This document shows positions 1 through 64,000 of a DNA stretch of 64,000 bases, piece after piece (position 1 is the stretch's first letter; each line of letters starts with the position of its first letter). Source of the DNA: Deltaproteobacteria bacterium (GTDB lineage: Bacteria > Desulfobacterota > Desulfobacteria > Desulfobacterales > Desulfobacteraceae); assembly GCA_013151635.1 (NCBI GenBank), contig JAADHV010000128.1, positions 62,001 through 126,000 on the forward strand, in the 5' to 3' direction. A model generated the notes under the pieces. It worked only from the letters and a program-made list of their open reading frames with translations, was not told the origin of the DNA and did no database searches. The position numbers were made by a program, and so were the translations under genes.

Positions 1-2
1 AA

Positions 3-62
3 ATATATCCCGGCGATACTATAGAGACCGGCGATTTTGTCCTTGAAATATTTTTACAGTAA
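3..62 (+). CDS. C-terminal end of an upstream gene (partial)
   Basis: An open frame enters from the left edge and stops with TAA at 60-62, giving a tail that includes PGDTIETGDFVLEIFLQ. A rho-independent terminator follows within 50 bases, which supports this as a true gene end. The paired GDT-x-ETGD-x-VLEI pattern faintly recalls the last strands of a biotinyl/lipoyl-type beta domain, but about 19 residues are too few to assign a family. Confidence 0.4.
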   Translation: MYPGDTIETGDFVLEIFLQ

Positions 63-108
63 ACAGATCAATATGTATGCTGAAGGCCTGTCTGAAATGC
101 CTGACGTA

Positions 109-144
109 CTGAACCGGTCCATTAACCGGTTCAGGTTTTTTTTT
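109..144 (+). terminator. Rho-independent terminator
   Basis: A perfect 10-bp stem (109-118 with 125-134) encloses a 6-base loop and is followed by a run of nine T (136-144). It sits just after the stop codon at 62 and ends the upstream plus-strand transcript. It lies just outside the 3' end of the convergent RNA methyltransferase gene. Confidence 0.85.
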
Positions 145-164
145 AAAAAAATGCGGGTGAAAGA

Positions 165-968
165 TTATCTGCCGCAAAGTGATCTTGCTATATGAAAACC
201 AATAACACTGACAGCATTGGCAACATTGATTGAATTTTTTTTACCAAACATGGGGATATGAACAAAATTGTCACATGTTTCCATTACATGTGACGAGATC
301 CCGTATTCTTCATTCCCGAATACAACAATGGTTCTCTTTTTCCATGGAATCTCATAAAAGGGGAGGGCGCCTGCAATGGTCTCAACACCAATGATCTTAA
401 ACCCCTTTTCCTTTTTATCAAGCATGGCCTGGCCAAGGTCCATTACTTTTTCCTGGCCAACCCGGTTTTGAGCGCCCATGGCAGTTTTTTGAACACCGGG
501 GTGTTCTTTTCCGGGGGTGTTCCCGAGAATTATAGATTTAAATCCAAAAGCTTCGCAGGTTCTGAAAATAGACCCTACATTAAAAAGGCTTCTCAGGCCG
601 TCCAGAGCCACATGGCAATGAAAGTCAATTTGATTGCAGGGAAAAATCAAATCATTTGTTTGAACTTTTCTGAGTAAATCATGGTCACGGATTGCGGTGC
701 AGGTGAAAGACCTGTGGTAGTGAATCCTGTTGGAAACTGCTTCAATCCACAATCTTGTATGATTGGATTCAGGCTTAATAAAAGGGGCCATACCTGTCCA
801 ATTGATGATTTGGTTATATTGGTGTGTAAAAAGCTCTAATGATGCCAGGTTAAAGCGGTTGGTTGTAAGTTTGTGATAAAACCCGGATAACCACTTGATA
901 ATATGCTTATTCCGGTTTTGACTGGAAAGCGACAGAAGCTTTTTTTTTGTAAATTCAAAAGTGTCCAT
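165..968 (-). CDS. SpoU/TrmH-family RNA 2'-O-methyltransferase
   Basis: This 267-residue protein is a SPOUT-class RNA methyltransferase, which transfers a methyl group from SAM to a ribose 2'-OH of tRNA or rRNA. The C-terminal half (about residues 115-265) shows the three family motifs: LRSLFNVGSIFRTCEAFG, then FGNEEYGIS, then the knot segment IPMFGKKNSINVANAVSVIGF. The N-terminal 110 residues lack clear similarity and may be an RNA-binding extension. It stands alone between a terminator and a divergent unknown gene. The target RNA cannot be told from sequence; TrmH-like and RlmB-like proteins share these motifs. Confidence 0.85.
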   Translation of the reverse strand: MDTFEFTKKKLLSLSSQNRNKHIIKWLSGFYHKLTTNRFNLASLELFTHQYNQIINWTGMAPFIKPESNHTRLWIEAVSNRIHYHRSFTCTAIRDHDLLRKVQTNDLIFPCNQIDFHCHVALDGLRSLFNVGSIFRTCEAFGFKSIILGNTPGKEHPGVQKTAMGAQNRVGQEKVMDLGQAMLDKKEKGFKIIGVETIAGALPFYEIPWKKRTIVVFGNEEYGISSHVMETCDNFVHIPMFGKKNSINVANAVSVIGFHIARSLCGR

Positions 969-1130
969 TTTGTGGCCTTAAAAAAATTGATCCGTACTGT
1001 TAATGAATTTTGAATATACTAAATATTTTTTAAAAAAACATGAGATATTATTTTAATTTTTTCTCCTTGCCTGCCGATAAGTATCTTACCATAAACACAA
1101 AAATTTTCCCCGATTCTAAGGAGAAGAGAA

Positions 1131-2063
1131 ATGAGTACCATACCTAATAATGCTTTGCCGGCAGGACTGGCACAAAACCAAAGTGCATTGTCTGACGCCC
1201 AACTTTCAAGCTACGTAAAAAAACAGTCCTTTAATGCCTATGAAAGCCTTGATGCAGGATTGACCATAAAAACAAAAGAAGGTGATATCGTTACATTGAC
1301 ATCTAACAGCTCTTCTGAATTTAATGCATTTATGTACAACAGCAAGGGTGTCTTGCAGACAGGGTCAAAAAGTGCTGCAATTACTCAAAACCACAGGGAA
1401 ATCACTTTAACTTCACAGGAAAGCTTTTCGTTTTCTGTTGCCGGGGATTTGAGTGAAGAAGAGCTAAAGGATATTGAAGACATTGTTAAAGGGATTGATC
1501 AAGTGATTTCAAAAATGGCCCGGGGAAATATGGATGGTGCTGTGGCTAAAGCATTATCAATGGGTGGATATGACACAATATCCATGTATACTGCGGATAT
1601 TACGCATCAAAAATCTTATGCAATGACATCCGAGGTGCAGGCTCAAACCGGTATGTTGCCTGCAACTGATGCTCAGCCTGAAGCTGCAAAAAATTTACCG
1701 GGTGCCAAGGCAATATCAGAAGATGGGATGGTTCCTTCTTCTGCAAAAGAGAGTCTTCCTGAAAATCATGGACCCGGTAAAAGAAGAAATAATTTAATAG
1801 ATAATAATAATTTAATAGATAATATTGATAAGTTTATTGAACAAATGGCTGAGAAGCTTGGAACTCATGATGAAAAACTGGTCGATAAGGCAAAGAAACC
1901 GGTTGATAAACTTTTTAGACACCATCTTAAAGATTTGAAGGACAATCAGAAAGACAATACACCAGTTTATGATGCAATTGATAATGCAAGAAAGCAGGTG
2001 GCTGACCTAATTGATCAAATGGCAGGCAGCATATTCAAAGAAAATTTTTCAGCCTTTTTTTAA
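1131..2063 (+). CDS. Hypothetical protein, 310 residues
   Basis: I do not recognise a family with confidence. The start is supported by AAGGAG about 7 bases upstream. Residues 45-105 look like a beta-rich domain, followed by an acidic helical stretch (SVAGDLSEEELKDIEDI). Residues 175-215 are low-complexity and residues 220-305 are highly charged helices. There is no signal peptide, membrane segment or cysteine pair. An in-frame 18-bp tandem duplication gives NNLIDN twice near residue 220. It ends 8 bases from the convergent methyltransferase gene. A cytoplasmic structural or regulatory role is possible but not shown. Confidence 0.75.
   Translation: MSTIPNNALPAGLAQNQSALSDAQLSSYVKKQSFNAYESLDAGLTIKTKEGDIVTLTSNSSSEFNAFMYNSKGVLQTGSKSAAITQNHREITLTSQESFSFSVAGDLSEEELKDIEDIVKGIDQVISKMARGNMDGAVAKALSMGGYDTISMYTADITHQKSYAMTSEVQAQTGMLPATDAQPEAAKNLPGAKAISEDGMVPSSAKESLPENHGPGKRRNNLIDNNNLIDNIDKFIEQMAEKLGTHDEKLVDKAKKPVDKLFRHHLKDLKDNQKDNTPVYDAIDNARKQVADLIDQMAGSIFKENFSAFF
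1788..1823 (+). repeat. Perfect 18-bp tandem duplication inside the unknown gene
   Basis: Two identical 18-base units (1788-1805 and 1806-1823) lie end to end in frame, encoding NNLIDN twice. Copy number could change without a frameshift. Confidence 0.9.
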
Positions 2064-2071
2064 ATAGAGAG

Positions 2072-3007
2072 TTAAATCGCCGTTAAAACCCTGGATGGCT
2101 GATAACTCTTATGAATGCCGGCCCTGTTTTTTTTTAGAATGGCTTCAACAAGGCAGATGGAGTTATTTTTAAAATTGGCATGCATGTTTTTACCAAAATA
2201 TTTTGCATTGTTCCCAAAGACAAGGCCGGGGCCTATTGGCCGGGGGGTGTGGCTTGCCTTTTTTGATACAGCCTTGACCTTTTCCCACCATGAACACGCA
2301 TGTTCGGTTCCATTGAAATGGAACCTTGTTTCAAAACCCTGTTTTTCAAGAAGGGTACTGATGGTATCCCATGATTCAAGAAATGATATGGAAGCTTTCC
2401 CGGCCCAGGGAACCGGAAACAAAAGGCTATCATTTTTACCCCTGGTAATTTCGTGTAAAATCAACTTCCCGTCATTTTTCAACACCCGGTAAAATTCTTT
2501 GAAAGCCGTTGATTTGTCTTCAATATTCATTAAAATATGCTGGCATAAAACAGCATCAAATGTATTGTCTGAAAAGGGCAGATCAAGAACGGAACCCTGC
2601 CGGAATACTAGTTTGTCCTCAAGTCTGGTGCACTTTGTCAGAAAGTTTGCAGCTTCTATAAACTTGTCTGCTATATCAATGCCTGTAACCTTGAATTTGA
2701 ATTGCCCGGCAAGAAGTCTTGAAGATCCCCCGATACCGCAGCCTGCATCAAGAACCTTAGCTTCGCAGGAAAGATTTGCCTTTTTAATCAGTTCCATGCT
2801 TGTCATAATTCCGCCTGTGTGGAGCTGATCAATGGGGGCGAGATCCTTTAATTCAAGGTTTGAGAGGCTTTTGCCGGCTTTGATTAATGCGGTTTTAATG
2901 TTCCGGGTAAGATTTTCTGAATTATAATGGTCTTTTACCGATGAGGAGGAACAAGGAGCATGAGTAGTGGAAAACACCTTGTCAACCCTGCATTTTTCAC
3001 TACTCAT
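2072..3007 (-). CDS. Class I SAM-dependent methyltransferase
   Basis: A Rossmann-fold methyltransferase with SAM-binding motif VLDAGCGIGGSSRLLA (about residues 87-102), motif II acidic VTGIDIA, and motif IV region TFDAVLCQHILMNI. The preceding PIDQLHTGG is typical of the sarcosine/dimethylglycine and UbiE-like branch of Methyltransf_11 proteins, so a small molecule rather than DNA is the likely substrate. The ATG at 3007 is preferred over an upstream TTG because GAGG lies 5-6 bases before it. The gene begins 21 bases after the acetoacetyl-CoA synthetase stop and is probably the last gene of that operon. Substrate unknown. Confidence 0.8.
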   Translation of the reverse strand: MSSEKCRVDKVFSTTHAPCSSSSVKDHYNSENLTRNIKTALIKAGKSLSNLELKDLAPIDQLHTGGIMTSMELIKKANLSCEAKVLDAGCGIGGSSRLLAGQFKFKVTGIDIADKFIEAANFLTKCTRLEDKLVFRQGSVLDLPFSDNTFDAVLCQHILMNIEDKSTAFKEFYRVLKNDGKLILHEITRGKNDSLLFPVPWAGKASISFLESWDTISTLLEKQGFETRFHFNGTEHACSWWEKVKAVSKKASHTPRPIGPGLVFGNNAKYFGKNMHANFKNNSICLVEAILKKNRAGIHKSYQPSRVLTAI

Positions 3008-3028
3008 ACTGCACCTCAAATATTTTTT

Positions 3029-4978
3029 TTATGATTTAAGTTCTTCAAGATCGGCAAAGAAATCAAGGGCCTCAGGGTTTTTTAATGCATCCTTGTTTTT
3101 AACAACTTTGCCTTCGATCACCTTTTTGACGGCAAGCTCAACCTTTTTCATGTTAAGTGTATAGGGGACGTCCGGGCATTCAATGATTTTTGCCGGGACA
3201 TGCCTTGGAGAAGCATTGGCCCTTATGTCTTTTTTGATTTTGTTTTGAAGCTTATCTGTGAGTTCAAATCCTTTTGCCATTTTAACAAAAAGAATGACCC
3301 TGACATCGTTATTCCAGGATTGTCCTACAATTACAGAGTCTTCCAGCTCTTCCATGGCATCAAGCCGGCGGTAGATTTCAGCCGTGCCGATCCTCACGCC
3401 ACCGGGGTTGAGCGTTGCATCGGATCTGCCGAACATGATTACGCCACCATGCTCGGTTACCATGATAAAATCACCATGGGTCCAGATTCCGGGATAGTCG
3501 TCAAAATAGGCAGAGTGGTATCTGGAGCCGTCCTCATCCCCCCAGAAAAAGATAGGCATGGACGGGAATGGCGCGGCACAGACAAGCTCGGCCTGCCGGC
3601 CTACAACAGGTTCGCCTTTATCATCATATGCAAAGACTTTCATGCCAAGGCCGCGGCACTGGAGTTCACCGCTGTATACAGGCCCCATGGGGTTGCCAAG
3701 GGCAAAACAACCGTTAAGGTCTGATCCTCCTGATATGGAGGCAAGCTGCAGATCCTCTTTAACCTCATTATAGATAAATTCAAAGTTTTCGTCTGACAGG
3801 GGCGATCCTGTTGAAAGAACCGATTTTAAAGAGGACAGGTCAAATTGTTTTCCTGGTTTTACCCCTGCATTTTTCAAGGCTTCAATATATCCTGCACTTG
3901 TTCCGAAGATTGTAATTTTCTCATCCCGGGCCATTTCCCATAATGTATCCGGGCCGGGGTAAAACGGGTTCCCGTCATAGAGGACAAGGGTGGCCCCCAC
4001 GCTCAGGGAGCAGGTAAGCCAGTTCCACATCATCCACCCGCAGGTTGTAAAATAGAAAATAGTATCTTCTTTTTTAAGGTCGGTATGGAGCACCAGTTCT
4101 TTCTTCTGGTGTAAAAGAACACCGCCCACGCTCTGGACCATGCATTTTGGAAGTCCGGTTGTCCCGGAAGAATACATGATATAAAGAGGATCATCAAAGC
4201 CCATTTGCTGAAATTCAATCAGGGTGGCGCCAGGGTCTTTAAAATCGCTGAACATCACTGCATTGGGTAAAGATGTGATATCAGGTTCTTTTGATACATA
4301 TGGTATCACAACAATTTTTTCAATGGAGGGGATTTGTTTAACAATACCTGCGATTTTTTCAATGCTGTCCAGGGGTTTGCCTTTGAAGAAATATCCGTCG
4401 GCTGTAAACAATACTTTTGGCCGGGTTTGCCCGAACCTGTCCAGGACACCTTTGATCCCAAAATCAGGGGAGCAGGAAGACCAGATTGCACCAAGGCTTG
4501 TGGCAGCCAGCATGGCTATGATGCTTTCCGGCATATTAGGGACAAATCCAACCACCCTGTCGCCTTTTTTAATACCAAGCGCTTTTAGCGATGCGGCTGT
4601 CTTTGCTACTTCATCATACAGCTGCTTGTATGTCAGTGTCCTACGAACCAAATTCTCGCCCCGAAAGATTAATGCTGTATTGTCATTTTTAAAGCGTAAA
4701 AGGTTTTCAGCAAAATTCAGCCTGGAATTGACAAAGAATTTTGCCCCGGGCATTTTTTCAGGGTCATCAATGGCCTTGTCATAGGATTTTGAGGCTTTTA
4801 TATCAATAAAATCCCAGGTAGTTTTCCAGAAATCCTCAAGATTGTTCACAGACCATTCCCAAAGGGAGGGATAGTCTTTAAAGTCTTTGTCAAATGTTTT
4901 ATTCACAAGGTTCATGAAGCGGTATATGTTTGTGCTTTTAATCCTTTCTTCAGACGGCTTCCACAAAAGTTTTGACAT
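3029..4978 (-). CDS. Acetoacetyl-CoA synthetase
   Basis: An AMP-forming ligase of about 649 residues, which activates acetoacetate to acetoacetyl-CoA using ATP. It starts MSKLLWKPSEERIK, matching the acetoacetyl-CoA synthetase branch rather than the acetyl-CoA branch. The phosphate loop YSSGTTGLPKCMV and the downstream GDF and NPGGVRIGTAEIYR segments mark the ANL fold. The chosen ATG at 4978 has TAAGGAGG 5-6 bases upstream; a longer reading to 5107 would overlap the regulator gene. Next to an HMG-CoA-lyase-like enzyme it would re-activate the acetoacetate released by leucine breakdown. Usual family length is 640-660. Confidence 0.9.
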   Translation of the reverse strand: MSKLLWKPSEERIKSTNIYRFMNLVNKTFDKDFKDYPSLWEWSVNNLEDFWKTTWDFIDIKASKSYDKAIDDPEKMPGAKFFVNSRLNFAENLLRFKNDNTALIFRGENLVRRTLTYKQLYDEVAKTAASLKALGIKKGDRVVGFVPNMPESIIAMLAATSLGAIWSSCSPDFGIKGVLDRFGQTRPKVLFTADGYFFKGKPLDSIEKIAGIVKQIPSIEKIVVIPYVSKEPDITSLPNAVMFSDFKDPGATLIEFQQMGFDDPLYIMYSSGTTGLPKCMVQSVGGVLLHQKKELVLHTDLKKEDTIFYFTTCGWMMWNWLTCSLSVGATLVLYDGNPFYPGPDTLWEMARDEKITIFGTSAGYIEALKNAGVKPGKQFDLSSLKSVLSTGSPLSDENFEFIYNEVKEDLQLASISGGSDLNGCFALGNPMGPVYSGELQCRGLGMKVFAYDDKGEPVVGRQAELVCAAPFPSMPIFFWGDEDGSRYHSAYFDDYPGIWTHGDFIMVTEHGGVIMFGRSDATLNPGGVRIGTAEIYRRLDAMEELEDSVIVGQSWNNDVRVILFVKMAKGFELTDKLQNKIKKDIRANASPRHVPAKIIECPDVPYTLNMKKVELAVKKVIEGKVVKNKDALKNPEALDFFADLEELKS

Positions 4979-4988
4979 TTTTTCCTCC

Positions 4989-5624
4989 TTATTCGTACAG
5001 AACGGCAAGTATGGTGGCTTTTTTTGTTTTTGCAGTAATAAAATGGGAAGTTGTGGACAGGTAGTAGGCACTGTCACCGGGTTCCAGATCATAGGTGTCT
5101 TTCCCAATGATCAGGTTGACAACGCCTTCCAGGACAAAAACAAATTCTTCCCCGTTATGGACTGAAATATCTTTGTCTTCACTTTTTTCCAATTGTACGA
5201 TCAACGCTTCCATGTGCCTGCCCTGCACTTCAGGGGCAAGGCTCATGTAAGAATAAACATTTTTTTTGCTGGTTTTTGAAGTGGAACGGGAAATTTTTTT
5301 TCTTTCATCTTTCCTTGTAATGGAATAAAGCCTTGTTCCCATACCGGATACCAGGCGGCCTACAGCAGAATCCAAAGCTTTGGAAAGTTTCATCACGGTT
5401 CCAAGCTGCGGTTTTTCAATGCCGCTTTCAATGTCATTTAGCCTGGCTATCTCAAATCCTGTCAGATTGGCAAGATCCTCAATGGAAATACCACGCTCTT
5501 CCCTGAGCTGTTTGATGCGTTTTCCTACTTCATCTACATCATCTTTTTCTCCATTTTGAATATTTCCTGTGAGATCTTCAAAATAATCTACATTGATATG
5601 AGGCATTTTGTCATTTTTTTCCAT
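4989..5624 (-). CDS. XRE-cupin transcriptional regulator
   Basis: A 211-residue protein with an N-terminal helix-turn-helix (about residues 30-85, including REERGISIEDLANLTGFE) and a C-terminal cupin domain (about residues 140-210, NGEEFVFVLEGVV and LEPGDSAYYLS). XRE-cupin proteins are usually local regulators that sense a small ligand in the cupin barrel. It sits inside the acyl-CoA operon, 10 bases before acetoacetyl-CoA synthetase and 18 bases after the lyase, with AAGGAG before the start. It probably senses an acid or acyl-CoA of this pathway. A second regulator of the same build lies at 45.7 kb. Confidence 0.88.
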   Translation of the reverse strand: MEKNDKMPHINVDYFEDLTGNIQNGEKDDVDEVGKRIKQLREERGISIEDLANLTGFEIARLNDIESGIEKPQLGTVMKLSKALDSAVGRLVSGMGTRLYSITRKDERKKISRSTSKTSKKNVYSYMSLAPEVQGRHMEALIVQLEKSEDKDISVHNGEEFVFVLEGVVNLIIGKDTYDLEPGDSAYYLSTTSHFITAKTKKATILAVLYE

Positions 5625-5642
5625 AGCATCTCCTTGTCATCG

Positions 5643-6767
5643 TTATTTTGGAAAACTTTGATCCGGGTCTTCGCCCAGTTTTTCTTTGAGTTTTGCAAGC
5701 CCTGGCCTGGCATACTGCATATGGCCTTGTTTAAGTGTCCTGCCGTTAATCATGGCTTCACTCCTTAATCTTGTGCCGCAGGTTCTTTCTATCTGCTTTC
5801 CAAGCCACAGGATCCTGTCAACGTCGTATCCATGTTCTATACCCATTTCATCAATTTGTACAAGGGTATCTTCAAGACAGACAAGCCCCACGTATCTTTC
5901 ATCGTCATAATAATAATCGCCCGTACCTTTGATGGGCCTGTCGTCCAGGAAGTTGGCAGGTTGTCCGCCAAGGCCGCCGAGGGTTGCCTCAAAATGGCAT
6001 ATGCCGGCCTGAAGCGCTGCCAGGACAGATGCCGAGGCCACTCTTTTTGTTTCATGAAAATGGGCAATGTGAAGACTTTTATCCGGGATTTCATCAAGGA
6101 TCATGGAAAAATACCGGTAAACATCAGCAGCCGAGGCAGACCCGTCATGATCTGCATGTTCAATGTCGCTTGCCCCTATGGAAAGCCAGTATCTGGTGAA
6201 TTCAACAGCATCCTCAAGCTTTGTTGCACCACCAATGGGGCTTCCCCAGATAGTGCTGACCGTACCGCACATTTTAATGCCGGCATCGGAACATTTTTTT
6301 ATGCATCTTTCAGCTTCTTTCCAATAATTTGGAAGGCTTGTACCCGAGTTGGCAAAATGGTGCTGTTCTTCGGTGGAGACCATCATCAATACCCTGTCCG
6401 GGCCTATGCCTCTTTTTTTAAGTTCAATGGCCCGATCAACAGAGGGCTCCCGGATTGTAATGGCAGTTAAGACCACATCATCCATATTAACGCCTTTTTT
6501 TGCGGCGCGGCTTATAAAATTTTCTCCTCTGAGATGGGCTAAAAGTTCTTCAGCATCACTGAACTGCGGCATGCTTCTCGGGTTGCCTAAATTTGTGACT
6601 TCAATATTCTTGCACCCTGCGAAAATCAATTCTTCAAGATAAGTGATTTTTGCAGGTGTGGAAATAAATTTTTCAAGATGCTGAAACCCGTCCCGTACGG
6701 TAATATCTCCGATTGTTACCTTTTTGGGCATCCTCGGGAAAATTTTCCAGTAATCATATTCCGTCAT
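5643..6767 (-). CDS. HMG-CoA lyase-like DRE-TIM enzyme with altered active-site signature
   Basis: A 374-residue DRE-TIM metallolyase. Expected reaction from context: cleavage of 3-hydroxy-3-methylglutaryl-CoA to acetyl-CoA and acetoacetate. Visible landmarks are ITVRDGFQ (metal/substrate motif near residue 24), the metal-binding AHFHET, and the glycine-rich loop GGLGGQPANF. In characterised HMG-CoA lyases this loop carries the catalytic cysteine (GGLGGCP); here it is glutamine, confirmed in the DNA codon CAA at about 5970. It is also longer than typical lyases (about 300). A related aldol-type cleavage or condensation is possible. It lies in the operon between the carboxyltransferase and the XRE-cupin gene. 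Confidence 0.78.
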   Translation of the reverse strand: MTEYDYWKIFPRMPKKVTIGDITVRDGFQHLEKFISTPAKITYLEELIFAGCKNIEVTNLGNPRSMPQFSDAEELLAHLRGENFISRAAKKGVNMDDVVLTAITIREPSVDRAIELKKRGIGPDRVLMMVSTEEQHHFANSGTSLPNYWKEAERCIKKCSDAGIKMCGTVSTIWGSPIGGATKLEDAVEFTRYWLSIGASDIEHADHDGSASAADVYRYFSMILDEIPDKSLHIAHFHETKRVASASVLAALQAGICHFEATLGGLGGQPANFLDDRPIKGTGDYYYDDERYVGLVCLEDTLVQIDEMGIEHGYDVDRILWLGKQIERTCGTRLRSEAMINGRTLKQGHMQYARPGLAKLKEKLGEDPDQSFPK

Positions 6768-6787
6768 GGTGCTTCTCCTTGATATTT

Positions 6788-8377
6788 TTAAAACCTGAAA
6801 TTTCCAAAAGTGGGTTCACCAACCGGTTTTATATGGCTGACTTCAAAGGCCATCGCAAGCCAGTCCCGGATTTCACAAAATTTAACAACCCGGTCGTTTA
6901 AAATTCTTGATGCACAGAAAAAAGGATGGGCTTCTCCGTCATACTTCTCTATCATTCTCTGCTGGAATTCTTTAATTTCTTCTTTTGTCATGGGATTGCC
7001 CAAGGCTTTTCGTTTGGCCTGCTCAATGCTTAAAAGAACCCCGCCCGCACTTTTCCCGCTCATGACCCCGGTCCTGGCCCTCATTGTGGAAAATAAAAAA
7101 TTGGGCCTGTATCCTCTTCCGCACATGCCGTAATTGGCTGCCCCGTTATCAGGGCCTATGACCAGCTGTACCCTTGGCACCTGGGCGCAGGAGACGGCCC
7201 GGACCATGTCGGCCCCGTATTTGCCTATGCCGGCATGCTCGGAATCAGACCCGATCATATATCCTGGTGAACTCTGGATAAAAAGCAGGGGGATTTTTTC
7301 GTAGGAACACCTTACTACCCATTCAGCAACCTTTTTGGCAGCTTCGTGAAAGATAATCCCTGCTGCATTGGAACAGATAAGGCCGATGGGAAGCCCCTTG
7401 ATTCTTATTTTTCCGGTCAGGATATTTGAACCCCGGCCTGGTGCGAAATTTTTTTTATGTTCAATAAATTCGGATTCATCTGCAATGGCTTCAATGATTT
7501 TCCTGCCGTCAATCCCTTTATGCGGAGAAACAGGCATGACATCGTAAATGGATTCAGGAGAAACCCTTGGTTCCTTTGGTTCATAAGTATGGAGATGGAT
7601 TTTATGGGGTTTTGTCAATGAAAGAAGTTTTCTTGTTTTTTTAATGGCTTCTGCCTGGTTGGAACAAAGATGGTCTGCCCCGCCTGAAACTTCGGTATGG
7701 ACCTTGGCCCCGCCAAGGTTTTCGGCTGAAATTTCTTCTCCCGTGGCCATCTTTACAAGGGGTGGGCCGCCAAGAAAAGAAAAGGACTGGCTGTCAATCA
7801 TGATGGATTCGCAGGCCATAAATACAATATAAGCACCCCCGGCAGTATTTCCGCCGGTGCTTAAGGTGACCTGGCGAAGCCCCATGGCTGACATTCTTGC
7901 CATATTATAAAAGATAGACCCGAAATGCTGGTCATCAGGGAATACATCTGCCTGCATGGGAAGGAACACGCCGCCTGAATCAGCGATATAGACACTGTTC
8001 AGGCCGCATTTTTCCGCAATGGCCTGGGCCCGCATGTGTTTCTTAAGCGTAATGGGAAAATAAGACCCTGCCTTTACACGGCTGTCATTGGCCATGATCA
8101 TGGTCCAGTTGCCATGGATTTTTCCTATACCGGTGACGATTCCGGCACAATGGACATCTTTTACACCAGGGTAATTCATGCCGAATCCTGCCAGCGTGGA
8201 GAGTTCAAAAAATTGGGTGCCGGGATCAATAAGGTCTGATATCAATTCCCTGACAGGGCGTTTGCCTCTTTTGGCAAGTTTGTCAACAGCCTTTTGGCCG
8301 CCTGAGCATATGGCTTCCTGCCGCCGGTTTTCAAGTTTTTCTTCTTCAGCTTTCCAGAAGGTTCTGTTCTCAGTCAT
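6788..8377 (-). CDS. Acyl-CoA carboxylase, carboxyltransferase (beta) subunit
   Basis: A 529-residue carboxyltransferase of the crotonase-like biotin-dependent family, closest in pattern to 3-methylcrotonyl-CoA carboxylase beta or propionyl-CoA carboxylase beta. The N-half has the GGNTAGGAYIVFMACE oxyanion region and the C-half has SSPGYMIGSDSEHAGIGKYGADM and MSGKSAGGVLLS. It would move CO2 between carboxybiotin and a branched enoyl-CoA such as 3-methylcrotonyl-CoA. No biotin carboxylase or biotin carrier gene occurs in the window, so its partner must lie elsewhere. It begins 8 bases after the enoyl-CoA hydratase stop, implying co-translation. Exact substrate inferred from neighbours. Confidence 0.85.
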   Translation of the reverse strand: MTENRTFWKAEEEKLENRRQEAICSGGQKAVDKLAKRGKRPVRELISDLIDPGTQFFELSTLAGFGMNYPGVKDVHCAGIVTGIGKIHGNWTMIMANDSRVKAGSYFPITLKKHMRAQAIAEKCGLNSVYIADSGGVFLPMQADVFPDDQHFGSIFYNMARMSAMGLRQVTLSTGGNTAGGAYIVFMACESIMIDSQSFSFLGGPPLVKMATGEEISAENLGGAKVHTEVSGGADHLCSNQAEAIKKTRKLLSLTKPHKIHLHTYEPKEPRVSPESIYDVMPVSPHKGIDGRKIIEAIADESEFIEHKKNFAPGRGSNILTGKIRIKGLPIGLICSNAAGIIFHEAAKKVAEWVVRCSYEKIPLLFIQSSPGYMIGSDSEHAGIGKYGADMVRAVSCAQVPRVQLVIGPDNGAANYGMCGRGYRPNFLFSTMRARTGVMSGKSAGGVLLSIEQAKRKALGNPMTKEEIKEFQQRMIEKYDGEAHPFFCASRILNDRVVKFCEIRDWLAMAFEVSHIKPVGEPTFGNFRF

Positions 8378-8385
8378 GCTTGTAT

Positions 8386-9177
8386 CTATCTCCCTTTGTA
8401 ACGGGGTTTTCTTTTTTCTCTAAAAGCTTTTAAGCCTTCTATCCTATCCTCGGTGGGAATGGTCACACGATATGCATTGGATTCAATGGCAAGACCTGTG
8501 GCAAGGTCGGTTTCAATACCTTTGTCAATTGCATACTTTGCCATCTCAACGGCTATGGGGCCGGTCTGGCCAATCATTTCAGCCATTTCCATGCATTCAT
8601 CCAGAAGAGCTCCAGGTTTTGCAACTTTGTTAACAAGGCCAATCTCAAGTGCTTCTTTGGCATCCACGCGCCGGCCTGTAAAAATCAATTCCTTGGCCTT
8701 TGCCACGCCAATGATCCTGGGCAGCCTCTGGGTGCCGCCCCCGCCGGGGATAATGGCAAGCCTTGCTTCTGTTAATCCCATGCTTGCATTTTGGGATGCA
8801 ATACGGATATCAGATGCAAGGGCAACTTCAGTGCCGCCGCCGAGGGCAATCCCGTTCACGGCTGAAATCACCGGGATGGGGAGATTCTGGATGGACGTCA
8901 AAAGGTTTCTGATGGTGATGATAAATTTTTTTACTTCACCAGGGGTTAATCCTGCCCTTTCTTTTAAATCAGCTCCTGCACAGAATGATTTTTCCCCGGC
9001 CCCTGTAATGATAACGGCCCTTATATCAGTGCGGTATTGAAGAGCGTCAATCTGGTCCCTTATGGCATATAACAGATCAAAATTGAGGCAATTCATTACT
9101 TTTGGCCTGTTCATTGTCAGAATAACAGCCTTTGTTTTTTCTTCAACCAGCAATAACGGCTCATGGCTTTTGCTCAT
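8386..9177 (-). CDS. Enoyl-CoA hydratase/isomerase (methylglutaconyl-CoA hydratase candidate)
   Basis: A crotonase-fold hydratase of about 263 residues. The oxyanion-hole segments KSFCAGADLKERA and AVNGIALGGGTEVALASDIRIAS are intact. The second catalytic glutamate is expected around MGLTEARLAIIPGGGGTQRL, and both positions (TEA, IPG) are present. It would hydrate an enoyl-CoA; between acyl-CoA dehydrogenase and carboxyltransferase genes the likely substrate is 3-methylglutaconyl-CoA, with crotonyl-CoA as an alternative. The ATG at 9177 is chosen because GGAGG precedes it by 7 bases; a longer frame would overlap the dehydrogenase. Confidence 0.87.
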   Translation of the reverse strand: MSKSHEPLLLVEEKTKAVILTMNRPKVMNCLNFDLLYAIRDQIDALQYRTDIRAVIITGAGEKSFCAGADLKERAGLTPGEVKKFIITIRNLLTSIQNLPIPVISAVNGIALGGGTEVALASDIRIASQNASMGLTEARLAIIPGGGGTQRLPRIIGVAKAKELIFTGRRVDAKEALEIGLVNKVAKPGALLDECMEMAEMIGQTGPIAVEMAKYAIDKGIETDLATGLAIESNAYRVTIPTEDRIEGLKAFREKRKPRYKGR

Positions 9178-9214
9178 ATATTTTCCTCCGGTATTAAACC
9201 ATTGCTTGTCAGCA

Positions 9215-10363
9215 TCAGCAGCCAATATATCTTGAAATTACAATGCGCTGGACCTCGGACGTTCCTTCACCTATTTCCAGGAGTTTCTGGTCCCTGTAAA
9301 ACCTTTCCACATTATATTCTTTCATAAGACCGTACCCCCCGTGGATCTGGACGGCGTGGTCAACAACCCTGGACATGACTTCAGAACAATACAGCTTGCC
9401 CATGGCAGCTTCTTTCTCAAAGGGGCGCTTATTGCTTTTCAGCCAGCAGGCCTTGTAGAGAAGGTTCCTGGCGCATTCAATTTCCATGGCGCAATCTGCA
9501 AGCTTGAAAGCTATGGCCTGGAATTTTGATATGGGCTGGCCGAATTGTTCTCTTTCCCTGGCATATTTCAAACCAAGGTCATATGCGCCCTGGGCTCCGC
9601 CAAGCCCCATGGCCCCGATGGAAAGCCTTCCCCCGTCAAGAGTGGACAGCATCTGGTGGAATCCGTCACCTTTTTTCCCAAGGATGTTTTCCTTTGGGAC
9701 TCTCACATTATCAAAATAGAGCTCAGCAGTATTGGAAGCTCGCCACATGAGTTTCTTGTGCATGGGTACAGCTTTGAACCCCGGGGTTCCTTTTTCAACA
9801 AGGATACACGAATATTCAGGTTTGCCGTTGTCCCTTGTGCCAGTAACAGCCTGGACAGTAACACCCATTGTCATATCGCAGGCAGCATTGGTAATAAATA
9901 TTTTAGACCCGTTAATGACCCATTCGTCTCCCTCAAGAACAGCAGTTGTCCTGCTGCCGCCGGCATCAGAGCCTGCCGTGGGTTCTGTCAGGCCAAATCC
10001 CCAAAGGCCTTCTCCTGCACAAAGTCTGGGCAGGTATTTTTGTTTCTGCTCTTGTGTTCCAAAATAGTAGATGGGGCCGATACCGAGGGAATTGCCTGCT
10101 GCAATTGTGGCTGCCTGGGAGCCGTCAATCCTGGCAATTTCTTCAACCCCGATAATGTATGAGATATAGTCCATTTCCTGGCCTTCATACTTTTCTGAAA
10201 CAAACATGCCGAAAAGACCGATTTCTCCCATCTTTCGAGTAAGCTTCTCGGAAAATTCCTCTTTTTCGTCAAGCTCGCCTGCAATGGGGGCGATCTCTTT
10301 CTGGGCAAACTTTCTTACTTCCTTACGGATCATTTCCTGCTCTTTGGTAAGGTCAAAATCCAC
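9215..10363 (-). CDS. Acyl-CoA dehydrogenase
   Basis: A 382-residue flavin acyl-CoA dehydrogenase, the first gene of the operon, which oxidises an acyl-CoA to the 2-enoyl-CoA and passes electrons to ETF. FAD/substrate motifs GFGLTEPTAGSDAGG and GGYGLMKEYNVERFYRD are clear. The C-terminal EIGEGTSEVQRIVISR keeps the general-base glutamate in the MCAD-type position. Human-type isovaleryl-CoA dehydrogenase has alanine there and its glutamate in an internal LDLER motif; here that motif is LDGGR. Isovaleryl-CoA is favoured by context, but short straight or branched substrates are open. GTG start at 10363 has AAAGGAGG 7 bases upstream. Confidence 0.9.
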   Translation of the reverse strand: MDFDLTKEQEMIRKEVRKFAQKEIAPIAGELDEKEEFSEKLTRKMGEIGLFGMFVSEKYEGQEMDYISYIIGVEEIARIDGSQAATIAAGNSLGIGPIYYFGTQEQKQKYLPRLCAGEGLWGFGLTEPTAGSDAGGSRTTAVLEGDEWVINGSKIFITNAACDMTMGVTVQAVTGTRDNGKPEYSCILVEKGTPGFKAVPMHKKLMWRASNTAELYFDNVRVPKENILGKKGDGFHQMLSTLDGGRLSIGAMGLGGAQGAYDLGLKYAREREQFGQPISKFQAIAFKLADCAMEIECARNLLYKACWLKSNKRPFEKEAAMGKLYCSEVMSRVVDHAVQIHGGYGLMKEYNVERFYRDQKLLEIGEGTSEVQRIVISRYIGC

Positions 10364-10448
10364 CCTTTGCCTCCTTTGTATTATAAGTTATGTATTTTTT
10401 GTTCATGGCTTTTAACAATAAAATCGCTCAACAATTTAAAAAACTGAT

Positions 10449-10461
10449 CGAGCGCTCAGTC
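10449..10461. promoter_or_regulatory. Operator-like 13-mer upstream of the acyl-CoA dehydrogenase operon
   Basis: The sequence CGAGCGCTCAGTC, centred on the palindrome GAGCGCTC, lies about 90 bases before the dehydrogenase start and just downstream of the promoter elements. The same 13-mer occurs upstream of tetR (16138-16150) and upstream of the acyl-CoA ligase (34649-34661). It is the probable binding site of the TetR protein encoded at 16.2 kb. A degenerate half site (TGAGCGA on the minus strand) lies about 15 bases further downstream. Confidence 0.65.
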
Positions 10462-10473
10462 TATATTCAAGAT

Positions 10474-10501
10474 ACTATATTTAAAGCAATTAATTTGTCA
10501 A
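10474..10501 (-). promoter_or_regulatory. Sigma-70-type promoter of the acyl-CoA dehydrogenase operon
   Basis: On the minus strand a consensus -35 TTGACA (10501-10496) is followed after 16 bases by TATAGT (10479-10474), a good -10. The operator-like 13-mer begins 12 bases downstream, the position expected for repression by a TetR protein. Confidence 0.6.
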
Positions 10502-10607
10502 TTGCTTTTTTATTAATCTGGATATTTGCCATAAGGGCAGCGATTTTGCTTAAAGGTTTAAACCGGCTTGCACCGGAAGCTCTTTTTTCCATCTAATGAA
10601 CTGGAAT

Positions 10608-11744
10608 TTAGCGGCATTGCACAATAAGTTTTTTTATCTGTTTTTTAAAATTCGTGGCGGGCCGGCCCTTTAAGAGATCTAATGCTTTTTCGTAATTTTC
10701 TATGGCTTTGGATTTTTTTTCCATTTTCTGATACGCCATTCCAGCATGATAATAAAACCAGGGGTTTTTATCTGAAATTTTTACTGCGGCCTGAAATTGA
10801 TGCAATGCTTTTGAATATTGCTGATTGATGTATAGTATCCATCCAAGGATATCCATGGTCTTTGGATTGCCAGGGAATTTTTCCACACCCTTTTGGGCAT
10901 AGAAAAGCGCTTGGCCTTTATCTTTGAGCCTGTCATTATAGATTAATGCCATTTCCTGAAAAGGCAGTTCTGATTTCGGGTTGGCACTCATCAGCCTTTT
11001 ATAAGTATTAACCGCTTTTTCATATTCTTTTTTTCCCATATATGCGTCAGCCAGGAATTTATAACTTTGAGGTATGGGAGGATAGAGATCTGTCAGTATT
11101 CCGGCCTGTTTTATGACAGCATCGAATTTTTTTTGTTCAAGTCTGATCCTGCAAAGAGAGAAGTTTGCATTCAGAAAAATTTTTGTAGGGATATTTTTCT
11201 TTTTTAGTATGGAGTTATAGTAAATTCCGGCCTCGCCAGTTTTGCCTTGTTTTAGCAAAAGACTTGCCAGTTCCATTATTAGATCATTGGAGTCATTAAT
11301 AATTTTTATACCCTGCTTGCAAATAGCCTCTGCTTTTTTAAAGTCTTCCAGTGCGGAATATGTCCAGGCAAGCGCAAGATAGAGATCAGTAAATTCAGGA
11401 TGCTGTTTTTTGAAAGCAGCGGATTGGTTTTTAAAGTTTTTTTCTTCACCCAGACCTTTATATGCAGCCGCAAGGTATGCCATTGCTTTAAGACTGTTTC
11501 CATTATAAGTAAGAATTTTTTTACACAGGTCGGCAGAATCCTGAAATCGGCCTTTTTGAAGATATTTGCCGGCGATCCACTCAAGTCGGGGAATGTCCTT
11601 TTCTGAATGAATGACAATCTCCCCTTGGATGGGAAGCTTTTCAGGTTCCATAATGCTTGCATTCGCAGAGTCTGCAATAGAAAAAAAAAGTACTGAAAAA
11701 ATAATCGTGATCAAGAAAAAATTTTTAGCTTTACGGATATTCAT
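10608..11744 (-). CDS. Exported TPR-repeat protein
   Basis: A 378-residue protein with an N-terminal signal peptide (positive MNIRKAK, hydrophobic core, ADSANA cleavage region) followed by about eight tetratricopeptide repeats. The C-terminal repeats (TMDILGWILYINQQYSKAL and NPWFYYHAGMAYQKM) closely resemble the end of the large TPR lipoprotein at 22.5-24.8 kb. That places it among TPR proteins seen with PEP-CTERM/exosortase systems. It lies back to back with a PEP-CTERM gene. A periplasmic scaffold role in export or exopolysaccharide assembly is inferred. Confidence 0.8.
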   Translation of the reverse strand: MNIRKAKNFFLITIIFSVLFFSIADSANASIMEPEKLPIQGEIVIHSEKDIPRLEWIAGKYLQKGRFQDSADLCKKILTYNGNSLKAMAYLAAAYKGLGEEKNFKNQSAAFKKQHPEFTDLYLALAWTYSALEDFKKAEAICKQGIKIINDSNDLIMELASLLLKQGKTGEAGIYYNSILKKKNIPTKIFLNANFSLCRIRLEQKKFDAVIKQAGILTDLYPPIPQSYKFLADAYMGKKEYEKAVNTYKRLMSANPKSELPFQEMALIYNDRLKDKGQALFYAQKGVEKFPGNPKTMDILGWILYINQQYSKALHQFQAAVKISDKNPWFYYHAGMAYQKMEKKSKAIENYEKALDLLKGRPATNFKKQIKKLIVQCR

Positions 11745-12060
11745 ACCAGGAGTCCTAAATTAAGGTGATCAATTGAATTAACTACGATATCATGCCTGTT
11801 TGTAAAGTCAATACATGAAAATCGGTATTATAATAGCACTATGTAATTTTTTTCATAAATATGTTACATTTTTTTCATAATCTATGATTACAGAAAAATG
11901 ATGCTGAAAAATATGATAAACAATTTAGTATATAACCTTTTGTATTAACAATATAAATAGATTTAATTTCTTGGTGCTTGTACTAATGGCACATAACATG
12001 CAATATTTAGTTACAATATAATTATAGGAAAAAATTGAGATTAATTTAAAGGAGTTAACA
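11745..12060. other. AT-rich divergent intergenic region
   Basis: This 316-base gap separates the divergent TPR and PEP-CTERM genes. It holds a near-consensus sigma-54 promoter (11987-12003), two close direct copies of a T-run followed by CATAA near 11845-11880, and AAAGGAG before the PEP-CTERM start. I see no further gene. Confidence 0.6.
11987..12003 (+). promoter_or_regulatory. Sigma-54 (RpoN) promoter candidate for the PEP-CTERM gene
   Basis: TGGCAC, five bases, then ATGCA gives the GG and GC doublets exactly 12 bases apart, with one mismatch to TGGCAC-N5-TTGCA. It lies about 58 bases before the ATG. RpoN control of PEP-CTERM genes is known from floc-forming bacteria. Confidence 0.6.
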
Positions 12061-12984
12061 ATGAAAAAAATTTTAATTTTATTAGTAGCCGGACTCATGG
12101 TGACGGGCTTTACCATGACTGCTTCGGCAAGTGATTATTATGAGTTTTCACAATTTAGTGGTTCAGGATCTGAATATGACCTTGCCTGCTATGGTAATGA
12201 CATCTATTATGGCTCTGGCACGTCTGTCTATAAGACAACGGTTTCAGTGGCAGATCCAGCTAAAAAAGATGAACCAAAGTTTTTGGCAGATGGCAGTACT
12301 CCTAATCCAAACTATCAGCCAAGATCCTTTACAACACCGGTAAGTATTGTTTTGTCAGGCGCACCTAGTTCGCTAACTGGTGGATCTATCGGGGAAATGT
12401 ATGTTGATTCTAATTATATTTATACTATCGCCGCTGTATCTGGTGGTGTCATCTATTCTTTTGACAAGGTAACCGGGGCCTATAATAGCACAGTTGTAAC
12501 AGGAGATGGTGCCGTAAGCGGTTACGGATGGGGGAATGCATCCATGTTATCATTCGGTGGCGGGAAGTGGTGGTTGGGAGCTGAGGGTAGTAGTAGCGGC
12601 GGTAATATTTATTATTCAACAGGCGGTTTATGGACAAAGGCATTTGGCACAGTGCCGACCATCGGTGGAGACCATCTTGATGGAATGGAATATGTAAATG
12701 GTGCTATCTGGACGGCAGATATGACATCAAAGTTTTTACAAAAATACTCTTTGACTGGCACTTTGTTAGGTCAATGGGAATATACTGGTGGAGTAAATTA
12801 TCTTGAAGGTATGGGATTTGGTGCTCTGGGTCACTTCTGGGCTGGTGATGGTAGCAAAATGTTTGAGCTGGGTGGAGGAAATGTTCAGGAGAGTTTAAAT
12901 ACAGTTCCGGAACCTGCCACAATGCTTCTTTTTGGTATTGGCCTCTTAGGGGTTGCAGGACTCAGCAGGAAGAAACACAGCTAA
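12061..12984 (+). CDS. PEP-CTERM sorting-domain protein
   Basis: A 307-residue exported protein. Residues 1-24 form a signal peptide ending TASAS. The body is rich in Gly, Ser, Tyr and Trp with repeated short beta motifs (IYSFDKVTG, MEYVNGAIWTADM, LQKYSLTG), which suggests a beta-propeller-like fold. The C-terminus is a textbook PEP-CTERM signal: VPEPATMLLFGIGLLGVAGL followed by SRKK. Exosortase would cleave at PEP and release the protein to the envelope or matrix. No exosortase gene is in the window. Start has AAAGGAG 6-7 bases upstream, and a strong terminator follows. Confidence 0.92.
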   Translation: MKKILILLVAGLMVTGFTMTASASDYYEFSQFSGSGSEYDLACYGNDIYYGSGTSVYKTTVSVADPAKKDEPKFLADGSTPNPNYQPRSFTTPVSIVLSGAPSSLTGGSIGEMYVDSNYIYTIAAVSGGVIYSFDKVTGAYNSTVVTGDGAVSGYGWGNASMLSFGGGKWWLGAEGSSSGGNIYYSTGGLWTKAFGTVPTIGGDHLDGMEYVNGAIWTADMTSKFLQKYSLTGTLLGQWEYTGGVNYLEGMGFGALGHFWAGDGSKMFELGGGNVQESLNTVPEPATMLLFGIGLLGVAGLSRKKHS

Positions 12985-13373
12985 TATGGCAAAGTTTAGC
13001 ATGTAAATGCTTGAATGATTTTTTTTAAAGGGCAGAAAAAATGTTTTTTTCTGCCCTTTTTGTTTGCCCGGTATAGCGGATAAACCCAGACGGCGTCAAC
13101 CTGACGCCACCCCAATCAGGGGGAAGATAATCCGAATTGCAAAGGCGTTGCTGGTCACGGCAGAGCCTGATAAATGTCAAAAGCATTATCCTGAAATCAG
13201 CCCTTTTGAAAATATTGCTGGTATTTACCAAGATTTTATGTTTGAATCCTATTTGAAATAGCAGGCAAAAAGGGAAACAAACTCATGTTGACCATCATCA
13301 TTAGCCTGTTCTACACAGTGAATCTGAAAATTCTACAGGACTATTTTTTACTTTTAACCAAGGGGGTTAAGAT
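12985..13373. other. Intergenic region between PEP-CTERM and copper ATPase genes
   Basis: After the terminator at 13027-13061 comes about 200 bases of visibly higher GC with a small palindrome (GGCGTCA-ACC-TGACGCC, 13092-13108). Short open frames on both strands here have no recognisable product. The stretch could be a decayed fragment of a lost gene or element. The last 110 bases are AT-rich and should hold the copA promoter; I could not pick a convincing one. Confidence 0.4.
13027..13061 (+). terminator. Strong rho-independent terminator
   Basis: AAAGGGCAGAAAAAA pairs perfectly with its complement after a 2-base gap, and the 3' arm runs into TTTTT. It ends the PEP-CTERM transcript. The symmetric A and T runs could let it work in both directions. 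Confidence 0.9.
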
Positions 13374-15881
13374 ATGCAACACAATTATAAAGTAACCGGC
13401 ATGTCATGTGCAGGTTGTCAAACCAGCGTAGAAGGTGCGCTTGGCAATTTAAAGGAAGTAACAAATGTAAAGGTTGATTTGAAACAATCAGAAGTTTTGA
13501 TTGAAATGACTTCTCATATTGCATTGGAAAAATTACAGGAAACTTTATTAAAGGCCGGTCTGCATTATACCATTGAAATGCCCGGTACTGAACATCATGA
13601 TCACCTTCATGACGAAATCTTAAGACAAAAAGGAAACGGTGTCTATTACTGCCCTATGCACTGCGAGGATGAAAAAACCTATGATGAGCACGGCAGTTGT
13701 CCTGTGTGCGGCATGGATTTGCTTGAACAACCTGGCCTTGTTCAAGGTACAGAGTATACTTGCCCGATGCATCCTGAAATTGTAAAGGATAAACCGGGTG
13801 CCTGCCCTGTCTGTGGAATGGATTTAACACCGTTAAACCCAAGTGACAGCAATGAACAAAAAATATATAAAGAACTGCTCAAAAAAATGAAAATAGCAAT
13901 AGCCTTTTCTCTGCCCATTTTTATTATAGCCATGGGAGATCTAATACCAGGAAAACCATTAACAAATGTTATGGATCAGCAAAGCTGGAATTGGGTGCAA
14001 TTTATTTTAACATTACCGGTTGTTTTTTATGCCTGCTGGATGTTTTTTGTCCGCGCTTATAAATCTATTGTTACATGGAATTTAAACATGTTTACCCTTG
14101 TGGGTATAGGAACTGGAGTTGCTTTTCTTTTCAGCGTGACAGGTATGTTTTTCCCTGATGTCTTCCCTGACGAATTTAAAACCGAGGCTGGAACCGTTTA
14201 TCTGTATTTTGAAGCTACTGCAGTCATTTTAACCTTGGTTTTATTAGGGCAATTGTTAGAAGCAAGAGCGCACAGTCAGACAAGCGGAGCCTTGAAAGAA
14301 CTTTTAAAATTAGCCCCTTCAGAAGCCGTTTTGATCGAAAATGGAGAAGACAAGGTTATTTCCATACACGATATTAAAGAAGGCGATTTATTGAGGGTAA
14401 AGCCGGGCGATAAAATTCCGGTGGATGGGAAAATTACCCAGGGACAAAGTAATGTCGATGAATCTATGATTTCAGGTGAGCCTATTCCTGTTGATAAAAC
14501 CGAGGGCGATAAAGTAAGTTCAGGAACTATTAATGGCACAAAATCTTTTGTGATGATTGCACAAAGAGTGGGGGCGGATACCTTGCTTTCTCAAATTATT
14601 CAAATGGTGAATGATGCCAGTCGCTCTCGTGCGCCTATTCAAAAACTGGCAGATACTATTTCTAAATATTTTGTGCCTATTGTTATACTGGTATCACTGG
14701 TAACATTTGGCGTCTGGGGTGTTTTCGGACCCGAACCAGCTTATGTTTATGGTTTTGTTAATGCCATAGCTGTGTTGATTATTGCCTGCCCTTGTGCTTT
14801 GGGTCTGGCTACACCCATGTCAGTAATGGTGGGTGTAGGAAAGGGAGCCCAGTCGGGTATTTTAATAAAAAATGCAGAAGCGTTGGAGACTATGGACAAG
14901 GTAGACGTTTTGATTACCGATAAAACAGGAACAATCACACAGGGGAAACCCTCAGTAGAAAAAGTTTTTGCGATGGATGTTAAAACTTCTGATGATTTGT
15001 TACAGAAAATAGCATCGCTCAATCAGTACAGTGAGCACCCATTGGCCGAAGCCGTTGTAAAATATGCCAAAGAAAAAGGGGTTACTCTGATAGATGTAAA
15101 GGATTTTGAAGCTATTGCAGGTAAAGGGGTTGTCGGAACAGTTAAAGAAAAGAAAATTACTTTGGGAAATATAAAATTGATGGAAAAAGCAAATGTAACG
15201 GTTCCTGCTGATTTAAATTCACAGATAATAACAGAGCAGAAGCTTGGGAAAACAGTTTCATATATTGCTGTTGACAGCATGGCTTTGGGTTATGTGGCCA
15301 TTTCCGATGCTATAAAAGAAAGCAGTAAAAGTGCTATTTCAGAATTACTGAACAAAGGCGTAAAAGTAATTATGATGACAGGCGATAATGGCAATACTGC
15401 AAAAGCTGTTGCTGCTGAATTGCATTTAAGCGATTTTACAGCCGAATGTTTACCAGAAGATAAATTGAATAAGATAAAAGAACTTCAGGCACAGGGTAAA
15501 ATTGTTGCGATGGCAGGAGACGGGATTAACGATTCTCCCGCTCTGGCGCAGTCAGATGTCGGCATAGCTATGGGAACAGGAACGGATGTAGCCATAGAAA
15601 GTGCGGAAATCACCTTGGTTAAAGGAGATTTGCAGGGCATTGTAAAAGCAAAAAACTTAAGCCACGAGGTGATGAAAAATATAAAACAAAATCTGTTTTT
15701 TGCATTCATATACAACATTTCAGGTGTACCTGTTGCGGCCGGCGTTTTATTTCCTGTTTTCGGAATTTTACTTTCTCCAATGATTGCTGCTACAGCCATG
15801 AGTTTTAGCTCTGTTTCCGTAATTGTAAATTCTTTGAGGTTAAGAAAAGTATCTCTGAATACCGGCATGGCCGGAGCATGA
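13374..15881 (+). CDS. copA: Copper/heavy-metal translocating P1B-type ATPase
   Basis: An 835-residue P1B ATPase that pumps Cu(I) (or Ag) out of the cytoplasm. Domains in order: HMA metal-binding domain with GMSCAGC (residues 9-15); two heavy-metal-binding zinc-ribbon-like modules, YCPMHCEDE...CPVCGMD and YTCPMHPE...CPVCGMD (about 90-160); transmembrane region; actuator [11 protein letters not shown] metal site in [13 protein letters not shown] (about 470); phosphorylation motif DKTGT (about 516); MTGDN and [10 protein letters not shown]. The tandem modules plus HMA are more common in Bacteroidetes-type pumps, and codon use is more AT-rich (many TTA and AAA) than in neighbouring operons, hinting at transfer. 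No copper regulator or chaperone is adjacent. Confidence 0.93.
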
Positions 15882-16198
15882 TTGGCCACAACAAAAGATG
15901 AAAGTACCATTTTCCATTTGGCTGAAACTTTCATATAAAATAAAGTGGAAGAGAATGATTGGGGAAAAAATAATTAAACTGTATAAATAATTTGCTCTTT
16001 TGTTTTTTAATAGCACTACTGGCCAGTAATTTTCTTATTTTATGCCGGATTCGAACAAAATCGCTACCGTTATGGCAAATATCCAGGGGTGAATATATTT
16101 CCTTGACAAGTTATTGAATAAATGCAAGAAAATCTATGACTGAGCGCTCGTTCGAGCAATATATATTGATAATATGCTAAAGAAAAAGGAGTGGTCAT
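15882..16198. other. Intergenic region upstream of tetR
   Basis: This 317-base gap contains no convincing gene. Its 3' part holds a TTGACA (16103-16108) and the operator-like 13-mer (16138-16150) with a following half site (TTCGAG, 16151-16156). AAAAAGGAG precedes the TTG start of tetR. The 5' part is featureless AT-rich sequence. Confidence 0.5.
16138..16157. promoter_or_regulatory. Operator-like site in the tetR promoter
   Basis: The reverse complement of the shared 13-mer (GACTGAGCGCTCG) is extended by TTCGAGC, giving a longer partial palindrome. It lies 42-61 bases before the TetR start and 30 bases after a TTGACA. This fits autorepression by the TetR protein. Confidence 0.65.
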
Positions 16199-16849
16199 TT
16201 GGGAAGAATTAAAAAATCCAAAATTCCACTGGCTGACACGGAAGTCCCGACACAGATAAAAAACCCTGAACTGGTCCGGGAAAAAAGGCGGAAGATTATT
16301 GATTCCACGGTCAAGCTTTTTATTGAACACGGGTATCACAAGACGACAACAAGAATGATTGCAAAGGCTGCTAATTTTTCCATAGGTTCCTTATATGAAT
16401 ATGTAAGTTCCAAAGAAGACCTTTTATACCTGGTATGTAAAGCCATCCATGAGGAAGTCCGGAATGCGGTTGAAAATGCTTTATCAAATACGGATAAGGG
16501 AAAAGAAAAACTCGCAGGGGTTATTCGTCAATATTTTTATGTCTGCGATAAGATGGCGGACCATATACTCCTTATGTACCAGGTGACCCAGTTTCTTCCG
16601 GAAAAATGGAAGGAAAGGGTTCTTATGAACGAGTTGAACATCACCGATATTTTTATCAATGCACTTTCGTCCCTTTCAGGCAGGGGCAGTTTCCCTGAGC
16701 TTGATGACAGAATATTGAACCTGGCAGGTCACAACATCTCTGTCCTGGGCCAGATGTGGGCCTTTCGGCGCTGGCATGTGCAAAGAAATTTTACCATCAA
16801 AGAGTATATTACAATTCAAACCGACTTTATCCTTGGACTGATATTTTAA
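16199..16849 (+). CDS. TetR/AcrR-family transcriptional regulator of acyl-CoA genes
   Basis: A 216-residue TetR protein. The N-terminal helix-turn-helix (about residues 30-75) reads IDSTVKLFIEHGYHKTTTRMIAKAA and SIGSLYEYVSSKEDLL. The C-terminal ligand domain is helical and unassigned; FadR-type TetR proteins bind acyl-CoA there. The start is TTG at 16199 with AGGAG 8 bases upstream. It precedes icmF, and a shared 13-mer in its own promoter also lies before the acyl-CoA dehydrogenase operon and the 34.5 kb ligase. I infer a repressor released by an acyl-CoA. Confidence 0.87.
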   Translation: MGRIKKSKIPLADTEVPTQIKNPELVREKRRKIIDSTVKLFIEHGYHKTTTRMIAKAANFSIGSLYEYVSSKEDLLYLVCKAIHEEVRNAVENALSNTDKGKEKLAGVIRQYFYVCDKMADHILLMYQVTQFLPEKWKERVLMNELNITDIFINALSSLSGRGSFPELDDRILNLAGHNISVLGQMWAFRRWHVQRNFTIKEYITIQTDFILGLIF

Positions 16850-16968
16850 GGAAAATAAAAAATTTTCATTTATTTTTTCATGTTTTTATGCCAGTTACAA
16901 TATAGCGCATAAACTTTGTTTAGTTTGGTCAAACTCCCGAATGTCTGAAAAGGAGAAATAATTAAGTC

Positions 16969-19900
16969 ATGGAAATACAAATCTATAAACCCGAATATTC
17001 AGTTAAAATTGTTACTGCCACATCGCTTTTTGACGGTCATGATGCTTCCATTAATATAATGAGAAGAATCTTGCAGGACTCTGGTGCAGAGGTAATCCAT
17101 ATCGGCCATAACCGCTCTGCAAAGGAAGTCGTGGATGCTGCCATTGAAGAAGATGCGCAGGGAATCGCCGTGTCAAGTTACCAGGGCGGGCATGTTGAAT
17201 ATTTTAAATACATGGTGGATCTTTTAAAGGAAAGAGGAGCTTCTCACATAAAGATTTTCGGCGGAGGCGGTGGAGTCATTATCCCTTTGGAAATGGATGA
17301 ATTGCATGCCTATGGTGTTACAAGAATATATTCCCCTGAAGACGGATCAAAAATGGGACTCCAGGGAATGATCAACGATATGATGAAATCCATGGATGCG
17401 CCTTCTGTGGATTATGATAACCTTGATTATGATAACCTGAATATTGATAATAAATATGTGACGGCAAATTTTATTTCCGCGGTCCAGGAAGCCAAGGCCG
17501 GTGACAAGGCTGCATTTGAAAAAATCATGTTAAATATTTCCCGGATTGCTGGCAAAAAGGATGCTCCTGTCATTGGCTTGACCGGGACCGGCGGAGCCGG
17601 CAAATCATCTTTGACAGATGAATTAATTATCAGGATGCTCCTTGATTTTGAAGATATTAATATTGCCATTATTTCATGCGATCCCTCAAGGAGGAAAACA
17701 GGTGGCGCACTCCTAGGTGACAGGATCAGGATGAATTCCATTGAAACAGGCCGGGTCTACATGCGGTCTCTTGCTACAAGAAGGTCACAGACAGAACTTC
17801 CCGAAGCCCTGCCCGATGCGATCAGTGTTGTCAGGACTGCGGGTTATGACATTATTATTGTTGAAACAGCAGGTATAGGCCAGGGGGATTCAAGGATTGT
17901 TGATCTTGTTGATATGTCGGTCTATGTCATGACAGCGGAATTTGGTGCGCCTTCCCAGCTTGAAAAGATAGACATGCTGGATTATGCTGATATAGTCGTG
18001 GTGAACAAGTATGAGAAAAAAGGCAGTGAAGATGCATTAAGGGATGTAAGAAAACAGGTACAGAGGAACCGCAGGGCATTTGATATTGACCCAAAAGACC
18101 TTCCGGTATACGGAACCATTGCATCCAAGTTTAATGATGACGGAATAACAGCCTTTTACCATGGCCTTCTGGATCTCATCGCAGAAAAGAAAAATATTAA
18201 ATTGGAATCCGGTATTCCAAGATCAAGTAAAAAAGAATCATCATCAAAAACCATCATTATCCCGGGAGAAAGGACAAGATATCTTGCCGAGATCGCCGAT
18301 ACCATAAGGCAATACCATAAAACAACCCGGGAACAGTCCAAAGCTCTTCGAACCAGATGGCATTTGATCGAGGCCAGAAAAACTATGGAAGGTATGGGGC
18401 TTGATGGATTACCGGATGTTCTTGCAAAATTTAAAGAGGCAGTTGCAGAATCCAAGTCCCGTGTAAAAGAAGAAACCGATAAGCTGATTGACGAATTTGT
18501 CAAGTGCAAAGACAAGTATGGCAAGGATGAACTGGTGTACCATGTGCGGGACAGGGAGTTGAAAGTACCCTTATACAGGACATCATTGTCCCATTCTAAA
18601 ATTTCCAAAATTTCCCTGCCGCAATTCAAAGATCCGGGTGAGCAGTATACATGGATGAGAAAGGAAAATTTTGCAGGCAATTTTCCCTATACGGCAGGAG
18701 TGTTCCCTTTAAAAAGGGCTGATGAAGATCCCACAAGGATGTTTGCAGGGGAAGGTGGTCCCGAGGACACCAACAGGCGGTTTAAGCTTCTTTCTGGCAG
18801 TTATCCTGCCAAAAGACTGTCAACTGCGTTTGATGCGGTAACACTTTTTGGGTATGATCCTGAAATCCGCCCGGATATTTATGGGAAGATCGGAACATCG
18901 GGTGTAAGCATCTGTACCCTGGATGATGTAAAAGTGCTTTATGACGGTTTTGATCTTTGCGCTCCTAATACTTCGGTTTCCATGACTATTAACGGCCCTG
19001 CCCCGATGATGCTGGCCATGTTCATGAATACTGCCATTGCCCAGCAGATGGATAAGTTTAAAAAAGAAAACGGCCGTGGACCTTCAGAAGATGAGACGGC
19101 AGAAATTCGCCGGTTTGCCCTGTCCAATGTGCGAGGGACAGTCCAGGCCGATATTTTAAAAGAAGACCAGGGGCAGAATTCCTGTATTTTTTCCATTGAG
19201 TTTGCCCTTAAAATGATGGGGGACATCCAGCAGTATTTTATTGATAATAAGGTTAAAAATTTTTATTCGGTTTCCATTTCCGGATACCATATCGCGGAAG
19301 CCGGGGCCAACCCCATTACCCAGCTTGCCCTGACCCTGGCAAACGGGTTTACCTATGTGGAGTATTATCTTTCCCGGGGGATGGATATTAACAGTTTTGC
19401 ACCCTCTCTTTCTTTTTTCTTTTCCAACGGTATGGACCCTGAGTATACGGTGATAGGAAGGGTTGCCAGAAGAATCTGGGCCGTGGCAATGAAATATAAA
19501 TACAAGGGGAATGAAAAATCCCGGAAACTGAAATATCATATCCAGACATCAGGCAGATCCCTGCATAGCCAGGATATCCAGTTCAATGATATTAGAACTA
19601 CGCTACAGGGATTGTGCGCAATTTATGATAATTGCAACAGCCTTCATACCAACGCATTTGATGAAGCCATAACCACGCCCTCAACCGAGTCTGTCAGGCG
19701 TGCCCTTGCTATCCAGTTGATTGTCAACAGGGAATGGGGACTGACCATGAATGAAAACCCGCTGCAGGGAAGTTTTATCGTGGATGAACTCACCGATCTT
19801 GTGGAGGAAGCCGTACTCGTGGAGTTTGAAAGGATCACGGAAAGAGGCGGGGTCTTAGGTGCCATGGAGACAGGTTACCAGAGAGGTAAGATCCAGGAAG

Positions 19901-20238
19901 AATCCATGTATTATGAACACCTGAAACATTCAGGCAAGTATCCCATTATTGGTGTAAATACATTTAAGGATCATGATGCTGATTATGCTGAAATGGCAAA
20001 TCACCTGGAGCTTGCAAGAGCCACAGATGACCAGAAAGATGCCCAGCTTGCAAGATTGAATGCCTTTAAAGAGAAGAATCAGGATAAGGAAGCAAGGGCA
20101 ATTGAAGAATTAAAACAGACAGCATTGGATGGCGGAAACATGTTTGAAAGATTAATGGAGACTGTCAAGGTCTGCAGCCTTGGAACCATTACAAATGCAT
20201 TGTATGAGGTAGGCGGGAAATATAGAAGAAATATGTAA
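16969..20238 (+). CDS. icmF: Fused isobutyryl-CoA mutase (IcmF)
   Basis: A 1089-residue adenosylcobalamin enzyme that interconverts isobutyryl-CoA and n-butyryl-CoA; some members also act on isovaleryl/pivalyl-CoA. Order: B12-binding domain with base-off ligand His24 in [17 protein letters not shown]; MeaB-like GTPase chaperone from about 190 with P-loop [21 protein letters not shown] and G4-like NKYEKKG (Glu where NKxD is usual); linker; mutase barrel with [24 protein letters not shown] and [15 protein letters not shown]. Phenylalanine in RMFAGEG, where methylmalonyl-CoA mutase has tyrosine, marks IcmF. It starts an operon with thiolase and hydroxybutyryl-CoA dehydrogenase. Confidence 0.94.
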
Positions 20239-20263
20239 AAATAATTTTAGGAGATTTAAGAAT

Positions 20264-21439
20264 ATGAATAAAGCAGTTATAGTCAGCGCCGTACGGACCC
20301 CTCTGGGAAGTTTTGGCGGAACATTGAGTAAGAAAGGGGCAACTGACCTTGGAGCCCTTGTAATAAGAGAAGCAGTAACAAGGGCGGGTATTGATGATAA
20401 AGAGGTCAATGAATGCATCATGGGCATGGTTCTTCCCTGCGGGTATGGTCAGAATCCTGGAAAACTTGCAGCTGTTAAAGCAGGACTCCCGTGGGAAGTT
20501 GCGGCCTTTACCGTGAATAAGGTATGCGGATCATCATTGAAAGCGGTTATGCTGGCGGCCCAGGCCATCCAGTGCGGCGATGCGGATGTTGTGGTCGCAG
20601 GCGGCATGGAAAATATGAGCATGGCACCCTATTATATGGACAAGGCCCGTTGGGGCCATCGCATGGGGCCTGGAAAAATAGAAGACCATATGGTCCATGA
20701 CGGACTCTGGGACGTAATCAATGATTTTCATATGGGCATGTCCAATGAACTTTGTTCTGAAAAATGGAAAATATCAAGGCAGGATCAGGATAGATTTGCG
20801 GCCCAGTCTTATGAAAGGGCCAATGAAGCCATTGCAGGAGGCAGGTTTAAAGATGAAATTGTGCCGGTAGAGATTCCTGTAAGAAAAGGCGACCCTGAAA
20901 TTTTTGATACGGATGAATGCCCCAAAGAGACAAGTTTTGAATCCCTTTCAAGGATGAGGCCTGCCTTTAAAAAGGACGGGGTGGGGACAGCAGGGAATGC
21001 GTCCATCATCAGTGACGGGGCTTCTGCCCTTGTTATCATGAAAGAAGAAAAAGCACGGGAACTTGGCTGCAGAATAATGGCCACCATAGGCTCCCAGGCT
21101 TCTTTTGGCATTGATATGAAATATGTGCTTATGGCACCCATTTATGCTATTCCCAAAGTATTGAAAAAACAGGGGTTGACAGTTGCTGATATTGATCTTT
21201 TTGAAATAAACGAGGCATTTGCAGGAAGTTCGGCAGGTATTAGCAGGGTCTTGGAGCTTGATCCTGAAAAGGTGAATGTCAACGGCGGCAGCGTTGCATT
21301 GGGTCATCCCATTGGAGCAAGTGGCGCCAGGGTTTTGACCACATTATTGTATGAAATGGAAAAAAGAAATGTACATACCGGCCTTGCCTCCCTTTGCCTG
21401 GGTGGCGGCGAGGCTGTTGCGCTTGTTGTCAACAGGTGA
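20264..21439 (+). CDS. Acetyl-CoA C-acetyltransferase (thiolase)
   Basis: A 391-residue biosynthetic/degradative thiolase that splits acetoacetyl-CoA to two acetyl-CoA. The nucleophile cysteine lies in VNKVCGSSLKAV (about residue 88), the NEAFA motif in EINEAFAGSS, the catalytic His in GGSVALGHPIGASGAR and the second cysteine in SLCLGGGEA. Length is standard. It begins 25 bases after icmF with AGGAG upstream, so it is co-transcribed. Together the operon takes isobutyryl-CoA through butyryl-CoA to acetyl-CoA. Confidence 0.93.
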   Translation: MNKAVIVSAVRTPLGSFGGTLSKKGATDLGALVIREAVTRAGIDDKEVNECIMGMVLPCGYGQNPGKLAAVKAGLPWEVAAFTVNKVCGSSLKAVMLAAQAIQCGDADVVVAGGMENMSMAPYYMDKARWGHRMGPGKIEDHMVHDGLWDVINDFHMGMSNELCSEKWKISRQDQDRFAAQSYERANEAIAGGRFKDEIVPVEIPVRKGDPEIFDTDECPKETSFESLSRMRPAFKKDGVGTAGNASIISDGASALVIMKEEKARELGCRIMATIGSQASFGIDMKYVLMAPIYAIPKVLKKQGLTVADIDLFEINEAFAGSSAGISRVLELDPEKVNVNGGSVALGHPIGASGARVLTTLLYEMEKRNVHTGLASLCLGGGEAVALVVNR

Positions 21440-21508
21440 TATGAAAAGACCCTTTCAAAGAGTACATTGAGCTGAACTTTGGGGATAAAAAGTTTTTAAG
21501 GAGGAACA

Positions 21509-22357
21509 ATGGAAGTAAAGAAATTTGGTGTTATAGGATCCGGCCAGATGGGCAACGGGATTGCACAGGTTGCAGCAGCAAGCGGCCTTGAAGTTGTGAT
21601 GAGTGATATTAAAGAAGAATTTTGTAAAAATGGTGTTGCCACCATTTCAAAAAACCTTGACAGGATGGTGAAAAAAGAAAAAATATCTGAAGATGAAAAA
21701 AAAGCTATCCTTGGCAGAATCGTCACCACTACTGATTTAAAAGATATGGGGGCTGTGGATTTTGTTGTTGAAGCAGCAGTGGAAAGAGAAGACTTGAAAT
21801 TCAAGATTTTTGAAGATCTTGATGAAATCTGTCCGCCCGAGGTGATTTTGTCCACAAATACATCATCCATACCCATCGGCAGAATTGCAGCCAGAACATC
21901 CCGGCCTGGAAAAGTCATTGGCATGCATTTTATGAACCCGGTTCCTGTCATGAAACTGGTTGAGGTTATTAAGGGTATTGCCACCTTGGCTGAAACTTTT
22001 GATACAACCTGGAAACTTTGTGAAAAATTTGGAAAAACCCCGGCCAAAGCCAATGATTTCCCTGGCTTTATTGCCAACAGAATATTGATGCCAATGATAA
22101 ACGAGGCTATTTTCTGCATCTACCAAAGTGTTGGAAAACCAGAAGACATTGATACGGTTATGAAGCTTGGGGCCAATCATCCCATGGGCCCGCTTGCCCT
22201 GGCAGATTTAATCGGGCTTGATACCTGCCTTGCCATAATGGAGACTTTGTATGACGGCTTTAAAGATTCCAAATACAGGCCCTGCCCGCTTCTAAGAAAA
22301 TATGTCGAGGCAGGATGGCTTGGAAGAAAGACTAAAAAAGGCTTTTATGATTATTAA
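21509..22357 (+). CDS. hbd: 3-hydroxybutyryl-CoA dehydrogenase
   Basis: A 282-residue NAD(P)-dependent 3-hydroxyacyl-CoA dehydrogenase. The N-terminal Rossmann motif is FGVIGSGQMGNGIAQVAA. Downstream, STNTSSIPI, HFMNPVPVMKLVEVI (catalytic His) and FPGFIANRILMPMINEA are typical of the short-chain type, as is the C-terminus GRKTKKGFYDY. It oxidises 3-hydroxybutyryl-CoA to acetoacetyl-CoA for the adjacent thiolase. AAGGAGG lies 5 bases before the start. An inverted repeat follows about 30 bases after the stop. Confidence 0.92.
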   Translation: MEVKKFGVIGSGQMGNGIAQVAAASGLEVVMSDIKEEFCKNGVATISKNLDRMVKKEKISEDEKKAILGRIVTTTDLKDMGAVDFVVEAAVEREDLKFKIFEDLDEICPPEVILSTNTSSIPIGRIAARTSRPGKVIGMHFMNPVPVMKLVEVIKGIATLAETFDTTWKLCEKFGKTPAKANDFPGFIANRILMPMINEAIFCIYQSVGKPEDIDTVMKLGANHPMGPLALADLIGLDTCLAIMETLYDGFKDSKYRPCPLLRKYVEAGWLGRKTKKGFYDY

Positions 22358-22386
22358 TAGTCAAGTTTGAAATTACCTTTAAATTA

Positions 22387-22436
22387 AAAGCTGCGGCAAA
22401 GCATAAATAAAAAATCAAACGCTTTGCCACAGCTTT
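22387..22436. terminator. Inverted repeat between convergent operons, possible terminator
   Basis: A 16-base arm (22387-22402) pairs with 22421-22436 with one mismatch around an 18-base A-rich loop. It lies between the ends of hbd and the TPR lipoprotein gene. There is no clean T-run after either arm, so it may be an RNA-stabilising hairpin rather than an intrinsic terminator. Confidence 0.5.
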
Positions 22437-22489
22437 ACTATATGACTTGAAGAAAATCATGCACAAGGTCAGCGGCAGGATAAGGACCC

Positions 22490-24778
22490 CTATAATTGGT
22501 TCAAAACTTTTTTAGCCTCTGTTGCGCCCTTAAAGTCTTTCTGCAGTTCAAGAGCTTTTTTTAAAGCTGCTTCCGCTTTTACATATTTTCCCGTTTTATT
22601 GAGCGCCATGCCAAGGTGATATTGAAAAATAGGATTTCGGGGCTCTTTATCAACACTGGTTTGAAATTGTGTCACAGCATTTTCATAAAGCTTTTTTTTG
22701 TAATAGACCCAGCCTAGCGTATCCGTGATGGCCGGCAGGCTTCCAACCTGTTCTTTGGCCTGGCGGGCAAGATCCAGGGCCGTGTTCAGCTCCTTGTCAT
22801 GTTCTGCATATAAAAATGCCAGGTTGTTTACTGCCGGGATATAATCAGGGTTGATTTTCAAGGCTTTTTTATAATGATCCTCTGCCAGGTCAAATTTCTG
22901 TAGTTTTTCATATAGAGTACCGATCAGGCTGTGCGGCGAAGGCTGGTCCGGCCTTTTTTTGATCAAAGCTTTATACAGGTCAACAGCCTCATTGATTTTG
23001 TTTTCACTATTATAAACCTTTGCCAGGGTAAGATAAGGGGTAATATATTCAGGGTTTTGCTCAATGGATTGTTTCAATACAGTCTTTGCCTTGTTAACTT
23101 CCCCGCTTACAAGCAAAAGGCTCCCTTTAAGATTGAGGATGATTGAGCTTATTACAGGTGAACCAGTTATTTTTTTTAAGTGGTCATCACATTTGTTTAA
23201 TGCTGTTCTATACTGCTTTTCAGATGCTAAAAGTGAAATCAGGTTTGTAAATACATCCATGAGCCTGGGATTTAATTCCAAAGCCTTGTTGAAATTTTTC
23301 AAGGCGCTTGGGTTGTCTTTTCCTGCACGGTTTGCAATGCCAAGCCTGAAATATGCGGATGGGTTAGCAGGATCAAGTTCAATCATGTTTTCAAATATTG
23401 CTTTGGCCATGTCGTATTTTTTATTGGCAAGCTCTATATTGCCCATGAGAATATTGGCGTTGTAATGTTTGGGTAAAAGTTTAAGAACTTTTTTTACATT
23501 TTCTTCGGCAAGGTAAAGGTCACCTTTCTTATAATACATATCTGCCATCATTAATCTTGCCTGAAAAAGATTTGGTTTTTTTTCAAGGGCTTTTGAAAGA
23601 AACGGTCCAGCTTGTTTGAAATCATTTTTTTCAAAAAAAGTTGACCCTAAAAGAAAATTAAACATGACAGAATCAGGTTCTTCCTTGACAAGATCCTGGA
23701 AAACCGCAATGGCCTTGTCATAGTCCTTTGTTGCTGCAAGAATTTTGCCCTTAAGTATTTTTGACGGCAGGTAGTCAGGCCTTTTAGCCAGGATTTTATC
23801 AACCAGGGTTTTGGCTTTCAAAATATCCTTATTGGAAAAATAAAAATCTGCATAAGCGTTTTTCACAGCAAAATTATCAGGTTCAATTTTAAGGGCTTTT
23901 TTGATATATTCTTCTGCTTCCTTGGTCCTTTTCTGCCTGTTCAATAACTTTGCCAGAAGCATGTATGCATTCAAATTCGCAGGGTCGGTATCAATAGCTT
24001 TTAAAAGTGTGGTTTCAGCTTTACCAGGCTTTTTCATGGCCTGATAAAAATTACTTAAAAGGATAAGTGGTGCAGTATCATGAGGCTTTTTTTTGATAAG
24101 ATCTTTAAGTGTTTTTTCAGCATGGCTAAATTGCTTTTTGGCTAAATAAAATCCAAATAATGCCTTGGAATAGTTTATGTTTTGAGGGTCGATTTTTACA
24201 GCCTGCTTAAGGTTTGTTTCTGCTTTTTCAAATTCTTTTTCAGCACCGTATAATCTTGCAAGAGCAAGATGGGCTTTCGCCTGGCTGGGGTCAATACCAA
24301 GTATTTTTAAATAAATTTTTTCGATTTTTTCTAATGGTTCTTTTTTTAAACCAAGTATGGCGGTCTCCAGGTATAAAGCCTGGATATTTCTGGGTTCCTT
24401 TTCAAGGACCTCTTTGACCCTGCGCTCGGCTTCCGGCCTTTTTTTCCCGAGAAGATAAAATGATGCCACCTGGATTTTATGCTCAGGGTTTTCAGGATCA
24501 ATCTGTTCAAGCCTTAGGAAAGCTTTAAACGCTCCAGGGGCATCGCCAAGTTTTAGACGGGTTTTGGCAAGAAGCTCGTAGGCCTTGACAGAATTGTTGT
24601 CTAATTGAATGGCATTTTTTAACTGGATGATTGCTTTTTGATATTCTGAATTTTCAAAATACGTTTGTGCTTCTGAAAGATAATTTTCAATCTTTGCCTT
24701 GTCAGATGTGCATCCTGAAATTAAAAACAAAGAAAAGAAAACAGCTGCAATATATTTCATATAAAAGTGCTTAGTCAT
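22490..24778 (-). CDS. Large TPR-repeat lipoprotein (PEP-CTERM-system PrsT-like)
   Basis: About 762 residues. The start at 24778 is chosen because GGGAG lies 7 bases upstream; the ATG at 24784 abuts it. A lipoprotein signal ends in lipobox LISGC, followed by some 18-20 tetratricopeptide repeats through to the C-terminus, ending AITDTLGWVYYKKKLYENA and PIFQYHLGMALNKTGKY. Length, lipobox and this end match the TPR lipoproteins of exosortase/PEP-CTERM gene sets. A role in assembly or export of exopolysaccharide or PEP-CTERM protein at the membrane is inferred. A smaller relative lies at 10.6-11.7 kb. Confidence 0.82.
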   Translation of the reverse strand: MTKHFYMKYIAAVFFSLFLISGCTSDKAKIENYLSEAQTYFENSEYQKAIIQLKNAIQLDNNSVKAYELLAKTRLKLGDAPGAFKAFLRLEQIDPENPEHKIQVASFYLLGKKRPEAERRVKEVLEKEPRNIQALYLETAILGLKKEPLEKIEKIYLKILGIDPSQAKAHLALARLYGAEKEFEKAETNLKQAVKIDPQNINYSKALFGFYLAKKQFSHAEKTLKDLIKKKPHDTAPLILLSNFYQAMKKPGKAETTLLKAIDTDPANLNAYMLLAKLLNRQKRTKEAEEYIKKALKIEPDNFAVKNAYADFYFSNKDILKAKTLVDKILAKRPDYLPSKILKGKILAATKDYDKAIAVFQDLVKEEPDSVMFNFLLGSTFFEKNDFKQAGPFLSKALEKKPNLFQARLMMADMYYKKGDLYLAEENVKKVLKLLPKHYNANILMGNIELANKKYDMAKAIFENMIELDPANPSAYFRLGIANRAGKDNPSALKNFNKALELNPRLMDVFTNLISLLASEKQYRTALNKCDDHLKKITGSPVISSIILNLKGSLLLVSGEVNKAKTVLKQSIEQNPEYITPYLTLAKVYNSENKINEAVDLYKALIKKRPDQPSPHSLIGTLYEKLQKFDLAEDHYKKALKINPDYIPAVNNLAFLYAEHDKELNTALDLARQAKEQVGSLPAITDTLGWVYYKKKLYENAVTQFQTSVDKEPRNPIFQYHLGMALNKTGKYVKAEAALKKALELQKDFKGATEAKKVLNQL

Positions 24779-24975
24779 TATCATTCTCCCGAAAATTAAA
24801 ATATTCTGAAATTTCTTCTTCTTTTTATCATCCCTTATTATTTTTTACCACTGGGTTTTAAGAAATTTTAAAGGATGTATTTTTCGAGTCAGACGTGAGA
24901 TTGTTGCGGATATAGTTAATCTTATAATCCTGTCTCAAAATACTTTAGAATGATAATTACGAAAATAGTGTTTTT

Positions 24976-25878
24976 TTACCCGCCATATTTGTCATCAAAA
25001 GAGTTCCAGAAACTTCTGTCTTTGTCTCTCCAGCCTTTCCCAAATGATTTGTCAAAAAATGGTTTCAGGTTGGAGAACCAGGCCCCATAACCATGTTTGC
25101 CCTCAATCCTGGTTTTAATGACATCGGCAACATGGTCAAGAAGATTGGCAAGCTCATCCTTCGGGATATAGGAATCAGCCCCTTTTTGAATGGATTCTTT
25201 TAAGTTTTCCGGTGTGAGGGCATGGGCGGTCAGCATGAGTGCGGGAATGTCTTTTTTCCGGGCAAGCTCAAGTATATCGTACCCACTGACACCCATGATA
25301 TCCAGTATTGCAATATCATATGGGTTTTTTTCAAGAAGTTTTTTTGCTTCATTAAAGGTTGAGGCCGTATCAAGGGAACACATGTCAAGGAGTTCTTCAA
25401 CAGTCTCTAAAATGTCCGGTTCATCATCCACCACTAAAACCCGTCTGTCCCTAAGAAGGTCGTCTGTTTTAATTGTGCCAATCTCAAACTTTACAGTAGT
25501 TACGGGGCAGGGGGCTTTTAAAATGACATATCGTGAAGTAGAGCCTAAAATAGCTTTCTGGGCGCGGGATTTTTTCTTTATGCCAAGAAAGATCTGGTCA
25601 ATTTCATTATCTTCTGCAAATTTGACCAGGTCTTCAGCAGGAGAAAGTCCCCTTACGCTTTGCTGGACTTCGCACTGGATGCTTGAATTTTCCATGAGTT
25701 TTTTTGCAAACTCAAGACCTTTTTCCGCCTTTATAATATCAGACTGTTTTTCAGAAGCCCCTCCTTCCATTGAGGTGATGACATAAACAAAAGCATTGTT
25801 TGTCTTTGCATAATCCCTGGCAAGGGACAATGCTAATCTTCCTACTTCTCCACCATTATATCCAACCAGTATCTTCAT
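24976..25878 (-). CDS. UspA domain fused to a response-regulator receiver with a novel C-terminal module
   Basis: A 300-residue protein. Residues 1-145 form a universal-stress (UspA) domain (MKILVGYNGGEVGRLAL; IFLGIKKKSRAQKAILGSTSRYV; CPVTTV). Residues 150-265 form a receiver domain with acidic pair VVDDEPD, phospho-acceptor in AILDIMGV, LTAHAL and the lysine of YIPKDE. The last 40 residues (YGAWFSNLKPFFDKSFGKGW..DRSFWNSFDDKY) recur almost unchanged in the receiver protein at 37951-38475. There is no DNA-binding output domain. It follows livF by 23 bases, so it may be co-expressed with the transporter. Confidence 0.87.
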   Translation of the reverse strand: MKILVGYNGGEVGRLALSLARDYAKTNNAFVYVITSMEGGASEKQSDIIKAEKGLEFAKKLMENSSIQCEVQQSVRGLSPAEDLVKFAEDNEIDQIFLGIKKKSRAQKAILGSTSRYVILKAPCPVTTVKFEIGTIKTDDLLRDRRVLVVDDEPDILETVEELLDMCSLDTASTFNEAKKLLEKNPYDIAILDIMGVSGYDILELARKKDIPALMLTAHALTPENLKESIQKGADSYIPKDELANLLDHVADVIKTRIEGKHGYGAWFSNLKPFFDKSFGKGWRDKDRSFWNSFDDKYGG

Positions 25879-25901
25879 AATGAACTCCTAAGAATTACAG
25901 T

Positions 25902-26708
25902 CTACATCCAGCGTTTGCGTCGTTTATAGGATTTAACATCTTTAAAGGATTTTCTTGTGCCGCCCTTGGTTATACCCATGTAAAACTCTTTTACATCCGG
26001 GTTGTTCTGCAGTTCTTTGGACGGGCCTTCAAGAACAATTTTGCCTGATTCCATGATATAAGCATAATCAGACATGGCCAAAGCAACCTTGGCATTCTGT
26101 TCAACAATCAGGATGGTCGTTTTAAGTTCTTTATTTATTTTCTGGATATTATCAAATATTTCTTTTACCAGTAAAGGGGCCAACCCCAGGGATGGTTCAT
26201 CCAACATCAGCATTTGGGGGGCGGCCATCAATGCCCTTGCAATGGCAATCATCTGCTGCTCACCGCCGGAGCTGTAGCCGGCCATTCTGTTGGTTACTTT
26301 TGAAAGCCTTGGAAAATGCTTGTACATAAGTTCGTTGTCTTCACGGATTTTTTTTGATCCGTCTTTCCGGGTAATGGAACCTACAATGATATTTTCATTA
26401 ACTGTCAGGTGTTTGAACACCCTTCTTCCTTCAGGCACCATAACAGAGCCTAATTTAACAATATCTGTTCCAAGAAGGTTTGTTGTATCCGTTCCATTAA
26501 ACTTGATATATCCTTCTTTGATGGCACCGTTTTCCGGTTTTAAAAGACCTGATATCGCCCGCAGGGTTGTTGTCTTCCCGGCACCGTTTGTTCCAAGCAA
26601 TGATACTATGCTGCCTTTGGGCACATTCAGACTCACACCCCGCAATACCTGAATAATATCATTGTAGACAACTTCAATATTATTGACTTCAAGCAGATTG
26701 TTTTCCAT
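25902..26708 (-). CDS. livF: Branched-chain amino acid-type ABC transporter ATPase LivF
   Basis: A 268-residue ABC ATPase. Walker A is GTNGAGKTT, the signature is YSSGGEQQMIAIARAL and Walker B is MLMLDEPSLGLAP; VPEGRRVFKHLTV is characteristic of LivF. Residues after 245 form an unusually basic tail (TRKSFKDVKSYKRRKRW). It powers uptake with LivG and permeases LivH/LivM encoded upstream in the same operon. I prefer the ATG at 26708 to a GTG two codons upstream; neither has a strong ribosome site. It is separated from the binding-protein gene by a stable stem-loop. Confidence 0.9.
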   Translation of the reverse strand: MENNLLEVNNIEVVYNDIIQVLRGVSLNVPKGSIVSLLGTNGAGKTTTLRAISGLLKPENGAIKEGYIKFNGTDTTNLLGTDIVKLGSVMVPEGRRVFKHLTVNENIIVGSITRKDGSKKIREDNELMYKHFPRLSKVTNRMAGYSSGGEQQMIAIARALMAAPQMLMLDEPSLGLAPLLVKEIFDNIQKINKELKTTILIVEQNAKVALAMSDYAYIMESGKIVLEGPSKELQNNPDVKEFYMGITKGGTRKSFKDVKSYKRRKRWM

Positions 26709-26739
26709 ATGCACTTTCTTTGTTTTCTATAGTGGTTAA

Positions 26740-26780
26740 ACTTACCGGAAGCCTTAACTTTTTTTGTGCTTCCGGTAAGT
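26740..26780 (-). promoter_or_regulatory. Intergenic stem-loop between livK and livF
   Basis: A perfect 13-bp stem (26740-26752 with 26768-26780) encloses a 15-base loop in the short gap between the binding-protein and ATPase genes. There is no following T-run. Such hairpins often protect the 3' end of abundant binding-protein mRNA while letting some transcripts continue. Confidence 0.6.
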
Positions 26781-26815
26781 TAAGATTCAGCAGGCCTTGT
26801 TTTTTAAAGTCCTGT

Positions 26816-28039
26816 CTATTTAATTTTTTTCATGTATTCAGACTGTATGGGCTCCCCGACTTTCTTGAATGCACCATTTTGTACGCTGTAAATCTGAAGC
26901 ATGTCAACACCGGAACGATCTGTTTTTGAGAAGGTTACAGGTCCAATAGTTGTATAAGGATAATAAGCATTCTTCCCATTCATTTTATTCAGGGTATTGT
27001 AAAGATTGGCCTTAGTTATATCAAGGCCGGCAGCCTTTGCTCTTCTGATGGCTTCCGTTGTCACCTGGGCCACCATGATTCCTGCGGCATAATTATGTGA
27101 GTTTGCAGCTTTGGCATCACGATTGTATCTTTTTGCCAGGGCAAGTTGCTTTGTGGTTCCTTCATTTTCTTCAGAAGTCAGGTTGAAAGAGGTGCTCCAG
27201 ACATATCCTTCACAGGCATCCCCTGCAAGGGCAATCAGGTCGTTTCCACCTGTATAATGAGCGCCAAGGAAAGTGAGTTTCCCTTTTTCGCCATAGGTGC
27301 TTGCAGTAAGACCAAGACGCGCTGAGTCCTTGAGCATTGTTGCAACAGGGGACTGTACTGTATGGCAGATAACATATTGAACACCTTTGCTCATTAAGCG
27401 TTTTAACATGGCTGAGTAATCAAGATCCTTACCATGTTCCACAACTTCAACAATTTCCATGTTCAAGCCTGCTGCAACCGCTTTTTTTGTATCAGCTACA
27501 GGTCCCCGGCCAAATGCGGAAGGGTGGATAAACATAGCGACTTTTGGTTTCGTTCCTTTATGATTTTTTACCACATATTCTGAAAGGGCAACCATTTGTT
27601 CCGAATAAGATGCAACCGGGAGAAAAATATAGTTTGAATTAACAAGGTTGCCTGCATGGTAGGAAGCGGGAAGAACAGGGATTTTCTCTTCCTCAAAATC
27701 CCTTTTCAACCCTAGGGTGCTGCCGGTTGAATAGTTAAGATACAGGACAATGCCTTCGTCAAGAAAGTCTTCAAAGTTTCTTTTGGTGACATCGGTTTTG
27801 TACTGGTCATCCCTGATCGTGCAGTCAATTGTGTCATTGCCCAGAATTTTGGTTTCATTGACAAATTTAAAATAATCTTCAACACCTTTGGAGTAAGGGT
27901 TGCCGGCATCAGATGTAGGACCTGTTATAGCCAGGGACATACCAATTTTGTAAACCTTTCCTCCTGCATTTACAGGTGCTGTGAATGCAAACATAGCGAC
28001 AAGAATCAGTAACGCAGTTAATAAATTTTTGCTTTTCAT
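26816..28039 (-). CDS. livK: Periplasmic substrate-binding protein of the Liv-type ABC transporter
   Basis: A 407-residue type I periplasmic binding protein. Signal peptide MKSKNLLTALLILVAMFAFTAPVNAG is followed by the family opening KIGMSLAITGPTSDAGNPYSKGVEDYF. The two-lobe Peripla_BP_6 fold continues throughout. Members are annotated for branched-chain amino acids, but proteins of this size paired with an acyl-CoA ligase often bind carboxylic or aromatic acids, so the ligand is open. It lies after livM and before livF. Confidence 0.88.
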   Translation of the reverse strand: MKSKNLLTALLILVAMFAFTAPVNAGGKVYKIGMSLAITGPTSDAGNPYSKGVEDYFKFVNETKILGNDTIDCTIRDDQYKTDVTKRNFEDFLDEGIVLYLNYSTGSTLGLKRDFEEEKIPVLPASYHAGNLVNSNYIFLPVASYSEQMVALSEYVVKNHKGTKPKVAMFIHPSAFGRGPVADTKKAVAAGLNMEIVEVVEHGKDLDYSAMLKRLMSKGVQYVICHTVQSPVATMLKDSARLGLTASTYGEKGKLTFLGAHYTGGNDLIALAGDACEGYVWSTSFNLTSEENEGTTKQLALAKRYNRDAKAANSHNYAAGIMVAQVTTEAIRRAKAAGLDITKANLYNTLNKMNGKNAYYPYTTIGPVTFSKTDRSGVDMLQIYSVQNGAFKKVGEPIQSEYMKKIK

Positions 28040-28109
28040 GTTTCTTCTCCTTCTTCAGGTTTTGGGTTAGATACTAAAAAAATATATATTAAAATGGCGA
28101 TTTAGCAGC

Positions 28110-29204
28110 TTAATACCGGAATGGCCACAATTTGGCATATGATTTTGCAATTCTCCACCAGTTTGCAATCCCTCTTGGTTCAAACATTAAAAAGAGTACA
28201 ATCACAAGACCGAATGTGAAGGGCTTCAGTGCCGTTGCCAGGTTCATTCCTGACGGCATGTATTGTCCGGCGGTTTCAGCAAGGTTCTCTACCTGGAGCT
28301 CTAGAAATTTAATGGCAACAGGGCCCCAGAAAGACCCGTTTAAAGTCCCCAATCCCCCTACAATGGCCATGGCAAGGTAGGAAATGGATTCATTGAGGGT
28401 AAAGGATTCAAACCCGACGCCCCGGTAAAGATAGGCATGCAGACCACCTGCAACCCCTGCAAAAAAACCGGCCAGGGCAAAAGCATAGACTTTTGTCAGT
28501 CCCGGGTTTATTCCCATGGCGTCCGCGGCCCTGTCATTGTCACGTACAGCCACAAGCGACCTGCCGTATTTGGTTTTCAGAAGATTCCTTATCCCGAATC
28601 CCATTATAACCATAACGGTCAGGATAATGAAATACCAGAATACATAATGATCTTTTCTGCCGACCTTACCTGTGAACCAGAAAACCCTTCCTACAAATAT
28701 GGTCTGCCCCTGGTTGAAAAACGACATAAAGTTTATGACCCACTGGAAGATCATCTGGAAGGACAGGGTGGCAATGGCAAGATAAAGATGCTTTAACCGA
28801 AGTGCCGGTAATCCGACAATGGCCCCGAAAATGGCACCCACAAACCCGCTGAGAATGATTAAGACCGGCCAGAAATGTGTGACAAAAATGCTGGAATCAC
28901 CGATGACCCTGCAAAAGGATGCGACAGTGTAGGCACCGATCCCCACAAATGCGGCATGACCTATGGAGATAAGGCCCGCAAATCCTGTCAGGAGGTTCAG
29001 GCCCATGACGGCAACAATGGCAATTAAAATATTGTCCACCACCAGCATGGATTTGTTGCTCAGCTCAAACAAAAGAGGCCATCCGAACAGGATGATCAGG
29101 AACAGGGTGAAAACTGACCTGTCAAGGCTGGTAAAAAAAGTTCTCTGCTCCTGTTTGTAAGTCGTAAAAAAATTTCCAGTTGCTAACCATTGATTTGCTG
29201 ACAT
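28110..29204 (-). CDS. livM: ABC transporter permease LivM
   Basis: A 364-residue integral membrane permease. The diagnostic stretch NLLTGFAGLISIGHAAFVGIGAY lies near residue 80, and the cytoplasmic loop KTKYGRSLVAVRDNDRAADAMGIN near residue 215. About ten hydrophobic segments are visible. A 40-residue hydrophilic N-terminal extension precedes the first helix. It begins 3 bases after the livH stop and pairs with LivH to form the membrane channel. Confidence 0.9.
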   Translation of the reverse strand: MSANQWLATGNFFTTYKQEQRTFFTSLDRSVFTLFLIILFGWPLLFELSNKSMLVVDNILIAIVAVMGLNLLTGFAGLISIGHAAFVGIGAYTVASFCRVIGDSSIFVTHFWPVLIILSGFVGAIFGAIVGLPALRLKHLYLAIATLSFQMIFQWVINFMSFFNQGQTIFVGRVFWFTGKVGRKDHYVFWYFIILTVMVIMGFGIRNLLKTKYGRSLVAVRDNDRAADAMGINPGLTKVYAFALAGFFAGVAGGLHAYLYRGVGFESFTLNESISYLAMAIVGGLGTLNGSFWGPVAIKFLELQVENLAETAGQYMPSGMNLATALKPFTFGLVIVLFLMFEPRGIANWWRIAKSYAKLWPFRY

Positions 29205-29207
29205 AGA

Positions 29208-30101
29208 TTACACCCGCTCAATTTCATGAATTCCAAATAAACCGTGGGGTTTAAATAGAAGGATTATTAATAAGATGATATATGGCATGACTTCGCCCGT
29301 GCCATTCAAGCCCCAGTTCCCGTCCAGGTAACCGTTTGCAAACTGCTGGATCAACCCCATGATGATCCCTGCAACAACCGCCCCCAGGATAGAATCAAGG
29401 CCTCCCAGGATGACGACAGGAAATACAATGATTCCAAATGCCTGGAGGGTATCGAAATTGAGTCCTGTAATATTACCGATGATACATCCTGCCGCAGCAG
29501 CTGACAGACCTGCCGTGGCCCAGGCAAGCCCGAATACTTTTGGCACTGAGATACCCACAGACATGGAACCCAACTGGTCATCAGACACGGCCCTCATGGA
29601 TATGCCAACGGTTGATTTTTTAAAAAACCAGGAAAATCCTCCAATCAGGACAAAGGTTATGATAACCCCTACAAGTTGTGTCCAGGATATGGACACACCT
29701 CCGAACGAAAGCGGAGCCTCGGGAAGAAATGCCGGAAAAGAATAATTTTCCGTTCCAAATGGGGTGAGATATATTAACCCGTCAAGAATTGATCCAAGCC
29801 CTATGGTGACCATGATAACCGATATTATGGGTTCGCCGATCAAACGCCGTAAAAAAATTTTTTCAACACTCATTGCTAAAAAGAATGTAATTATCATGCC
29901 GATTAAAAAAGCATAGAAAATCGGCATGCCTATTGTTACAGTAAGCTCAAAGGTAATAAATGCGCCTGCTGCAATTAGCTGGCCATGGGCAAAGTTTGCC
30001 ACCCTGCTTGATTTATATACCAGGACAAGTCCAAGAGCGGCCAAAGCATAGATAGAGCCTACCACGATACCGCTGATTATAATTTGAAAAAAATAACTCA
30101 T
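29208..30101 (-). CDS. livH: ABC transporter permease LivH
   Basis: A 297-residue inner-membrane permease with about eight hydrophobic helices. Family motifs include GSIYALAALGLVLVYKSSRVANFAHGQ near the N-terminus and STVGISMRAVSDDQLGSMSVGI as the ATPase-contacting loop. Its ATG overlaps the acyl-CoA ligase stop by one base (TGATG), so translation is coupled to the ligase gene. Confidence 0.9.
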   Translation of the reverse strand: MSYFFQIIISGIVVGSIYALAALGLVLVYKSSRVANFAHGQLIAAGAFITFELTVTIGMPIFYAFLIGMIITFFLAMSVEKIFLRRLIGEPIISVIMVTIGLGSILDGLIYLTPFGTENYSFPAFLPEAPLSFGGVSISWTQLVGVIITFVLIGGFSWFFKKSTVGISMRAVSDDQLGSMSVGISVPKVFGLAWATAGLSAAAAGCIIGNITGLNFDTLQAFGIIVFPVVILGGLDSILGAVVAGIIMGLIQQFANGYLDGNWGLNGTGEVMPYIILLIILLFKPHGLFGIHEIERV

Positions 30102-32026
30102 CAGACTCCTTTCACCGTATAAAAATTAATACTTGCCGTAACCGTTGTTGACTGCCCGTCCTGATACTGGAAGGATGCTTCAACCTGCTTTTTATCTATG
30201 GATTCGTCATAAAGTGCATCATACAGGTTCTGGTATCTTTCCTGTACAAATTTACGACGTATTTTCCCGGTTTTTGTCAACTCCCCGTCATCCACATCCA
30301 AAAGCTTGTAAAGCAGGGCAAACCGCTTGATTCTAAAATGTTCTTTTTCAGCCCGCAAATTGACATCCAATACCTGTTCCATTATAAGCGTGGCAACTTC
30401 CGGCTTGCCGGAAAGATCCATATAGGTGGTATAGGAAATACCCCTGTCCTCGGCCCATTTGCCCACAACAACGGGATCAATGTTAATAAGGCATGCTACA
30501 AAATCTTCCTTGTTTCCGAAAATAATGGCTTCTTTTATGTAAGGGCTGAATTTGAGGGCGTTCTCCAGGAACATGGGAGAAAACATTTCATCCTTATTAT
30601 TATGCATTACATCGGAGAGACGGTCGATGACCACCAGGTGCCCGTGCTCGTCGATAAATCCTGCATCTCCTGAATGCAGCCATCCGCCTTCAAGTGCTTC
30701 TTTGCTTTTTTCAGGCAGATCATAATACCCTGGTGAAACCGAAAGTGATTTTGAAAGGATTTCCCCGTCTTCTGCAATTTTACATTCGGTTCCCGGTAAT
30801 GGTTTCCCAACAGTTTCGGGCCTGACATCCCCATCCCTGTGCATGTAGGCAATCCCTGTAATTTCGGTCTGGCCGTAAATCTGTTTTAGATTTACTCCTA
30901 TGGCCTGGTAAAAGGTAAAGAGTTCAGGCCCTAATGCTGCACCACCAGTATAGGCACGTCTCAGGCGCAAAAGCCCGATCTGGTTGATAAGGGGTCTAAG
31001 AACCATCTGAGTTCCAAGCCATGATTTGATTTTTAACCCGGGCGGCATGGATTTGCCGGTCATTTTATAGTCTGCAGCTTTCAGGCCCACCTTGATGAAA
31101 TAATTATAGAAAAGTTTGTTCAACCAATAGGACTGGTCGATTTTCAGCCAGATTTCAGACCGGATGGTTTCATAAATCCTGGGAGCGCCGAACATGAAAT
31201 GTGGTCCGATTTCCTTTAAGTCTGACATGGCTGTTTCAACAGACTCGGGGAAATTAATGGTGATCCCTGTTGCCATGGCAATCCCGAAAGAGTTCATCTG
31301 TTCACCTATCCAGGCAAACGGCAGAAAAGAGACATATTCGTCTGTTTGTTGAAGCGGGTCTACTTCAGTAATTTTCACACCCATGTTGATATAGTTTTTA
31401 TGGGTCATCATGGTTCCCTTGGGAAGCCCTGTGGTCCCTGATGTGAGGCACAGGTGACAGACATCGTCCGGCTTTCCCTGATCCACAAGGGTTTCAAAAA
31501 GATCAGGGTTTTTTTCATATTCTTTATCACCCTTTTTGTAAAGATCTGCAATGTCAATGAACCAGTCATCTTTCATATACTCTCTCATGCCTCTCGGGTC
31601 TTCAAAAATGACTTTTTTAACATCAGGGATTTTTTTTCTTACCTCAAGAACTTTATCCACCTGTTCCTGGTTGTCACAGAACACCGCACTGACCTTCAGA
31701 TATTGAAGGATCTGGGCAATTTCATCCGGCATGCTGGTTTGATATATGCCTGCTGAAATTGCTCCAATGGAGTGTGCGCCGATGGCAACAAATAAAAGTT
31801 CAGGAATATTATCACTGATAATGGCAACAGTATCTCCTTTGCCAAGCCCTATTGTTTTAAGGCCAAGAGCGGTTCTCCTGACATGGCTATAATAATCTTC
31901 CCAGGTATAGGTGTTCCAGATCCCAAAATCTTTTTCTCTTAACGCCGGGCGTTTGGGGGTACTTTTGACCCTCCAGCGAAGCAATTGGGGAATAGAGTAT
32001 TCAAGTAAGTGATCATTCTTGCTCAT
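30101..32026 (-). CDS. Long-chain-type acyl-CoA synthetase (AMP-forming)
   Basis: About 641 residues. The ANL phosphate loop is LTSGTTGLPKGTMMTHKNY, followed by YGQTEITGIAY (acyl-adenylate motif) and GWLHSGDAGFIDEHGHLVVIDR. Size and pattern match long-chain fatty acyl-CoA synthetases embedded in Liv-type operons. It would trap the imported acid as its CoA ester. The ATG at 32026 is chosen because GGGGAGG lies 8 bases upstream and leaves a 4-base gap after livG. Chain length and branching of the substrate cannot be told. Confidence 0.9.
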   Translation of the reverse strand: MSKNDHLLEYSIPQLLRWRVKSTPKRPALREKDFGIWNTYTWEDYYSHVRRTALGLKTIGLGKGDTVAIISDNIPELLFVAIGAHSIGAISAGIYQTSMPDEIAQILQYLKVSAVFCDNQEQVDKVLEVRKKIPDVKKVIFEDPRGMREYMKDDWFIDIADLYKKGDKEYEKNPDLFETLVDQGKPDDVCHLCLTSGTTGLPKGTMMTHKNYINMGVKITEVDPLQQTDEYVSFLPFAWIGEQMNSFGIAMATGITINFPESVETAMSDLKEIGPHFMFGAPRIYETIRSEIWLKIDQSYWLNKLFYNYFIKVGLKAADYKMTGKSMPPGLKIKSWLGTQMVLRPLINQIGLLRLRRAYTGGAALGPELFTFYQAIGVNLKQIYGQTEITGIAYMHRDGDVRPETVGKPLPGTECKIAEDGEILSKSLSVSPGYYDLPEKSKEALEGGWLHSGDAGFIDEHGHLVVIDRLSDVMHNNKDEMFSPMFLENALKFSPYIKEAIIFGNKEDFVACLINIDPVVVGKWAEDRGISYTTYMDLSGKPEVATLIMEQVLDVNLRAEKEHFRIKRFALLYKLLDVDDGELTKTGKIRRKFVQERYQNLYDALYDESIDKKQVEASFQYQDGQSTTVTASINFYTVKGV

Positions 32027-32030
32027 AGAT

Positions 32031-32792
32031 TTAGTCCTCCCCGATATAAGCTTCAATAACTTTAGGATTATGGGCTATCTCCTCAGGAGTTCCCGAGCCT
32101 ATGACCTCACCAAAATCAAGCACATAAATCCTGTCTGAGATATCCATAACAACTCCAAGATCATGCTCCACAAGTACAACAGTAATCTGCCGTTCCTTTT
32201 GGATATCCATGACAAATCGGACAATATCTTCTTTTTCCCCCTGGTTCATTCCGGCCATGGGTTCATCTAAAAGCAGAATGTCAGGCGCAAGGGTTAATGC
32301 CCTTGCTACCTCGACTTTTTTCTGGGCACCATAGCTTAAGTTGCCCACAAGGCTTTTGCGGCAGGGCTCAAGTTCCATAAAATCAATGATGTCTTCGACA
32401 TATGCCCTGTTTTCAGCTTCAACCCGGGAGGCTTTCCCATAAAAGAAGATGGCATGCAAAAAGCTGTAATTTAAATTCTGGTGGCGGGCCAAAAGAAGGT
32501 TATCTAAAACCGAGAGGCCGGAAAAAAGTTCAAGGTTTTGAAATGCCCTGGCAATCCCCATGTTCGACACCTGGTGCGGGGAAGCATGGGTCAGCTCTTT
32601 TTCTTTGTAAAAAATGTCACCTTGGGTCGGGTGGTAAAAGCCTGATATGCAGTTCAGCATACTGGTTTTACCGGCACCGTTGGGGCCGATAATTGAAGTG
32701 ATCAGACCCGGCTCAATCTTCATGTTTACATCACTTAGAGCCTTGAGTCCGCCAAAAGAAAGTGTAACGTCGTTAATATTTAAATAGGCCAT
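32031..32792 (-). CDS. livG: ABC transporter ATPase LivG
   Basis: A 253-residue ABC ATPase and first gene of the transporter operon. Walker A is GPNGAGKTS, the signature is LSYGAQKKVEVARALT and Walker B is ILLLDEPMAGMNQGE. The NMGIARAFQNLELFSGLSVLDNLLLARH segment is typical of LivG. It forms a heterodimer with LivF to drive the LivHM permease. Confidence 0.9.
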   Translation of the reverse strand: MAYLNINDVTLSFGGLKALSDVNMKIEPGLITSIIGPNGAGKTSMLNCISGFYHPTQGDIFYKEKELTHASPHQVSNMGIARAFQNLELFSGLSVLDNLLLARHQNLNYSFLHAIFFYGKASRVEAENRAYVEDIIDFMELEPCRKSLVGNLSYGAQKKVEVARALTLAPDILLLDEPMAGMNQGEKEDIVRFVMDIQKERQITVVLVEHDLGVVMDISDRIYVLDFGEVIGSGTPEEIAHNPKVIEAYIGED

Positions 32793-32978
32793 ATAAAATC
32801 CAAATTCTTTAAGTCAGATTAAAGAGAGCTTGCATCCAAAAAAGGTTCATTGCTTATTGAAAAACGATTGAAACTAACACTCACCTCCTGTCATAAATAA
32901 ATAATTAATTAAGTATTGACACTATTGATGGATAAAGCGTTAGGGACCGTTGCAATTCTGTCAGGTCCTTAAAAAATA

Positions 32979-33007
32979 TCCATAGTAAATCAACTATTGA
33001 GTGTCAA
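32979..33007 (-). promoter_or_regulatory. Possible promoter of the Liv operon
   Basis: On the minus strand TTGACA (33007-33002) is followed after 17 bases by TATGGA, a poor -10. It lies in the 250-base gap between the upstream ligase gene and livG and would give a leader of about 180 bases. A short inverted repeat (GGGACC with GGTCC, 32943-32970) lies in that leader. Confidence 0.3.
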
Positions 33008-33042
33008 GACAAAAACCGTGTTTGGATAAAAGTGGTTTGTTT

Positions 33043-34545
33043 TTATGCGTATTCAACTTTTATCTTTTCACGGTCAATTTTTCCGTCTTCTGTTCTTGGC
33101 AACTCGTTGATGAATTCAACATATCTTGGTTTTTTATAGCCTGCAATGAGTGATCCGCAAAATGTGACCAGATCATCCTTTGTCAGGTCATACCCCGGTT
33201 TCAGCGAGCAAATAGCTTTTATGCCTTCCCCAAATTTCGGGTCGGGTACACCAAATACACAGACATCTTTGATGGCATCATGCACAAGAATAGCTTTTTC
33301 AACTTCTGCCGGGAAAACATTTTCCCCGCCGGGCTTGATGAGTTCTTTCTCCGCTTTTCGGCCTTTGAAGAATAAAAAACCGTCAGAATCAATCATTCCA
33401 AGATCACCGGTATGGTGCCAGCCGCCCCTGAAGGTGTGGGAGTTCAGTTTCCCGGCATTCCAATACCCCTGGAAAACCAGTGGCCCTTGAACAAGGATTT
33501 CTCCTGTTTCACCTTCTGGTAAGAAATTGTCAAACTCGTCTGCAATTTTAATATTGGCAAGAGGTGATATAATACCTGCTGAACCTGATTTTGCAAAGTA
33601 TTCGGTAAAGGCGATCAGTCCGGATGTTTCGGTCTGGCCGTACATTGTCCAGAATTTTGAACTTGTTGCGGCTTCCCATTTTTTAGCTGTGTCAGGCATT
33701 TCAAGTCCGGCAGCTATTTCAAGGCTTGACAGATCAAACTTGCCTTTTTCCATGGCATCTATAAGGTTTGCTAATATGGGTGGGAAAGAACCAAAAAGAT
33801 TAACTTTTTGTTCCTGGATAAGTTTTAAGGTTTTTTGAGGGTTAAATTTTTCTTGTATTATATTTTGACCGCCGGCTTGAAGTGTCCCTAGTCCTAAATT
33901 AATTCCCATGATATGAAATAATGGCAGAATATTTAAATAGGTTTTAGTGTCATCAAGCCCGTACGCGTGGATGATTTGCAGGTTTGCCAAGATAATATTG
34001 TCCTGTCCGAGAACAGCACCCCTGGGTTTTCCCTGCACCGCGGCTGTATGGATAATTACAAAAGGGTCTTTTAGCAGGTGCTCCACCCGGGTTTTCAGAG
34101 GCGCGTTGTCATACAGATTTGAAAAAGCAGTATCATTCTCATCAATGATATAGCAATGTTCTATGCAGGAAGATGATTCAGATAAAGTCCTGGCAAGGTC
34201 AGCCATTTCTTTGTCAGCAAAAATAATTAAAGGAGTGGTGTCCTCGATAATATAAGATACTTCATCATCACTTAGCCGCTTGTTGATAAGGACAAGTACA
34301 AGATTAAGTGCGGATGCGGCACCAAACAAATGGAAAAAGACAGGATGGTTTTTGCAAAGAACTGCTATCCTGGTTCCGGGGGAAAGGTCAAGACTTTTAA
34401 GACCACTGGCAAGCCTGGCTGTCTGTAAAAAAAGATCGGAATATGTAATTTTTTTATCTTTATAGTGAATGGCACAGGATAAGCCTCTATAGAGTGCGTT
34501 TTTTTCATAGATATCAAAATAGCTCAGGTTGTGAAGGTTGTTCAT
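33043..34545 (-). CDS. Acyl-CoA synthetase (AMP-forming), medium/short type
   Basis: A 500-residue ANL ligase. The usual TSGTTG phosphate loop is degenerate here (IIHTAAVQGKPRGAVLGQDN, about residues 154-173), while MYGQTETSGLIAF and HTGDLGMIDSDGFLFFKGRKAEKELIKPGGENVFPAEVE are intact, as is the C-terminal lysine in RTEDGKIDRE. The weak loop raises doubt about catalytic rate or function. AAGGAG lies 9 bases before the ATG. The shared operator-like 13-mer lies about 104 bases upstream, placing the gene in the TetR-linked acyl-CoA regulon. Confidence 0.83.
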   Translation of the reverse strand: MNNLHNLSYFDIYEKNALYRGLSCAIHYKDKKITYSDLFLQTARLASGLKSLDLSPGTRIAVLCKNHPVFFHLFGAASALNLVLVLINKRLSDDEVSYIIEDTTPLIIFADKEMADLARTLSESSSCIEHCYIIDENDTAFSNLYDNAPLKTRVEHLLKDPFVIIHTAAVQGKPRGAVLGQDNIILANLQIIHAYGLDDTKTYLNILPLFHIMGINLGLGTLQAGGQNIIQEKFNPQKTLKLIQEQKVNLFGSFPPILANLIDAMEKGKFDLSSLEIAAGLEMPDTAKKWEAATSSKFWTMYGQTETSGLIAFTEYFAKSGSAGIISPLANIKIADEFDNFLPEGETGEILVQGPLVFQGYWNAGKLNSHTFRGGWHHTGDLGMIDSDGFLFFKGRKAEKELIKPGGENVFPAEVEKAILVHDAIKDVCVFGVPDPKFGEGIKAICSLKPGYDLTKDDLVTFCGSLIAGYKKPRYVEFINELPRTEDGKIDREKIKVEYA

Positions 34546-34648
34546 TAAGCATTACTCCTTGTAAAAAGGACACAATATAAAAATTTAATTCACTCTTATT
34601 TACAACTTCGCAGGAACCCAACGTCTACTTAAACTTTTTCAAACCAAA

Positions 34649-34661
34649 CGAGCGCTCAGTC
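34649..34661. promoter_or_regulatory. Operator-like 13-mer upstream of the acyl-CoA ligase
   Basis: Third perfect copy of CGAGCGCTCAGTC, as before the acyl-CoA dehydrogenase operon and tetR. A minus-strand TTGACA lies at 34705-34700, about 38 bases before it, the same arrangement as at the other two sites. Confidence 0.65.
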
Positions 34662-34714
34662 TCAATGTAACACCAGTAATAATTTAATTTGTTCCGGTTT
34701 GTCAAAGCCTTTTT

Positions 34715-37039
34715 TTATAATTTTTTCCCAGACGGGAAGAATACCGTAAAAATTGAGTGTCCTGAATTCAAGCAATCCTTTTGCGTCTTGCAAAAGCGGC
34801 ATTTTTCAATATCACCAGGACATATGGCATCTTTGTTTTCCAAAAGGAAACAGCAGCGCCTGGATACCATTTTTAAAGTAAAGCCAAGCCGTTCTGAAAA
34901 GATTTTCATTCTTAATAAATCCGCACCTTTTCCGCCTGCATTAAAGGCAAAAGGTGTTTTGGTCGAATACAATAATGTTTCCTGGGTCGTGAAAAATCCT
35001 TCAAAAATCCTTTTTTTTGCATCAGTTTCAATCCCCACTCCAAAGTCATGGATACTCAAAAGAACGCCGGATTCTTTTTCCCGGATGGAAATATTGATTT
35101 TCCCGTTATCCGGTGTGTTTTCAATTGCGTTTTTAATAAGCCCGCAAATCATTTTATTCAGTATTTCTTCTGGCAGCAGAAGACAGGGCAGGTTGTCATC
35201 AGCATTAATTTGAATTTCAATATTCCTGAATTCAAACTCAGGCTCAATCAAGGTGTAAACTTCATTTATGTATTCAGAAAAATCAATGGGCCGGCGCTTA
35301 ATGGTTCTTGGCCCGAATTTTTCATCAATCAATTGTCTGACCGAGTGTTCAAGTCTCCGGGGGTCAAGGTTTTGCAGGATAAGGGTTTCCAGCTCGTCCT
35401 GGCAGGCTTCAAACATTTTTAATAAAAGTTTTTGCACGGAATATGTTTTGCCTTCCATGATATCCGCAACCTCATCCTGGATGTCAACAATTCTATTCAG
35501 GTTTCTTTCAATTCTGTTTAGTGTGGCATCCACATTTGCACCGGACAACGGCTTGAGTTTTTTCTTCAATATCTGCAGGGAACCTGTAAGAACGGCCACA
35601 GGAGTCTTAAGCTCGTGGGAAAGATGGTTGATGGCTTTTCCTTTGGCCCGGTTCAGGGAGGCCACATCCCTGTAAGCATCCCTGACTGCTTTGGAAAACC
35701 TTGCATTTTCAATTGAAATAGCACAGGTTCCTGCAATCATGGTCATAAGTTCCATATCATTATAATCAAACAGGTTTTGTTTTTTATTTATGGCACAAAG
35801 AACCCCGATAATTCTGCCCTCGCTCTTTATGGGGACTTCCAGAAGGCTTTTTGTCCGGTACCCCAGCCTTTCATCCCTTTCAGGGTAGTCTTTTAATAAT
35901 TTTTCGGCATCATTTACCAGGGCATATTCACCGGTTTTAATAATTTCTCCTGCCAGGACCGAATTTACAGGGAACCTGAATTTTTTTGCTCTTTTTTCTG
36001 TATCGGAATCATCGTAGGCTCCCCCTGTGAAAAATAATTCTTCCTTGATTTCATCATATAAAAGAACTATGGCGCCTTCAGTGTTTAGAAGGGCTTTTAC
36101 TTCTTTTGAAATATAGGTCATAAGATCTTCAAGTTCAGGGTATTCTGGTAGGACTGCACTGATTCTCATGATGGTTTTATTGTTTTTTTCAAGCCTTTTT
36201 TCTTCGGTGATATCTCTTAAGATAACAAAGGTGTCTCTTGAACCTGTTTTAAACCTTAAATGGGATGCAGCCCAGAGAACCACATCCAGAACCTTGCCGC
36301 CCCTTGTCAGCCGCTGTGTCTCATACCGGGTAAGGGACTTGTCCTCCCTGAATTTATTGAGCATATCATTTGTTTCGGTTTCAAGCCCGGGAGGCACAAA
36401 TGGTACGGATTTGCCCTTTAATTCATCAAGAAACCAGCCAAAGGTTTTTGAAAAGGAAGGGTTTACATATGAAACCAGGCCATTGCCATCATAAACCACA
36501 ATCGGGTAAGGTACAAATTCCAGGATTCTCCTGTAGATACGGTATAGTTCCCTTTTTTTCCTTTCGGCAATTTTTTCTTCTGTGACATCCTGGAGGGTCT
36601 CAACAGCACCGGCAATGTTACCTTGACTGTCCTTAAATGTTGCAGCCGTAAAAAAAAGCCATTTGCCTTCCTTGCCCAAGTCTTTAAAAAAGTCGGTGGC
36701 TGCAAATTTTTCTTTATCCTTGGACGACCTGACATACTTCAGGCCGTAGTGCTCTGCAATCCTTGCATCTGAAGACCTGTCAATGATAAGGTCTGCCATA
36801 ATCGGACGTTTTGAGGAATAAAAAGCCTTCCACTGGTCCTTTGTTGCAATCATGTCTTTGGCAGACAGTCCTGACAATTCTTCCAGGGCCTTGTTAAAAT
36901 GGGTGATAGTATGGTCTTTGTCTACAACAAATATTGGGATTGGTGCGTTAAAGATAATATTATTAAGTTTTTTATTTTGTTCTTCTAAGTTTTTTATCTT
37001 GTTTTCAAGTGCAGCAGTATAATCTGCATTATTTTTCAT
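34715..37039 (-). CDS. PAS-PAS-GAF sensor histidine kinase with a cysteine cluster in the ATPase domain
   Basis: A 774-residue soluble kinase. Order: short coiled coil (1-28), PAS (about 25-160), PAS (165-290), GAF (300-445), HisKA with HLSHELKTPVAVLTG (near 475), HATPase with N box KNAIENTPD and G1 HDFGVGIE. The G2 region (NAGGKGADLLRMKIF) is degenerate. Just before the last strand (FTVFFPSGKKL) sits an insertion with six cysteines at 729, 730, 740, 747, 750 and 756 (C-x6-C-x2-C-x5-C at its core), which suggests an Fe-S or metal site. No membrane segment. Possible partners are the receiver proteins at 38.0 or 25.0 kb. Confidence 0.87.
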   Translation of the reverse strand: MKNNADYTAALENKIKNLEEQNKKLNNIIFNAPIPIFVVDKDHTITHFNKALEELSGLSAKDMIATKDQWKAFYSSKRPIMADLIIDRSSDARIAEHYGLKYVRSSKDKEKFAATDFFKDLGKEGKWLFFTAATFKDSQGNIAGAVETLQDVTEEKIAERKKRELYRIYRRILEFVPYPIVVYDGNGLVSYVNPSFSKTFGWFLDELKGKSVPFVPPGLETETNDMLNKFREDKSLTRYETQRLTRGGKVLDVVLWAASHLRFKTGSRDTFVILRDITEEKRLEKNNKTIMRISAVLPEYPELEDLMTYISKEVKALLNTEGAIVLLYDEIKEELFFTGGAYDDSDTEKRAKKFRFPVNSVLAGEIIKTGEYALVNDAEKLLKDYPERDERLGYRTKSLLEVPIKSEGRIIGVLCAINKKQNLFDYNDMELMTMIAGTCAISIENARFSKAVRDAYRDVASLNRAKGKAINHLSHELKTPVAVLTGSLQILKKKLKPLSGANVDATLNRIERNLNRIVDIQDEVADIMEGKTYSVQKLLLKMFEACQDELETLILQNLDPRRLEHSVRQLIDEKFGPRTIKRRPIDFSEYINEVYTLIEPEFEFRNIEIQINADDNLPCLLLPEEILNKMICGLIKNAIENTPDNGKINISIREKESGVLLSIHDFGVGIETDAKKRIFEGFFTTQETLLYSTKTPFAFNAGGKGADLLRMKIFSERLGFTLKMVSRRCCFLLENKDAICPGDIEKCRFCKTQKDCLNSGHSIFTVFFPSGKKL

Positions 37040-37195
37040 GAATAAACCCCAAAAGACTTTACAAGATTATTTGATACCCGTATAACAAAATTTATAATTT
37101 AAAAGATTAAATGTTCTTTGCCAAAGCCTAGTTAATTTGCAATAAGCGACTATAATATATAAAATCATTGATTAAAATTGCAAGGATTTTAAAGG

Positions 37196-37948
37196 TTGAA
37201 GAAAGAAATGCCGGACACCACCATAAAAACAGAAATTCTTATTCATGACTTAAAGGTCCCCATCTCGGTAATAGATGCCGGGGCAAAATCGCTTCTGAAC
37301 CGCCAGGATTCCTACGGCCCTTTGACTGATAAACAGATAAAAGTATTAAAAAGGATCATAAGAAATACATTGACAACTAAGAGGCTGGTGAATGATGTGC
37401 TTGAGCTTGGGAGATCAAGAGAAGGGGTCATGATTATTTCTGATTTTCCTGTTTCACACCTTGTCACATGTGTACTGGTGGAAATATTTGATCTTTCTGA
37501 TCCCGGGGCAGCCGAGACCATCCGGAAAATCAAAACCTATGATGAGCTGAACCGGGTGGTTCAGGCCTGCGGTACAAAATTGTCCTTTAATCCCAAAGCC
37601 TGGAGAACCATGGTTCATCTTGATGAGGCCAAGGTGAGACAGATTTTAAGGAACCTTGTTACAAATGCGGTCAAACATCGATCTTCTTTTGTGGAAATTT
37701 CAGGCAGTATTGAAGAAAAACAATTGATTTTAAAAGTGAAAGATGATGGCCGCGGAATACCCCCTTCAGACCATCAAAGGATTTTTGAAACCTATTTCAC
37801 TACGGGATCATCCATTGAGAGTGCCATCCAGAGTCATGGCCTTGGGCTTGCCGGGGTAATGGTATTGTTAAAGGATATGGGGGGAACGCTTACTTTGAAT
37901 TCCGACGATGGGAAAGGAGCTGAATTTATAGTGGCAATTCCTTTATAA
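37196..37948 (+). CDS. Sensor-less histidine kinase
   Basis: About 250 residues comprising only dimerisation/phosphotransfer and ATPase domains. The H box is ILIHDLKVPISVI, unusual in having HDLK rather than HELR. The N box is NLVTNAVKH, G1 is DDGRGIPP and G2 HGLGLAGVMVLLK. There is no sensor domain or membrane helix, so input must come from a partner protein. The start is uncertain: TTG at 37196 or ATG at 37208. It is divergent from the PAS-GAF kinase, and its stop is 2 bases from the end of the convergent receiver gene, which suggests a three-gene signalling unit. Confidence 0.85.
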   Translation: MKKEMPDTTIKTEILIHDLKVPISVIDAGAKSLLNRQDSYGPLTDKQIKVLKRIIRNTLTTKRLVNDVLELGRSREGVMIISDFPVSHLVTCVLVEIFDLSDPGAAETIRKIKTYDELNRVVQACGTKLSFNPKAWRTMVHLDEAKVRQILRNLVTNAVKHRSSFVEISGSIEEKQLILKVKDDGRGIPPSDHQRIFETYFTTGSSIESAIQSHGLGLAGVMVLLKDMGGTLTLNSDDGKGAEFIVAIPL

Positions 37949-37950
37949 AG

Positions 37951-38475
37951 TCATTCCATTTTCTGGATATCGTCCCTTGATGATATCTGCTTTGTATCAA
38001 ATTCATCCCAGAAATCACGGTCATTTTTCCTCCAGCCTTCACCAAACAATTTGTCAAATACAGGTTTAAGCAATGAAAACCAGGTGGCATGGGCTTTTTT
38101 CCCTTCTTTTCTTGCATGCAATATATCAGCAATATAAAGGGAAATATCCACAAGTTTATCTTTAGGGACATAAGCATCCGCGCCCTGTTCAATGGATTGT
38201 TTTAAATTGTCCGGGGTTAAGGCATGGGCTGTCAGCATCAGGGAGGGAATATCCATTTTGCTGGTGATCCTCAAAAGGTCGTAGCCTTTAACGCCCATGA
38301 TATCCAGGATAGCAACATCATAGACGTTATTTTTTAAAAGGACGACTGCATCTTCAAAGGTTGCGGCCGTGTCAACCGAACATGTGTATAGTAACTCTTC
38401 AAGGGTTTCTAAAATATCCGGTTCATCGTCAACCACAAGGACTTTTTTGTTCTCAAGAATGTTTTGATTATCCAT
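37951..38475 (-). CDS. Receiver-domain protein with shared C-terminal module
   Basis: A 174-residue response regulator without a DNA-binding domain. The receiver (about 8-128) has VVDDEPDILETLEELL, phospho-acceptor Asp in AILDIMGVKGYDLL, LTAHAL and YVPKDK. After a short linker comes the module WFSLLKPVFDKLFGEGW..NDRDFWDEFDTK (about 135-165), nearly the same as at the end of the UspA-receiver fusion at 25 kb. The receivers are also closely alike, so the two are paralogues. It lies beside two kinases. Confidence 0.87.
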   Translation of the reverse strand: MDNQNILENKKVLVVDDEPDILETLEELLYTCSVDTAATFEDAVVLLKNNVYDVAILDIMGVKGYDLLRITSKMDIPSLMLTAHALTPDNLKQSIEQGADAYVPKDKLVDISLYIADILHARKEGKKAHATWFSLLKPVFDKLFGEGWRKNDRDFWDEFDTKQISSRDDIQKME

Positions 38476-38531
38476 TCAGCCTCCTGTTCACGTTTTAAGG
38501 CAAACACGCTAAATATAACATTTATGCTATC

Positions 38532-39755
38532 TTATTGGAAATTGTTTAATAATTCAATAACATATTCTATATCGGCAGATGTGTGACCAGCATTAATCTG
38601 AAACCTGATGGTTTCATCGCCTTTTGGCACTACGGGAAAAGTCAATCCAACCACCAGTACGCCATGATCAAATAAATATTTTACAAGAACATGGGTTTTT
38701 TTTGTATCTCTCACCATTAACGGGACAACAGGGTGGGGGCCGGGTATGGATTCCAATCCGAGTTTTTCAAGCCCTTCCCGGAACTGGACCGTCCTCTCTT
38801 TCAGGGCTTTAAGCAATAAAAGGCCCTCATCGCTGTCGCAGATGTCAATGGCTTTTATTGCAGCAGCGCAGTCTGCAACACTTAAAGGGTTGGTGTAAAT
38901 GTAAGTGTCTGCCTTCTGGCGGACAGATTCAATGATGTTCCGGCTTGCTGCAATAAATCCCCCGTTAACACCAAAGGCTTTCCCAAAAGTCCCTATAATT
39001 ATATCAGGTGATGCATTGCAAAAATCCAAAGTACCCCGGCCGGTATCTCCATAAGCTCCCATGCCGTGTGAATCATCCACGACTGTGATGACACCGTCCT
39101 TGAATTTTGAATCATATTCTCGGCATATTTTATTTATTTCATTAATGGGTGCATAATCTCCCCGCATGCTGAATATCCCGTCAAATATCACGATAACACG
39201 TTCGATGTCAGGGCCGGCTTCATCAAGGCATCTTTTCAGGTCACCCATATCATTATGTTTGAAAATGCCCTTGTTTTTACTTGGGATATTGCTGATTCGC
39301 ATGGCCCTGATAATGCTGTTATGGTTTAGCCGGTCCCCGATCCAATGCGTTTTATTATTGGAAAGACTTAAGGCAAGCCCGCAGTTTGAGGTGTATGCAG
39401 AGTTGAAAATTTTGGCCGAAGCCTTGCCCACAAACCTTGCCACTCTTTTTTCAAGCTGGTCGTGAAGGATAAAAGTTCCATCAATGAATCTTACTGCTCC
39501 GGGGCCGACGCCGAATGTCCGGCTCGCCTTGTCTGCCGCGGCCACAAGTTCCGGATTATTGGAAAGGGACAGGTAAGAGTTGGAATTCAGCCTTATAAAC
39601 TCATTATCATTGCCGGCAAGTTTATATCGGGGCCCGAATTTGCCCTTTGGCGGTATGTATTGTTCAATTATCCTTTCCGGGGATTTGGCCCTTCCTTCTT
39701 TTTTTAAAACATCTAATTCCCGTGCCAGGGATATATCAAGTTTGTTTGTGGACAT
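38532..39755 (-). CDS. kbl: 2-amino-3-ketobutyrate CoA ligase-type aminotransferase
   Basis: A PLP-dependent alpha-oxoamine synthase of about 407 residues. With threonine dehydrogenase it would cleave 2-amino-3-ketobutyrate with CoA to glycine and acetyl-CoA. PLP landmarks are VVDDSHGMGAYGDTGRG and the Schiff-base lysine in IIGTFGKAFGVNGG. The ATG at 39755 is preferred over an upstream TTG, since GGAG lies about 12 bases before it and the TTG lacks a site. It follows tdh by 45 bases on the same strand. The family also includes serine palmitoyltransferase, but the tdh neighbour supports Kbl. Confidence 0.87.
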   Translation of the reverse strand: MSTNKLDISLARELDVLKKEGRAKSPERIIEQYIPPKGKFGPRYKLAGNDNEFIRLNSNSYLSLSNNPELVAAADKASRTFGVGPGAVRFIDGTFILHDQLEKRVARFVGKASAKIFNSAYTSNCGLALSLSNNKTHWIGDRLNHNSIIRAMRISNIPSKNKGIFKHNDMGDLKRCLDEAGPDIERVIVIFDGIFSMRGDYAPINEINKICREYDSKFKDGVITVVDDSHGMGAYGDTGRGTLDFCNASPDIIIGTFGKAFGVNGGFIAASRNIIESVRQKADTYIYTNPLSVADCAAAIKAIDICDSDEGLLLLKALKERTVQFREGLEKLGLESIPGPHPVVPLMVRDTKKTHVLVKYLFDHGVLVVGLTFPVVPKGDETIRFQINAGHTSADIEYVIELLNNFQ

Positions 39756-39800
39756 TTTTTTATTTTGCTCCAAGAATAATAATTCTTAATTTATAACCGG

Positions 39801-40835
39801 TTAAGTCCAGTCAAGTATGACTTTCCCTGACTTCCCCGACCTCATTATTTCAAATCCTTTTTTAAATTGTGTATAATGAAATTTATGGGTGATTAAAGGC
39901 ACAATATCAAGCCCGCTTTGAATCATGCTGCTCATTTTATACCAGGTTTCATACATTTCCCTGCCGTAGATGCCCTTTATCGTCAGCATGTTAAATACAA
40001 CTTTGTTCCAGTCAATATCCGTGTTCTCCGGCATGATGCCCAGAAGGGCAATTTTCCCGCCATGGCACATATTGTCAAGAATTGACCTTAAGGCGGCAGG
40101 GTTGCCGGACATTTCCATGGCCACATCAAACCCTTCTTTCATGCCAAGGTCTTTCTGGGCCTGTTCAATGCTTTTTTTTGTTACATCAATGGCCATTGTG
40201 GCCCCGGCTTTTTTGGCAAGATCAAGCCGGTAAGGATTGACATCTGTTACCACGACATAGCGTGCACCGGAATGCTTTGCAATAGCCGCGGCCATACAGC
40301 CTATGGGGCCGGCCCCTGTAATCAGGACATCTTCTCCCAGGACGTCAAAAGAAAGCGCCGTATGGGTTGCATTTCCAAGGGGGTCAAAACAGGCAAGGAC
40401 ATCTAAAGGGATGTTTTTATTGCAATACCAGACATTTGTGACCGGTATAGCAAGATATTCGGCAAAGGCCCCAGGCCTGTTGACGCCAACCCCTTTTGTG
40501 TCCCTGCACAAGTGCCGCCGCCCGGCAAGGCAGTTCCTGCAATGTCCGCAAACCAGATGGCCTTCCCCTGAAACAAGGTCTCCTGGTTTGAAATCCACTA
40601 CATGGGAACCTGTTTTCTCAATTGTTCCTACAAATTCATGACCAATGTGCATGGGAACAGGAATTGTCTGCTGTGACCATTTGTCCCAGTTGTAAATATG
40701 GACATCAGTTCCGCAAATGGCAGTTTTAACGATTTTTATCAAAACTTCATTATGGCTGATATCCGGAACTTGCACATCCTTTAGCCATAGACCTTCTTCA
40801 GGCTTTGTTTTTACAAGCGCTTTCATTGTTTTCAT
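39801..40835 (-). CDS. tdh: L-threonine 3-dehydrogenase
   Basis: A 344-residue zinc alcohol-dehydrogenase-family enzyme, which oxidises threonine to 2-amino-3-ketobutyrate with NAD. Catalytic zinc motif is [15 protein letters not shown] with GHEFVG, structural zinc is [15 protein letters not shown], and the NAD motif is [12 protein letters not shown]. Known Tdh proteins begin MKAL, so the second ATG (40826) may be the true start; neither has a clear ribosome site. Its first codon and upstream region lie in the direct repeat that flanks the restriction-modification island, so the island interrupts its promoter side. Confidence 0.93.
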
Positions 40836-40921
40836 GAGATATAAATCCGGTTAATTCATATGTAAATACTAATATTTCCCCATGAAAATGAATATACTAT
40901 AAATGCTGATGAAATACTATC
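40830..40921. repeat. Left direct repeat of the restriction-modification island
   Basis: This 92-base segment matches 43181-43266. The inner 52 bases (40870-40921 and 43215-43266) are identical; the outer part has a few substitutions and a 6-base indel. It covers the tdh upstream region. Confidence 0.9.
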
Positions 40922-40966
40922 TGCAAAAGAAAAGTTTAGAGGCTGAATTGAAAGGACTTGCTTTAG

Positions 40967-40975
40967 CCCCCCCCC
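40967..40975 (+). repeat. C9 homopolymer tract
   Basis: Nine consecutive C in AT-rich sequence just inside the left end of the island and past the methyltransferase stop. It is non-coding here. Confidence 0.9.
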
Positions 40976-41002
40976 TGGAAAAATTAAGTGGAAATCAACC
41001 TG

Positions 41003-41856
41003 TTAAATGTTATTGGTGACAGCTGCCAGTCTTTTTTTGGCTATATTCAAATATTTAATATTATTGTCAATGCCGACAAATTTTCGATTTAGTTTTTTAC
41101 ATGCAACTCCTGTTGTGCCGCTACCGCAAAATGGATCAAAAACTAAATCGTTAACATTAGTAGATGCAATTATTGCTCTTTTTACAACGCTTTCAGGTTT
41201 TTGTGTCGGATGTTTTCCGAAATTTTTTTCAGAATTATTGGCTGATGCCATTTTCCAGATATCTCGCCATACAGATTTCATGGGATACCCATTAGAAATA
41301 GTTTTGAGTACATCATAATTAAAAATATGTTTTGAATGCTTTGTTTTTGCTGCCCAGATAATGTGTTCAGATGCATGAGTAAAATATTTTTTGGCTAAAT
41401 TTGGTGGCGGATCTGGTTTTTCCCAGACGATATTATTTAATATTTTAAAATTTAACTCCTGTAGAGCAAATCCGACTGAGAATATATTATGAAATGTTCC
41501 ACAAACCCAGATGGAGCCGTTTTTTTTAAAATCCGTTTACTTTCCAATAACCATTTCCTGTTGAAATCATGCACAGCTTTTATGTCCCGGGACTTATCCC
41601 ACACACCCTTATCAACACAGACCTTTTTGCCACTTTTGCATGTTATTCCACCCGAAGATAAAAAATAAGGTGGGTCTGCAAAAATAAGATCGACACAATT
41701 GCCTGGTATATTTGTAAAGAAGGACAATGCATCTAAATTATATAATTTAATTTTACTGACAACATCGTAATAAAATGGTGGAATATGATCTTCACAGATT
41801 TTATCATGTTGATTGAAATCAAATATATTTAAATCATTGGCGATATAATATTTCAT
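41003..41856 (-). pseudogene. Beta-class DNA methyltransferase, frame-broken at an A8 tract
   Basis: Two adjacent frames together give a 284-residue N6-adenine/N4-cytosine methyltransferase. The first part (41856-41521) carries motif IV DLIFADPPY. It then leaves frame in a run of eight A (minus strand of 41520-41527) and stops at 41452. The second frame continues NGSIWVCGTF..LNNIVWEKPDPPPNL and ends with HPTQKPE and motif I VFDPFCGSGTTGVACKKLNRKF. One extra A would restore the frame, and a -1 slip at the in-frame A AAA AAA heptamer would do the same. It may be a pseudogene, a phase-variable gene, a frameshifting gene or a sequencing error. Confidence 0.85.
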
Positions 41857-41914
41857 AAAATAATTTTAACAAAATCAAGTATTAATGTCGCCTTGTTCAG
41901 GCTCTTTTTTTGCT

Positions 41915-42571
41915 TTATCCCGCAGTAGCTTTATTAAGAGGTACAACTTTTTCAACTTGAGAATGATTTGAATATGTTTCCCAATCAGGGGTATATTCTG
42001 CTGCTTGATTTCCCCAGGTTGTCCATCCTTTCCTTTTCCCCCGGCCGAAAAGCTCCAGAAATGGTCCCCAGCTGCAAGATTCTATTAAATCATATTGTTC
42101 ATCCGGTTTTCTACTATGTTCTCTTTTCCGTGATGATATAATATTTTCCTGGCTTCTTCCAGGCTGTAATGTTCTTATATTTTTACCACGTACTCCGAAC
42201 AAAATCATTTCAGTAACATTCCTGAAATAAAAGCCGACACCTCTTCTGTCAGGCCCACCATCTTTTCTGATTTTGTACCAGATCAAGTTTGTTTTATATT
42301 TAAAACCCCAATGTTCCATTACCTGCATACCTTCTGCTAAGAGTGCATTTGGAACCCATAAATAAAGATGAGCTCTTTCTTTTGCAACAGCTTCTACAGG
42401 CAGTCCTTTTATTTCTTGCAACTTCATTGTAGAATAGCGTAACAGCCTTTTATGCTCCGGCGCCATTTTGCCAGTACGATTTTGAAACTGCCACGGTGGG
42501 TCAGCAAGTATTGTTGAATATTTCTTTTCACCGATAAAGTCCAATAAATCATCTGAAGCATTCATAGTCAT
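41915..42571 (-). CDS. MT-A70-family DNA adenine methyltransferase
   Basis: About 218 residues of the MT-A70 family, which methylates adenine N6. Catalytic motif IV is STILADPPWQF near residue 20, and the RHxxxx-type core continues with HLYLWVPNALLAEGMQVMEHWGFKYKTNLIWYK. The start is the ATG at 42571, whose ATGA overlaps the restriction enzyme stop, so translation is coupled. The C-terminal region (WGPFLELFGRGKRKGWTTWGNQ) is typical. It would protect host DNA against the adjacent endonuclease if the specificities match. AT-rich compared with flanking genes. Confidence 0.88.
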   Translation of the reverse strand: MTMNASDDLLDFIGEKKYSTILADPPWQFQNRTGKMAPEHKRLLRYSTMKLQEIKGLPVEAVAKERAHLYLWVPNALLAEGMQVMEHWGFKYKTNLIWYKIRKDGGPDRRGVGFYFRNVTEMILFGVRGKNIRTLQPGRSQENIISSRKREHSRKPDEQYDLIESCSWGPFLELFGRGKRKGWTTWGNQAAEYTPDWETYSNHSQVEKVVPLNKATAG

Positions 42572-43158
42572 ACGTCCTTTACATAAAGAGATTTTGAAAT
42601 TCCAAAAACTACAAGCGGGCATCCTGCTCCGCTGCCACCTTCTACTCTTGGAATCAACTTGCTCATATGCGTTGTTGATGCTCCATAAGATGAGCCTCTG
42701 CCGATATCATTAAATATTTCTTGAAGGTTATCACATCGCGTAATAATGACACCAACACTAATTGCGCGCAGATCAAAGAGTAACCTGAAATTATTTAAAT
42801 CCCGATCGAAAAAAGGATCTTTATTATTCCATTCAATTTCCAGGGCAACTCTATTTTTAAAACAGTCAATTTTGTGAGTTGGGGTATCCATTGTATGATC
42901 ATCAACAATAACTTTGGTTGCAAATTCTTTTTCAACCCAGTCTCTTTGATAAAGGTATTCGTCTATATAGCCGGAAACCTTTGATTTCCTTCCACCGGCC
43001 TTCATGATCCAGCTCTTTTTCAGCCGGAAATCTTTTAGAACTGATATTATATCATTCCATTCGTTTTTAAAATCTTGCTTCAAAATAGCGCAAGCATGTT
43101 TCCATTCATATACTTCATAGTTTTTTCTGATAAATTCAGGAAGCAATTCTATGCTCAT
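42568..43158 (-). CDS. BglII/BstYI-type type II restriction endonuclease
   Basis: A 196-residue protein resembling the BglII/BstYI endonuclease family. The PD-(D/E)xK-like core reads HKIDCFKNRVALEIEWNNKD: Asp98, eight residues, Glu107, one residue, Glu109, matching BglII Asp84, Glu93 and Gln95 in spacing. It continues FDRDLNNFRLLFDLRAISVGVIITR. Known members cut AGATCT or RGATCY, so a GATC-centred site is plausible. GGAG lies 6-7 bases before the ATG. Its upstream region is the right copy of the tdh-derived repeat. It is first in a three-gene minus-strand unit with two methyltransferase genes. Confidence 0.85.
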   Translation of the reverse strand: MSIELLPEFIRKNYEVYEWKHACAILKQDFKNEWNDIISVLKDFRLKKSWIMKAGGRKSKVSGYIDEYLYQRDWVEKEFATKVIVDDHTMDTPTHKIDCFKNRVALEIEWNNKDPFFDRDLNNFRLLFDLRAISVGVIITRCDNLQEIFNDIGRGSSYGASTTHMSKLIPRVEGGSGAGCPLVVFGISKSLYVKDV

Positions 43159-43180
43159 GTTTTCTCCATGCTCCGTGTAT

Positions 43181-43266
43181 TTTCATTAGAGATAAATTCG
43201 GTTAATTCATATATTAATATTTCCCCATGAAAATGAATATACTATAAATGCTGATGAAATACTATC
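43181..43266. repeat. Right direct repeat of the restriction-modification island
   Basis: An 86-base copy of 40830-40921 in the same orientation, including the 52-base identical block at 43215-43266. It ends 22 bases before the endonuclease start and probably supplies that gene's promoter. Confidence 0.9.
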
Positions 43267-43434
43267 CACAAAGATTCTTTATACGAGGTCTCTATCTAAG
43301 TCAAAATTATCAGTCCTGAAACGCAATGGAAATATCATAAAACACTTCAACTGCTAAAATTTTGATATAGATAGATCAAATAAAAACCACAAGCTCCCCA
43401 ACCAGGAAAAAGTACAATAGACCCGGATGGCATG

Positions 43435-44460
43435 CTAAAGATGCTCTATCCCTTTTTCAAGCAGGTTCAGTAAATTTTGTTTTTCTTCAGGGAATTTATA
43501 CCCTTCATAGCTTTGATTTAAAAGCAGTCTGCCATTGGGCGCGGTCCAGCAGTTGCCTGCGTGGTCAAAGCAGACTCTTGAGGTGACATCCAGAGTCTGA
43601 ATTGTCTGCTTGATTTCCAACAGCTGCTCTTTGGGTGTCATTTGATCAAGTTCATTTTTTGATGCTTGTTTGTAAAATATTGTCCCGGGTCTCGGGGTAA
43701 ACGGCCGTGACCTGATGTAGTGAGGATTGATTTTATTGAGTACTGACCCCGTGTTTTTTGCATGGTCTTTTGACATTGTTTTGCCGCCAAGACCAGGCAT
43801 CCAGTATTCTGAAACCTGAAAGCCCGCTTTTATTGCCTTTTTGCCTCCTTTTACGTGATCTTCCGGCGTGGCCCCTTTTTTGATCTTTTCAAGCAGGGCT
43901 GCATCTCCTGTCTCAAGCCCGATATGGAGCCGGTCAAGGCCGGCCCTGTGAATCCTTGCAAGATCTGAAGCAGATTTTCTTACAATTGTCCTGGATCTTC
44001 CGTATGAGGTGATTCTTTGAATTGCACGGAAAGTTGTTTTTAAGTGGTTTAAGACTTGAACCATGTGATCAGTCTTCATGATCAGGCTGTCAGCATCCTG
44101 GAAAAAGACAGTTTTCCCCCCGGAAACAAGCCAGCTGAACAGCATGGAAATACCCTGGTGGAAATAAAGATCAGGTGTTTTTTGTATAAATTCACTAATT
44201 GCCTGTGTGCCAATCTTACCTTTGGGATCTGTTTTTTGGGAAATTTTTTTTAACCTTGAATAGATGTCATGCATGACATTGATATCTTGAATGATATTTT
44301 CAGGCTTGCGGAGTTCAAACTTTTCTGATTTGTACATGGCACAGAAGGTACAATGGTTCCAGGGGCAGTTCCGGGTCAGTCTTAAAAGAAGGGACGCTCT
44401 TCCTCCTTCACTGGGTGGCCGGTAAATGCCGGTTTCAAACTCATAATTTTTTATATCCAT
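43435..44460 (-). CDS. Radical SAM protein, unknown substrate
   Basis: About 341 residues from the ATG at 44460 (MDIKNYEFETGIYRPPSEGG); a longer frame upstream looks non-coding and hydrophobic. The cluster motif is NCPWNHCTFC, spacing C-x4-C-x2-C instead of the usual C-x3-C-x2-C. It continues with HIGLETGDAALLEKIKKGATPEDH, as in Elp3/MiaB-like SPASM-free proteins, and GFQVSEYWMPGLGGK. The C-terminal part has CFDHAGNCWTAPNGRLLLNQSYEGYKFP. No function can be assigned. It is divergent from the aminotransferase gene. Confidence 0.8.
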   Translation of the reverse strand: MDIKNYEFETGIYRPPSEGGRASLLLRLTRNCPWNHCTFCAMYKSEKFELRKPENIIQDINVMHDIYSRLKKISQKTDPKGKIGTQAISEFIQKTPDLYFHQGISMLFSWLVSGGKTVFFQDADSLIMKTDHMVQVLNHLKTTFRAIQRITSYGRSRTIVRKSASDLARIHRAGLDRLHIGLETGDAALLEKIKKGATPEDHVKGGKKAIKAGFQVSEYWMPGLGGKTMSKDHAKNTGSVLNKINPHYIRSRPFTPRPGTIFYKQASKNELDQMTPKEQLLEIKQTIQTLDVTSRVCFDHAGNCWTAPNGRLLLNQSYEGYKFPEEKQNLLNLLEKGIEHL

Positions 44461-44632
44461 AAAGAAGTCTTTTTTCCTTTGTCTTAAGCGGATAAATAAT
44501 TTAGTATAGTACCCGAAAAAAAATGAGCCCGTCAATATAGTAAGGATAAAATTATCTTGACAAAGAATAAATTTAACGCTCATATATTTTAAGTAAACAA
44601 AGTTAATTTTAATTAAACTTATGGAGGATGTA

Positions 44633-45697
44633 ATGGAAATCAAAATCACTCTGGCAGACACGAACAGAATACGGCCTGAAGATTCTGACCTGGGATTTGG
44701 CCAGGTGTTTACGGATCATATGTTTGTCATGGATTATTCCGGAGATAAAGGGTGGCATGATCCCAGGATAGAACCTTATGCTGATTTTAAAGTTTCTCCT
44801 GCTGCCATGGTTTTCCATTACGGGCAGGCCATTTTCGAGGGTTTAAAAGCGTATAAGACGCAGGAGAACAAGATCTGCCTTTTCAGGGCCAGGGATAATT
44901 TTGAACGGATGAACCGGTCTGCAAAGGGGATGTGCATCCCATGCATTGACATAGATTTTATTATGGATGCCTTGAAAAAATTGATAAGACTGGAAGAAAA
45001 ATGGATTCCTGAAACCCTTGGGACTTCTTTGTATATAAGACCCACAATTATAGCAACCGATCCGTTTTTAGGGGTACGCGCATCCTTTACTTATAAATTT
45101 TTCATTATCCTGTCTTCTGTGGGCGCATATTATGCCGAAGGCTTGAATCCGGTGAAAATCTGGGTTTCAAAAGACCATGTAAGAGCAGTCAGGGGTGGTG
45201 TGGGTGAATTTAAAACCGCCGGCAATTATGCTGCAAGCCTTATTGCATCTGAAAAAGCTAAAAAGGATGGATATGCCCAGGTTCTCTGGCTTGATGCGAT
45301 TGAAAGAAAGTATATCGAAGAAGTGGGCGCCATGAATATCTTTTTTCTTATCAATGATGAGCTTGTGACTCCCAATCTCACCGGCAGTATCCTTCCCGGT
45401 ATAACAAGGTATTCGGTCATCAACCTTGCAAAAAAATGGGGTATGAATATCTCTGAAAGAAAAATCAGTATTGATGAAGTGTTTTTGGCCCATGAAAAGG
45501 GAAAGCTGGCAGAAGTGTTTGGTTCCGGAACTGCGGCTGTTATTTCTCCTGTGGGTGAAATAAGATATGGAGATAAGGTTATTTCCATTGGTGACGGCAC
45601 TCCTGGTGAAACTGCCATGAAGTTTTATAATGCATTAACCGACATACAATACGGGAAAGCCGATGACAGTGAGAACTGGATTGAAGTAATCAATTAA
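44633..45697 (+). CDS. ilvE: Branched-chain amino acid aminotransferase
   Basis: About 354 residues, PLP fold type IV, BCAT group II. It swaps the amino group of Leu, Ile or Val with 2-oxoglutarate. Landmarks are FHYGQAIFEGLKAYKT, YIRPTIIATDPFLGVR, the PLP lysine in GEFKTAGNYAASL and EEVGAMNIFFLIND. The ATG at 44633 is preferred because GGAGG lies 5 bases upstream; the ATG at 44621 lacks a site. A TTGACA at 44557-44562 may be its -35. It precedes an XRE-cupin regulator by 11 bases and an acyl-CoA dehydrogenase, forming a catabolic operon that feeds the VOR enzyme. Confidence 0.92.
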   Translation: MEIKITLADTNRIRPEDSDLGFGQVFTDHMFVMDYSGDKGWHDPRIEPYADFKVSPAAMVFHYGQAIFEGLKAYKTQENKICLFRARDNFERMNRSAKGMCIPCIDIDFIMDALKKLIRLEEKWIPETLGTSLYIRPTIIATDPFLGVRASFTYKFFIILSSVGAYYAEGLNPVKIWVSKDHVRAVRGGVGEFKTAGNYAASLIASEKAKKDGYAQVLWLDAIERKYIEEVGAMNIFFLINDELVTPNLTGSILPGITRYSVINLAKKWGMNISERKISIDEVFLAHEKGKLAEVFGSGTAAVISPVGEIRYGDKVISIGDGTPGETAMKFYNALTDIQYGKADDSENWIEVIN

Positions 45698-45708
45698 TTG
45701 GAGATAAA

Positions 45709-46254
45709 ATGGCTAAAAAGAAAGGAATCACACCGATTGGCAAGAGGATAAGGCGGACCAGGCTGGATAAAAAGATCAGCCTTGATACAATGGCCAATGA
45801 AACAGGGCTTTCAAAGGAATTTATCAAAAAAATTGAGGCAGGGGATCAAAGGCCTTCTGTTGGAACACTTTTACAGATTTCAAGAACCCTTCATATTGAT
45901 TCAAGTTTTTTATTAAAAGAGCAGGATGATGCTGTTGAAAAAAGATCCAGGGCATATACTAAAAGGACGGATAATTATGCCTATGCTCCATTGACACCCA
46001 ATGCTGAAAATAAACATTTAAAAGCCTTTAGAATCATTGTTGAAGCCGAGAAAAGCCATGGCGGCGTCGGATTCCAGCACGAGGGTGAGGAGTTTGTCTA
46101 TGTTCTTAAAGGCAAGGTGGAGGTTAAGGTCGGTGACCACATCAATAAATTAAAAAAAGGGGATTCACTCCATTTTAACTCAGGGGTTAAACATGACCTG
46201 CGGAATACCGGCAAAACAGATGCAGAACTTATTGTTGTGGTATATGCACCATAG
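45709..46254 (+). CDS. XRE-cupin transcriptional regulator
   Basis: A 181-residue protein with the same layout as the regulator at 5.0-5.6 kb. The helix-turn-helix spans about 10-65 (IRRTRLDKKISLDTMANETGLSKEF) and the cupin about 110-180 (HEGEEFVYVLKGKVEV, KKGDSLHFNSGVKHDLRN). GGAG precedes the ATG. Its place between aminotransferase and dehydrogenase genes suggests it senses a branched-chain acid or acyl-CoA and controls this small operon. Confidence 0.88.
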   Translation: MAKKKGITPIGKRIRRTRLDKKISLDTMANETGLSKEFIKKIEAGDQRPSVGTLLQISRTLHIDSSFLLKEQDDAVEKRSRAYTKRTDNYAYAPLTPNAENKHLKAFRIIVEAEKSHGGVGFQHEGEEFVYVLKGKVEVKVGDHINKLKKGDSLHFNSGVKHDLRNTGKTDAELIVVVYAP

Positions 46255-46282
46255 CGTTTCAGGAAAAATGTGGGGGTAAATA

Positions 46283-47437
46283 ATGTTATTCAAGCTTACC
46301 GATGAACAATTGATGATTCAGAATATGGTCAGGGAATTTTCCCGGAAAGTTATTGCAGCAACTGCGTCAGAAAGGGACAAAACAAAGGAATTTCCTGCTG
46401 AAAATTTCAGGCAGATGGGCGAACTCGGCTTGATGGGTATGATGATCCCGGAGGAATATGGCGGTGAGTCGGCAGATACGATTTCCTATGTTCTTGCATT
46501 ATCTGAAATCGCATATTCGTGTGCATCAACATCTGTTGTGATGTCGGTTCAAAATTCAATCGTATGTGAAAGCCTTTATAAATTTGGGACAAGGGAACAG
46601 AAACAAGAATTCCTGGTACCTCTTGCATCCGGTGAAATGATTGGTGCATTCGGCCTGACAGAACCGGACGCAGGCTCTGATCCGGTCAGCCAGCAGACAA
46701 CAGCCGCAAAGGAAGACGATCATTATATCATTAACGGTACCAAGCGTTTTATTACATCGGGTAAACATTCAAAAGTGGTCCTTGTAACCGCGAAAACAGA
46801 TGAAAGCCAGGGACATAAGGGGATAAGCTGTTTTATTATCCCAAAGGGGACACCAGGGTTAATAGTTGGCCGAATGGAAGATAAAATGGGACTGAGGGCA
46901 TCTGATACCACTGATATAATACTTGAAAATTGCAGGGTCCCGGCAGCCAACAGGCTGGGAAATGAGGGAGACGGCTTTAAAATTGCCATGTCAGGCCTGG
47001 ACAGCGGCAGAATCGGAATCGCGGCCCAATCCTACGGCGTTGCAATGGCGGCTTTTGATGCTGCCGTAAAGTATGCAAAGAAGAGGAAACAATTTGGCAC
47101 AGCTATTTCAAAGCACCAGGCCATACGGTTTCAGATTGCAGATATGGCAACCCAAATTGAGGCTGCCAAACAATTGATTTTTTCAGCAGCATCCATGAAA
47201 GACAGAGGAGAAACCTATACCAGGGAAGCTTCCATTGCCAAATTGTTTGCCTCTGAAATGGTGAATAATATTGCGGCAAGAGCTATTCAAATACATGGCG
47301 GATACGGGTTTACCAAAGACTATGATGTTGAAAGGTTCTACAGGGATGCAAGGGTTTTTACCATTTACGAAGGAACCAGCGAAATCCAGAGAATAGTCAT
47401 CTCAAACCAGGTGCTCAAAGACAAGAGAAAGCCTTGA
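46283..47437 (+). CDS. Acyl-CoA dehydrogenase
   Basis: A 384-residue flavoprotein of the short/branched-chain acyl-CoA dehydrogenase group. Motifs [19 protein letters not shown] and [21 protein letters not shown] are intact, and the general-base glutamate is in [16 protein letters not shown]. Located after the branched-chain aminotransferase, it likely acts on isobutyryl-, 2-methylbutyryl- or butyryl-CoA. Its last 23 bases overlap the end of the convergent hybrid kinase gene, so the two genes share their 3' ends. Confidence 0.91.
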
Positions 47438-49700
47438 TAAGATCATTCTTCTTTATTGGTTTGGGAATGTAATCATCCATACCGGCCTTTAGGAATCGTT
47501 CTTTATCTCCCTTCATTGCATTGGCTGTTAATGCAATGATAGGGGTATGGATGGACTTTTTTTTCTCAAAACCGCGGATAATCCGGGTAGCTTCTTCTCC
47601 ACCCATGACCGGCATCTGGATGTCCATCAGGATGATATCAATTTTATGGTGATTGTTTTTGAACTTCTCAACCGCTTCCAGGCCATTGTTAACGCTTAAG
47701 ACGGTATGTCCCATTTTTTCAAGCATTTTAGTGGCCACTTTCCTGTTCATTTTATTATCTTCAACAAGCATTACAGATTGTTTTTTTATATTAACTACCT
47801 GGTTTTCTTTTGCCTCTTTGATGCTGTAACGGGTCACAAACTGCTGAAAATTATCAGGGATCATTTTTTCAGATATGCTGATTGCAGTCCTGAGACAATC
47901 AAATAATTGTGCTTTTTTAACAGGCTTTGTTAAAAAACCTGAAAATCCAGCTTGTTTTAATCTTGCAGAATCTCCTTTGTTGCCGACCAGAGAAACCATG
48001 ATCAAAATTGTATCTCTTATTGTTGCATCCCGTACAAAAATTTTTCCAAATTTTTCCCATGTCATTCCCTGCATCTGCATATCTATCAATGCAATTTTAT
48101 AGGGTATGCTTTTAGCCGCCTTTCTGAGCATTTCAAGGGCCTGGTTACCATTATATGCGCTGTCGGCGTAGCATTGCATGCTTTTTAAATATGCCTGAAA
48201 TACTTCATTGCTCATTTTATTACTATCAACAATAAGCACGCGGGTATCTTTTATGTCATCCTGCAGAGTATAGGTTTCAGGGGGTATTTCCGGTTTGTCA
48301 AACAAAGCGGAAAACCAGAATGTTGAGCCTTTGTTCACTTTACTTCTAACGCCGATTTCCCCGTCCATAAGTTCAACTATCTGTTTTGAGATAGCAAGCC
48401 CCAGGCCTGTTCCTCCAAATTTTCTTGTTGTGGAGGCATCAACCTGGTTAAAAGAGTCAAATATCCGGTCTATTTTATCTTCAGGGATACCAATTCCGGT
48501 GTCTTTGATTTCAAAAAGAAGCTCAACTTTATTTTCCGATTCCAATCTTCTGGAAACATTGATGAATATTTCACCTTTTTCTATAAATTTAATTGCATTT
48601 CCGGCTAAATTGGTCAAAACCTGCCTTAGTCTGCCAGGGTCTCCGATTAAGTTAACCGGAACATCTTCCTGTATCAGACAGGCAAATTCAATCCCTCGTT
48701 CATATGCTTTTACCCCTATAATGTCGCTGAAAGAATCCATGGTGACATTGAGGTTGAAATTAATTTTCTCAATTCCAAGCATGCCAGCTTCAATTTTTGA
48801 AAAATCAAGGATATCATTGATCAGTATCAGCAACGAATCAGCACTTTGCTGGGCTGATAAGGCAAAGTCTTTTTGTTCCGTTTCAAGCCTTGTTCCCGAA
48901 AGCAGATCAAGCATGCCTATGACGCCATTCATGGGGGTTCTGATTTCGTGGGACATATTGGCGAGAAATTCAGATTTTGCAAGGGTGGCTCTTTCAGCTT
49001 CTTCTTTTGCTTTTTCTATTTTTCTATAGCTGTCAAAAAAATCTTTTTCAAGCCTTTGGTGGTTTAATTGAATCAGGCAGATAATTAAAATGATCATCAG
49101 TACAATAATGACCAAGGGGGCAATGTATTGCAATAATGCAACAGGGACAAATAAATTTTTGACAGTTATTCCGGAGATAAGGTAGAAAAGAGACCTAAAG
49201 CCGAAGAATAGGAAAATGACAATTGATGTGCCCGCTAATACCTTATTTGTTTCTCCAAGTAAAATCCTGATGTCTTTTAATAAGATTTTGGAAATGCAGA
49301 AAAAATATATGGCAATGGCCAGGGAAATCAAGCTGATCCTGAGGTTTATATCCGGAGCAATATAGGTGAGAAAGGACTGGCAGAAAATATAAATCGTTAA
49401 AAAAGAAAGGTGGATATAATAATTGGCTTTTTTTTTGACAAAGGCCGTAAACCCTGAGTAAAATATGATAAGGGCTCCAACAATAATACTATTGGCGATG
49501 ATAATGGAAAAAAAATCAAAAACCACCTGCCTCAGACCGAGTAAAAAAACACCGCTGCTGAATAATAAAAATCCTAATGTCCAGTTTAAAAATCCGGGAT
49601 AGGTTTTTCTTGAATTCTTGAAGCATAACATGCAAAAAGAAAGTGTGATTGTAACCACAGCCAGTGACAGGAAAAGGGACCGTACGTCTAAATTAATCAT
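47415..49700 (-). CDS. Membrane hybrid histidine kinase with two receiver domains
   Basis: A 761-residue protein. Residues 1-215 contain six to seven hydrophobic helices and little else. HisKA follows with [23 protein letters not shown], then HATPase with [20 protein letters not shown] and [16 protein letters not shown]. The first receiver (about 500-615) has IVDSNKMSN and acceptor [10 protein letters not shown]; the second (about 640-760) has [11 protein letters not shown] and acceptor [13 protein letters not shown]. There is no Hpt domain, so a separate phosphotransfer protein is expected. The sensed signal is probably detected in or through the membrane. Its 3' end overlaps the convergent acyl-CoA dehydrogenase gene. 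Confidence 0.9.
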
Positions 49701-49814
49701 AATCCTAATACTTTTTTGCCCTAATTACTAAAATTTTTTGGTTGCACAAATAGGATACTGATGATTTTTTAAAGGGTATAATAATTGTTACTTTAGGGCA
49801 AAAACAGGTTTGAA

Positions 49815-49870
49815 TCAAGAAAAAATAAGAAAGCAGCCATTTGACGATAACCGGAAAACGGCTGCCTTCT
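49815..49870 (-). terminator. Terminator of the VOR operon
   Basis: Read on the minus strand, an 11-base arm (49870-49860) pairs with 49838-49828 with one mismatch around a 21-base loop, then runs into TTATTTTTTCTTG. It lies 27 bases after the ACT-domain gene. Confidence 0.7.
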
Positions 49871-49896
49871 GATGGTTAAGATAAGGTTGTAAATAC

Positions 49897-50385
49897 TTAA
49901 TAGCCGTCCTTAAAAATATCTGCTGCGGTTTTTACATCCTCAGGGCAGAAGACAAACAGGCATTTGCCGTTTGAGTCGGATACAGACCCGTAAACATAAT
50001 TAATATTAATTTTTTCTTCACCAAATTTTTTAGTAATTTTTGTAAACTCGCCCGGTTTGTTTGTAATATCAATGGTGACAACTTCCTTTGAATCAAACAG
50101 GTAATCGTTTGTCTTTAAAAGCTCCATTGCTTTTTCAGATTTATCAACAATGAGGCGGATCAGGGCAAACTGGGCAGAGTCTCTTCTCATGGAACTATAA
50201 CTTGCAGAGGATGCAAACCTTTTTAAAGATTTGCCCCTGGCTTCAAAAAGATTCTGAACATAGGCTGATGCATCCTGGATAGTTATGGCATCAATATTAA
50301 TATTGGCCCCGGCTAAAAAATCAGTCAATTTAGCAAGTTCGCCAGGTATGTTTTTAAGGAAAAGAGATATTTCTATTCTGATCAT
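49897..50385 (-). CDS. Tandem ACT-domain protein
   Basis: A 162-residue protein with two ACT domains: IRIEISLFLKNIPGELAKLTDFLAGANINIDAI at the start and EVVTIDITNKPGEFTKITKKFGEEKININYVYGS from about residue 95. ACT domains bind amino acids. It is last in the oxidoreductase operon, 30 bases after the gamma-subunit gene, so it may sense branched-chain amino acids or adjust enzyme activity. A terminator follows. Confidence 0.85.
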   Translation of the reverse strand: MIRIEISLFLKNIPGELAKLTDFLAGANINIDAITIQDASAYVQNLFEARGKSLKRFASSASYSSMRRDSAQFALIRLIVDKSEKAMELLKTNDYLFDSKEVVTIDITNKPGEFTKITKKFGEEKININYVYGSVSDSNGKCLFVFCPEDVKTAADIFKDGY

Positions 50386-50415
50386 GCTGCCTCCTTTTGG
50401 TCTGTAAGGGTTACC

Positions 50416-50955
50416 TCAACTGTTATTTGCGATGGCAACACCTTCGTCAAATGCTTTCATATTCAGCGGAATAATTTTTGCTTTGGAAGCAAATTGTTCT
50501 TTCACACAGTCTTTTAAAAGCTCCAGATCAACAATTTTTGCTTTTGCCGCAAACGAACTTAAAGCAACAATGTTGGCTGCCCTGACACTGCCTGCCTTTA
50601 TGGCAATATCATTTGCCGGAACAATAAGTTCTGTAATATCATCCCTTTCAGACCGGGTAGGAATAAGTGAGCTGTTGATAAAAATAATGCCGGTGGGTTT
50701 AACATCATTGGCAAATTTTTCCAGCGACGGCCGGTTCATTGCCACAAGATGAGTTGGGTTCTTAATAATTGGCGAGCCGATGCGTTTGTCACCGATGACA
50801 ACGGTACAATAGGCTGTTCCACCCCTCATTTCAGGTCCGTATGAGGGTACCCAGGCTACAAAAAAACCTTGTTTCATTGCAGTATAGGCCAAAAGCTTTG
50901 CACTGAGCAAAATTCCCTGGCCGCCAAATCCTGCAAATTTTATTTCTGTCTGCAT
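50416..50955 (-). CDS. 2-ketoacid:ferredoxin oxidoreductase gamma subunit
   Basis: About 179 residues. The opening TEIKFAGFGGQGILLSAKLLAYTA and SYGPEMRGGTAYCTVVIG are hallmarks of the POR/VOR/KOR gamma subunit, which helps form the interdomain CoA site. The ATG at 50955 is chosen because GGAG lies 6 bases upstream. It is fourth in the operon after delta, alpha and beta. Confidence 0.9.
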   Translation of the reverse strand: MQTEIKFAGFGGQGILLSAKLLAYTAMKQGFFVAWVPSYGPEMRGGTAYCTVVIGDKRIGSPIIKNPTHLVAMNRPSLEKFANDVKPTGIIFINSSLIPTRSERDDITELIVPANDIAIKAGSVRAANIVALSSFAAKAKIVDLELLKDCVKEQFASKAKIIPLNMKAFDEGVAIANNS

Positions 50956-51001
50956 TGGTTTCTCCAAAAAACAACTATAAAATTAAAATACGTATCAAGC
51001 C

Positions 51002-51739
51002 CTATTCAGGTACCTTGTAATCTCCAAGTTCATAATACGGCAGGAGAGTATCTTTGGCCCATTTTAATGCATCAATCGGGGTCAGTCCCCAGTTTGTCGG
51101 GCAGGTACTGATAACTTCCACAAAACTGAAACATTTCCCTTCCACCTGGTATTCAAATGCTTTTTTAATCGCTTTTTTTGTTTTATTTATCTGCTTTGGA
51201 TTCAGTACTGCCTGCCTTGTCACATATCCTGGTGTAACAAGCTCTCCCAAAAGGTTTGCCATTCGTATGGGCATGCCGGTTTGATCCGTATCACGGCCCA
51301 TGGGCGCTGTAGTGGCACGCTGCCCAGGCATGGTTGTCGGTGCCATCTGGCCCCCTGTCATGCCATAGATGGCGTTGTTAATAAAAATGGTTGTAAATTT
51401 TTCTCCCCGGTTTGCAGCATGGATGATTTCACCCATACCGATACTTGCAAGGTCGCCGTCTCCCTGGTAAGTGAAAACGATGAGATCCGGCCTGACTCTT
51501 TTAATACCGGTTGCCATGGCAGGAGCCCGTCCGTGGGCTGCTTCCTGGAAGTCGCATGTAAAATAATTATATGCCAGCACTGCACACCCTACAGGGGCAA
51601 TTCCCACTGTTCTTCCCCTGATACCCAGGTCATCAATAGCCTCTGCCACAAGCCTGTGGACAATGCCATGGGTACAGCCGGGGCAATAATGCGTATAATT
51701 GTCACTCAAGCTTTTGGGCCTTGAAAATGCTTTTCCCAT
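51002..51739 (-). CDS. 2-ketoacid:ferredoxin oxidoreductase beta subunit (TPP-binding)
   Basis: A 245-residue subunit with the thiamine diphosphate motif TYQGDGDLASIGMGEIIHAANRGEKFTTIFINN. It also has the cluster cysteines HYCPGCTHG and a conserved Cys in PVGCAVLAYNYFTCD. It catalyses decarboxylation of a 2-ketoacid, passing electrons to ferredoxin. With the adjacent alpha subunit it fits 2-ketoisovalerate:ferredoxin oxidoreductase (VorA). 2-Ketoglutarate is the main alternative substrate. Confidence 0.9.
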   Translation of the reverse strand: MGKAFSRPKSLSDNYTHYCPGCTHGIVHRLVAEAIDDLGIRGRTVGIAPVGCAVLAYNYFTCDFQEAAHGRAPAMATGIKRVRPDLIVFTYQGDGDLASIGMGEIIHAANRGEKFTTIFINNAIYGMTGGQMAPTTMPGQRATTAPMGRDTDQTGMPIRMANLLGELVTPGYVTRQAVLNPKQINKTKKAIKKAFEYQVEGKCFSFVEVISTCPTNWGLTPIDALKWAKDTLLPYYELGDYKVPE

Positions 51740-51764
51740 TATATATTTCTCCTAAATTTAGCTG

Positions 51765-52832
51765 TTAGAGCAGTCCTTTAATAATATTGATGATTGTTTC
51801 AGGTGCAGGGATATCCCCTCCGCATTCGCCATAGAAATCAACTTTCCTCTGGCCTTTAACGCAGCGTTCCACATCCTCTACCATTTGCCCCATGCTCATT
51901 TCAATGCTGATAACTGATTTGCAGCTTTCTTTGGTTGAAGCTTTAAAAATTTCTTTTTCCGGGAACGGGAATAATGTCTTAGGCCTTAAGAGTCCGACTT
52001 CAATGCCTTCTTGTTTCATCATGTCAATGGATGTTTTGCATACACGGCTCATGGTGCCGTAACTGACAATGAGAATGCTGTAGTCAGTATCTGTATTATA
52101 TCCTTCATACAGGACTTCCTCTTTTTTCATCTGCTCATATTTGGCTTTCAGGGCAAGGTTGTTATCATTGAGTTCCTTTGGATCGAGGAAAAGAGACCGG
52201 ACAAGATTCCTTTTGTTGCTTTTTCTTGTGCTCATGCCGCTGGTTGCCCAGTCATCTTTGTTTGTGGGTTCTGTTTTAAGATCATCAGGGAACTCCACAG
52301 GCTCCATCATCTGTCCAATCAATCCGTCACCCAGAATCATAACCGGTCCACGGTACTTTTCTGCCAGTGTGAAGGCCTTCATGGTCATTTCAACGGCTTC
52401 CTGAACTCCGTCCGGTGCAAGAACCAAAAGCCTGTAATCTCCATGTCCACCGCCCTTGGTTGCCTGGAAATAATCCCCCTGGGACGGCAGGATACCGCCT
52501 AACCCCGGGCCGCCGCGCATGATATTGACAAATACGGCAGGGCATTGGGCTGCCGCGATATAAGATATGGCCTCGCTCATGAGACTTATGCCGGGGCTTG
52601 AAGAAGTTGTCATTACCCTTTCACCCGCACCTGCCGCGCCAAAAATCATGTATCCGACAGCCACTTCGCTTTCTCCCTGCAAAAATACGCCGTCAACTTC
52701 AGGCATTCTTTTTGCCAGGTATTCGGCAACTTCAGACTGGGGGGTTATGGGGTATGCAAAATAATTTTTACATCCGGCCCGGATTGCGGCTTCACCAATT
52801 GCTTCATTTCCTTTCATTAATACTTTTGCCAT
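51765..52832 (-). CDS. 2-ketoacid:ferredoxin oxidoreductase alpha subunit
   Basis: A 355-residue alpha subunit. It begins MKGNEAIGEAAIRAGCKNYFAYPITPQSEVAEYLA, the usual VorB/KorA opening, and includes TTSSSPGISLMSEAISYIAAAQCPAVFVNIMRGGPGLGG. It makes up most of the active dimer with the beta subunit. Operon order delta-alpha-beta-gamma and nearby aminotransferase favour branched-chain 2-ketoacids, giving isobutyryl-CoA, isovaleryl-CoA or 2-methylbutyryl-CoA. Confidence 0.9.
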   Translation of the reverse strand: MAKVLMKGNEAIGEAAIRAGCKNYFAYPITPQSEVAEYLAKRMPEVDGVFLQGESEVAVGYMIFGAAGAGERVMTTSSSPGISLMSEAISYIAAAQCPAVFVNIMRGGPGLGGILPSQGDYFQATKGGGHGDYRLLVLAPDGVQEAVEMTMKAFTLAEKYRGPVMILGDGLIGQMMEPVEFPDDLKTEPTNKDDWATSGMSTRKSNKRNLVRSLFLDPKELNDNNLALKAKYEQMKKEEVLYEGYNTDTDYSILIVSYGTMSRVCKTSIDMMKQEGIEVGLLRPKTLFPFPEKEIFKASTKESCKSVISIEMSMGQMVEDVERCVKGQRKVDFYGECGGDIPAPETIINIIKGLL

Positions 52833-52855
52833 TATTTTTATCCTTAATTAATTAT

Positions 52856-53080
52856 TTAAGCAGTCTGTTCTTCCTTGTTAACAATGCTGATTGCAACATC
52901 CGGGCACATGATACAGCACATGGTGCAGTAAATGCAATCCTCTGGTCTGGCCTGAAAGGCCGGGAAATGTCCTTTTGCATTCACTTTGTCTGTGATTTCA
53001 AGAACATTTTTCGGGCAGATATTGACACAAAGCCCGCATCCTTTGCAACGCTCGGAATCAATAATATGTTGATAAGCCAT
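52856..53080 (-). CDS. 2-ketoacid:ferredoxin oxidoreductase delta subunit (2[4Fe-4S] ferredoxin)
   Basis: A 74-residue dicluster ferredoxin. Cysteine motifs are CKGCGLCVNICPK and CIYCTMCCIMCPD, each giving one [4Fe-4S] cluster with the fourth ligand from the other motif. It carries electrons from the TPP subunit. It lies 23 bases before the alpha-subunit gene and 18 bases after the P-loop ATPase gene. Confidence 0.92.
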   Translation of the reverse strand: MAYQHIIDSERCKGCGLCVNICPKNVLEITDKVNAKGHFPAFQARPEDCIYCTMCCIMCPDVAISIVNKEEQTA

Positions 53081-53098
53081 TTAAATACTCCTTGTGGT

Positions 53099-53782
53099 TT
53101 AAACCCGTTTCCAGGGTGGATTCAATTTCCTGTTGATTTTCAATACAGGGCAGGTGAAACGATCCATCTCAAGTTGCGGTATTAAATGTGATACAATAGT
53201 AATAAACTCAATTTTAAGTCCTGTTTCTTTTGATACATCCTTTAAAAAATCATACCCTTTATAGATATGATCAGGTATTGTCTCGTCAATGAGGTTGGCA
53301 TTGCCGACAAGTCCTGTGATTTTCATTTTTGAAGAACGTTCTATCTCCTCTTTTATCCTGATACAGCCCTTGACGTTCTCAGTAAAGGGCCTGAACGGAT
53401 TGATGACCTGCAGCATATGGACCTTCTTTCTGGAAAGGTGGTCATAAAGAGCTGCAAGAACTGTTACCCCGGCATCATCTCCACCTGCATCAAGAATTGT
53501 AAGTTCGGAAGGCTTTTGAATCATCCCGGCAACGGCCGGGGCGAGAATGGGAAGATCCGCATGCATGTATTTTTTGTTCGGCAATACAACATCGATTCCC
53601 ATTTTTTCCAAGGAGACTCTTACCTCACGTGTCCTGAAATAGGGATTGACAAGATCAAGATCAGCAATCTTTACATCAACACCGTCTTTTTTCCTTGCCG
53701 CGGCAAGATTTACAGCTGTTTCAGTTTTGCCACTTCCGTAATTCCCGCAAATAACGACAATTCCTTTAATATCAATATTCAA
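53099..53782 (-). CDS. MinD/CooC-like P-loop ATPase associated with VOR
   Basis: A 227-residue SIMIBI-class NTPase. Walker A is CGNYGSGKTETAVNLA, Asp residues lie in VKIADLDLVNPYFRTREV, and Walker B-like LTILDAGGDDAGVTVLAAL. It has no cysteine metal pair or amphipathic MinD tail. It is the first gene of the oxidoreductase operon. By analogy with CooC and similar ATPases it might help metal-cluster assembly or control of the oxidoreductase; this is inference only. Confidence 0.82.
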   Translation of the reverse strand: MNIDIKGIVVICGNYGSGKTETAVNLAAARKKDGVDVKIADLDLVNPYFRTREVRVSLEKMGIDVVLPNKKYMHADLPILAPAVAGMIQKPSELTILDAGGDDAGVTVLAALYDHLSRKKVHMLQVINPFRPFTENVKGCIRIKEEIERSSKMKITGLVGNANLIDETIPDHIYKGYDFLKDVSKETGLKIEFITIVSHLIPQLEMDRFTCPVLKINRKLNPPWKRV

Positions 53783-53881
53783 TCAACAGTCCTTAAAATA
53801 AAAAAAAATTCAATCGGGTTAGTATATTTATTAACAAAAAATTAGTCAAACACAAACCAGCATAGTTTTGCAATGATTTTT

Positions 53882-54994
53882 TTATCCGCTGATTAAAGAA
53901 ATAATGGTTTTAATGTCGCACAGGGTCAGGCAGCGGTTCAGCCTGGCGCTTTCCGACTTGATATTCAAGGTGAGGATATCAAGCTTGTTTTCCGGGAAAT
54001 TAATATCATGGGTGTCCAGGTATTTTTTTACCAGGGTTTTGCCGCATAAAATATTTAAAAAGAATTGTTCTTCTATGGCCAAGCCATAAATGCCGTCTGC
54101 ATGTGTACCTGCCACATGGGTTTTTACAGCATTGCCAAAAAAAGGTGTGGTATTTGTCAGCAAGTGCTCGTGTGTTTGTTCATATGCTATGGAATCAATG
54201 TATTGATAATAAGCTTTAAATGTTTTGATATCATCTGTTTTAAGATTGATATCAAAGCCCTGCTCCTTAAGTGTTTTTGCACTGGCATAAAGGTCGGCGA
54301 TCCCGTTTCTTTCGCCAATGCCCAGGACAGAGGCTTCCATAACATTCCCACCTGCCAGGATACCCATTACACAATTAGCCGTTGCCATACCCATGTCGTT
54401 GTGGCAGTGAATTGAGATATTTGCCTGCCCGGTATTGGAGGAAAATTGATTGATTTTTTCAAAGACCTGGTTCGGAGCCATCATCCCTGATGTGTCAGGT
54501 AAAGAAATAATATCAATATGGTGATGATTTAAAAACGAAACGCATTGGTTTAAAATCACATCATCGGATTTTCCTATATCAAGCATGGCAACGGACAGGA
54601 CAGCGCCGGGGTTTTCTTTCCTGACAAAATCAATGGTTTTTAAGAGATTTTTAAGAATCTTATCAAGTTTGTTTTCTTTATTTTTTACATGCAGATGGAA
54701 GTGCAGGTCATTTACACGGGTTTTAAGTAAAATTGCCGCATCATTAATGCTTGCCCGCCCCATGGCTGCAATGCGGATTTTAAATTTATTTTTCCCTGCA
54801 TGATCAAAAAGTGTTCTTACCGCCAGTGCCTCAAAATCATGGGCAGGAGGATAACCTGCCTGGCAGATATCAACTTTGAGTTTTTCCTGGAATTTTAGAA
54901 TCTTTAACCTTTGCTCCAAAGAGAACATGAGGCCTTTGTATTGCATGCCTTCCCTCAGTGTTTCGTCAATAATGGTAATTTTTCTATTTTTCAT
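53882..54994 (-). CDS. Homocitrate/isopropylmalate synthase-like DRE-TIM enzyme
   Basis: About 370 residues from the ATG at 54994 (AGGGAG 5 bases upstream). Family motifs: IIDETLREGMQYKG (substrate arginine and metal Asp) and ISIHCHNDMGMATANCVMGILAGGNVMEASVLGIGERNG (metal histidines HCH). Length matches NifV/AksA-type synthases without the LeuA regulatory domain. It would condense a 2-ketoacid with an acyl-CoA. No nif or leu gene is near; it overlaps the radical SAM gene by 11 bases, so they are translated together. Product unknown. Confidence 0.8.
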   Translation of the reverse strand: MKNRKITIIDETLREGMQYKGLMFSLEQRLKILKFQEKLKVDICQAGYPPAHDFEALAVRTLFDHAGKNKFKIRIAAMGRASINDAAILLKTRVNDLHFHLHVKNKENKLDKILKNLLKTIDFVRKENPGAVLSVAMLDIGKSDDVILNQCVSFLNHHHIDIISLPDTSGMMAPNQVFEKINQFSSNTGQANISIHCHNDMGMATANCVMGILAGGNVMEASVLGIGERNGIADLYASAKTLKEQGFDINLKTDDIKTFKAYYQYIDSIAYEQTHEHLLTNTTPFFGNAVKTHVAGTHADGIYGLAIEEQFFLNILCGKTLVKKYLDTHDINFPENKLDILTLNIKSESARLNRCLTLCDIKTIISLISG

Positions 54995-56297
54995 GATTCT
55001 CCCTGGGCGGGTTGAAATATCCATGAATCAAATCAGGAAAAAACAAAGATAATTTTTTCATAATGGTTTGCATTCCAAGGGGGTTTTCGCTTTTTTCAAT
55101 TTTTGACATAAGGCCACAGTATTTTTTGGGATCAAAGTTCAGGTTGCGCCATTGGATCATATCAATCTTATAAGTAGCAATAAAATTTTTCAATGCAGTA
55201 AATTCTTCTTTTGAGTCTGTAAATCCGGGGCAGTTAAGGTAATTTATTGAGACAAATTTCCCTTGCTGCTTTGCTATGCCGATACTTTTCAAAACATCGG
55301 CAAACTGATATGACTTTGGCCTGAAATATGCCTGATAGCATCTTTTTCTGACCGAATTCATGCTGACCCTCATGGAATCGAGCCCGGCCCGGCAGAGCTT
55401 TTCAATATGGCGTGGTATGCCAGCATTGGTGTTAAGGTTAATGGTGCCTTTGTCTGTTTTTTTGCGGATCAGTCTTATGGCAGGTTCAATGGCTTTTACT
55501 GCGGTTAAAGGATCACCTTCGCACCCCTGCCCGAAACTTACAATCGCTTTTTTAACATGTAGAATATGTTCAAGGCAGACTTCGGCGATCTCTTCCGGGG
55601 CCGGGGTAAAACTGATTCTTTCCTGGCAGGAACAAAGGTTGTTTTCCTTTTGAAGGGAAATGCACCCAAGACAATCGGCATTACAGATCGTTGATGTGGG
55701 CAGGGGTGCCTCATACCGCCTGAGGAAAAAATTTTTCCCGGCAGGGCATCCATATTGCAGGGCACAGGTTTCAAGATGCCGGATCAGGCGGTTTTCAGGA
55801 TACTTTTTTTGCATCCTGTTTACCCCTTGTACAATTTTTTTGTGGGGCATCTGTCTTAAATCCTGTCTTGGTTCCCTGTCAACATAAATTGCAGCAGACC
55901 TGAAACCGTTTTTTCCAAATCCCACTGCACCATATGGGAACAATGGCAGCAGGTCTTTGATACCTGCATCATCATAAGCGCAAAAATGCCGGTTAACATA
56001 TCCTGGCGAGTTAAAAACTGCAACAGGGAAGATCTTTTCCCTGGGGTCAAAGGGGTTATGCTCAATAATTTCAAACATGCCCTTTGCAATATTGTAGACA
56101 ATCGGCCTTCTTTGGGGCAGCATCATGAGTTCACTGCCATGGGGCATGGGCAGGGTTCTGCCTTTTCTCAGCACAAAAGGCGTATTGCCGGACATGCCTG
56201 CTGCACCATAGCCTTCCAGTTCAAAAATATCCTGGTTTTCTGCTGATACAACAGCTGTCAATATATTTTTATTGATGTAGCCGATAACTTTCTCCAT
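54984..56297 (-). CDS. Radical SAM protein coupled to the synthase-like gene
   Basis: About 437 residues from the ATG at 56297; a TTG at 56357 with AAGGA upstream is an alternative start. Residues 1-170 are beta-rich and unassigned. The radical SAM motif is CNADCLGC (C-x3-C-x2-C) near residue 205, followed by further cysteines in NNLCSCQERI. The core continues with VSFGQGCEGDPLTAV, TINLNTNAG and LDSMRVSMNSVR. Its 3' end overlaps the synthase-like gene. The pair suggests a small pathway in which a carbon chain is built and then modified by radical chemistry; no product is known. Confidence 0.8.
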   Translation of the reverse strand: MEKVIGYINKNILTAVVSAENQDIFELEGYGAAGMSGNTPFVLRKGRTLPMPHGSELMMLPQRRPIVYNIAKGMFEIIEHNPFDPREKIFPVAVFNSPGYVNRHFCAYDDAGIKDLLPLFPYGAVGFGKNGFRSAAIYVDREPRQDLRQMPHKKIVQGVNRMQKKYPENRLIRHLETCALQYGCPAGKNFFLRRYEAPLPTSTICNADCLGCISLQKENNLCSCQERISFTPAPEEIAEVCLEHILHVKKAIVSFGQGCEGDPLTAVKAIEPAIRLIRKKTDKGTINLNTNAGIPRHIEKLCRAGLDSMRVSMNSVRKRCYQAYFRPKSYQFADVLKSIGIAKQQGKFVSINYLNCPGFTDSKEEFTALKNFIATYKIDMIQWRNLNFDPKKYCGLMSKIEKSENPLGMQTIMKKLSLFFPDLIHGYFNPPRENHEK

Positions 56298-56572
56298 TAA
56301 AATAAGTATTTTAATAAAAATAAAGCCAGATATACCAGAACAACCCTGGATTGCCAAACATTAAACTATCCTTTTGAGGATTTTAAAGAATTAAAGGATT
56401 TTAAGTGCCCGGATGGTTTTCGCCTTGACCTCCCTGTGATATCCAGGCGGTAATGGCTATCATTTTTTACCTTGACTTTTTATATTGCAATACATAGGTT
56501 TCACACAAACTGGTGCCTGGCAGGATTCGACAGAAAATGCATAAAAATAATAATTGGAAGAACTGAGAGGTT

Positions 56573-58306
56573 ATGGCTTTGGATACAAGTGTATCAAAAA
56601 TAAATGTATCTGATATTAGGCTTGCCCCGTATTATGTTGTCGGGGTTGTGGCAACAACTGTCGGTATATTAGTGGTTGCTGTTTTTAATTTTTTTACACC
56701 GCTTGGCCTGATTCAAACAAGATTCCTGGGCCCTGACCAGGCCTTGACTTTGGGAATTTTGATAAAGGTTTTTTTCCCCCGGCTTGTTTTTGTATTGAGC
56801 CTTTCATATCTATTTGTCATTGGCGGTATCAGCAGGATACTGAGACCTGTCTCCGAATGCCTGGGTTTGTTAAGAAGAGGATGCAAGCCTGGAAAAGAGA
56901 TGATTAAAAGTGCACAAAGAAGGCTTTTAAACCTGCATTTTCTTTTTATCCCGGTGAATGTATTAATGTGGATACTGATACCCGGCCTCCTGGGGTTATT
57001 AACAGTTCTGACAGGGTTGGTGGATCACCGTACTGTCACCATTCTTTCAGCCAGGGCCAGCATGGTGGGGTTAATTGCTTCTGCCATAGCTTCCCAGAGA
57101 ATAGAGTCTATCTCACGAAAGCAGCTTATTCCCTTTTTTTTCCCAAAGGGAAGGTTAACCCAGATGGACGGGACTGCAAAGATATCCATATCCAAGCGGA
57201 TAATACTTGTGAACCGTCTGGGCGCTGTGATACCTGTAACAATTTTGCTGGTGACATTATTGACACTTCAGTTGGAACTTAAGGCAAACCCGGTTCCTGC
57301 TGTGGTTTACGGTCGTGGGGTAATACTTTTTACCTTTGTGTTATTTGTTTATACAATATTTTTTTCAAAAGAATTAAGCAGGCTTGTCACTCATAATATT
57401 GTTGATCCTATTAACGATCTTGTCAAGGTGCTTCAAAACGTCCAGAAAGGACAATTTGATGAAACAGTACAGATAGTGTCCAATGATGAAATAGGTTATG
57501 CCGGGGATGTTGTTAATGAAATGACCCAGGGGCTTAAGGAAAGGCAAGTAATGCAGCGGTCCCTGGATCTTGCCGGCCAGATTCAAAAGAACCTTCTGCC
57601 GGAACAGGACCCTGAAATTCCCGGGCTTGATATTGCCGGTACCAGCATATACTGCGATGAGACAGGTGGAGATTACTACGATTTTCTTTTTCCTGAAAAC
57701 AATCAAAAAGATCGCATAAGAATTGTTTTGGGTGATGTTTCCGGTCATGGAATTTCCTCGGCCCTTCTCATGACTACCTCAAGGGCTCTTTTCCGGCAGC
57801 GGTCAGCCATGCCCGGAAACCTGGCTGAGGTCGTAACCAATATTAATCGCCATTTGTGTGAAGACGTTAAAAACTCGGGTAATTTTATGACATTTTTCAG
57901 TATTGAAATGGACACTTCTATAAAATGCCTGAAATGGGTAAGGGCAGGGCACGATCCTGCAATGTTGTATGATCCGGAAGAAAAAAAATTCATTGAACTT
58001 AAGGGGGAAGGGCTGGCCCTCGGGGTAGACGAAGCATATCAATATAAAGAAAATGAAATTTCGGGAATATCAAACGGGCAAATTGCCGTCCTTTATACTG
58101 ATGGTATCTGGGAAGCCCAGAATTCCAATAAAGAAAGGTTTGGAAAAGAAAAATTGTTTGGAATCATTCGGGAAAATGCCCATTTGCCTTCCCGGCTGAT
58201 ATTAAAATCAGTAATTGATGCCTTAAACCGGTTCCTTGAAGGAGAAAAACGTCAGGACGATGCTACCCTCATCATTGTTAAGGTTTGTGACTTGCCTGAT
58301 CATTGA
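56573..58306 (+). CDS. Membrane HAMP-PP2C (SpoIIE/RsbU-type) phosphatase
   Basis: A 577-residue protein. Residues 20-275 contain about six hydrophobic helices. A HAMP linker follows (VDPINDLVKVLQNVQKGQFDETVQIVSNDEIG, about 280-315). The SpoIIE phosphatase domain covers 335-575 with LLPEQDPEIPGLDIAGTS, GGDYYDF, VLGDVSGHGISSALLM, WVRAGHDPAML and YTDGIWEAQN. It would dephosphorylate an anti-sigma-factor antagonist in a partner-switching cascade; no such antagonist gene is nearby. It may share a signal with the adjacent hybrid kinase. Confidence 0.9.
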   Translation: MALDTSVSKINVSDIRLAPYYVVGVVATTVGILVVAVFNFFTPLGLIQTRFLGPDQALTLGILIKVFFPRLVFVLSLSYLFVIGGISRILRPVSECLGLLRRGCKPGKEMIKSAQRRLLNLHFLFIPVNVLMWILIPGLLGLLTVLTGLVDHRTVTILSARASMVGLIASAIASQRIESISRKQLIPFFFPKGRLTQMDGTAKISISKRIILVNRLGAVIPVTILLVTLLTLQLELKANPVPAVVYGRGVILFTFVLFVYTIFFSKELSRLVTHNIVDPINDLVKVLQNVQKGQFDETVQIVSNDEIGYAGDVVNEMTQGLKERQVMQRSLDLAGQIQKNLLPEQDPEIPGLDIAGTSIYCDETGGDYYDFLFPENNQKDRIRIVLGDVSGHGISSALLMTTSRALFRQRSAMPGNLAEVVTNINRHLCEDVKNSGNFMTFFSIEMDTSIKCLKWVRAGHDPAMLYDPEEKKFIELKGEGLALGVDEAYQYKENEISGISNGQIAVLYTDGIWEAQNSNKERFGKEKLFGIIRENAHLPSRLILKSVIDALNRFLEGEKRQDDATLIIVKVCDLPDH

Positions 58307-58391
58307 ATTAATTGTTGAATGCTGTTGCCTTTTCTGTCCCCGGTTGATATCAATTCCATTTCAGAACCAGTTTAATAAGATTATTTATTGA

Positions 58392-60503
58392 ATGGTCACG
58401 CTGGAGACACCTGTGAAAAAAAAGCAGAAGCATAAAAAAAAAAATAAGCTGCAACATGCAAACCTGGTTACTCAAACCCTTTTTGAAATAGCCAATGCCG
58501 TAAATACAACAACCAGCCTTAAAGACCTCTATTTCTCAATCCACCATTCAATGGAGCGGGTTATTGATGTTACAAATTTTTTCATTGCCATTGTGGACAG
58601 AAAAAAAAATACATTGTTTTTCCCATACCACGTGGATACAAAAGATAATGATTTTTACCCTATTACTGATTTTGATGTTAATAATTCTTTAACAGGCCTG
58701 GTTGTACAAAAAGAGTGCCCCTTGCTGCTGAAAAAAAACGAGTTGCAGGAAAGATCGTCTCAAAACGGTATCTGGGGGCCTGTGCCGCTTATCTGGATGG
58801 GGGTTCCCTTAAGGATCAGGGATGAAATTACCGGTGTCGTTGCCATACAGAGTTATACAGATCCTGAATGTTATACAAAAAAGGATTTAGATCTTTTAGC
58901 CTCTGTTTCAGACCAGATCGCAGTCGCAATTGATCGCAAACAGGCTGAAGAAAAATTATATAAAAGTGAAGCCAGGTATCGAACATTATTTGAAAAATCC
59001 AAAGATGCCCTGTTAATTATTAAAAATAAGGTATTTATTGATTGTAACAAGGCAACCATAGATATGCTTGGTTATGGCACAAAAGAACAAATGCTTCAAA
59101 CTCCGCCATCAAAGCTGTCGCCCAAGTTTCAGCCGGATGGTAGAAGTTCATTTGAAAAAGCCGTTGAAATGATAGAGATTACTGAAAGAAACGGCAGCCA
59201 CAGGTTTGAATGGAACCACCTCAGGGCCAACGGGGATGTTTTTCCTGTCGAAGTCATATTAACCGTGGTTTCCAATGAAGAGGACAATCAGGTTATTCAT
59301 GCTACATGGAGAGATATCACTGAAAAAAAACGTGTGGAAATGGAAAAAAACAGGGCAGATAAGCTTGCAGCCGAACAGGAAAAGCACGTTCTGGTGGGAA
59401 GGGTCGCCGGTAAAATGGCGCATGATTTTAATAATATTCTAGGCGTTATCATGGGTAATACAGAGCTTGCCCTTCTGGATTGCAAGGATGAGGAAATTAA
59501 AAAAACACTGGAATTAATACACGGGCAGACCATCCGGGGCAGGAACCTGACAAAAAACCTGACCGCCTTTGCAAAAGAAAGGGAACTCAAGCACGAGTTT
59601 TTCAATATTAATGATGTTATAAATTTTGTCTTAAATCTTCTGGCAAAAGATTTAAGACATATTAAGGTGATAAAAGAATATGATCAGGGACTTCCGGACT
59701 TGTTAGCTGATCACGGTATGATAGAACATGCTCTTGTGAACCTTTTTCAAAATTCAATTCATGCTTTGAGCAAAACTCAAAATCCCAGGATACTTATCAG
59801 GACTTTTTTAAGGGACAAAGATATCTGTTTTGAAATAGAGGATAACGGGTGCGGAATACCAAAAAAGAATTTAACTGATATATTTGAGCCTTCTTTTACA
59901 CTGAAAGGCAGCAATGATCTTACAGGTTCCTATTCAAAAAAGATAAAAGGGACCGGTTATGGGATGTCCAATGTTAAAAGGTATATAGGGCAGCATAAAG
60001 GAGAAGTTTCAGTAAAATCAAAAGTAAATATCGGGACAATATTTTTTATCTGCTTGCCACTTATAAGAAAAAAATTATCAAAACAGGAAAAAATTGAACT
60101 TGCCGCTTCAAAGCTTGTGAGAGAAAAATATATTCTTCTGGTAGAAGATGAATCCGCAATCTCAAGTGTGCAAAAAAGAATATTGACCCAGACTCCGTGT
60201 AACCACAGGGTTGATATTGCCGTGAATGGGAAAACGGCCATTGATCTTTTTTACCGGAACCAATATGACCTTGTAAGCCTGGATTACCAGCTTCCGGGTA
60301 GAACCAACGGTATGGATGTATATAAAAAGATAAGAAAAAAAGATAAGACAATTCCCGTCCTGTTTGTTTCCGGTAATTTGGAATTTTTAGAATCAATAAA
60401 AGAATTGAAAAAGCATCACAAGGTAGATTATATTTCCAAGCCCTGCCGGAATAAAGCTTATATAAACAGTATCAGTCATTTGCTCGGGAACAAAGTAAAA
60501 TAA
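58392..60503 (+). CDS. GAF-PAS hybrid histidine kinase with C-terminal receiver
   Basis: A 703-residue soluble protein. Order: lysine-rich N-terminus (1-20), GAF (about 30-185, FFIAIVDRKKNTLFFPY to DQIAVAIDRKQAEE), PAS (195-320), HisKA of the HDFNN type (GKMAHDFNNILGVIMGNTELA), HATPase with NLFQNSIHA, DNGCGIPKK and GTGYGMSNV, then receiver (about 575-700) with LVEDESAI and acceptor in VSLDYQLPG. Receiver fusion implies phosphorelay or self-regulation. The GAF domain probably senses a small ligand or redox state. It ends 69 bases before hypC. Confidence 0.89.
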   Translation: MVTLETPVKKKQKHKKKNKLQHANLVTQTLFEIANAVNTTTSLKDLYFSIHHSMERVIDVTNFFIAIVDRKKNTLFFPYHVDTKDNDFYPITDFDVNNSLTGLVVQKECPLLLKKNELQERSSQNGIWGPVPLIWMGVPLRIRDEITGVVAIQSYTDPECYTKKDLDLLASVSDQIAVAIDRKQAEEKLYKSEARYRTLFEKSKDALLIIKNKVFIDCNKATIDMLGYGTKEQMLQTPPSKLSPKFQPDGRSSFEKAVEMIEITERNGSHRFEWNHLRANGDVFPVEVILTVVSNEEDNQVIHATWRDITEKKRVEMEKNRADKLAAEQEKHVLVGRVAGKMAHDFNNILGVIMGNTELALLDCKDEEIKKTLELIHGQTIRGRNLTKNLTAFAKERELKHEFFNINDVINFVLNLLAKDLRHIKVIKEYDQGLPDLLADHGMIEHALVNLFQNSIHALSKTQNPRILIRTFLRDKDICFEIEDNGCGIPKKNLTDIFEPSFTLKGSNDLTGSYSKKIKGTGYGMSNVKRYIGQHKGEVSVKSKVNIGTIFFICLPLIRKKLSKQEKIELAASKLVREKYILLVEDESAISSVQKRILTQTPCNHRVDIAVNGKTAIDLFYRNQYDLVSLDYQLPGRTNGMDVYKKIRKKDKTIPVLFVSGNLEFLESIKELKKHHKVDYISKPCRNKAYINSISHLLGNKVK

Positions 60504-60572
60504 GGCTTGCCCAATCGAAATCTTGTGTTATATTAATCTTTTATTGTTTTTAAAAAGAATAGGTGCGAATAT

Positions 60573-60824
60573 ATGTGTTTAGCGGTTCCATCCAAGATTA
60601 TTGAAATCAATGACACGGTTGCCAGAGTGGATGTTGATGGTGTAATCAGGGAAACCTGTATTATGCTCATTGATGATGTAAAAATAGGCGATTATGTCAT
60701 CGTGCATGCAGGCTTTGCCATCAATAAGGTTGATGAAGAGGCTGCCCTTAAAACCCTGGAAGATATGCGCAGCATCCTGGCCATGGAAGACCGGAAGGCA
60801 GATGGTTTGAGCGGCCATCCATAA
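60573..60824 (+). CDS. hypC: [NiFe] hydrogenase maturation chaperone HypC
   Basis: An 83-residue HypC/HybG chaperone. It starts MCLAVPSKIIEI; the cysteine after Met carries the Fe(CN)2CO unit with HypD and docks to the hydrogenase large subunit. DYVIVHAGFAINKVDEEAA is also conserved. It is 6 bases upstream of hypF. Confidence 0.93.
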   Translation: MCLAVPSKIIEINDTVARVDVDGVIRETCIMLIDDVKIGDYVIVHAGFAINKVDEEAALKTLEDMRSILAMEDRKADGLSGHP

Positions 60825-60830
60825 GCCTTT

Positions 60831-63167
60831 ATGAAAGTTACGACAGCAGCAAAAAGGCTGGTTATCAGCGGAGTGGTTCAAGGCGTTGGTTTCCGGCCCT
60901 TTTTATTTGCCCTGGCCAAAAAGTATCATCTCAAGGGAGAAGTCTCCAATACCGCAAGCGGGGTCCTCGTTATTGTGGAAGGGATGATCGAAAATATAGA
61001 GGGCTTTACCAATGATATTTATCATAAAAGCCCTTTGCTTTCTTCTGTTACAGGTATTGATACCACGGATACCGGATATCACAATTTTTCTTTGTTTAAA
61101 ATTGTGAAGAGCAGTGCTTCCAAGACCAGGACTGCCTTGATTTCTCCTGACGTGAGCATTTGCCGGGATTGCCTGGCCGAGATGAAAGATCCCCATGACA
61201 GGCGGTATGAATATCCTTTTATAAACTGTACCAATTGCGGTCCCAGGTATACTATTATTGAAGACATCCCGTACGACCGCCCTAAAACTTCCATGAAACG
61301 ATTTAAGATGTGCGCGGCTTGCAAAAGCGAGTATAAAGACCCCTTAAACAGGAGGTTTCATGCCCAGCCCAATGCCTGTCCTGAATGCGGGCCGATGGTT
61401 TTTTTAACAGACAATAAAGGCAATAGGATTGATTCCGGCTCAAAAGAGGCCATAAGCCTTGCTGCGCTTTATTTAAGCCAGGGTAAGATTGTCGGGGTAA
61501 AAGGACTTGGCGGATTCCATCTTGCCTGTGACGCCTCAAATAATGATGCAGTAAAATATTTGAGACAAAAAAAAGAACGTCCCCATAAACCCTTTGCCCT
61601 GATGGCCGAATCAGTCCGCGTTCTGTCTCGCCATGTCCATGTAAGCCCTGATGAAAAGCAACTCATGGAGTCCTACCACAGACCTGTTGTCCTGCTGGAA
61701 AAGAAAAATTCCAGGGATGACGGTATTCAAGGACTTGCCCGGGATGTCGCGCCATTTAACAATTGTCTCGGTATCATGCTGCCCTATACGCCTTTGCATT
61801 ATTTATTGCTTGAAAAAGGGCCGGAAGTACTTGTGATGACCAGCGGCAACAGAGCCGGGGAACCTATTTCCATTGATAATGAAGATGCGCTTGATGCATT
61901 TTCCAATATTGCCGATTATTTTTTACTGCACAACAGGGACATTTATTTCAGGGCAGATGATTCCATTGCAAGGGTTATGGCCGGCAGACAGAGGTTTATA
62001 CGGCGGTCAAGGGGATATGCCCCCCTGCCTGTTTTTTTAAACAAAAAAATGCCGGAAGTTTTGGGATGCGGGGCAGGACTTAAGAATACGATCTGCCTGA
62101 CACGGAATAATTATGCTTTTTTAAGCCAGCACATCGGGGATCTTGAAAATGTAAAGGCATACGGGTTTTACCATAACACTATTGACCATTTAAAACAGAT
62201 ACTTGACATCAAGCCTTGTATAGTTGCCCATGATATGCACCCTGGCTACATGAGTACGGATTATGCCAAAGAGAAAAAAAATGTCAAAAAGATCGCAGTC
62301 CAGCATCACCACGCCCATGCCGTGGCCTGTATGGCTGAAAATGACCTTGATGAAGAGGTCATTGCCGTTACTCTTGATGGCACGGGATTTGGAACAGACG
62401 GCCATATCTGGGGCGGGGAAATCCTTTTATCCACACAAAAAGGCTTTAAGAGAAAGGCACACCTGTCATATATAAAGATGCCGGGTGGCGACGCCGCTGT
62501 CCTGGAGCCATGGCGGATGGCAGCGTCCATCCTTTACCAGGCATTTGGAGATGATATTTTAAGTCTGGATATCCCGTATATAAAGGCGATGGACAAAGAA
62601 AAACTTATCTTTCTATGCCGGATGATGGGAAAAAATATAAACTCCCCCTTGACATCAAGCGCTGGAAGATTGTTTGATGCCATGGCTTCCCTTGTTTGCA
62701 TCAGGCATGAAATTTCCCATGAAAGCCAGGCTGCAATGGAACTTGAAGCCGTGGCAGATAAAAACATGATAGAGGATGTGCCTTTAAGCAATGTTTATGA
62801 TTTTATTATTGTACCAAGTGACACCGGCAATAAGGATAAAGTCTTTAAAATCGACATGATGCCCTGCATCCTGCAGGTTGTCATGGATTTAAAAATGAAA
62901 AAACCTGCAGGTCAGATCAGTTCAAAGTTCCATAATACAATGGTTCTGGCATTTGCCAAAGCAACGGCAAAGGTGAGCCGTATGACAGGCATTAGAAAAG
63001 CGGTCCTGTCAGGCGGGGTGTTTAATAATGAATATATCCTGAACTCCATGATCAGGACCCTTGAAGAAAATAACCTTAAGGTATATACACACACAAAGGT
63101 TCCAACAGGGGACGGCGGAATCTCATTAGGTCAGGCAGTGGTTGCTGCCGCATCAGAAGGATTATAA
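60831..63167 (+). CDS. hypF: Carbamoyltransferase HypF
   Basis: A 778-residue maturation enzyme that turns carbamoyl phosphate into thiocarboxamide on HypE, the source of hydrogenase cyanide ligands. Acylphosphatase domain (GVVQGVGFRPFLFA), two zinc-finger-like stretches (CRDCLAEMKDP..CTNCGPRY and CAACKSEYKDP..CPECG), a YrdC-like domain and a Kae1-like domain with VQHHHAHAVACMAEN, the metal-binding histidines. The C-terminal VLSGGVFNNEYILN is typical. It follows hypC and leads into hypD. Confidence 0.95.
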   Translation: MKVTTAAKRLVISGVVQGVGFRPFLFALAKKYHLKGEVSNTASGVLVIVEGMIENIEGFTNDIYHKSPLLSSVTGIDTTDTGYHNFSLFKIVKSSASKTRTALISPDVSICRDCLAEMKDPHDRRYEYPFINCTNCGPRYTIIEDIPYDRPKTSMKRFKMCAACKSEYKDPLNRRFHAQPNACPECGPMVFLTDNKGNRIDSGSKEAISLAALYLSQGKIVGVKGLGGFHLACDASNNDAVKYLRQKKERPHKPFALMAESVRVLSRHVHVSPDEKQLMESYHRPVVLLEKKNSRDDGIQGLARDVAPFNNCLGIMLPYTPLHYLLLEKGPEVLVMTSGNRAGEPISIDNEDALDAFSNIADYFLLHNRDIYFRADDSIARVMAGRQRFIRRSRGYAPLPVFLNKKMPEVLGCGAGLKNTICLTRNNYAFLSQHIGDLENVKAYGFYHNTIDHLKQILDIKPCIVAHDMHPGYMSTDYAKEKKNVKKIAVQHHHAHAVACMAENDLDEEVIAVTLDGTGFGTDGHIWGGEILLSTQKGFKRKAHLSYIKMPGGDAAVLEPWRMAASILYQAFGDDILSLDIPYIKAMDKEKLIFLCRMMGKNINSPLTSSAGRLFDAMASLVCIRHEISHESQAAMELEAVADKNMIEDVPLSNVYDFIIVPSDTGNKDKVFKIDMMPCILQVVMDLKMKKPAGQISSKFHNTMVLAFAKATAKVSRMTGIRKAVLSGGVFNNEYILNSMIRTLEENNLKVYTHTKVPTGDGGISLGQAVVAAASEGL

Positions 63168-63170
63168 GAC

Positions 63171-64000
63171 ATGAGTTTGAAATATATTGATGAATACAGG
63201 GACGCGGGTCTTGCAAGGCAGCTTGTAAAAAAAATTCAGGCTGTAAGTAAAAAAAAACTAAGACTGATGGAGGTATGCGGAACCCATACCATGTCCATTT
63301 TCAGGCATGGAATAAGAAGTGTCCTGCCCGGGGGTATTACACTGCTTTCAGGCCCTGGGTGCCCTGTCTGCGTTACAGCCCAGAAAGATATTGATGCCTT
63401 TGTGGAGCTTACAAAAATTAAGGATGTTATTGTTACAACTTTTGGTGATCTTATAAAGGTTCCCGGATCAGGTTCAAGCCTTGCAAATGAAAAAGCATCC
63501 GGGGCGGATGTCAGGATCGTTTATTCGTTATTTGATGCTGTTAATCTTGCCAGGAAAAATAAAGATAAGGAAATTGTGTTCTGCGGGGTAGGCTTTGAAA
63601 CAACCATCCCGACGATTGCAGCAGGTATTCTCATTGCAGCAGGGGATAAAATTGATAATTTCAGCGTTTATACATCTAATAAGCTCACCCCTCCCGCTCT
63701 TGCAGCCCTGATGGAAACCCCTGATATTGAGATTGACGGGTTTATACTTCCTGGCCATGTCTCTGTGATAACAGGAACCAATGCTTACAGGGATACATTT
63801 GAAAAATATGATATGCCATCGGTGATTACAGGGTTTGAACCCATTGATATCTTAAAGGCCATACTTATTTTAATCCAGCAGAATGAGGAGGGGAAGCCTG
63901 CCCTTGAAAACGCATACCCGAGGGCGGTTTCAGACCAGGGCAATGTAAAGGCAAAAGAGATTATGAACCGGGTTTTTGAGGTTTGCGATGCTCCCTGGAG
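63171..64000 (+). CDS. hypD: Hydrogenase maturation factor HypD (partial, cut by window end)
   Basis: 276 codons of an expected 360-370 are present. HypD is an Fe-S protein that builds the Fe(CN)2CO group with HypC and HypE. Visible motifs: LMEVCGTHTMSIFRHGI, LLSGPGCPVCVTAQ, TTFGDLIKVPGS, FCGVGFETTIPT and ILPGHVSVITGTNAY. It begins 3 bases after hypF. hypE and the hydrogenase genes would be expected downstream. Confidence 0.93.
   Translation, partial: MSLKYIDEYRDAGLARQLVKKIQAVSKKKLRLMEVCGTHTMSIFRHGIRSVLPGGITLLSGPGCPVCVTAQKDIDAFVELTKIKDVIVTTFGDLIKVPGSGSSLANEKASGADVRIVYSLFDAVNLARKNKDKEIVFCGVGFETTIPTIAAGILIAAGDKIDNFSVYTSNKLTPPALAALMETPDIEIDGFILPGHVSVITGTNAYRDTFEKYDMPSVITGFEPIDILKAILILIQQNEEGKPALENAYPRAVSDQGNVKAKEIMNRVFEVCDAPW

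Follow-up and report, generated by a model that had tools for sequence, protein, structure and literature searches.

A BglII-family restriction-modification unit that probably entered the tdh promoter region with a target duplication of about 100 bp

How did a restriction-modification (RM) gene unit come to lie directly upstream of tdh, the gene for L-threonine 3-dehydrogenase, between two long direct repeats? The question arises from a 64,000-nt stretch of DNA (the window, by which we mean the whole stretch analyzed), for which an original prediction had proposed that a three-gene RM island was inserted at the tdh promoter with a long target duplication. Along the minus strand, a radical-SAM gene comes first, followed by the right repeat copy, the endonuclease gene (R), the MT-A70 methyltransferase gene, the second methyltransferase gene (the third gene of the unit), the left repeat copy, and tdh. 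The features are as follows.

39801-40835, minus strand: tdh, L-threonine 3-dehydrogenase, the target gene, with its ORF intact (NCBIfam NF003808/TIGR00692, above cut-off)
40829-40927, minus strand: left repeat copy, comprising the start codon, leader and upstream sequence native to tdh, with a single-copy counterpart before tdh in six congeners
40891-40919, minus strand: TAGTAT-N17-TATATT block in the left copy, the proposed tdh promoter
40928-43179, minus strand: inserted segment between the copies, 2,252 bp, with a GC content of ~36% versus 41.6% for the window
41003-41856, minus strand: third gene, an N6_N4 DNA methyltransferase (Pfam N6_N4_Mtase), frameshifted into ORFs 41452-41856 and 41003-41281
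41915-42622, minus strand: MT-A70-family methyltransferase (Pfam PF05063, 5.3e-34; PADLOC MTase_II)
42568-43158, minus strand: R, a BglII/BstYI-family restriction endonuclease of 196 aa (Pfam PF09195 Endonuc-BglII, 1.2e-44)
43180-43272, minus strand: right repeat copy, 93 nt, ending 21 bp 5' of the endonuclease start, which the tree groups with its left counterpart
43236-43264, minus strand: right-copy version of the promoter-like TAGTAT-N17-TATATT block, proposed to act as the RM promoter
43435-44661, minus strand: radical-SAM gene (Pfam PF04055), which adjoins tdh upstream in congeners G003, G015 and G025

The repeats, originally put at 86-92 bases, proved slightly longer: the left copy spans 99 nt and the right copy 93 nt, and they share 87.9% identity over 99 aligned columns with one 6-nt gap. 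The predicted stretch of 52 identical bases is indeed the longest run without a mismatch (40870-40921, equal to 43215-43266). As anticipated, the left copy covers the region upstream of tdh; it starts at the first base of tdh codon 3, includes ATGAAAA, and extends upstream of the gene. The right copy lies where it had been placed, directly before the endonuclease gene, with the 21-bp spacer between them. All 23 exact direct 30-mer repeats in the window come from this pair of copies, and no exact inverted 30-mer repeats were found in the window. When we searched the organism's own 4.2-Mb assembly (95% complete) at E<=0.001, the repeat matched in two places, the left and right copies only. Because the pair is the sole source of repeated 30-mers in the window and occupies just two places in its own genome, it reflects neither chance nor dispersal, and we ruled out a chance repeat on the first count and a dispersed repeat or MITE on the second; a widely dispersed element had been named in advance as an argument against insertion. 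The 12% difference between the copies blurs the junctions of the insert. We also considered a duplication longer than 99 nt by aligning the inner (73 nt) and outer (160 nt) flanks of the repeat to the upstream regions of 11 congeners. Of the 22 comparisons, three (G024, G006 and G002, each for the inner flank) gave a shuffle p of 0.02-0.04, and a longer duplication is not convincing because the matches to the congener upstream regions differ or span 11 nt.

The inserted segment has a GC content below that of 98.8% of windows of equal size. Its ORFs of at least 70 aa comprise the RM genes and one 103-aa ORF antisense to a methyltransferase, for which a Pfam search returned nothing above cut-off. 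We found no transposase or integrase among these ORFs by Pfam, in agreement with the reported lack of a transposase, nor did we find terminal inverted repeats of the insert (the best score was reached by 274 of 500 shuffles). The description of the unit as a three-gene BglII-like system holds for its composition, since a BglII-family endonuclease (152.4 bits against Pfam Endonuc-BglII, with a curated cut-off of 26), an MT-A70 methyltransferase and a second methyltransferase are all there, but the third gene is not intact. At an A8 run, the reading frame shifts by one base, which splits the gene into two ORFs in different frames; its homologues in L081 and L202, the two closest cassettes among the loci listed, are intact single ORFs of 290 aa and 289 aa, respectively. 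The frameshift may be a real break or a sequencing error. By inspection, the MT-A70 methyltransferase carries a DPPW motif. Its homologue in L202 starts with MNASDD, and the equivalent start here is at 42565, adjoining the stop of R.

We asked how much of this segment is shared with its nearest relatives. DNA similarity to L202 (81%) runs from 43168 to 41030 and that to L081 (74%) from 43161 to 41027; outside these spans, the matches listed for the two loci were all shorter than 30 nt. The shared unit therefore begins 3-10 bp ahead of R and stops ~25 bp before the third gene ends. By inspection, a good ribosome site (GGAGAAAAC) precedes the ATG of R, between the right copy and R. The widespread core of the cassette is R plus MT-A70: an MT-A70 gene lies within 2 kb downstream of R, on either strand, at 113 of the 121 loci listed, and among the loci compared, L048/L202 and L081 alone have the third methyltransferase at >60% identity. 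R also adjoins MT-A70 in phages NrS-3 and vB_MloP_Lo5R7ANS, whose R proteins are 64% and 56% identical to ours; in contrast to these phages, the window cassette has the third, frameshifted methyltransferase.

If the unit was inserted, relatives without it should have the site with a single repeat copy, and this check had been suggested from the outset. Our comparison is between species, as the genome collection searched holds one genome per species. The left copy matched 13 of 86 family genomes, its own included. Six of the 25 congeners have one recognizable repeat copy (E<=5.8e-4), directly upstream of tdh and in each case overlapping the tdh start (G015, 83% identity; G011, 82%; G023, 79%; G006, 76%; G022, 73%; G024, 68%); the matches in the remaining six family genomes were of 22-48 nt only. 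The other congeners are without a BLAST-level copy at tdh. None of the 25 congeners searched has two copies, so that island-free relatives carrying both repeats, the other observation named beforehand as contrary to insertion, were not seen. The gene neighborhood gave a second view of the site. The radical-SAM and tdh genes, 2,599 bp apart in the window, adjoin without an island in G003, G015 and G025, where the last aligned radical-SAM residue lies 108, 115 and 140 bp from tdh, respectively. In G010 and G017, the distance is 0.9 and 1.1 kb. Across the 20 congener tdh loci searched, with flanks of up to 1.5 kb and many shorter, a radical-SAM gene was found near tdh in only these five, and G022 gave a weak match of 27 aa. 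Of the three adjoining cases, one (G015) also carries a repeat copy at tdh that BLAST recognizes. G003 and G025 have none at that level; the upstream region of G003 aligns to the copies at 28-29% difference, and that of G025 has the promoter-like block alone in common with them. A number of the congener genomes are only partly complete (G015, 68%; G003, 81%).

The single-copy congeners, the radical-SAM and tdh neighbors without an island, and the confinement of the repeat to two places in its genome support the insertion that had been proposed, and we consider it probable that an RM gene unit was inserted at tdh with a target duplication of ~100 bp. A type II RM unit consisting of the endonuclease, the MT-A70 methyltransferase and the second methyltransferase would have entered the tdh start and promoter region in this organism's own lineage, duplicating ~100 bp of its target. 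One copy would have stayed in front of tdh, so that the gene kept its upstream region, and the other would have come to lie 21 bp before the endonuclease gene, where it probably serves as the promoter of that gene. The apparent benefit is twofold: tdh keeps its upstream region, and the incoming RM unit gains a copy of it. Such an insertion could have proceeded without a transposase, for example by a staggered break and fill-in or by end-joining capture, and recombination between the two copies could remove the island.

The pattern T[AG]G[CT]AT-N17-[TC]ATA occurs in both copies and nowhere else in the window, although we composed it after viewing an alignment of such regions and it serves as a description, not a test. 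In 11 of 20 congener loci, the block precedes tdh by 76-84 bp, and in eight (G002, G005, G012, G013, G016, G017, G018 and G020) it is absent within 160 bp of tdh; for G009, only 26 bp upstream of tdh were available to this count. A scan for consensus promoters returned 12 sites versus 11.3 expected and, being near expectation, offers no evidence. When we compared the promoter half of the repeat with the rest, 0 of 29 versus 11 of 55 columns differed between the copies (Fisher p = 0.013); we do not rely on this value because the 6-nt gap was scored as six differences. The right copy probably supplies the tdh promoter to the RM genes.

We built a tree from the two copies together with the upstream regions of eight congeners, selected as alignable (106 columns). 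The left and right copies grouped together with support of 92/99, below the tool's starred level, on branches of 0.03 (left) and 0.092 (right). The nearest congener tdh promoters differ from the copies by 19-22%. Given this grouping and these branch lengths, the duplication most likely postdates the split from the congeners in the tree, with more change in the right copy; because the alignment is short, we treat the grouping as moderate evidence. The right copy, the more changed of the two, no longer leads into tdh.

The tree bears on the alternative that survives best, in which the island was imported: a DNA circle or fragment already bearing a close relative's tdh promoter copy would have joined by a single crossover at the resident promoter. 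The 12% divergence between the copies favors import, whereas their grouping apart from all eight congeners (92/99) argues against it. So do the surroundings of the cassettes closest among the loci listed, neither of which is at tdh: L081 follows a histidine kinase gene, and L202 lies beside an AAA ATPase gene. Likewise, R was found in one of the 86 family genomes, its own, with no match in the 85 others. MT-A70 was found in two of 26 genus genomes, its own included, and the second is 38% identical. We regard import as unlikely and insertion with target duplication as the better account.

To place the window among related cassettes, we gathered loci by similarity to the window R, the genome loci being the best 80 of at least 574. 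Where a place was also available with longer flanks, that version stood in for the short-flank locus; loci known from Pfam alone, with no tblastn match to R, were dropped; and the survey omitted L172 (same phage as L078) and 11 loci with <300 bp on one side. Flanking direct repeats scoring >40 bits were present at 6 of the 110 testable loci listed, the window included, versus 0 of 228 shifted controls. Repeats made of the end of a neighboring gene were found at only four of the 110 listed loci, namely the window, L221/G140, L111 and L149. In L221/G140 the repeat (242 columns) is the 5' end of a ferredoxin-like gene, identified by inspection, plus its upstream region; in L111 (170 columns), it is the SWIB end of a topoisomerase; and in L149 (132 columns), it is the C-terminal end of an asparaginase. 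G140 is the only one of these cases, apart from the window, for which congeners were available; it carries the repeat in full twice, with short partial matches besides, and three of its four congeners have one full copy. The G140 copy beyond the cassette differs from congener G176 at 7 of 239 positions versus 18 of 239 from its partner copy, and the flank that separates the other copy from R has a match in congener G205. From these affinities, the G140 case may be an import or a hotspot, and it counts in favor of import as an explanation at tdh as well. L111 has a third, partial repeat copy, and the L149 repeat occurs at four places on its contig and two elsewhere, so that we kept that case as a weaker one. 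With G140 perhaps an import or hotspot, a third partial copy in L111 and four contig copies in L149, the window is the cleanest case.

Other loci were rejected as target duplications, among them the remaining two of the six above 40 bits, L105 and L164. The L105 repeat is dispersed over seven places; the L164 copies are 72% identical and, by inspection, read as related (paralogous) viral genes; and in L082 and L157, the copies are distant from the cassette and, again by inspection, are paralogous genes. L127 has a 59-column repeat ending at the contig end and was excluded by the 300-bp flank limit.

The survey also speaks to site-specific integration, in which the repeat would be the attachment site of a recombinase supplied in trans, with the RM genes forming a passive island that lacks its own integrase. 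Attachment sites are typically direct repeats at gene ends, and in G482 (an Acidobacteria MAG), several repeats of the 3' end of one gene lie close to two cassettes of this kind. Yet no integrase was detected in the insert, and no shared attachment site is apparent, as the repeats at different cassettes come from unrelated genes and are of unequal lengths (99, 132, 170 and 242 columns); moreover, the site in the window is a promoter region with a start codon. We consider this explanation very improbable. Still harder to credit is an older local duplication of the tdh promoter with a later, unrelated insertion between the copies: the ages of the two events are inseparable with the genomes at hand, but none of the 25 congeners has two copies, and two events are required where one suffices.

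Returning to insertion with target duplication, we note that RM gene insertion of this kind was reportedly described by Nobusato 2000 and Furuta 2010. The original prediction called the route known but rarely caught, and clear examples of it are few. According to passages of PMC3874152 and PMC3031569, insertion of RM systems can be accompanied by long, variable duplications of the target, a passage of PMC1643837 describes the Helicobacter pylori observation of RM insertion with long target duplication, and one of PMC3154945 mentions that observation or the mechanism. These passages give no settled mechanism. As in the Helicobacter cases, so far as these excerpts describe them, the window has an RM unit without a transposase, direct repeats of ~100 bp, and a single copy where the insert is missing. 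Unlike them, it belongs to a sulfate-reducer-like lineage and the BglII/MT-A70 type, is compared between species, and has as its duplicated target a promoter region, one copy of which now lies ahead of the RM genes. In the part of PMC3031569 on PaeR7I, an RM unit likewise moved into a chromosome, and its authors compare the IS-flanked form to long-target-duplication insertions; most products there arose via IS1 or IS5 with duplications of 4-10 bp, whereas we found no IS here. The open-licence literature yielded no account of long target duplication in Desulfo- lineages, and its titles and abstract starts held nothing on a BglII/MT-A70 restriction cassette of the window type.

The kind of event is thus already known; here, the observation is confirmed and the interpretation supported, in a well-bounded case outside Helicobacter with empty sites in congeners. 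To the prediction we add these empty sites, the putative promoter nature of the duplicated segment, borders close to the genes alone, the broken third gene, and a modest recurrence among related cassettes, and the survey names relatives in which the insertion mechanism can be compared. We advance only tentatively, as something we think rather doubtful, the wider idea that the BglII/MT-A70 cassette lacks a promoter of its own, reaching only from its ribosome-binding site to its stop codon, and would have spread across distant lineages by transposase-free gene-end duplications of 100-240 bp, gaining a promoter wherever it entered one.

Finally, we considered what R might recognize. Enzymes of the BglII/BstYI family have GATC-centered sites, AGATCT or RGATCY, and the BglII catalytic acidic motif is D-x8-E-x-Q. 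In R, D98, E107 and E109 are invariant across 19 aligned sequences, with a spacing that resembles this motif. A sequence search of R against solved structures (PDB) gave no match. With the predicted model of R (pLDDT 75.9, from 15 sequences), all six Foldseek matches at E<=0.001 were chains of BstYI (three) and BamHI (three), with TMq of 0.56-0.64; the BglII structure was not among the 50 matches listed. Because BstYI and BamHI are the sole matches of the model at this threshold, a GATC-centered recognition site is likely. In 180 kb of the organism's own genome, AGATCT is mildly low, with 30 occurrences observed versus 44.3 expected; there is no such deficit in G025 (41/34.3), G007 (21/20.2), G006 (23/21.9) or G022 (18/18.4), and G016 gave 5/7.2. 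GGATCC occurs 23 times in its own DNA versus 44.5 expected and is low in G025, G022 and G016 too.

The promoter-like block carried by both repeat copies (T[AG]G[CT]AT-N17-[TC]ATA, the proposed tdh/RM promoter) was not found within 160 bp upstream of tdh in eight congeners of the window genome (G002, G005, G012, G013, G016, G017, G018 and G020), which suggests that replacement of the tdh upstream region has occurred repeatedly across the genus.

At another repeat-flanked site, G140, which carries a related R/MT-A70 cassette (L221), and its congener G205 (L232) have common sequence just upstream of the repeat (5526-5611 in L221) at the same ferredoxin-like gene, and the two diverge beyond this common stretch. 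This suggests that the locus may be a hotspot that receives different cargo.

The Acidobacteria MAG G482 also has duplicated gene ends. Its L247 locus contains two copies of the 3′ end of mutS, a gene name we assigned by inspection (3500-3822 and 5325-5647; 88.5% identity over 323 columns), the two copies enclosing a sigma-factor-like module, and both R/MT-A70 cassettes of this genome are preceded by asparaginase 3′-end fragments. Such a pattern could have arisen if insertion had happened repeatedly at the ends of genes, each time with a long duplication.

GGATCC was rarer than expected in the window genome (23 observed versus 44.5 expected; window plus L184-L203). The deficit is not specific to the island, as it was also present in the congener G025 (5 versus 19.7); in G006 and G007, it was smaller or absent.

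The third gene of the window island, encoding an N6_N4 DNA methyltransferase on the minus strand, is frameshifted at an A8 run into ORFs at 41452-41856 and 41003-41281, which may reflect a mistake in the sequence, a switch, or disruption of the gene. The R homologue of a Phycisphaerae MAG (L108, 6001-6585) contains an internal stop codon.
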